IMG/VR virus record: IMGVR_UViG_3300010883_000399 | Location: 1-25,633 of that record | Strand: one strand, 5' to 3' | Source of the DNA: a virus | Length of the DNA: 25,633 nucleotides | In this document: positions 1 through 25,633 of the stretch, one piece after another | How positions within the stretch are numbered: the stretch's first letter is position 1 | How the letters are laid out: each line of letters opens with the position of its first letter | Made by a program: the position numbers and the translations under genes | The notes under the pieces: model-generated | The model's input: the letters and a program-made list of their open reading frames with translations, nothing else | Told to the model about the DNA's origin: nothing | The model's database searches: none

Positions 1-264
1 CTTTCCCTTTGCGTCCAGAATGAGTATGCACCTCGTCTTTCTATCTTCGCAGGGTTGTTCTAAATGTCGCCATCGGTCAAAGACTTAGCGAATCATCGTC
101 TGTTGTGTGTTAAATCATGCGCTTCATCGAAGCACATGAATGAGTGAATGCTGTGTGTATGTAATGACTACGATACACGCAGCGGTGAATGTGAATGGTT
201 GTCTGAACAACCGTGAATGCTATGCCGTGTTGGTTAAGAATCGTGCATCTTCACGACAAAGACA

Positions 265-280
265 CCAACCATATGGTCGG
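265..280. repeat. Imperfect palindrome, left copy of an inverted pair
   Basis: The sequence CCAACCATATGGTCGG is a near-perfect palindrome centred on CCATATGG. Its exact reverse complement occurs at 1643-1658, so the two sites form a 16-bp inverted repeat flanking the leftward gene at 458-1513. Palindromes of this kind are typical operators for dimeric regulators. No regulator is identified, so this function is inference. Confidence 0.6.
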
Positions 281-313
281 CAAGTCTAAGCAATGCCAAA
301 CGAAGTGCGGCAT

Positions 314-362
314 AAAAAAAGGGCTTAGTGATGCCGGCCCGCTAAGGGTAGCACCACTAAGC
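314..362 (-). terminator. Hairpin plus T-run terminator for the leftward gene
   Basis: On the minus strand an 8-bp stem, GCTTAGTG (plus 323-330) with CACTAAGC (355-362), is extended inward by TGC/GCA and CCC/GGG around a GCTAA loop. Leaving the hairpin in the minus direction, the sequence runs CCC then seven T residues (plus 314-320 are A). This is a classical intrinsic-terminator layout, and the T-run alone could also serve archaeal RNA polymerase. It lies about 95 bp past the stop codon of the gene at 458-1513, which suits termination of that transcript. Confidence 0.65.
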
Positions 363-457
363 GTGTCCGTTAAGGGTGGACTAACCCATGCATTTTGAAC
401 CGTTAAGGTCGCTGCACTAAGCGTGTTGATGAATGTTAATAATCAGTTAAGCAGTAA

Positions 458-1513
458 TCAAAAGTCAAAGAGTTCACTTGCTGTGTTAGCAGATGTTGAC
501 CTGACCCCTTCTGTTTTTGGTGCTGCGTCTGTTAAGATGTTTGACTGATTGGCTTCTTGCTCATATTTGCAATGCTTTGTAAGCAGGGCCAATTTAACAT
601 CGTTTTTAATTGCGTGTTTCATTTGGTCAAGTGTCATGCTTGGGTTATCAGAAGATAACTTAGCGACTATTGAAGCCATGTCGTTAAGGCAATCAAACCA
701 ATCGTTAGTATTGTTCTTGGCGATGTTCTTCAAGCCGCATCCTCTAAACAAGTCCTCACTAATCAATTGATAGAATCTCTCAAAGTGTGGCTTACCGTTA
801 TGTCCTGTTCCAATCATGTTAACCATTAAGGAAGGTTCTGTAATCTTTCCTTTCTGTGCATGTTTGTCGCTTAGTATTTGCTTAGCATTTCTCTCCTTAC
901 CGTTAACGGTGTAAGCAGTTTCATTTTGTAGGTCTGATATTTCGATGCCTGCATTCTTCATTAGCAATTCTTCAAAGATGGCTGTTATTACTGCGCCGTT
1001 GAACTCCTTGAACTTAGGTATTTGCTCAATTTGAACCTTAATATCATCACTAACGATAATCAATGCGCTTGCTGCTTGTGTTGATGTGGTCGGTGGTGCG
1101 TCTTCTTGAAGTTCGTCTTGTGTTTCCACTTCATTAGTAGTAGTGGATGATTCAATGTCCTGCAATTGCTGGTCGATGTGGTTAGCGATAGCGTATAGTG
1201 AAGGAGCCAGTTTGCCGTGTTCGTTAACTGTCATGAAATGTTCCTTCATGAAAGCATTACATGCTTCCTTAACTCTTGCTGGTGATGGCTGTGCTGTGCC
1301 GCCGCCGATGTTATCAATTCTCTCACCTATTACAGCACTACCAAGCCAACGAGGTGACTTACTGTTCATGCTGATGGTTCCACCTGTATAGTTACCAAGT
1401 TTGTTTGGCATTAAGGTATCGCTTATTTCTGGTATTGTTTTTCCTGCGGCAATTGCATAGAATGCTCTTGCTATTTTTGTTGTTTCATCTGTTGTTATTA
1501 TATTGTTACCCAT
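458..1513 (-). CDS. Unrecognised 351-aa soluble protein, leftward
   Basis: I do not recognise this protein. It is the only long minus-strand gene in the window, divergent from the giant rightward gene. The ATG is preceded on its own strand by CAGGGAG about 10 nt upstream, a fair ribosome binding site, and a hairpin terminator lies downstream at 314-362. The N-terminal third (to about residue 115) looks globular and mixed helical. Residues about 120-150 are a Thr/Glu/Gln-rich linker containing D-E-L-Q-E-D-A-P-P. The remainder looks helical, and the C-terminal about 35 residues are low complexity. No membrane segment, zinc cluster or nucleotide-binding motif is evident. There is no CGCG tetranucleotide anywhere in the gene, unlike the rightward genes, so it may belong to a different evolutionary or expression module. 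Position and isolation would suit an early, regulatory or accessory gene, but that is inference. Confidence 0.7.
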   Translation of the reverse strand: MGNNIITTDETTKIARAFYAIAAGKTIPEISDTLMPNKLGNYTGGTISMNSKSPRWLGSAVIGERIDNIGGGTAQPSPARVKEACNAFMKEHFMTVNEHGKLAPSLYAIANHIDQQLQDIESSTTTNEVETQDELQEDAPPTTSTQAASALIIVSDDIKVQIEQIPKFKEFNGAVITAIFEELLMKNAGIEISDLQNETAYTVNGKERNAKQILSDKHAQKGKITEPSLMVNMIGTGHNGKPHFERFYQLISEDLFRGCGLKNIAKNNTNDWFDCLNDMASIVAKLSSDNPSMTLDQMKHAIKNDVKLALLTKHCKYEQEANQSNILTDAAPKTEGVRSTSANTASELFDF

Positions 1514-1642
1514 TTAGATTAACTCCCTGCTGGTTAAGCAATCTCATCATAACGGTTAGTGCGGGGTTCATAAGCAAGTCGGGCAGGTCGGTTGCTAAAG
1601 CATCGCAATTTAGCGTGAAACGCATCGCTAAATGTAACGCTA

Positions 1643-1658
1643 CCGACCATATGGTTGG
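1643..1658. repeat. Imperfect palindrome, right copy of the inverted pair
   Basis: The sequence CCGACCATATGGTTGG is the exact reverse complement of the site at 265-280. It lies about 130 bp upstream of the leftward gene's start codon, so an operator or protein-binding role for the divergent region is reasonable. No binding protein is known from this window. Confidence 0.6.
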
Positions 1659-1708
1659 CGAATCGCGTGAGCGTTTGAATGACGAGATGAGCCAACACGC
1701 GCGAACGC

Positions 1709-1732
1709 GTGCTTAAACGCGTGCCTAAACGC
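1709..1732. repeat. Two tandem 12-bp units
   Basis: GTGCTTAAACGC is followed directly by GTGCCTAAACGC (11 of 12 bases identical). Each unit contributes to a CGCG/ACGCGT site at its boundary. The pair sits inside the CGCG-rich cluster and resembles a short iteron pair. Confidence 0.55.
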
Positions 1733-1918
1733 TATACTGAGACGCTGTTGATACGCGTATCACCGAAGCCCTACGCGATACCCTTAACGGATATTGCCCA
1801 CGCGCTACGCGTTAGCCGGAGTCGCGCACGCGAACGCGTAATTTTGCCCTGCTTAACACCATGCGAAATAAAGAAAAAAATATACCAAATGAAAAAAAAC
1901 TACGACGCGTCTTCTTGA
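1709..1918 (+). CDS. Candidate small helix-turn-helix ORF (doubtful)
   Basis: A GTG-initiated frame of 69 codons crosses the CGCG-rich region. Its middle reads I-P-L-T-D-I-A-H-A-L-R-V-S-R-S-R-A-R-E-R-V (roughly residues 24-44), which matches the canonical helix-turn-helix spacing of I-A-x-x-L-x-V-S. Against it: no Shine-Dalgarno motif before the GTG, a very Arg-CGC-rich composition that could be an artefact of CGCG clustering, codon choice unlike the neighbours, and a 58-bp overlap with the 5' end of the giant gene if that gene starts at 1861. If real, it could encode the regulator that binds the palindromes beside it. I regard it as more likely not coding than coding. Confidence 0.25.
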   Translation: MLKRVPKRYTETLLIRVSPKPYAIPLTDIAHALRVSRSRARERVILPCLTPCEIKKKIYQMKKNYDASS

Positions 1919-4900
1919 AATATTTTTGCCCCGGAATAGCCTCAACCGCTATCTTCAAGGGGGTTCACTACTTCGGCTATGTAATGCTGTTATCCAAGAT
2001 GCTCGATGAGTTCCGCGAGATGGGATTGATTATGAAAGCAAAAGAGCAAGAAGGAGAGGACTCTGAGAAGCGCAAGCGTATAGACAAAAACGACAAAAAA
2101 TCAGGCAGAGAATTGACGCGCCTATTGGGTGCAGAATACAGCCGTCGTATATACTCAGAGAGGATGAGTCCCGCAGACGCTCTTGAGGATATGGTCATGT
2201 TATTGAATGACCAATTCCAAGAAATAACTAATCACACAGACAAGCCGGACTACAAGGGTATAACATTCGATGAATATCCTATCATTACCCCCGCGCAGAG
2301 TGAATGGTTGATTGATAAATATAATGAGACTAAGGACCGAATGATTGGTCCTGACGGGAAAAGCGAGTTCGGTTGGACGGAGGAAGATTTAGTCGATACA
2401 GTTGATTCTAATTCACACGCGTATTGGTTAGGCTTACTACCTTCTTCTATTACCCCGCGGCCAGCAACCTCAGTCAACCAATTGATGTATCAAAATCATC
2501 CTTTGGGGTCAACTTGGCATAACATACTGGAAGATTCGATGAAGCGCGGTGACTTCAAATTAGATACTGAGGCTTTAAGTCAACATAGAGAGAATATTTG
2601 GGACGCGAAACTTGCTGAGAGGAGAGGACTTGATGAAGCGTCAAGTGCCTTCCCGCCTCAATTAGAAAGAAATATTCCTGATAAGGGAAGTGAGTCAAAA
2701 CCATTTAGTCAAGAAGAAATGGAAGCGCAAAGCGAGGCAGCGAAGAGTGGCTATGAACATTTATATTCTAAAGTAAATATGGAGCCGGGTAACAAAGGCT
2801 TACCTGACGATGAAGTAGCATCTTCGTCATTAAAACCCATTGGTAAGTATAGTGACTTATCAAACAATCTCAGCCAGCGCATGACTGAGAAAGCGGAAAA
2901 GCATCAAAGTGACAAATATGACGAAGAACATATGTTTGCTGCCACGGATGCGCGAAATGAAATGGTTACGCGCCATACTCAAACCCTGAAGAAGTTAGAA
3001 TCCAAATACAACAGAGGTAAGAAGGGACCCACTACAAGACGCGCGGAATTAAAAGAAGAAATCGAGAACTTCAAACTTGAGGCGGCTGGTGAAAATAAAC
3101 AATTCGAGGACCAACAGAAGGGACTTCGTGATAGACTGAGATGGGAGAGTCTGAATGAACAATTTCATAGTATGCGAGATGGGTTAAACCATCACGCTAT
3201 CTCTGCTTTAGGGACTAAAAATATAGGAATGAAGGGGGGTAAAAAAGGTCGTGCGCCTCACATTGTTACACCAACATTGAAGCAAATTGCGACTTTGTTA
3301 AACCTCCATTGTGACTCTGTAAACGCGCCTGATGTGATGAGTGAACCATTGCTCAGTTTCATCGACGAAACTCCGCGTGATGCTCAATCAACATCTTATT
3401 TACGCCAGTTGACAAATGATGCTATGGACCGACAAGGCAGATTACATCCTGCTCTCAACAACGCTATAAAAGCAAACGGCGCGTTGGTTAGTAGATTCCC
3501 CGATGTGGGACATCTTGACCATAAGAACGAAGCGGGAAGTATGAGTAGACAAGTGAACGCTGCTGATAAGGTGGAATACGCAAACACCGTAGAAAGCGAT
3601 GATTCTTCTGACGATATTGATGTTACTGAAGCAAGTGGGGCAGAATCCTCCGAAGGGCCTGCATCACGCGATGGGGAACACAATACTGACGCGAAAGGAT
3701 TATTGGGTTCAGACATGGGATTAGCACCTGATACTTCCACAGCAGCAGGAGAAAAGCAAACGCGCGCAATGGTGCAGCATATTAGAAGCGGAGACGAAAC
3801 TGCAAAAACTCCTAAAAAGATTGCACGCAATTGGCATCTTTACAGAGATGAGATACTACAAAAAGTCCATCGTGGAGAGATAACTAAACGCGAAGCAAAA
3901 CAGATATTAACTGACAAATATTATAATTCAGATGATTTCGACGAAGCGCATAACGCGTTCTTAGGCATGGGAGATATGGACGAAATAGAGGAACCTTCAG
4001 ATATAAATCATCCCTTGCATGGAAGAACACCTGAAGAGAGGAAAAAATATGCTCAAGAAATAATGAGTGTGGTATTTGGAGTGCGGGGGTTATTAGAAAG
4101 GTCGAGTATGAGATTCCACGATAAGGATAGCGAGTCGTCATGGCATCGCGATGAGAGTAATAGACCTGCTTCTGCTGGTGATTTGAAAAAGTTATTTCAT
4201 CCACCAACTGCTGATGATTTTGGTGATTCCCGCGTTGATGAAAACGAAGCAGATAATGCAGAAGCAGAACATCGCGCGAAAGATTTTGATGCTAATAGTG
4301 AATTAGCACACAAGGTTAATAATTTGGGTTTGGATTGGAACGAAGTTACAAAACAAACATTGAAAATGATTGAAAAACATGCAAGGAGAAAGCAAGCCGG
4401 TTCCCAAGAACCTCTCGCGCTTAGTGCTGCTTTTAGAGAAACGATGGCAGAAATAACATTGAGTGCAACGAACAGAGTTGCAACACGCGAGTTGGATGAA
4501 GATAAATTACACGCTTTGACTCAGCAAATGAAAGCATTAGAACAAGAAGCGAGAGAAGATAAACAAACTCGTTTAATAACTGGTGAGACTACTGACGAAA
4601 TGAAACAAAGGCGAGAGCAACTAAAGGAATTAAAAGTTGAATTGAATCAACAAAGGAGGATTGGTGGTAAACCTATGATGTGGTTCGCGAATCAAGTTGT
4701 TAATGCAATTCAAGAGCAGGCTTTAGAAAAAGAGAAGGATGATAATTGGCTCAATAAGACGCGGGAACAGACACATAACATGGTTAAAGGCGACATGGAG
4801 AAGAAGAAAGATTGCGATGGTTGTGTTGGTAGTAAGAATCATTTCATGAATGAAGATAAACAAAGTTCATACAATAATGTTCACGAATATATCAAGTCGA

Positions 4901-7900
4901 AAAGGGGACGAAGCCCTTATACTCACATGCGAGTTCCTGTGCCTGACATCAGATTCCTCCCTAAAGATAGCGATACGAAAGTGTCATTACGCACAGTTGC
5001 TAATGCTGTTGGTTTAGGTGACGATTGGGATGCGTCGATTAAACATCGTCACGAAGAGACTATCAAATCCATGTTGATGGAAAAATTAATAGAAAAACCT
5101 CACGCGTGTGCTGAATTAACTAAAAAATATAATTTAGGCTCAAGACACGAAAACAGATTACCTGTGGGTGCTGCGGCCCTGAGTTCGGCAGATTTAGCAT
5201 TAGCCTCCGTCATGTTCCCTGATGATTATCGCAAACATCAAGCCAATGAGCAATCAAATGACATTCGTAATCAGCAAAGAAAGTCTATAACAGGAGCAAT
5301 GAATCTATTTGGAGAATTACAAAAGAGTGGATTTAAGTCGCGCGTCAATTACAAAACAGGCGAAGCGTTGAACTTTTCAAGTGAGCGCAAGTTAATGGAA
5401 GACATATGGAATCATTCAGGAGGAAGAGCATTATCAGATGCTGAAATAATACACAATGACGCTAAAGATGTTGTCAGCATTGCGAAGAATAAGTTTTCGT
5501 CTTTCTTCAACGATAAAAAGAACGGGCGAATATGGGCGCAATATTCAACCATCAGACGCGAGTTAAATGACCTGAGTATGGATGAAGAAAATATGTCGCC
5601 GCAAATGTTGAGACAATTACAAAAACATATTGAGCATACCAATTGGGATAATAGACACAATGATACCGAAGACATCACGATGGATGATGCGAAGGTAAAA
5701 CTGAGAGGTCTTTACGAAGGACACATAAAGAGAATATCAAAGAAGTTAAAAATACCGAATGACCTTAATGATTGGCGGTTTGGTGGCGATACAATACTTC
5801 AACCCAAAGGGGCGCAGAAAGGTAAAGTTATAGATATAAAATCAAGCAAAAAGGGTAACAGTATTGGTAATATAATGAACCAGAAAGATAAAGACGGTGG
5901 ACCAGAAGTATTGAATGGTATTTTCAATACCATTCAAGGTTATCAATCCATAGCCGATGAGCAGATGAAAGAAGTTGAAAAACTATCATCAAACTTAATA
6001 TCGGTTGATTCATCAGCACTTGGTGCAATGATGAAGATGATGCCGAGTATAGTTCGTTACGCGAATGAAGAACCTGAGAGCGATGGAGTTGAAGATGAAA
6101 ATAATCGTGCGCAAGATTTTATCGACTACATGATGAAGAGACATTATACAGAAAATGATGGATTGCCAAAAAGAACAGTATTACACGCGGGACAAATAGA
6201 CGCAAATCGTATAGTGAATAGAGGCAGTAAGGCATTTGAGCCTGTTACATATGAAGGCACGCCGGTAGTAAATGAAGTGCCTATGGGTGATGAATCCTTA
6301 TGGCAACTATATCCCGGCGGTCCGTCAATGAGACACGGTGGTGATAATAACTTAGGTTCTATTTTCAATCATATAAGTGGATTATTCTCGCGACCTTCTA
6401 TTGATGATTTAACTGACGCTCCTAATATAATAAAAAGATTAGAAGAATATGGTTTCAATCACGAACATGAGGGGGACGACGAATCACTCACTACATCGTT
6501 ACAGGCAGCAGCAGCAAAGTTTGCTGACCTGTTCCCTGATGCTGAATCTTCCCGCGCTGAACAAAATGAGGACGATGATGGGTTGGTTAGTGAAACAGAA
6601 CGCCGTCGGCGTAATCATAGCGACATGACTGTTAATGAAGATAGGCGTGATGATGAAAACAAATTGGGAACAAGCACTCTTTGTGGATATTGTCGCGGGC
6701 ATGGCTCAGTAAGTAAAGACAGACTTGCGAATTATTATGCTGCGCATAATAAAGATTTGAGACTGATGAATGCTACTGACCCTGAGATGAAGCAATATAT
6801 TTCTCAAATGTCACGCCCTGCTTCCACACCTTCATTTGACCACCATCGAGAAGAACATGGCGAGGATGCTTTCGAGGACCATGAGCATTGGTCTTACGCG
6901 TGTCCTGATTGTGAACACAATGATAAAACAGTTCGCGGGGGTAAAGTTTCCGACGGATTATGTAATCATTGTTTAGGACGCGGAGAAATTGACCCCGACG
7001 ATAAACCACGAATGCGCGTGTTGTTAAATGAAACATTAAAACACGCTCATCGCTTTGGTGACCACGCAGACATTGAATCTTTACTCAATGCTGGTGAAAT
7101 ACATGGCAGTAAGTCATTCGTGAGTGCAGTCAAGAGATTAATAAAAGGTAACGACCCTAAGTATATTAAAACAGAGCGTCCGACTAAAGGTGACGAAGAT
7201 ATTGGTGAAACATATGACCATTTAACTAAAATGTTTGATAATTTCGACATGAAACAAATGTTGCCTGAGAGTATGTTCTTTGAGGCTGTTCAACAAGGCG
7301 AATACCCTAATGTGTTATCTCCTAAAGAATATAAAAACGCACTTAACGCAGCAAAGCATAGAAAACGAGAGATGGGTCAAAGGAAGTCTATTAAAACCGA
7401 ATGGGAGAAACCTTCTGATGAATTACAAGATGATATAGACCCTACACAAGACGCAATGAGTAAATTGCCTAAGCAAAGTGTTCAAAAGGTTGTTGATGGG
7501 ACTCATATGAAAGGAATGAATCATTATTTGCAACACATGATGAGTCAATTGGATAAATATGGTGCTGATGATGAGAAGAAAGCAAAAGGACAAGAACTTG
7601 TCGATATTATAACTCAGTATGCGAAGCGCGACAGCGACGCTATTTCATTTTCATTAGGTGACACATCAGAACATGGTGAAGAGACAGTAGAGCATGGATT
7701 AGGGTCTATAACCCCTAATGCGGCTTGGCATCAATTACAAAATCTAATCAATAATCAATTCAAACAACAAATCTCAATCACAAAGCAAGACCCTCGCGGA
7801 ATGGAGATTTCACAATTAACAAGTGATGATGATGAGCCTGCGAAGGATATATTTGGTAAGAATCATGACTTCGCTCACCAACAATTAATATATCATAAAG

Positions 7901-9504
7901 GGCGCATGATGTCACGACATGAAATTGCTCATTATGACGACCTTGAAGGTATGGCAAAGCATCAAGTAACTAACCCTCATGAAGTCGAGGAATGGTTCGC
8001 GCGCAATAGTAATCCCAAAGCAGTAAACTCAAGAAGAAATAAATGGAAGAAAGACATCAGAGGTAGGATGAACCTGACTATCGAAGAACGATTGAAGGGT
8101 GATGGTTATTATCTTGAATCGGGTGAGGAAGAAGACGAAAAGGGTATTTACGCGGCTCGTCAAGAACCTATACCAACGCAAGATGATAAATCTGATATAA
8201 TGGGCGCGTTCATGAGACGAGGAGGAAAGGCTCGAAAGGTTCATGAGAAGACTATCAAGAGAGCAACTCAATTCACAAAGCGTATTGAAAAAATGAAACA
8301 AGAGAATATTATTCCTATTGTTAAAAATAAAAAAATCATACCACCCAACACAGAATTATTGAAACTTGTTAATGAATTAGGTATTACTAATGTTTCAGAT
8401 GGTGGTGAAGAAGCCGAAGGTAATGAGTTGCATCCATCATTAATTGATTTCAAAGACGACGCGTTTGAATGGTTACGCCCAAGACCGCCTAATCCTGAAG
8501 ACCCTGATGGGTATAGAGAAGCCTCAAAGAATGAAGTGCCAATGCATCTCAAATTAGAAAGTGAAATTGAGCATCATTTAGAGAAAGAGTTTGAACAATA
8601 TCTTCAGGCTAAAGCATTGAAGCATTTTATCAATGAAGTGAATCCAGACGCGGGACCAAATGCATATTCTTATCCGATGGAAGATGATTCAATGCAGTTC
8701 TTAACTGAAGACATGGTTAAACAAATGAATCAACCTGCTGAACTCGGTGGTAATCCTAAAGAGATAAGTAAGATTAATAATAGCGTAAAAGAACTAATTA
8801 AAAAGTCTAAGCGCAATAATACTTACCATATCGGAAAGGAGAGTTTAACGCGTTCCGATTATATGAATGAGAGGAAGGATGATGTTATTGAGCATCCTGA
8901 TGGACCACAATCAGTTGAATGGGGAGATTTCGCGGACAACCCTTGGGATGGTATTAACAAAATAGTTGATAGATACTATGAAAATTATGATAAGCATCCG
9001 GGTATTGAACGCGATAATCAATTAATTGACTTCGCGCATAAGATGTATTGGGCGGATAAAGCACCTAACATGTCAATAGATGCCTTGTGTGCGCGTCATG
9101 GTGTTGAAAATGAGAAAGATTGGAAAGAGAAATTACAAGACCCTGATTTCGCAAAAGAAGCGGATTTAGTGATTAACTTGAATCAATTGCAACACCCTTC
9201 GTGGAAAATGAGTCCACCAGTCTTGAGCAAGCATATAGATACCTTGTCTCATATTCAAGGGTTGAAAGATAGCACTTGGCAACCCAAACCGTTGCAGCCG
9301 TGGGGACCGGGACCGCCACCGCAAGAGAAGAAAACCTTCCCCGGTGATGGCACTTCCACCCCATACCCCGTCAACACCAAACCACCAATGTTAGAGTTGC
9401 AAGGGATAAAACCCCAAATTACACAGCAGCAGCAGCAAATGATTGATAATCCACCTGCACCTCTTGTCTCGCAACAAGAGCAACAAGAGCAAAACAATTC
9501 TTGA
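1861..9504 (+). CDS. Giant 2,547-aa hydrophilic protein with DnaJ-like zinc motifs
   Basis: This protein fills 30% of the window and I do not recognise it as a whole. It is highly charged, mostly helical or disordered, with no signal peptide or membrane segment. Coiled-coil-like stretches lie around residues 360-430 and 870-940. Residues about 1605-1710 carry C1608-G-Y-C-R-G-H-G, C1681-P-D-C and C1701-N-H-C-L-G-R-G, which resemble the CxxCxGxG repeats of the DnaJ zinc domain; another, C-D-G-C-V-G, starts at residue 985. There is no J-domain HPD. D-E-L-Q-D-D occurs near residue 1853. The last about 80 residues are Pro/Gln-rich. The start is uncertain: residues 1-41 differ in character from the charged body, no ribosome site precedes 1861, and ATG at 1984 is an alternative. 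It could be an internal or ejected virion protein, scaffold or host-takeover factor; no function is assigned. Confidence 0.85.
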   Translation: MRNKEKNIPNEKKLRRVFLKYFCPGIASTAIFKGVHYFGYVMLLSKMLDEFREMGLIMKAKEQEGEDSEKRKRIDKNDKKSGRELTRLLGAEYSRRIYSERMSPADALEDMVMLLNDQFQEITNHTDKPDYKGITFDEYPIITPAQSEWLIDKYNETKDRMIGPDGKSEFGWTEEDLVDTVDSNSHAYWLGLLPSSITPRPATSVNQLMYQNHPLGSTWHNILEDSMKRGDFKLDTEALSQHRENIWDAKLAERRGLDEASSAFPPQLERNIPDKGSESKPFSQEEMEAQSEAAKSGYEHLYSKVNMEPGNKGLPDDEVASSSLKPIGKYSDLSNNLSQRMTEKAEKHQSDKYDEEHMFAATDARNEMVTRHTQTLKKLESKYNRGKKGPTTRRAELKEEIENFKLEAAGENKQFEDQQKGLRDRLRWESLNEQFHSMRDGLNHHAISALGTKNIGMKGGKKGRAPHIVTPTLKQIATLLNLHCDSVNAPDVMSEPLLSFIDETPRDAQSTSYLRQLTNDAMDRQGRLHPALNNAIKANGALVSRFPDVGHLDHKNEAGSMSRQVNAADKVEYANTVESDDSSDDIDVTEASGAESSEGPASRDGEHNTDAKGLLGSDMGLAPDTSTAAGEKQTRAMVQHIRSGDETAKTPKKIARNWHLYRDEILQKVHRGEITKREAKQILTDKYYNSDDFDEAHNAFLGMGDMDEIEEPSDINHPLHGRTPEERKKYAQEIMSVVFGVRGLLERSSMRFHDKDSESSWHRDESNRPASAGDLKKLFHPPTADDFGDSRVDENEADNAEAEHRAKDFDANSELAHKVNNLGLDWNEVTKQTLKMIEKHARRKQAGSQEPLALSAAFRETMAEITLSATNRVATRELDEDKLHALTQQMKALEQEAREDKQTRLITGETTDEMKQRREQLKELKVELNQQRRIGGKPMMWFANQVVNAIQEQALEKEKDDNWLNKTREQTHNMVKGDMEKKKDCDGCVGSKNHFMNEDKQSSYNNVHEYIKSKRGRSPYTHMRVPVPDIRFLPKDSDTKVSLRTVANAVGLGDDWDASIKHRHEETIKSMLMEKLIEKPHACAELTKKYNLGSRHENRLPVGAAALSSADLALASVMFPDDYRKHQANEQSNDIRNQQRKSITGAMNLFGELQKSGFKSRVNYKTGEALNFSSERKLMEDIWNHSGGRALSDAEIIHNDAKDVVSIAKNKFSSFFNDKKNGRIWAQYSTIRRELNDLSMDEENMSPQMLRQLQKHIEHTNWDNRHNDTEDITMDDAKVKLRGLYEGHIKRISKKLKIPNDLNDWRFGGDTILQPKGAQKGKVIDIKSSKKGNSIGNIMNQKDKDGGPEVLNGIFNTIQGYQSIADEQMKEVEKLSSNLISVDSSALGAMMKMMPSIVRYANEEPESDGVEDENNRAQDFIDYMMKRHYTENDGLPKRTVLHAGQIDANRIVNRGSKAFEPVTYEGTPVVNEVPMGDESLWQLYPGGPSMRHGGDNNLGSIFNHISGLFSRPSIDDLTDAPNIIKRLEEYGFNHEHEGDDESLTTSLQAAAAKFADLFPDAESSRAEQNEDDDGLVSETERRRRNHSDMTVNEDRRDDENKLGTSTLCGYCRGHGSVSKDRLANYYAAHNKDLRLMNATDPEMKQYISQMSRPASTPSFDHHREEHGEDAFEDHEHWSYACPDCEHNDKTVRGGKVSDGLCNHCLGRGEIDPDDKPRMRVLLNETLKHAHRFGDHADIESLLNAGEIHGSKSFVSAVKRLIKGNDPKYIKTERPTKGDEDIGETYDHLTKMFDNFDMKQMLPESMFFEAVQQGEYPNVLSPKEYKNALNAAKHRKREMGQRKSIKTEWEKPSDELQDDIDPTQDAMSKLPKQSVQKVVDGTHMKGMNHYLQHMMSQLDKYGADDEKKAKGQELVDIITQYAKRDSDAISFSLGDTSEHGEETVEHGLGSITPNAAWHQLQNLINNQFKQQISITKQDPRGMEISQLTSDDDEPAKDIFGKNHDFAHQQLIYHKGRMMSRHEIAHYDDLEGMAKHQVTNPHEVEEWFARNSNPKAVNSRRNKWKKDIRGRMNLTIEERLKGDGYYLESGEEEDEKGIYAARQEPIPTQDDKSDIMGAFMRRGGKARKVHEKTIKRATQFTKRIEKMKQENIIPIVKNKKIIPPNTELLKLVNELGITNVSDGGEEAEGNELHPSLIDFKDDAFEWLRPRPPNPEDPDGYREASKNEVPMHLKLESEIEHHLEKEFEQYLQAKALKHFINEVNPDAGPNAYSYPMEDDSMQFLTEDMVKQMNQPAELGGNPKEISKINNSVKELIKKSKRNNTYHIGKESLTRSDYMNERKDDVIEHPDGPQSVEWGDFADNPWDGINKIVDRYYENYDKHPGIERDNQLIDFAHKMYWADKAPNMSIDALCARHGVENEKDWKEKLQDPDFAKEADLVINLNQLQHPSWKMSPPVLSKHIDTLSHIQGLKDSTWQPKPLQPWGPGPPPQEKKTFPGDGTSTPYPVNTKPPMLELQGIKPQITQQQQQMIDNPPAPLVSQQEQQEQNNS

Positions 9505-9611
9505 TTTATTGGTCTTGTCTTGAGAATATACTTATTGTTATTGTTTCAATAAAGAAACGAGAAAACAAGAACAAGGTGAATCAATTACCTTTATTTGATG
9601 GATGCTTCACC
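9501..9611. promoter_or_regulatory. Hairpin-rich gap between giant gene and membrane/GTPase operon
   Basis: The 125-bp gap after the giant gene contains a long imperfect stem-loop. TTGATT (9501) can pair with AATCAA (9579), CTTGTCTTG (9514-9522) with CAAGAACAAG (9566-9575, one bulge), and GTTTC (9543-9547) with GAAAC (9554-9558) around an AATAAA loop. A competing stem, GGTGAA (9575-9580) with TTCACC (9606-9611), overlaps its 3' arm, so two alternative folds are possible just ahead of the next ribosome site. AT-rich AATATACTTATTG (9525-9537) could include a promoter element. A terminator, promoter or attenuator is inferred from structure only. Confidence 0.4.
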
Positions 9612-9629
9612 CCCATCTGAGGGAACACT

Positions 9630-10175
9630 ATGCAACCGGCGGGTAATCCACACAACACAGACGAATTACGAATACTCGGACTCATCTCTTTCGTGTCAAT
9701 TTTAGTTGGGTGCGCTATTGGTGTATTTGATGCAGAATTATGGCTCGTTGATGAGCAAGTGCGAACCAACGCGTTAACTTACACTATGGGTGCGTTCACA
9801 TTGCAAGGGATGGGATATTTCCTTTGGAAAATGCTTGCTCAAGATTCAATGGACCAAAAAGCAAGCCTCGCTAACATGCAGAAAAGCATGTCGCGTCAAA
9901 TGCAAAAGCAGCAGATGGGTTTCGCACAAAAGCAGATGGAAATTGAGATGAAAAAGCAAGAAATGGTGTTTTCGCATCAACTTACTCAACTTGAGACAGA
10001 CCCCGAAGTGGTTCAATACTTAGCATTACAGCAAGAGATGCAACAAGCGGCAGAAGAAGCCGCAGGAATCCCTTCGCATACTTCTAATGAGAATAAGCCA
10101 ATGCCTCTCGGTGCTACTAAAGCAAGGAAGTCAGATGGCACTTTTGCTGCTAAGAAGAAAGGTAAGAAGGAGTGA
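9630..10175 (+). CDS. Two-pass membrane protein with cytoplasmic coiled coil
   Basis: The 181-aa product has two hydrophobic segments (about residues 15-38 and 48-67), each long enough to cross a membrane. Residues about 70-145 form a Gln/Met/Lys-rich stretch with the periodicity of a coiled coil. The C-terminal tail is very basic and ends in a Lys-rich K-K-K-G-K-K-E. GAGGGAA about 5 nt before the ATG is a good ribosome site. It opens a compact operon with another membrane protein and a small GTPase. I do not recognise a family. A membrane anchor presenting a coiled-coil platform, perhaps for the GTPase or for assembly proteins, is inference. The basic tail could contact nucleic acid or acidic lipid head groups. 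Confidence 0.8.
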   Translation: MQPAGNPHNTDELRILGLISFVSILVGCAIGVFDAELWLVDEQVRTNALTYTMGAFTLQGMGYFLWKMLAQDSMDQKASLANMQKSMSRQMQKQQMGFAQKQMEIEMKKQEMVFSHQLTQLETDPEVVQYLALQQEMQQAAEEAAGIPSHTSNENKPMPLGATKARKSDGTFAAKKKGKKE

Positions 10176-10181
10176 CCTTCT

Positions 10182-10418
10182 ATGGGTTGGTTGTTCAAAA
10201 CACCAAGCGATGATGCAACAGAAGCAACATTACGAGCCTTACATACTCAAAACACTCTTGATAATTATTATGAACGCGGGAAGGGACTCTTATTAGCAAT
10301 TATATTTTCAATATTAACAGGATTGGTTGTTTCGTGGTTTGAATACGGAACAGATTACAGCGTTTGGGAAAACACCGTCGAATGGGCCAAAGATAAGGTT
10401 GTAGGTTGGGTTTCTTGA
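10182..10418 (+). CDS. Small single-pass membrane protein
   Basis: The 78-aa product begins M-G-W-L-F and has one strong hydrophobic segment at about residues 36-52 (L-L-L-A-I-I-F-S-I-L-T-G-L-V-V-S-W), followed by an amphipathic, Trp-rich C-terminus. AAGGAG precedes the ATG at a normal distance and overlaps the end of the upstream gene. Its stop codon lies one base before the GTPase start codon, so the two are almost certainly co-translated. No family is recognised. It may anchor or regulate the GTPase, by analogy with partner subunits of membrane GTPases, but only gene adjacency supports this. Confidence 0.75.
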   Translation: MGWLFKTPSDDATEATLRALHTQNTLDNYYERGKGLLLAIIFSILTGLVVSWFEYGTDYSVWENTVEWAKDKVVGWVS

Positions 10419-10419
10419 T

Positions 10420-11139
10420 ATGGTAGCATTAGCAGGTAGCGCACTTATGGGTGCAGTAGTTTATGGAAAAGAACTGTATAACTTCTTGAAACCGCGCAGA
10501 ATTGGTGTATATGGACCTACTTTAGTTGGTAAAACAACACTTGACCGTTTTATGCAGACACCGGGAGAAATGGAAGAGGTTGATGAGCGCACCATGCACG
10601 CTAAACGATTGTTACATGGTGGGCATGTGCTTCCGCGCGCTACAAGAAAGCGTATCAGGTGGCAAGGTGAGAAAAGAATAGTCCATTCATCAGATATTGG
10701 CGGCCAACAGCGTTTCTGGAACTTGTGGGTTGACGATATGGTTGATAGACAAGTTGAAATTGTTATTTTTATGACTGATACTCGCGCATTAGTAGGTAAT
10801 GGTTCTCAAGTCATTGATGTTGTTGGAGGATTAGAGTTTCTTGTTGACGCGTTGATAGAGAAGCGATGGAATTACCGAAGACTGAAAACAAGATTAAAAG
10901 GTAAGCGATACGCGCCTAAGCAAATATGGATTGTTGCCAATAAAGCAGATGAGTGGTGGGATGAAAAAGCAAACATATTGTGGCAATCTAATAGATTGCG
11001 TGAACATAAAGTATTCGATGTTCATAGGCCAGCCATGCGCAGACTTCAGAAAGCAGGGATTCCTTGCCGCGTCTCCATGATGGCTACGAATATAGGCTGG
11101 AATGTCGAAAAAACAATGTTAGAAATGTTAAATTGGTGA
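10420..11139 (+). CDS. Arf/SR-beta-like small GTPase with hydrophobic N-terminus
   Basis: The 239-aa product shows the G motifs of a Ras-superfamily GTPase. G1 is G32-P-T-L-V-G-K-T39 (Walker A). G3 is D92-I-G-G-Q96 followed by Q-R-F-W, the DxGGQ form typical of Arf, Sar and SR-beta proteins. G4 is N174-K-A-D177. A G5-like A-T-N-I-G-W-N-V lies close to the C-terminus, where small GTPases end. G2 is not clear in the insert between about residues 42 and 90. Residues 2-16 are hydrophobic, giving a membrane-segment-then-GTPase layout like the signal-recognition-particle receptor beta subunit. It would bind and hydrolyse GTP at the membrane. Its flanking genes encode membrane proteins and it lies in a viral structural operon. 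Capture from a host Arf-like gene is plausible. The family call is firm; the biological role is unknown. Confidence 0.82.
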   Translation: MVALAGSALMGAVVYGKELYNFLKPRRIGVYGPTLVGKTTLDRFMQTPGEMEEVDERTMHAKRLLHGGHVLPRATRKRIRWQGEKRIVHSSDIGGQQRFWNLWVDDMVDRQVEIVIFMTDTRALVGNGSQVIDVVGGLEFLVDALIEKRWNYRRLKTRLKGKRYAPKQIWIVANKADEWWDEKANILWQSNRLREHKVFDVHRPAMRRLQKAGIPCRVSMMATNIGWNVEKTMLEMLNW

Positions 11140-11144
11140 AAAAA

Positions 11145-12041
11145 ATGCTCGGAACACAGAATCAAAACGATTTATTAAGACTTGCCGCACAAACGAATAT
11201 GCCTTTGGCTCAATTACAACAGCAAGCGGCAGTTCAGGGCGCAATGCAACAGCAAGCGGGCGTTATAGAAGTGCCTCAAGTTAATTTTTACCCTTCAAGA
11301 CACTCTAATCCTGTCAAAGCGCGCCGTCAAGACATCAAACAAGCGTATAGATTACTAAAACCAACAAAAAGACCTCTCTTATCTCCGCGAAGATGGTGGT
11401 TTGGTGGTAAATATCGCTATAATACTAACACAATGCGATGTTGTATTGACGGATGTGATGCTGAGAATCTTATTCGGTTAGCAGGTAACATTTATGACCA
11501 AATAAGTGATGATGAAGACGGAAAATCGCTATGGGATTTGTATTTCCATAACCCTGTAACGAATGAACCTCAAGCCTTTATCGCAAAAGAGAATGTAACG
11601 AGTGGTCGCAACATGCGTGGCACTTACTGCCCCGAACATTTGCACCTCTTCCATATGTTAACGAAGTGGGAACGCGAAGAAGAAGTCGAACAGGAGTCAA
11701 AAGGAGGCACACTCAAAGCAAAATTGAAGAAAGGTGTATCAGTAGTGGCTATTCCCATCTCGACAATCAGAAAAAAAGACAATACCCCTCCACAACTTGC
11801 ACCCTATCAACCATTTTTCAACATGTTAGAGCGCGATAACATACCAATTATGCATTTAACGAACGCGGCTACGGGTGGTAATGATATGACAATTATAGTG
11901 TTCGATATGCGTCAATTTCAAGGCGGACAGAACAACAGATTGCTATACGAAGCCCTTGCTATGAATCAAATGCAACAACAAATGCAGAACGGAATAGAAC
12001 CCGCGCCACTTCCGCAACAATCAAATGAGGGTAGCATGTGA
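11145..12041 (+). CDS. Gln-rich protein with possible zinc site
   Basis: I choose the ATG at 11145, preceded by GGTGA at 11135-11139. The frame stays open upstream into the GTPase gene, but that extension would overlap a firmly identified protein. The 298-aa product begins with a Gln/Ala-rich segment (about residues 20-40), followed by a basic region (about 52-90). C99-C100, C104, C162-x2-H165 and H167 could coordinate zinc. A second part (about 205-275) has hydrophobic beta-like strands, including T-I-I-V-F-D-M, and the C-terminus is Met/Gln-rich. No membrane segment is present. It lies between the GTPase and a Gln-rich protein in the same operon, so it may be a soluble partner of the membrane module. 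Family unknown. Confidence 0.75.
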   Translation: MLGTQNQNDLLRLAAQTNMPLAQLQQQAAVQGAMQQQAGVIEVPQVNFYPSRHSNPVKARRQDIKQAYRLLKPTKRPLLSPRRWWFGGKYRYNTNTMRCCIDGCDAENLIRLAGNIYDQISDDEDGKSLWDLYFHNPVTNEPQAFIAKENVTSGRNMRGTYCPEHLHLFHMLTKWEREEEVEQESKGGTLKAKLKKGVSVVAIPISTIRKKDNTPPQLAPYQPFFNMLERDNIPIMHLTNAATGGNDMTIIVFDMRQFQGGQNNRLLYEALAMNQMQQQMQNGIEPAPLPQQSNEGSM

Positions 12042-12050
12042 GGTGGTATT

Positions 12051-12665
12051 ATGGGATGGTTTAGCAGTAATGAAGCCCAACCTCAGTCGGGCGCAATCAA
12101 TCTCGGTTTAGGTAATAACCAACAGCAAGTTCCTATGCAGAACGGGATGTATCAACAACAGGCCGGTATGCCGCAACAAGGCGGATGGGGTCAGCAGCAA
12201 CAGCAGAACCCGTGGGGTCAGCAGCAATATCAACCCCCACCGAGCGAAATGGAGATTATTTCCGCGCTTATTTCAACAAATCCTTCAATAGACCGTTGGT
12301 TATCAACCGATAATAATCTTCAAACCATTGTTCAGTTGCTAAGCAGTATTGTAGCGGTATCTGTCAATCAAATACTCGCTAACTGTTCCATCAAAGAAGA
12401 TGGAGACTCTATGAAGTTTGATTTTAGCGCGGTTCAAGGAATGCCAACTCCTGATAGCGTAGCGATGAATATGAGTCAGTTACAAAACTCAGCATCAAAT
12501 GTCGTTCAGCAGCAGTCTATGCAGATTCAACAAATGGTTTCTATGGCTAACCAAGGTAACATGCAAGGAATGTTAGACTCGGCTATGGCTGACCCCGGCA
12601 TGATGCAAAGCGTTGGTGGCGGTCTTGGGTCGTTAGTTCGTTCTATGGCAACAGGAGGCCGTTAA
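12051..12665 (+). CDS. Gln/Gly/Met-rich protein with short globular core
   Basis: The 204-aa product begins M-G-W-F and has a Gln/Gly/Pro-rich low-complexity N-terminal 65 residues. A compact predicted helical core follows at about residues 66-115 (E-M-E-I-I-S-A-L-I onward). The Met/Gln-rich C-terminus contains repeated Q-Q and M-Q motifs and a Gly-rich end. GAGGTGGT sits 4 bases before the ATG, one of the best ribosome sites in the window. No domain is recognised. Prion-like Gln/Met/Gly sequences are often self-associating, so a structural or assembly role is possible. It belongs to the GTPase operon. Confidence 0.75.
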   Translation: MGWFSSNEAQPQSGAINLGLGNNQQQVPMQNGMYQQQAGMPQQGGWGQQQQQNPWGQQQYQPPPSEMEIISALISTNPSIDRWLSTDNNLQTIVQLLSSIVAVSVNQILANCSIKEDGDSMKFDFSAVQGMPTPDSVAMNMSQLQNSASNVVQQQSMQIQQMVSMANQGNMQGMLDSAMADPGMMQSVGGGLGSLVRSMATGGR

Positions 12666-12666
12666 G

Positions 12667-12909
12667 ATGCAAGGAGATTGGACAGGCGGTTTGATTACCG
12701 CAATGAGTGATTTTAGCCATATGCGTAAGTCTGTAATTGTTGATATGATTATGGTTCAACTCATCAGTCTAACACTTGGCTGTTTTATGGTTATCGCGTT
12801 TAATAGTGGCTCGATGGATTCAACAACTCTGTCGTATTTACTCGTCACTTTGTTTGCCCTTTTCAGTTTCACCGGAATGGTCTATCGTAAGTTTGCTCAC
12901 GGGGATTAA
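12667..12909 (+). CDS. Small two-pass membrane protein
   Basis: The 80-aa product has two hydrophobic segments (about residues 25-43 and 53-71) joined by a short polar loop and ends with a basic Y-R-K-F-A-H-G-D. GGAGG precedes the ATG, partly inside the upstream gene's end. It is the last gene of the membrane/GTPase operon, and its 3' end overlaps by 72 bp the 3' end of the convergent zinc-ribbon gene. Size and topology would suit a holin, but short two-pass membrane proteins are too common for that call, and no lysin gene is nearby. A partner of the GTPase module is equally possible. Confidence 0.7.
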   Translation: MQGDWTGGLITAMSDFSHMRKSVIVDMIMVQLISLTLGCFMVIAFNSGSMDSTTLSYLLVTLFALFSFTGMVYRKFAHGD

Positions 12910-13155
12910 CCATTTCCCAACAGGGCATTGACTCGATGTTAAAGTGGATTTGAACTTCATAAAGCATCCACACAGGGTGCATCTTGGTGCGCTAAAGTGT
13001 TCACAAGAATGACATATGCTTAGTCTTCTATTTCTTTCTTCTTCGTCAACCTTACGATTAAGTAAGGAGTCCCTGACACCTGTTCCAAGACTAATTGCGC
13101 TCGTTATACTAATAGGAATGCCTGCGATTCGGGCTGTTTTCTTAGGAGGACGCAC
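12838..13155 (-). CDS. Antisense zinc-ribbon protein of the CPxGKW phage family
   Basis: The 105-aa minus-strand product carries R-R-L-S-I-C48-x2-C51-x7-C59-x2-C62-G-C64-F-M-K-x-K, then C77-P-V-G-K-W. I recognise this layout from small uncharacterised proteins common in tailed phages: a cysteine-rich zinc ribbon followed by a CPxGKW end. The first about 40 residues are less conserved-looking and the start (GTG at 13155) is uncertain, with no clear ribosome site. The family usually ends soon after GKW; here about 23 more residues run on and overlap the convergent membrane-protein gene. It is the only minus-strand gene between the rightward operons, filling an otherwise empty 285-bp gap. Its function in the family is unknown to me. 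Zinc binding is inferred from cysteine spacing. Confidence 0.72.
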   Translation of the reverse strand: MRPPKKTARIAGIPISITSAISLGTGVRDSLLNRKVDEEERNRRLSICHSCEHFSAPRCTLCGCFMKFKSTLTSSQCPVGKWLIPVSKLTIDHSGETEKGKQSDE

Positions 13156-13194
13156 AAAAGTAGCCTAAGCGCAAGCGTTTTCAAGTGTTTCGCT

Positions 13195-13878
13195 TTGCAC
13201 ATACATGTGTCGGAGAGAATCACCCGCGCATCTTGCGATTTTTGTCAAGATGAGGAACGCGACAACTTAGAGCAGTTAATGACTGATGGCATGATTGTTG
13301 CTAAGCAGTTGGATAAAGATAAAAATTGGCGCGAGGGAAGTGCTGATAGACATTTTCGTAACCACATGGGTGAATATCACATGGCTTCTAATAGTGAGTG
13401 TTTATTTTGCACATCTTTGAAGCGTGAATCTCTCGAATTGGCTTATTATAATGCTACAATGCCTACTGAGGCAATAGCAGAAGATATAGACATGCCTGAA
13501 TCAAGTGTTTACCATCATTTGAAATATCATTTGAAACCAATTGTGCAAAGAGGTGCTGCTAACATTATTGCTATACAAGCAGGTAATGAGATGGAATCTA
13601 TACGCGATAATTTAGGTAGGTTGAATGGGGAATTAACTCATTTTCTCGATGATGCTGACCGTAACGACCCTCAATATGTTCGCAATATTGTCGCTTTACA
13701 TAAAGAAGTTCGCGATACTGTCACTATGATGGCTAAGGTTCAAGAGCGCGCCGCAGGTAGCGTGAATGAAAATCTTAATGCTCAAACAATTAACATTCTT
13801 AAAATTGAATTAGCAAAAGAGTCCCCTGAAGTATGGAAGAGGTTAAGAACGAAGTTGATAGGTGACACAGATGAATGA
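13195..13878 (+). CDS. Terminase small subunit-like protein with tandem Zn/HTH modules
   Basis: The 227-aa product has two similar units. Each starts with CxxC (C14/C17 and C69/C72), continues with a helix, and ends in an H-rich helix (H53-x3-H57 and H107/H108-x3/4-H112). The second unit reads T-E-A-I-A-E-D-I-D-M-P-E-S-S-V-Y-H, a clear helix-turn-helix. The C-terminal half (about 115-205) is long-helical and could oligomerise. CxxC-plus-HTH proteins of this type often precede the large terminase in tailed viruses and recognise the packaging site, so a TerS role is likely but unproven, and TerL here is over 5 kb downstream. The start is weak: TTG at 13195 or GTG at 13207, neither with a ribosome site. 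It opens the long rightward operon. Another DNA-binding regulator is the main alternative. Confidence 0.55.
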   Translation: MHIHVSERITRASCDFCQDEERDNLEQLMTDGMIVAKQLDKDKNWREGSADRHFRNHMGEYHMASNSECLFCTSLKRESLELAYYNATMPTEAIAEDIDMPESSVYHHLKYHLKPIVQRGAANIIAIQAGNEMESIRDNLGRLNGELTHFLDDADRNDPQYVRNIVALHKEVRDTVTMMAKVQERAAGSVNENLNAQTINILKIELAKESPEVWKRLRTKLIGDTDE

Positions 13879-14296
13879 AAAAACTGTCTATGTTCCTTTC
13901 ATACAATGTGATGATTTGACTAATAGAGATTTATTATTATTGAACAGACCTCTAAGCACAGAAGAATACCCTTTGTTTTTCAAATTAGCACATCATGTCA
14001 TTGACCGTTGGCATCATGCTGTTAGCAACATGGCTCCACACATATATGCTGAATATCACACTCATCGAGGTATTCTTCGTGATGTGGAAACACAATTCAA
14101 AATAATGATGGTTGATGATGGTGAGAGGTTTATACAAACCAAACATATTCTCATTCACCAATTAACAGGTATTCATACAATGTTTAGCGCGTATGCATCT
14201 GCTTTCAAAGATAACGAAGATATATGTTTATTTTATTACAATATACCGAGTATCTTGCAAAGGTCTTTTGAGTCCTTGTGTTGTGGTGATGATTAA
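13871..14296 (+). CDS. Unrecognised small protein
   Basis: I choose the ATG at 13871 because GGTGA at 13861-13865 stands five bases before it; an in-frame GTG at 13862 would place that site inside the gene. The start overlaps the end of the preceding gene in another frame. The product (141 aa) is mostly helical, with many aromatic residues and histidines in the middle (W-H-H, Y-H-T-H, I-L-I-H-Q) and C-C near the C-terminus. There is no recognisable domain or membrane segment. Tight overlap on both sides suggests co-translation with the TerS-like protein and the disordered basic protein that follows. Confidence 0.75.
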   Translation: MNEKTVYVPFIQCDDLTNRDLLLLNRPLSTEEYPLFFKLAHHVIDRWHHAVSNMAPHIYAEYHTHRGILRDVETQFKIMMVDDGERFIQTKHILIHQLTGIHTMFSAYASAFKDNEDICLFYYNIPSILQRSFESLCCGDD

Positions 14297-15582
14297 TGCC
14301 GATGGGAGACGGGACTGGTAGCACTTCGGGAATGCGGTTTAATCCGCGTCAAAGTCCCGAAGAAATTGAAGAAGATTCTTCAGTTGGACGCGAAGATTCG
14401 CGAGAACGCGAACTCCATGAGGCTAAAGAAGAGCGTAAGCAGGAAAAACGCGCGCGAATGTTAGAAGGTCTTCAACATTTGAAGATTAAAATCCCTCAAC
14501 AGAATACTGAAGACGAAGAAAGACCTACCGAAGAAGCCGGTGAAATAGGGCAGATGGGACAAGCCGATGCAATAGATGGTGCTAACCCGCGCGCCAATGG
14601 TCAAGGCATGGGAGTTATGACTGGCGAACCAATGGATATGGCGTTTGATGCTATAAAAAAAAAGTCTCCCTCCGTTACCAAGCCCAAAGACCACGAACCA
14701 AAGCACGACACCGATAAACCTCAAAAAACGACTACTATTGCGACAGTTCGCTCAAGACAGCGCGCAGCAAAGGGTCGTAAGAAAAGAGGGACCAAAACTC
14801 TTGAAACTGAATCAAATAAACGCAAAAAGAAGGCAGGAAGACGGTTAAAGTCCGGTCAAATGCGTAATCCGGGTAGTCAAACATCAATGGCGGCATCTCA
14901 ACGCGCTGTTCAGTTATCACCTGCTTATAGTCGAGGAAGTGTGGCTTATCCTAATTATGTAAGTCAATTCACGGGTCGAAGTCGTCCTAAAATCGCTTAC
15001 GACGACCCAAGACAAAAAGAAGCGGAGGCGTTAAGAGGTGAAATTAGGCAAGTTATGCCGACACAACCTGTCACACCTTCTATTCCTACCACTACTACGC
15101 AATCAAGAGTGCCACATGCGATACGCGGGTCACCAAAGTATCGTGATATAATGACTAATGTAAAAGCACCTCATACTCCTCGTAAACCTGATACTCCGAT
15201 GGGTGCGGGTCATTCAAAAGACCACGACTTAGCCTCCGGTGGGGCTTCTATGTTTGACTCATCATCTATTCTTGCTTCTCTTGAATACATTAACAAGGGT
15301 ATTATTGGTAGTTACTTACAAGGAAAGGCTTCAAGACCGCGCATGAGTCATGCTAACAGAATTGAATACCGTAGACTTGTTGCTAAACTTGAAAAATTAC
15401 TTAGAGGAATGACAAGGAAAATGGATGCGAGTCTTGACCCGGCTCCTGATGGTCCGACACCAAATGCTCACCCTCGTATGACTTCTGCACCCACAGGTGC
15501 TACTGAAACAGACCCCGACGACGACCCTACAATGTGGGGAACACATGCTTACGGGCTTTATACGCGTAGAGGTGGCTTGTGA
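14296..15582 (+). CDS. Disordered basic protein
   Basis: The 428-aa product is low complexity almost throughout. It has an acidic/basic charged N-terminal part (about 17-60) with E-R-K-Q-E-K-R-A-R, then a very basic stretch (about 148-192) rich in Arg/Lys such as R-A-A-K-G-R-K-K-R-G and K-R-K-K-K-A-G-R-R. A Pro/Thr-rich middle precedes one short helical section (about 318-375). Its start codon overlaps the previous stop (TAATG). Basic disordered proteins in this position often bind nucleic acid or act in capsid assembly; this is inference. A nine-A run at 14655-14663 encodes Ile-Lys-Lys-Lys in the normal frame. Family unknown. Confidence 0.78.
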   Translation: MPMGDGTGSTSGMRFNPRQSPEEIEEDSSVGREDSRERELHEAKEERKQEKRARMLEGLQHLKIKIPQQNTEDEERPTEEAGEIGQMGQADAIDGANPRANGQGMGVMTGEPMDMAFDAIKKKSPSVTKPKDHEPKHDTDKPQKTTTIATVRSRQRAAKGRKKRGTKTLETESNKRKKKAGRRLKSGQMRNPGSQTSMAASQRAVQLSPAYSRGSVAYPNYVSQFTGRSRPKIAYDDPRQKEAEALRGEIRQVMPTQPVTPSIPTTTTQSRVPHAIRGSPKYRDIMTNVKAPHTPRKPDTPMGAGHSKDHDLASGGASMFDSSSILASLEYINKGIIGSYLQGKASRPRMSHANRIEYRRLVAKLEKLLRGMTRKMDASLDPAPDGPTPNAHPRMTSAPTGATETDPDDDPTMWGTHAYGLYTRRGGL

Positions 15583-17420
15583 TGATAGGTGAAATAATCC
15601 TCAAGGGTAAAGGAGTCTTCAAGCAATTGAAAGACGGAACAATGGTGCGCATGTCGTTTCCGGGTCCTGATTCACCCCATAAGGAAATGTCTCATTTTCA
15701 TATAGACCATAAAACCAATTTACCACACAAAGAAATGGATGGACAGGTGCGCCATTGGCCTAAAATGGCTGCTGCTCATTTTCTTGCTGATGAGTTAACG
15801 AAACAGGGTCACCCTCAAGAGCGTGCATTGATGATGGCTAAACGCATTTTCAATAAGAGTGCGAAAGATTTCAACGAAACTAAGCGTAAACATGGAGATG
15901 ATAAAAACATCATGGATGTTCCATTTGATGCGGCAGGAGAATTACATCCTGCGTATATGACAAATCAATATGGTTCTGTTCATGAAGCGAGAAGAGTCCC
16001 CACTTCAAGAAGGACAGTAAAAACACATGATGGTAAGATGATAAATCTTTACGCGAACAACGCGCCTCACCCCACAGCAGGTCGCGCATTGGAGTCAGCG
16101 GCTTTTCATGACCATAAGGAGTATCAAGACAATATCAAAGCATTAGGGTTTACAAGTCAATTAGGTGAGCAGTCAAATGTTTTTGAACCTCAACATATTA
16201 TTCGCGCACAAGGAGAGGATGGGGAAATGAGAAGTCTTTTGCATCGTTATAATTCTAACGATAAAGACCCTACTCATCCTGATAATAGCAAGTTCCCTGA
16301 ACATCACTCAGACTCAAGACGCGATAAAGCAGTATATGGTCAAATTGGACCTGCTGATATTATTGCTACTCTCGCAGAACGCTATCCTCGTTTCTTCATT
16401 CCACATACAGGAGCAGGTCGCCCGCCGGAAAATGTTGTTGAAGATTTAGTATCATTTGGTGTTAACAAAAGATTAGCGCAAAAAATGGCTCGCGTCCCTG
16501 TTGCTCAAATGATGTTAGGAAGGGGTAAGGCTGGTTCACCCACCCAATTCAATAATCTATTAACTTCGATGCATAATTATTTAGAGATAGGTTCTAATCC
16601 TGATGTTGCTAATATGTATCATAAGCATAAAAGCCATTGGGCTAAGAAAGTCAAAGGTATGGATAGAGGGAGAACCGATGGGGCTATTCGTTTACTTTCA
16701 ATGTTGAAAACAGCGGAAGAGGCTGAAATGGATATTTCCCCTGCGCTTGGTCCATCTAACGCACCACCAGCAATGATAGATGGTTGGAATAAGTTTGCAA
16801 TTCAAGCGGGTGGGGAGCCAATTGATTTTGATGCTTTAGGTGTAGCAGAAGAAGCACACAGTATGCATAATCGTATGGACCAAGATACTGCACATTATTA
16901 CGATACCATACCTGCTCACATAGATATGGATGAGGGTGCGGATGTAGGAGGGCAAGAGCCAAGATTACCACCCCCTGACGGTAGTGGCGGAGGTTTAGGC
17001 GGTGGGCCACCATTAGACAAACCTTCAACTCAACCACCTGCTTTTGACGACCCATTTGCAAATCAGGGTGGAAGTGTTCCGATGCGCGCAACAGGAGGTT
17101 TCCCACAATTCCAACAATTCCCTGCATTTGCTACATCAAGCGACGACCCTATGGGTGCAATCGCGACAATCATGGAACGCGTTCAAATGCATGACACATG
17201 GGAAGACGCGAGAGTTATGAAGATGGTATCTCAAACAAATCTTAATCCACAAAACAACAATGATATGTTGTATTTAGCGAAGGAACTTAACCTTCAATCA
17301 AACGATATTAGAGCAATTGCTATGACTATCGGTGATTGGGATAAGGTAGCGAAACATTTTCAAGTAAGACGCGATGTGGTTAACATAATCAAAGCGTCGT
17401 GCATGGAGGAATCTGTATGA
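15582..17420 (+). CDS. Unrecognised 612-aa protein, His-rich N-terminus and Pro/Gly linker
   Basis: The ATG at 15582 overlaps the preceding stop (TGATG) and follows GAGGTGG, so it is preferred to the GTG three bases upstream. The N-terminal 115 residues are rich in His, Lys and Met (S-H-F-H-I-D-H, H-W-P-K-M-A-A-A-H-F). A helical region extends to about residue 420. A Pro/Gly/Gln linker (about 460-525) then leads to a compact helical C-terminal domain (about 528-612) with a helix-turn-helix-like D-K-V-A-K-H-F-Q-V-R-R-D-V-V-N-I-I. There is no signal peptide, membrane segment or recognisable catalytic motif. It lies between two disordered proteins upstream of TerL, so a virion or assembly role is likely. 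I cannot exclude a highly diverged head protein. Confidence 0.75.
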   Translation: MIGEIILKGKGVFKQLKDGTMVRMSFPGPDSPHKEMSHFHIDHKTNLPHKEMDGQVRHWPKMAAAHFLADELTKQGHPQERALMMAKRIFNKSAKDFNETKRKHGDDKNIMDVPFDAAGELHPAYMTNQYGSVHEARRVPTSRRTVKTHDGKMINLYANNAPHPTAGRALESAAFHDHKEYQDNIKALGFTSQLGEQSNVFEPQHIIRAQGEDGEMRSLLHRYNSNDKDPTHPDNSKFPEHHSDSRRDKAVYGQIGPADIIATLAERYPRFFIPHTGAGRPPENVVEDLVSFGVNKRLAQKMARVPVAQMMLGRGKAGSPTQFNNLLTSMHNYLEIGSNPDVANMYHKHKSHWAKKVKGMDRGRTDGAIRLLSMLKTAEEAEMDISPALGPSNAPPAMIDGWNKFAIQAGGEPIDFDALGVAEEAHSMHNRMDQDTAHYYDTIPAHIDMDEGADVGGQEPRLPPPDGSGGGLGGGPPLDKPSTQPPAFDDPFANQGGSVPMRATGGFPQFQQFPAFATSSDDPMGAIATIMERVQMHDTWEDARVMKMVSQTNLNPQNNNDMLYLAKELNLQSNDIRAIAMTIGDWDKVAKHFQVRRDVVNIIKASCMEESV

Positions 17421-19276
17421 ATATTGAAGATGAAATAGACTGGAATAGCAGCATGGTTAAAGATGGCGTAGTAGTTGGAACAATGGATTACATGTATAAG
17501 AAAGGTCATACTTTGCAAGAGGCAAACTATGTTCTGTTCGATGATACAGATACAGGTTACGCGCCTATTCTAAAGGCTATGTCAAATGTAAATCAAACTC
17601 ACCCCGACATTCTTCTTAAAGAAATGATTCTCAAAAATCCGGCGGCTGCTATGGTTCAGCAGCAGCAGCAGGAGCAGCAGCAGCAGCAACAACCTGCTCA
17701 GCAAGACCCTATGGCGGGTCAACAGCCTATGGCGGGTCAACAGCAAGGAACGGGAACGCCACTTGCTTCAACAGGAGGAGCAACTCAATTTGGAGGTAAC
17801 GCACCACGCGGTATGATTAGTGATAACACTCAAAACTTCCGCGCTACAAGCGGTCGCGATATGCGCCGTGAAGGGCGAGCAAATCGCGCTGAAATCAAAC
17901 AACGACGCAAAACTCAAAACTTACAAGACCGCGCGGATGCAGATAAGCCTATCACCGCGGGTGAGAAAGTTGCAGATATTGCAAGTCGCGGCGCAGAAAA
18001 AGGCAAGCAAGCATATGGTGCTACAAAAGATTTCGCGACGAATACAGCCGGACCTGCTATTGCGGCAGGTGCAAGAGGTGCTATGGAAGGTGCTAAAGCA
18101 GGAAGAGATAAGGGCATGGCTGCACTTAGAGGCGCGAGAGATTTCGTTTCCGATAAGATGGGTCGCGGTGCAGACGGTGAAGCAAAACCCGGTATGTTAG
18201 GCAGAATGGGTGCAATGGGTCGCGGTCTTGCATCTGCGGCAAAGCATGGCGGTAAAGCATGGGCTGAGAATCGCGAAGCAAAACGCGGTCGAGTTTCTAA
18301 CGAAGGCGCAATGAGTCAATCACAAGAAGATATTCGACGATTGAAAGGCGGTATGCATAGTTCGGGAAGTGGAACGCCGGGCAATGCTGAACAACAAGAA
18401 CAGTTGGCTGGACTCGAAAGCGACCAACAAGGTATTCAAGATAAACTCAATGACCCCAACGCAAAGATGAGTTGGAGAGAGAGAATTAAGCAAATCGGAA
18501 ACCGCGGTGCTGAAGAAGCACCTGCTGAAGAAGCACCTGCTGAAGAAGCACCTGCTGAAGAAGCACCTGCTGAAGAAGCACCTGCGGCTCCTGTTAGTGA
18601 TGAATTACAGGAAGATGTTCCAACAGAACCTGAAACAGCAATGCCGGGACCCGAAGGACAAGAACCACTTAAATCACCTGCTGAAGCAGTTTCAGGCGGG
18701 GCAGAAGCACCTGCTGTTGAAGCGGCTCAGGAAGACAAACCTATGGAAGCCGAAGAAGCACCGGATTATTCATCCTTTGAAGGGCTTGAAGCCAACACAG
18801 GTAGAACTAAGACAAGAGGTAATTCTCAAAGAGCGACGATTGATGCGGCGCGAGATTCAGGCTATGACCCAACTAAAGGAGACGCGAAGGGACGCTCAAA
18901 ATGGCTCAGGCAACGAATTATGGATAAAACAGGTCGTCAAAGACTTTCAAAACCAGAATCGAAATATCTTGAAGGGTTTCAAGGAAGACGAGACGCTCCT
19001 GAAGCCAATAACGAATTACAAGAAGATGTTCCAACAGAACCTGAAACACCTGCTGAACCAGCAGAACCAGCGGCAGAAGCACCGAAGAACCCAAAGATGG
19101 ACGAAGCGATGGATATGTTTGCAGGGGTTCAAGAGAGGAAAAAGGCGCGACTCGCTGCGGCAGCCGAAGGCGGTGATGAGTTACAGGAAGATGAGAAAGA
19201 TGAATTGGTAAATTACAGTAGCGACGACCCATTAGTTGCGGCTTGGAACGAGTTAATGATACTGAAGCACAGGTGA
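17417..19276 (+). CDS. Scaffold-like low-complexity protein with EEAPA and LQED repeats
   Basis: The ATG at 17417 overlaps the previous stop (ATGA) and has a strong GGAGGA site at 17405-17410. The 619-aa product has a short globular N-terminus (about 1-70), a polyglutamine tract (about 82-95), an Arg/Lys/Ala/Gly-rich helical region (about 140-310), five tandem E-E-A-P-A units, and an acidic Pro/Glu-rich C-terminal half. D/N-E-L-Q-E-D occurs three times (DNA 18599, 19010, 19175), twice continuing V-P-T-E-P-E-T with matching DNA, which points to internal duplication. The ending D-D-P-L-V-A-A-W-N-E-L-M is hydrophobic, like a binding tail. Long, charged, repetitive proteins next to terminase often act as scaffolds or assembly chaperones, but the position just upstream of TerL is not diagnostic. 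Confidence 0.78.
   Translation: MNIEDEIDWNSSMVKDGVVVGTMDYMYKKGHTLQEANYVLFDDTDTGYAPILKAMSNVNQTHPDILLKEMILKNPAAAMVQQQQQEQQQQQQPAQQDPMAGQQPMAGQQQGTGTPLASTGGATQFGGNAPRGMISDNTQNFRATSGRDMRREGRANRAEIKQRRKTQNLQDRADADKPITAGEKVADIASRGAEKGKQAYGATKDFATNTAGPAIAAGARGAMEGAKAGRDKGMAALRGARDFVSDKMGRGADGEAKPGMLGRMGAMGRGLASAAKHGGKAWAENREAKRGRVSNEGAMSQSQEDIRRLKGGMHSSGSGTPGNAEQQEQLAGLESDQQGIQDKLNDPNAKMSWRERIKQIGNRGAEEAPAEEAPAEEAPAEEAPAEEAPAAPVSDELQEDVPTEPETAMPGPEGQEPLKSPAEAVSGGAEAPAVEAAQEDKPMEAEEAPDYSSFEGLEANTGRTKTRGNSQRATIDAARDSGYDPTKGDAKGRSKWLRQRIMDKTGRQRLSKPESKYLEGFQGRRDAPEANNELQEDVPTEPETPAEPAEPAAEAPKNPKMDEAMDMFAGVQERKKARLAAAAEGGDELQEDEKDELVNYSSDDPLVAAWNELMILKHR
17655..17697 (+). repeat. CAG/CAA polyglutamine tract
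   Basis: Consecutive CAG and CAA codons with a single GAG encode an almost pure Gln stretch in the scaffold-like protein. It is a likely site of replication slippage and length variation between related genomes. Confidence 0.85.
18509..18583 (+). repeat. Five tandem 15-bp repeats encoding AEEAP
   Basis: GCTGAAGAAGCACCT is repeated five times without mismatch and encodes Ala-Glu-Glu-Ala-Pro units. Perfect identity at synonymous positions indicates recent expansion. The encoded segment is acidic and probably extended, typical of flexible linkers. Confidence 0.92.
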
Positions 19277-19289
19277 GAGTGATTAGCCG

Positions 19290-20690
19290 ATGGATGGCTT
19301 AAGCCTCGACACCGTTGAAGAGATTGATTACGAAGTTGCTAAACGCGATTTTAAGTTTTTCTTTGAGGAGATTCTTGGCTTTCAATTATCACATCACCAT
19401 GAGAGATGGTTTAACAATCTCGAATCACAAAAACGATATTGTGTTAAAGCGGCGCGTGACCACGGTAAATCAACATTATTTTTATCCTATTTATTATGGA
19501 AAGCAGCGTTCAATCCAAAAACTAAGTGTGTGCTAATAAGTCACAGTTTACATCAGTCTATTCACCACATGCGAACACTCAATGACCTCATAGATGGAAT
19601 ACCTTTCCTTGCGCGTATGAAGAAAGCCGACTCATGGTCGAAGACATTCTTCGGATTCGCGAACGGTTCAAACATCAGCGCGAAGTCTGTGGGTGGTGCT
19701 ATTCGTGGTATTCACCCCGACCTCATTCTATGTGACGATATTCTATGGGGAACGACTGACACAGAATTGCAAAGAGTTGCAAGTTGGTTTTATGAAGTTC
19801 TTGTTCCTACACTCCACCACACATCAAAACTGATGATTGTCGGGACTCCGTTTACCCCGACTGACCTTTACACAGAATTAGAAGCGCGTGAAGGTTACCT
19901 CGTTGAAACATATCCTGCTATCAATACTAAAGGTGTTGCTCTTTGGCCGGAGCGATGGGATTTAGAATCACTTGATGCGCGCAGAAACGATATGCCTGCT
20001 ATCGCATTCGCTCGCGAATACCTGTGTGAGCCTATGGATGATATGAGCAGTTTATTCCCATCATTAGTTCTTCAAGCCGCTAAAGACAACGACTTGAGAA
20101 TCATCAATCGCGCAAATGGCGACCCTGACGACCAATACTTTGTCGGTTGGGACCCTGCTATTTCATCAGACAGGTCGGCTGACTACACAGTTATGGTGGT
20201 GCTTCGTCGCCCATCCACCAATCCTGAACTTCTTGAATTAGTTCATGTGGTTCGCAGAAAGAATATGGATTTCCGAACACAGATTATGGAGATTCAAAAA
20301 CTCAATGCTAAGTTTGCTCCTGATGTGATTGAACTTGAGGCTAACAACTTTCAGCGAGTCTTCGCTACTGAATTACGCGCGGACACAGACCTTCCAATTA
20401 AGACCTTTATATCAACTCGCCAACGCCGAGAATCGCTTCTCATGGGGTTGGTTATGCGATTTGAGAAAGAGCAGATGAGATTACCGTGGGGCGATGAGAA
20501 CTCCCGAACACTTATGAGCGAGTTAGAACGGGAACTACTTATGTTCGGCATGTCGAAGAAGGGCAAGTTGGATAGCATCGGGCGGCATGATGATTTTGCA
20601 ATCGCTCTCGCGTTGGCACATTGGGGAACTACTGAGTTCCGTGAACGCGTAGTTGACCTTGATGATTTAATGTTGGGGCTGATTGATTGA
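19290..20690 (+). CDS. terL: Terminase large subunit (TerL)
   Basis: The 466-aa product is the DNA-packaging motor. The N-terminal ATPase has Walker A A54-A-R-D-H-G-K-S-T62, Walker B L145-I-L-C-D-D150 and a coupling-type I-V-G-T-P-F at about 183-188. The C-terminal RNase H-fold nuclease has G-W-D288-P-A with the following D-Y-T-V-M-V-V strand, an acidic V-I-E-L-E-A-N-N near residue 350, and a final R-H-D-D-F-A-I-A-L-A helix. These are the metal-binding acidic positions expected for headful-type terminases, and the length fits a complete protein. It would cut concatemeric DNA and pump it through the portal encoded 1.8 kb downstream. AGGTGA lies 13 bases before the ATG, a rather long spacing. 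The gene is intact, with no intein or intron, although a homing endonuclease gene lies downstream. Confidence 0.95.
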   Translation: MDGLSLDTVEEIDYEVAKRDFKFFFEEILGFQLSHHHERWFNNLESQKRYCVKAARDHGKSTLFLSYLLWKAAFNPKTKCVLISHSLHQSIHHMRTLNDLIDGIPFLARMKKADSWSKTFFGFANGSNISAKSVGGAIRGIHPDLILCDDILWGTTDTELQRVASWFYEVLVPTLHHTSKLMIVGTPFTPTDLYTELEAREGYLVETYPAINTKGVALWPERWDLESLDARRNDMPAIAFAREYLCEPMDDMSSLFPSLVLQAAKDNDLRIINRANGDPDDQYFVGWDPAISSDRSADYTVMVVLRRPSTNPELLELVHVVRRKNMDFRTQIMEIQKLNAKFAPDVIELEANNFQRVFATELRADTDLPIKTFISTRQRRESLLMGLVMRFEKEQMRLPWGDENSRTLMSELERELLMFGMSKKGKLDSIGRHDDFAIALALAHWGTTEFRERVVDLDDLMLGLID

Positions 20691-21019
20691 ATTACGAATA
20701 CTGTGACTGTTGCACCCCTGCTGAAATTGCTTTAGAAGTGATAAAGGCTAAGAAAGAAAAACCATTTCACGGTTACAATCCTAAGAAGCACAGTCCCAAA
20801 GGTGGGTTGAACGCGAAAGGTCGAGCCGCCGCGAAACGCAAGTCGGGGGCAAATCTCAAACCTCCGGTCACAACCAAACCAAGTAAACTCAAACCCGGCT
20901 CTAAGAAAGCCAAGCGTCGCAAATCATTTTGCGCTCGTATGGGTGGAATGAAAGGTGCAACTTCTAAAAAGGGTAAACTAACACCGAAAGGTGCGTCACT
21001 AAAGAGGTGGAATTGTTAA
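20687..21019 (+). CDS. Small basic RRKSFCARM/KRWNC-type virus protein
   Basis: The 110-aa product starts at TTG, overlapping the terL stop. It carries S-P-K-G-G-L-N-A-K-G-R, then R-R-K-S-F-C82-A-R-M-G-G-M-K-G, and ends L-K-R-W-N-C110. I recognise this combination from a small uncharacterised family widespread in marine phages and archaeal tailed viruses; I believe it is catalogued as DUF6321, but could not check. An extra N-terminal Y-C6-D-C-C-T-P is present here. The protein is strongly basic, so nucleic-acid binding or a role in packaging or in the head is possible. Its usual neighbourhood near terminase supports a late function. The family is likely; the function is unknown. Confidence 0.8.
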   Translation: MNYEYCDCCTPAEIALEVIKAKKEKPFHGYNPKKHSPKGGLNAKGRAAAKRKSGANLKPPVTTKPSKLKPGSKKAKRRKSFCARMGGMKGATSKKGKLTPKGASLKRWNC

Positions 21020-21020
21020 G

Positions 21021-22454
21021 ATGTGGACAGGTTCTATACTCAAGGACGACCCTATCGAAAAGGTCTTTGAAATGTTATTGAAGAATGCAGGTTCTATTCA
21101 AGGTGGTAAAATGGGCGATGGCTCAACAACTATCTCTGAAGGTGGTGGTGAATTAGCCGGTAGTGCAGAGCCACCAAAACCTGATGATGTTGAAGAAAAA
21201 GAAAAAGAAAAACAAATTGCTCAAGTATTTCAACAACAACAAACTCAACTACCTACTCAACAACTAAAGAGTGCTATGCCTCATAACGGTTGGTTTCAAT
21301 CTATGTTTGGTAAAGACGCTGAATCAATGGTGAAAGAGTTGCGTATGGCGAGAAGAATCAAAAAAAATATGCGTGATGATATTGACCTTGCGATAGAAGC
21401 AATACGCGTAGCAAAGAAAGAAGAAGTCAATACAACTCTCAAATCTTTATCTTGGTGCGATAATCATCTATCAGCGATACGCTCTCTTGGTATTTCCGAT
21501 AGAGACTTACAAGCGTTGAGGAAACATGGAAACAATCGCGAGTATGCTCTAAGACGCGCATGTTCAACATGGGAAAAAGCAAATGATGTCATTTCAAAAT
21601 TAGCGAAAGTTGAAGGTGATTTTGACAATAATCAATTGGAAATGTGGTTGCAAGCCAATCAAATGAGAAAAGATGCGAAAAAAGAATGGAAATCATCGTT
21701 ACATTCAATTGACAATATCAAAAAGCAAGAAGCGATATGGCTTACGCGCACAAGTGATTTGTTAGAAAAGAGAGGTCCGTTATCTTCCAACGAGATTTAC
21801 AACTCAATTGGTTCTCCAAAAAATCTCTCTATTCGTAAAATGGCATCTATACTAAAGATTCATGGAATAGAGTATGATATTGAAAAAATTGGAACAAATT
21901 ACGGGTTAATTCGTGATGATTTTGTAATTGTGAAAGATATATGGGCTTATGCGGCAGGTTTCCTCGACGCTGACGGCTACATCACTATCACTAAACGCGG
22001 AGAACCAAGAGCAGGGTTTGTTGCAACAGGAGGTCGTGGAAAAATCCATTGCGAGAATCTATACAAAGCGTTAGGTTGCGGTGTCCTTCAAACAGATTTG
22101 AAGGTTCACAAAACAAGCACACGCTCACAACACAGACTTCAATTTTATGGCGCGGACGACCTGCGTAAATTACTCAAAGGAATCGGCCCGCATCTTCAAA
22201 TGAAAAAAAATCAAGCAAGCGCAGTATTGCATTTACTTGACATGAGAGGTCGTAAAAGCGACCTTGTTAAATCAAGGAGAGATGAATTGTATCGTGTTGT
22301 TAAGTGGGAAAATTGGAAGGATGTTCCAGAAGAGCGTGAGAAATTGCTCCGAGAGTGGAAGGTTGAAGAGGCTGAAGTTCTTGCATGGGGACAACGGGAT
22401 AACGAAGTTATCCGCCTTGTGGACGACGCGCACCGTATAGAGAGGTTGATTTGA
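21021..22454 (+). CDS. LAGLIDADG homing endonuclease with long N-terminal extension
   Basis: The 477-aa product contains A311-A-G-F-L-D-A-D-G-Y-I-T-I, a textbook LAGLIDADG motif, followed by the usual fold through about residue 400 (K-L-L-K-G-I-G-P-H-L-Q-M-K-K-N-Q-A). Only one motif is seen, so it should act as a homodimer cutting a long, near-palindromic site. Residues about 250-305 look like a winged helix. The first about 100 residues are unlike homing endonucleases (acidic, then poly-Gln), and 105-245 is helical, so the gene may be a fusion of an endonuclease with a resident viral gene. There are no intein splice motifs. GAGGTGG precedes the ATG and the end overlaps the portal start. It sits between packaging genes, a classic place for homing-endonuclease invasion. 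Confidence 0.85.
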   Translation: MWTGSILKDDPIEKVFEMLLKNAGSIQGGKMGDGSTTISEGGGELAGSAEPPKPDDVEEKEKEKQIAQVFQQQQTQLPTQQLKSAMPHNGWFQSMFGKDAESMVKELRMARRIKKNMRDDIDLAIEAIRVAKKEEVNTTLKSLSWCDNHLSAIRSLGISDRDLQALRKHGNNREYALRRACSTWEKANDVISKLAKVEGDFDNNQLEMWLQANQMRKDAKKEWKSSLHSIDNIKKQEAIWLTRTSDLLEKRGPLSSNEIYNSIGSPKNLSIRKMASILKIHGIEYDIEKIGTNYGLIRDDFVIVKDIWAYAAGFLDADGYITITKRGEPRAGFVATGGRGKIHCENLYKALGCGVLQTDLKVHKTSTRSQHRLQFYGADDLRKLLKGIGPHLQMKKNQASAVLHLLDMRGRKSDLVKSRRDELYRVVKWENWKDVPEEREKLLREWKVEEAEVLAWGQRDNEVIRLVDDAHRIERLI

Positions 22455-24340
22455 TGGCTGAAGACAAAGGTATGGTAGGCAGATTTTTATCTTCACTCTC
22501 GAAACCATTCAGACGACGAACCACGCCTGAGCCAATCATGCCGCTATGGAAAAGCGGTATTCAAGAGCCGGTTCTCGTTCAAGGTGTTAGTATTCCTGCA
22601 CTTTATTCAACCGTTCAAGAATCAGTTGTGTTAAGAACTACGATTAATACACTTTGCCAAGAAGTCTTCCGTCGTGGTCATTATTGGCAAAAGAAGTTTC
22701 ATAAACAATGCACCAACTGCAAAGAAGAATATAAACATGATACTGTTAAATCTTGCACATTATGTGGTAACAAAGAGTTTGGTTCTCCTGATGTTGACCA
22801 AATACTATACCCTCGCTGGTTATTAGACCAGCGAAACGCTATGGACCAATCATTCATGGATGTTATGCGAGAAATTGAATGGGATTTAGATATTGTTGAC
22901 GACGCGTTTCTCATTCTCATTAAAGAATACTTCATTGACCCTGACGATGGGGACATATCCTTTTTCCGAATCAAGGAAGTCATGCGTGGCGACCCTACCT
23001 TCATGAGAATTGTTGCAGATAAGAGAGGTTCGCGAGGTGGCAGGTATCTCATATGTCCTGTTCATCGTGACAAAACATACCCTCATAACGGCGATTATAC
23101 GAAATGTGATGAATGCAGATTACCATTACAAGATGTTCATTATATCAACACAGCCGGTTCAGGAAAGACACAGTATTATATTGACGGAGAGATTTTACAC
23201 ACAAGTAAGTTCAATCCTTCTAAATTGTATGGTCGCAGCCCCGTCGCTACTATGTGGAGACAGGCTCAAACGCTAACAGCGATGGATAATTATATTTATC
23301 TTGCATATCAAAAGAGGCGTATTCCTCGCGGTGTTCTTGCAATAACAACAGATAACATTCAATCAACTGCTTCATTCTGGAAAGGTGCAGAAGAAAAGAT
23401 GGAGCGCGACCCTCATTATATTCCGAAGATAGGCATTGAGTCTGCTTCGGGTCGCGGTAAAGTCGAGTTTGTTCGCTTCATGGACACTCTCGATGAAATG
23501 CAATATAGCGCAATCCGCGATGAAGTTCGTATGCGAATCGCTGCTTTTTATGGTGTATCAAGCATATTCATGATGGATGCTGGCAAGTCTGGCGGTTTGA
23601 ATAACGAAGGTATGCAAATACTTGTCACTAATCGCGCTGTTGAATACGGGCAAAAAATATATTCAAAAAACTTATTCCCGCGCCTATTGAAAGAGATGGG
23701 TGTTGATGAGTGGGAATTAACACTTTATCCGAATGAAGAAGAAGATGAAGTTACGCGTCTTAAACGAGACGAACAAGAAGTAAATATCGCACAGCGTATG
23801 CAACAACTTGGATTCCAAGCAGACCTCACAGAAGATTCTGGTAGCGATATACGATTTGTGTATAGTAAACCTGAACCTCAACCTCAACAGCAACAGCCTC
23901 CGGGTGGTGGAGGAATGCCTCCGGGTGGTGGAATGCCTCCTCCTATGCAACCTCAAGGTGGAATGCCAATGCCTCCGGGTGGTGGAGGAATGCCGCCTCA
24001 AGGTGGAATGCCGCCTCAACAAGGTGGAATGCCTCCGGGTGGTGGACCAATGCCACCTCAACAGGGTGGCGGACAAGTTCTTACAAGTGAGCCAGATGAG
24101 AGAGCAAGGAGTGGTTCGGAACTCATGATGATGGAGAAGGCTGGAATGGTTGGACTTGGAGAAGGAACAGGTCAGCGTGATAACGGTCCCGCGCCAATTT
24201 CATCTGAAACTCATTTACAAGGCGCGCCTACTACAAAGAAGAATCAACGCGGAGCAGAAAAGAGTGTTACAGAACAGGCTCTTGATGCGGTTGAAGCAGC
24301 GAAAGACCCTACAAGTAAAAACAAAGAAAGCGGCTTTTGA
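22454..24340 (+). CDS. Portal protein with two zinc-ribbon insertions
   Basis: The ATG at 22454 overlaps the previous stop (TGATG) behind GAGGTTG. The 628-aa product has features of phage portal proteins, the dodecameric ring at the capsid vertex that binds terminase: a repeated helical N-terminus, the L-Y-G-R-S-P segment near residue 260, a long helix with A-Y-Q-K-R-R, a region near 370-385 reading F-Y-G-V-S-S-I-F, and a disordered C-terminal extension. Unusually, the wing region contains two zinc-ribbon-like clusters: C86-x2-C89-x11-C101-x2-C104 and C201-x2-H204-x13-C218-x2-C221. The C-terminal about 150 residues are Pro/Gly/Met/Gln-rich repeats plus a charged tail, not a usual portal feature. 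The portal call rests on pattern memory and neighbourhood. Confidence 0.82.
   Translation: MAEDKGMVGRFLSSLSKPFRRRTTPEPIMPLWKSGIQEPVLVQGVSIPALYSTVQESVVLRTTINTLCQEVFRRGHYWQKKFHKQCTNCKEEYKHDTVKSCTLCGNKEFGSPDVDQILYPRWLLDQRNAMDQSFMDVMREIEWDLDIVDDAFLILIKEYFIDPDDGDISFFRIKEVMRGDPTFMRIVADKRGSRGGRYLICPVHRDKTYPHNGDYTKCDECRLPLQDVHYINTAGSGKTQYYIDGEILHTSKFNPSKLYGRSPVATMWRQAQTLTAMDNYIYLAYQKRRIPRGVLAITTDNIQSTASFWKGAEEKMERDPHYIPKIGIESASGRGKVEFVRFMDTLDEMQYSAIRDEVRMRIAAFYGVSSIFMMDAGKSGGLNNEGMQILVTNRAVEYGQKIYSKNLFPRLLKEMGVDEWELTLYPNEEEDEVTRLKRDEQEVNIAQRMQQLGFQADLTEDSGSDIRFVYSKPEPQPQQQQPPGGGGMPPGGGMPPPMQPQGGMPMPPGGGGMPPQGGMPPQQGGMPPGGGPMPPQQGGGQVLTSEPDERARSGSELMMMEKAGMVGLGEGTGQRDNGPAPISSETHLQGAPTTKKNQRGAEKSVTEQALDAVEAAKDPTSKNKESGF
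23897..24070 (+). repeat. Degenerate PPGGG(M) repeats in portal tail
   Basis: Variants of CCTCCGGGTGGTGG and CCTCAAGGTGGAATG alternate over about 175 bp, encoding P-P-G-G-G-M and P-Q-G-G-M units. Their similarity at the DNA level indicates slippage or duplication. The encoded tail is flexible and prone to self-association. Long apparent ORFs in other frames here are by-products of the repeat. Confidence 0.85.
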
Positions 24341-24367
24341 TGCGATACCTTCAAAGGTTGCGCAGTA

Positions 24368-24724
24368 ATGGGCTATTTCATGAGCGACCGCGTAAAGAAG
24401 ATGGACCCAATGGTGCGTAAGTTAGAATCCGCTATGGCTGAGTTCAAAATAGCCTTGTCTAATAATGACCTTGTGTCAGCAGAACAATTCCTTCGTAGTA
24501 TTCAAACCACAAGCGATTATCTTGCGGATGATGTAACTGCAATATACAAATCCGAAACAGAAAATAATAATCCATTCGGTCCTAATGAGCAGTTTGCAGG
24601 GGGTTTCCCTGTTGCTCAGTATAACAGTATTGAGAATGTCATTGCTAAAGGAAACTCGCGCCCAATGGGGTATGTTGGACCGGATAGAATCGGTGGCGTT
24701 TTCAAGAAGCAAGGACAGGTGTGA
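24368..24724 (+). CDS. Small protein after portal
   Basis: The 118-aa product is helical in its first about 65 residues (K-M-D-P-M-V-R-K-L-E-S-A-M-A-E-F onward) and has an extended, Gly/Asn-rich second half. A start at 24368 follows AAAGGTTG at moderate distance; M5 is an alternative. No cysteines, membrane segments or known motifs are present. It is the first of three consecutive small genes between portal and the truncated gene at the right edge, where tailed viruses commonly encode head-assembly factors. Function not assigned. Confidence 0.7.
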   Translation: MGYFMSDRVKKMDPMVRKLESAMAEFKIALSNNDLVSAEQFLRSIQTTSDYLADDVTAIYKSETENNNPFGPNEQFAGGFPVAQYNSIENVIAKGNSRPMGYVGPDRIGGVFKKQGQV

Positions 24725-24730
24725 CGCACT

Positions 24731-25078
24731 TTGTCTCAAGAAGCAGACGCTATGATGTTAATGAAAGCACTCATAGGTAAGATGGAGAGCATGGATGCTG
24801 AATTAGGAATGTTGCGCAAGCAAGTATCTAACCCACAAGCAATGCTCCGTAAATCAGGATTTGTAAAAGCAGTTACTCCCGCAAGTGAAGATGTATGGGG
24901 CGACCCATTACGCGGCGATAGAGATGAAGTAATTTCCAAAGCCGCGAGAGATATGAGCGAGTCAATGGGAATATCTATGCCAGACACAAATGAAGATTGG
25001 CATGAAATGAGTTGGGAAGATATTCACATGATGGCTAACACAGCCGCAGAAGCAGAAGGTAGGAGAGTAGACCAATGA
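24731..25078 (+). CDS. Small acidic protein with N-terminal coiled coil
   Basis: The 115-aa product starts at TTG (24731), preceded by AGGTGTGA. No ATG occurs before residue 8. The first about 30 residues (M-M-L-M-K-A-L-I-G-K-M-E-S-M-D-A-E-L) have heptad-like spacing of a coiled coil. The rest is acidic and helical, with V-W-G-D-P-L-R-G-D-R-D-E in the middle. The size and acidic coiled-coil character would suit a small scaffold or head-assembly factor next to the portal, but no homology is recognised. Its stop overlaps the next start codon (ATGA). Confidence 0.7.
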   Translation: MSQEADAMMLMKALIGKMESMDAELGMLRKQVSNPQAMLRKSGFVKAVTPASEDVWGDPLRGDRDEVISKAARDMSESMGISMPDTNEDWHEMSWEDIHMMANTAAEAEGRRVDQ

Positions 25079-25413
25079 AGCCAATGAAAGTTGAAGCAGG
25101 TGAAAAAGCACCGGATTTAGAAGCACTTCTTAAAGAAGCAAAAGTAATCGCAGACCAGTTTGATACAAAAGTAGGCAACTTGTTTCAAAATGTAACAGGT
25201 GTTGAGGCTGTCAAGACAGGCTACTTTGACACCAATCAACGCCATGCCGTAGTTGAAGATGTAAAGCGAACAGACCCTAAGAAAGAAGAAATCAACTTGG
25301 ATGCTATGCAACACTCATCTCACGACAACGCTTTACCCGCGCATGAAAATAGCGAAGGGGACAAGTCTGACAAAAACCCCGTTGGAGCATACAACTTAAC
25401 TGATTATTATTGA
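25075..25413 (+). CDS. Small acidic protein
   Basis: The 112-aa product begins in an ATGA overlap with the preceding gene. Residues 15-40 form one probable helix (D-L-E-A-L-L-K-E-A-K-V-I-A-D-Q-F). The remainder is polar, charged and probably disordered, ending in N-L-T-D-Y-Y. No cysteine, membrane segment or known motif is seen. Translational coupling suggests it works with its upstream neighbour, perhaps in head assembly; this is inference. Confidence 0.7.
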   Translation: MKPMKVEAGEKAPDLEALLKEAKVIADQFDTKVGNLFQNVTGVEAVKTGYFDTNQRHAVVEDVKRTDPKKEEINLDAMQHSSHDNALPAHENSEGDKSDKNPVGAYNLTDYY

Positions 25414-25425
25414 GGTGGTGGAAAT

Positions 25426-25633
25426 GTGTCTAAAGACAATGCACATCGCTATCATACTCGCGTAATGAGTGACTACATCCAAGCGCGCTTCGTTGAGAAA
25501 TCGGACGCTTTGAATGAAGCCGCCGATGTAATGTTTAGTAAAAACAATTTAGTGAATCACGGTTTTGCAGTTCCTCGTCATGTAAATGGTGTGGAAGACT
25601 TTCTTAACAAAGCAGTTGAGATAGAGAGAACGA
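25426..25633 (+). CDS. Partial gene cut by the right edge
   Basis: After GAGGTGG (25412-25418) a GTG at 25426 opens a frame that stays open for 69 codons to the window end. The encoded N-terminus (S-K-D-N-A-H-R-Y-H-T-R-V-M-S-D-Y-I-Q onward) is helical and charged, with V-E-K-S-D-A-L-N-E-A-A-D-V-M-F in the middle. The overlapping ATG at 25424 is in another frame. Following portal and three small assembly-like genes, this is where a capsid gene could begin, but the sequence shown does not prove it. Confidence 0.65.
   Translation, partial: MSKDNAHRYHTRVMSDYIQARFVEKSDALNEAADVMFSKNNLVNHGFAVPRHVNGVEDFLNKAVEIERT

Follow-up and report, generated by a model that had tools for sequence, protein, structure and literature searches.

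Why would a tailed virus of archaea carry a small GTPase among its virion genes, and where would such a protein act? Most discussion of Arf/Ras-type small GTPases concerns eukaryotes, giant viruses, and cellular archaea, and these proteins control membranes in complex cells. The question is raised by the gene at 10420..11139 (+) of the window, as we call the whole 25.6-kb virus record analyzed here. An earlier note on this DNA had proposed that the gene encodes an Arf/SR-beta-like GTPase with a membrane-type N terminus. The ORF and the motifs quoted from it are indeed present, and the 239-aa product is read here as a Ras-like, Arf-related small GTPase on the basis of the ORF, a 74-sequence alignment, an AlphaFold (AF2) model, and Foldseek matches.

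The gene and its virus

The ORF starts with ATG and lies in a tightly packed row of genes on the same strand, where the upstream 78-aa ORF ends at 10418 and the next gene runs from 11145. Homologues were found in IMG/VR at 71 loci by a single-sequence search and at 214 loci by an alignment search, and 86 further homologous loci form a second clade (clade II). Therefore, the ORF is not a chance product. It is under strong purifying selection, with dN/dS values of 0.03–0.07 (NG86, pairwise against four relatives) at dS values of at least 1.3; dS was saturated in a fifth comparison.

The window carries the genes for the terminase large subunit (terL, 19290..20690, +; Pfam Terminase_6N and 6C, both above cut-off) and the portal protein (22451..24340, +; Pfam Phage_portal at E 1.9e-7, below the gathering score). 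With terL and portal genes downstream in the window, and with MCP and tail genes flanking it in clade II, the GTPase gene does lie between structural genes, within an operon of virion genes in a tailed virus, as had been noticed.

The same gene order is found in relatives, among them contigs of 92–105 kb. The contigs longer than 90 kb in the gene-order test encode a family-B DNA polymerase (PolB) in 7/7 cases and a chaperonin in 6/7, the latter being a thermosome in both relatives typed (n = 2). The published profile of magroviruses, which are tailed viruses of Poseidoniales, is available for comparison (PMC5332604, PMC12999244, PMC10768690). The Magrovirales traits (about 90–110 kb, tailed, own PolB, often a thermosome or GroEL) are found in the relatives of the window. 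Since the relatives match the profile in size, PolB, and chaperonin, the window is assigned to magroviruses, as a 25.6-kb fragment of one. The closest INPHARED entries to the PolB of these relatives are haloarchaeal tailed viruses, Druskaviridae among them, and no INPHARED relatives were found for either clade I, to which the window belongs, or clade II. Magrovirus contigs L073, L074, and L075 occur in MAGs labelled Cytophagaceae, Maricaulis, and Asgard archaeon, and look mis-binned.

Some other ORFs in the window should be noted. The 477-aa ORF between terL and the portal gene (21021-22454) gives a weak LAGLIDADG-like match (E 0.29); the equivalent place in HVTV-1 is taken by an HNH endonuclease. 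The 2547-aa protein (1861-9504) matches nothing in Pfam at E 1, and its homologues are found in only 32/100 loci, partly since many loci are cut there. The 110-aa DUF6321 protein (20687-21019, E 4.7e-17) is highly conserved (72–84% in most matches), yet its position shifts among relatives.

Fold and G boxes of the GTPase

The AF2 model made with the 74-sequence alignment (pLDDT 85, pTM 0.82) supersedes an earlier one made with 34 sequences (pLDDT 73.6). The predicted strands (β1, 26–31; β2, 75–81; β3, 84–92; β4, 114–119; β5, 168–173; β6, 216–220) and helices (α1, 38–44; α2, 97–110; α3, 128–147; α5, 229–238) follow one another in the Ras order. In a Foldseek search against the PDB, nearly all of the 50 matches listed are small GTPases (prob 1.00). 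The highest target TM-score among the matches listed is 0.73, for Asgard GerdArfR1 (8oum, 20% identity), and Arl8b is also among the better ones. In BFVD, searched with the earlier, poorer model, the best matches are Rab/Ras proteins of giant viruses.

The single sequence matches Pfam Arf (PF00025) at E 0.13, and its 12.2 bits do not reach the gathering score of 22.3; the best family member gives E 0.047. The 74-sequence profile finds 8oun, an Asgard GTP-binding protein, at E 4.8e-4, Rab33B at 4e-3, and Arl8/Arl10 chains at 0.04–0.08. RecA fusion chains outrank 8oun in this search through a match of the P-loop alone, summed over the fused repeats.

The residues invariant in the 74 homologues, which reach down to about 30% identity, are Gly32, Gly37-Lys38-Thr39-Thr40, Arg57-Thr58, Asp92, Gly95, Asn174-Lys175, and Asp177. 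The G1 box, or P-loop (GPTLVGKT, residues 32–39; 10513..10536, +), and the G4 box (NKAD, residues 174–177; 10939..10950, +) are confirmed as previously described. GxxxxGKTT is present in all motif counts listed, and G4 reads ANKAD in 156/156 sequences of clade I and ANKxD in 77/77 of clade II. The G5-like end is also borne out, with MAT at residues 221–223 (11080..11088, +) and SAK at this position in clade II. The G3 box (DIGGQ, residues 92–96; 10693..10707, +), located by the alignment and motif counts, is followed by Trp100 and Trp103 (D+8 and D+11), the latter invariant. The box itself stands, with its Asp and second Gly invariant, but its final Gln is not a fixed feature: the position is occupied by Q in 107, E in 41, D in 6, and H in 2 sequences of clade I, and by E in 56 and Q in 21 of clade II. 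Given this variation at the catalytic Gln position, mostly between Q and E, hydrolysis may be tuned or partner-assisted.

The G2 box was absent from the earlier list of motifs. Arg57-Thr58 (10588..10593, +) is likely to be G2, since it is invariant in both clades and aligns with PTMG of the Asgard relatives described below. The clade II sequences read RT[V/E/M]G at this site in 77/77 cases, and this RTxG lies opposite the Asgard PTMG when lined up by eye. Thr75, the first candidate for the G2 threonine, was rejected on the same grounds. Thr58 precedes β2, and the spacing from G2 to G3 is longer than usual. With Arg57-Thr58 as G2, the set of five G boxes is complete.

The G boxes, the predicted Ras fold, and the profile link to Ras-like proteins together make it almost certain that the protein is a Ras-like (TRAFAC) small GTPase. 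A P-loop ATPase or kinase, acting in packaging or nucleotide metabolism, would agree with the weak single-sequence family scores and with the RecA fusion chains, which match at the P-loop alone. However, such an enzyme is hardly credible, as it is contradicted by NKxD in 233/233 sequences counted, by the G2 Thr and DxGG, by the predicted topology, and by the top structural matches, all of which are small GTPases; the outcome that would have spoken against the earlier proposal, a model lacking the Ras-like fold or a packaging or kinase ATPase, did not appear.

The N-terminal helix

The N terminus had been described as a hydrophobic segment of membrane type, and SR-beta, which has the same GTPase superclass, had been offered as a comparison. 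Residues 2–23 (10423..10488, +) are predicted to form a moderately hydrophobic helix, judging from DSSP of the model, KD19 (the mean Kyte–Doolittle value over 19 residues), and the hydrophobic moment. The mean KD19 of the helix is 1.05 in 156 clade I homologues and 1.35 in clade II, both below the usual transmembrane range, and the helix is weakly amphipathic in the window protein (moment 0.13–0.29). The window protein has no Gly2 myristoylation site. Judged by its sequence, the helix is not a clear transmembrane anchor. The N-terminal segment is thus retained as a predicted helix, whereas its membrane character is not; clear membrane segments are found in the products of neighboring genes.

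These observations bear on the possibility that the protein is an SR-beta-like factor steering the insertion of viral or host membrane proteins. The DxGGQ motif, the overlap of SRPRB and Arf profile matches in the Asgard relatives, and "putative signal recognition particle protein" chains found at E 0.04 in the profile search would be compatible with it. In addition to the lack of a clear N-terminal anchor, however, the SRPRB profile does not match the viral proteins at E 1, and no SR-alpha-like gene was recognized beside the GTPase gene. The SR-beta comparison is therefore abandoned, and a role of this type is very unlikely.

Relationship to Arf-type GTPases

We searched 195 Asgard genomes with the first viral profile, Asgard archaea not being the host. 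The best matches are members of an Arf-subfamily with G[PS]SxxGK[TS] and DxGGQxxFWxLW (loci L269, L271, L273–L276, L281, and L287; 19–42 bits with the larger profile), together with a second, small group of proteins with DCPGD. Three Arf-subfamily members scanned match Pfam Arf at E 2e-14 to 2e-18. The subfamily shares with the viral proteins the G-box signatures and the Trp residues at D+8 and D+11. It differs in having an N-terminal part of about 115 aa with CxxC and a canonical PTMG-type G2, whereas in the viral proteins G2 is RT, the loop leading to β2 is longer, and the N-terminal helix is short. The N-terminal part of the Asgard proteins contains a motif like RTLECxxCxRxD; scans of three of these proteins gave no Pfam match for it.

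In a maximum-likelihood tree of 69 proteins, the viral sequences of both clades group together (100/100) and join the Asgard Arf-subfamily (80/92) on a long stem (1.83). ArfRs and the related FR group are located on the viral side and Ras and Rag on the opposite side, with a support of 23/44 for the deeper branch. The Asgard subfamily in the tree had been chosen by similarity to the viral profile. The DxGGQ motif with Trp at +11, the profile and tree neighbors, and the structural match to 8oum agree with the proposal of a virus-encoded Ras-like GTPase nearer to Arf than to Ras, Rab, or Rag. Because of the support of the deep branch, the long stem, and the way the subfamily was picked, Arf-related is held as the best reading of these sequences, short of proof.

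Conserved partners of the GTPase

Clade II was reached through a census of PolB contigs, which gave a divergent homologue (L288:8924-9592, 32% identity) and, from it, the 86 loci. In most large contigs of clade II, PolB is split and no chaperonin match was obtained. The L288/G019 contig combines a clade I-like PolB (67% identity to L182) with a clade II-type virion module, and is either a recombinant or a chimeric assembly.

Seven neighboring gene families of clade I were compared with seven of clade II by hhalign profile–profile alignment. Three families match in the same order: the GTPase (prob 99.9%), a zinc-site protein (95.5%, E 1.5e-8), and a Q-rich protein (92.5%, E 4.9e-7), while the remaining pairs give at most 18%. 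In the window, the second gene of this cassette encodes a putative zinc-site protein of 298 aa with conserved C-x4-C ... C-x2-H, as judged from the alignment (11145..12041, +; clade II homologue z229), and the third encodes the Q-rich protein of 204 aa (12051..12665, +; clade II homologue q228). Both clades, at 32% GTPase identity, and a GroEL-type relative share the order GTPase, zinc-site protein, Q-rich protein. A Pfam scan of the zinc-site protein gave nothing at E 0.1, and thus no match to DUF2072 or ArfGAP.

Membrane proteins are encoded on both sides of the cassette in the window. A 181-aa protein (9630..10175, +; KD19 2.58; 96/100 loci) carries one or more transmembrane segments at its N terminus and ends in a long, charged, Q-rich tail, and a 78-aa single-span protein (10182..10418, +; KD19 2.33; 98/100 loci) is encoded directly upstream of the GTPase. 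Downstream, an 80-aa protein has two transmembrane segments (12667..12909, +; KD19 2.29 and 1.79; 93/100 loci). A 105-aa ORF (12838-13155, −; DUF6171, E 1.8e-8), present in 87/100 relatives, overlaps the end of the 80-aa gene.

The virion operons around the cassette are arranged differently in the two clades. The clade I cassette follows the genes for the 181- and 78-aa membrane proteins and is located upstream of terL. The clade II cassette follows the genes for MCP and the membrane protein m146 and precedes the connector and tail genes. A transmembrane-protein gene is directly upstream of the GTPase gene in both clades, and the upstream proteins of the two clades have no detectable homology by hhalign (prob 0.4–0.9).

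The position among head and tail genes would fit a part of the virion equally well as the action on membranes discussed below. The GTPase could be a morphogenesis factor or component that, with the zinc-site and Q-rich proteins, provides a GTP-dependent checkpoint in head completion, head–tail joining, or genome delivery. Both clade II and the GroEL-type relative place the cassette between MCP/head genes and connector/tail genes, and the druskavirus HVTV-1, whose gp125 is a homologue of the clade II connector x368, has no match to any cassette profile. On the other hand, the clade I cassette is located elsewhere, beside membrane-protein genes, and we know of no precedent for a Ras-like GTPase in phage morphogenesis. 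We regard a role of this kind as possible but somewhat unlikely.

Distribution among magroviruses

The GTPase gene is present in 25/25 PolB-anchored contigs of at least 80 kb (16/16 and 9/9 with two PolB anchors), a count that is not fully independent because the GTPase itself had led to some of these contigs earlier. Every PolB contig lacking the gene is shorter than 80 kb and possibly incomplete. With the second of the anchors, eight contigs (70–97 kb) were reached that had not been found through the GTPase, and the gene is present in 8/8; one of them, with GroEL and a clade II-type PolB, resembles Aoguangviridae. The carriers span thermosome-type, GroEL-type, and chaperonin-less lineages. 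The GTPase gene is a core virion-operon gene and apparently universal in magroviruses. An Arf/Ras-type GTPase with two conserved partners behaves here as a core gene of abundant marine archaeal tailed viruses.

Possible roles of the GTPase

The GTPase has conserved partners, neighboring membrane-protein genes, and a place in the virion operon, and these lead us to a late switch at the host membrane, working with the cassette partners during assembly or release, as the best explanation, which we hold tentatively. We infer late expression, membrane recruitment, partner binding, and a role in assembly or release as follows. The GTPase would be the switch of the three-gene cassette and would be made late in infection. 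It may be held at the host cytoplasmic membrane by the N-terminal helix, by the small membrane proteins encoded upstream, or by both. Through its GTP/GDP cycle, the GTPase would recruit the other two cassette proteins, with the zinc-site protein as a candidate regulator or effector. The partners and the GTPase might then organize or deform the membrane in virion assembly and release, much like ArvA/B/C in driving the formation of vesicles by haloarchaea.

The action on host membranes is suggested by the adjacent membrane-protein genes and by the analogy with ArvA. The weak hydrophobicity and amphipathicity of the N-terminal helix, and upstream membrane proteins that differ between the clades, count against it, and the want of a Pfam match in the zinc-site protein counts against an ArvC- or ArfGAP-like partner. 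The stronger proposal, that magroviruses reshape the host cytoplasmic membrane with a dedicated Arf-type GTPase cassette for assembly or exit, is rather doubtful at present. If true, a prokaryotic tailed virus would exit, or build itself, by GTPase-driven membrane remodeling.

The target might instead be the regulatory proteins of the host. By mimicking a small GTPase of the host or serving as its decoy, the protein would titrate host factors that regulate vesiculation, division, motility, or surface polarity, or would block superinfection. Its Arf-related sequence suits such a function, and many members carry Glu in place of the catalytic Gln, which is compatible with altered hydrolysis. However, a host-takeover factor would not be expected from a gene order kept with two dedicated viral partners or from a location in the virion operon, and we consider it improbable. 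As for the late membrane-associated switch, the cassette provides a concrete and testable candidate for how magroviruses leave archaeal cells.

Comparison with known systems

Word searches of papers on magroviruses (PMC10160649, PMC8651126, PMC5332604) and the three ICTV profiles consulted yielded no mention of a GTPase. The magrovirus GTPase is provisionally regarded as new, though an earlier annotation is possible.

A parallel in cellular archaea is offered by ArvA, which is closest to the Arf family by HMM and is encoded in an operon with ArvB and the zinc-ribbon protein ArvC; Haloferax needs it to form vesicles (PMC10927574). According to this published description, ArvA/B/C resemble the viral cassette in that a small Arf-like GTPase of archaea shares an operon with a zinc-site protein. 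The partners differ: ArvB and ArvC belong to DUF2073 and DUF2072, respectively, whereas the viral zinc-site and Q-rich proteins have no such Pfam matches, and homology between the two sets of partners was rejected on this ground.

The eukaryotic Arf, Arl, and Sar proteins have DxGGQ with Trp at +11 in common with the viral GTPase. Unlike them, the viral protein has neither the Gly2 myristoylation site nor a strongly amphipathic N-terminal helix, and it stays below the Pfam Arf gathering score. The Ras/Rab GTPases of giant viruses found in BFVD are likewise virus-encoded and Ras-like, with the same fold. They belong to eukaryote-infecting viruses and bear Rab/Ran-like names, whereas the magrovirus GTPase is a core virion-operon member of a prokaryotic tailed virus. 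The record of archaeal Arf-like proteins now reaches viruses.
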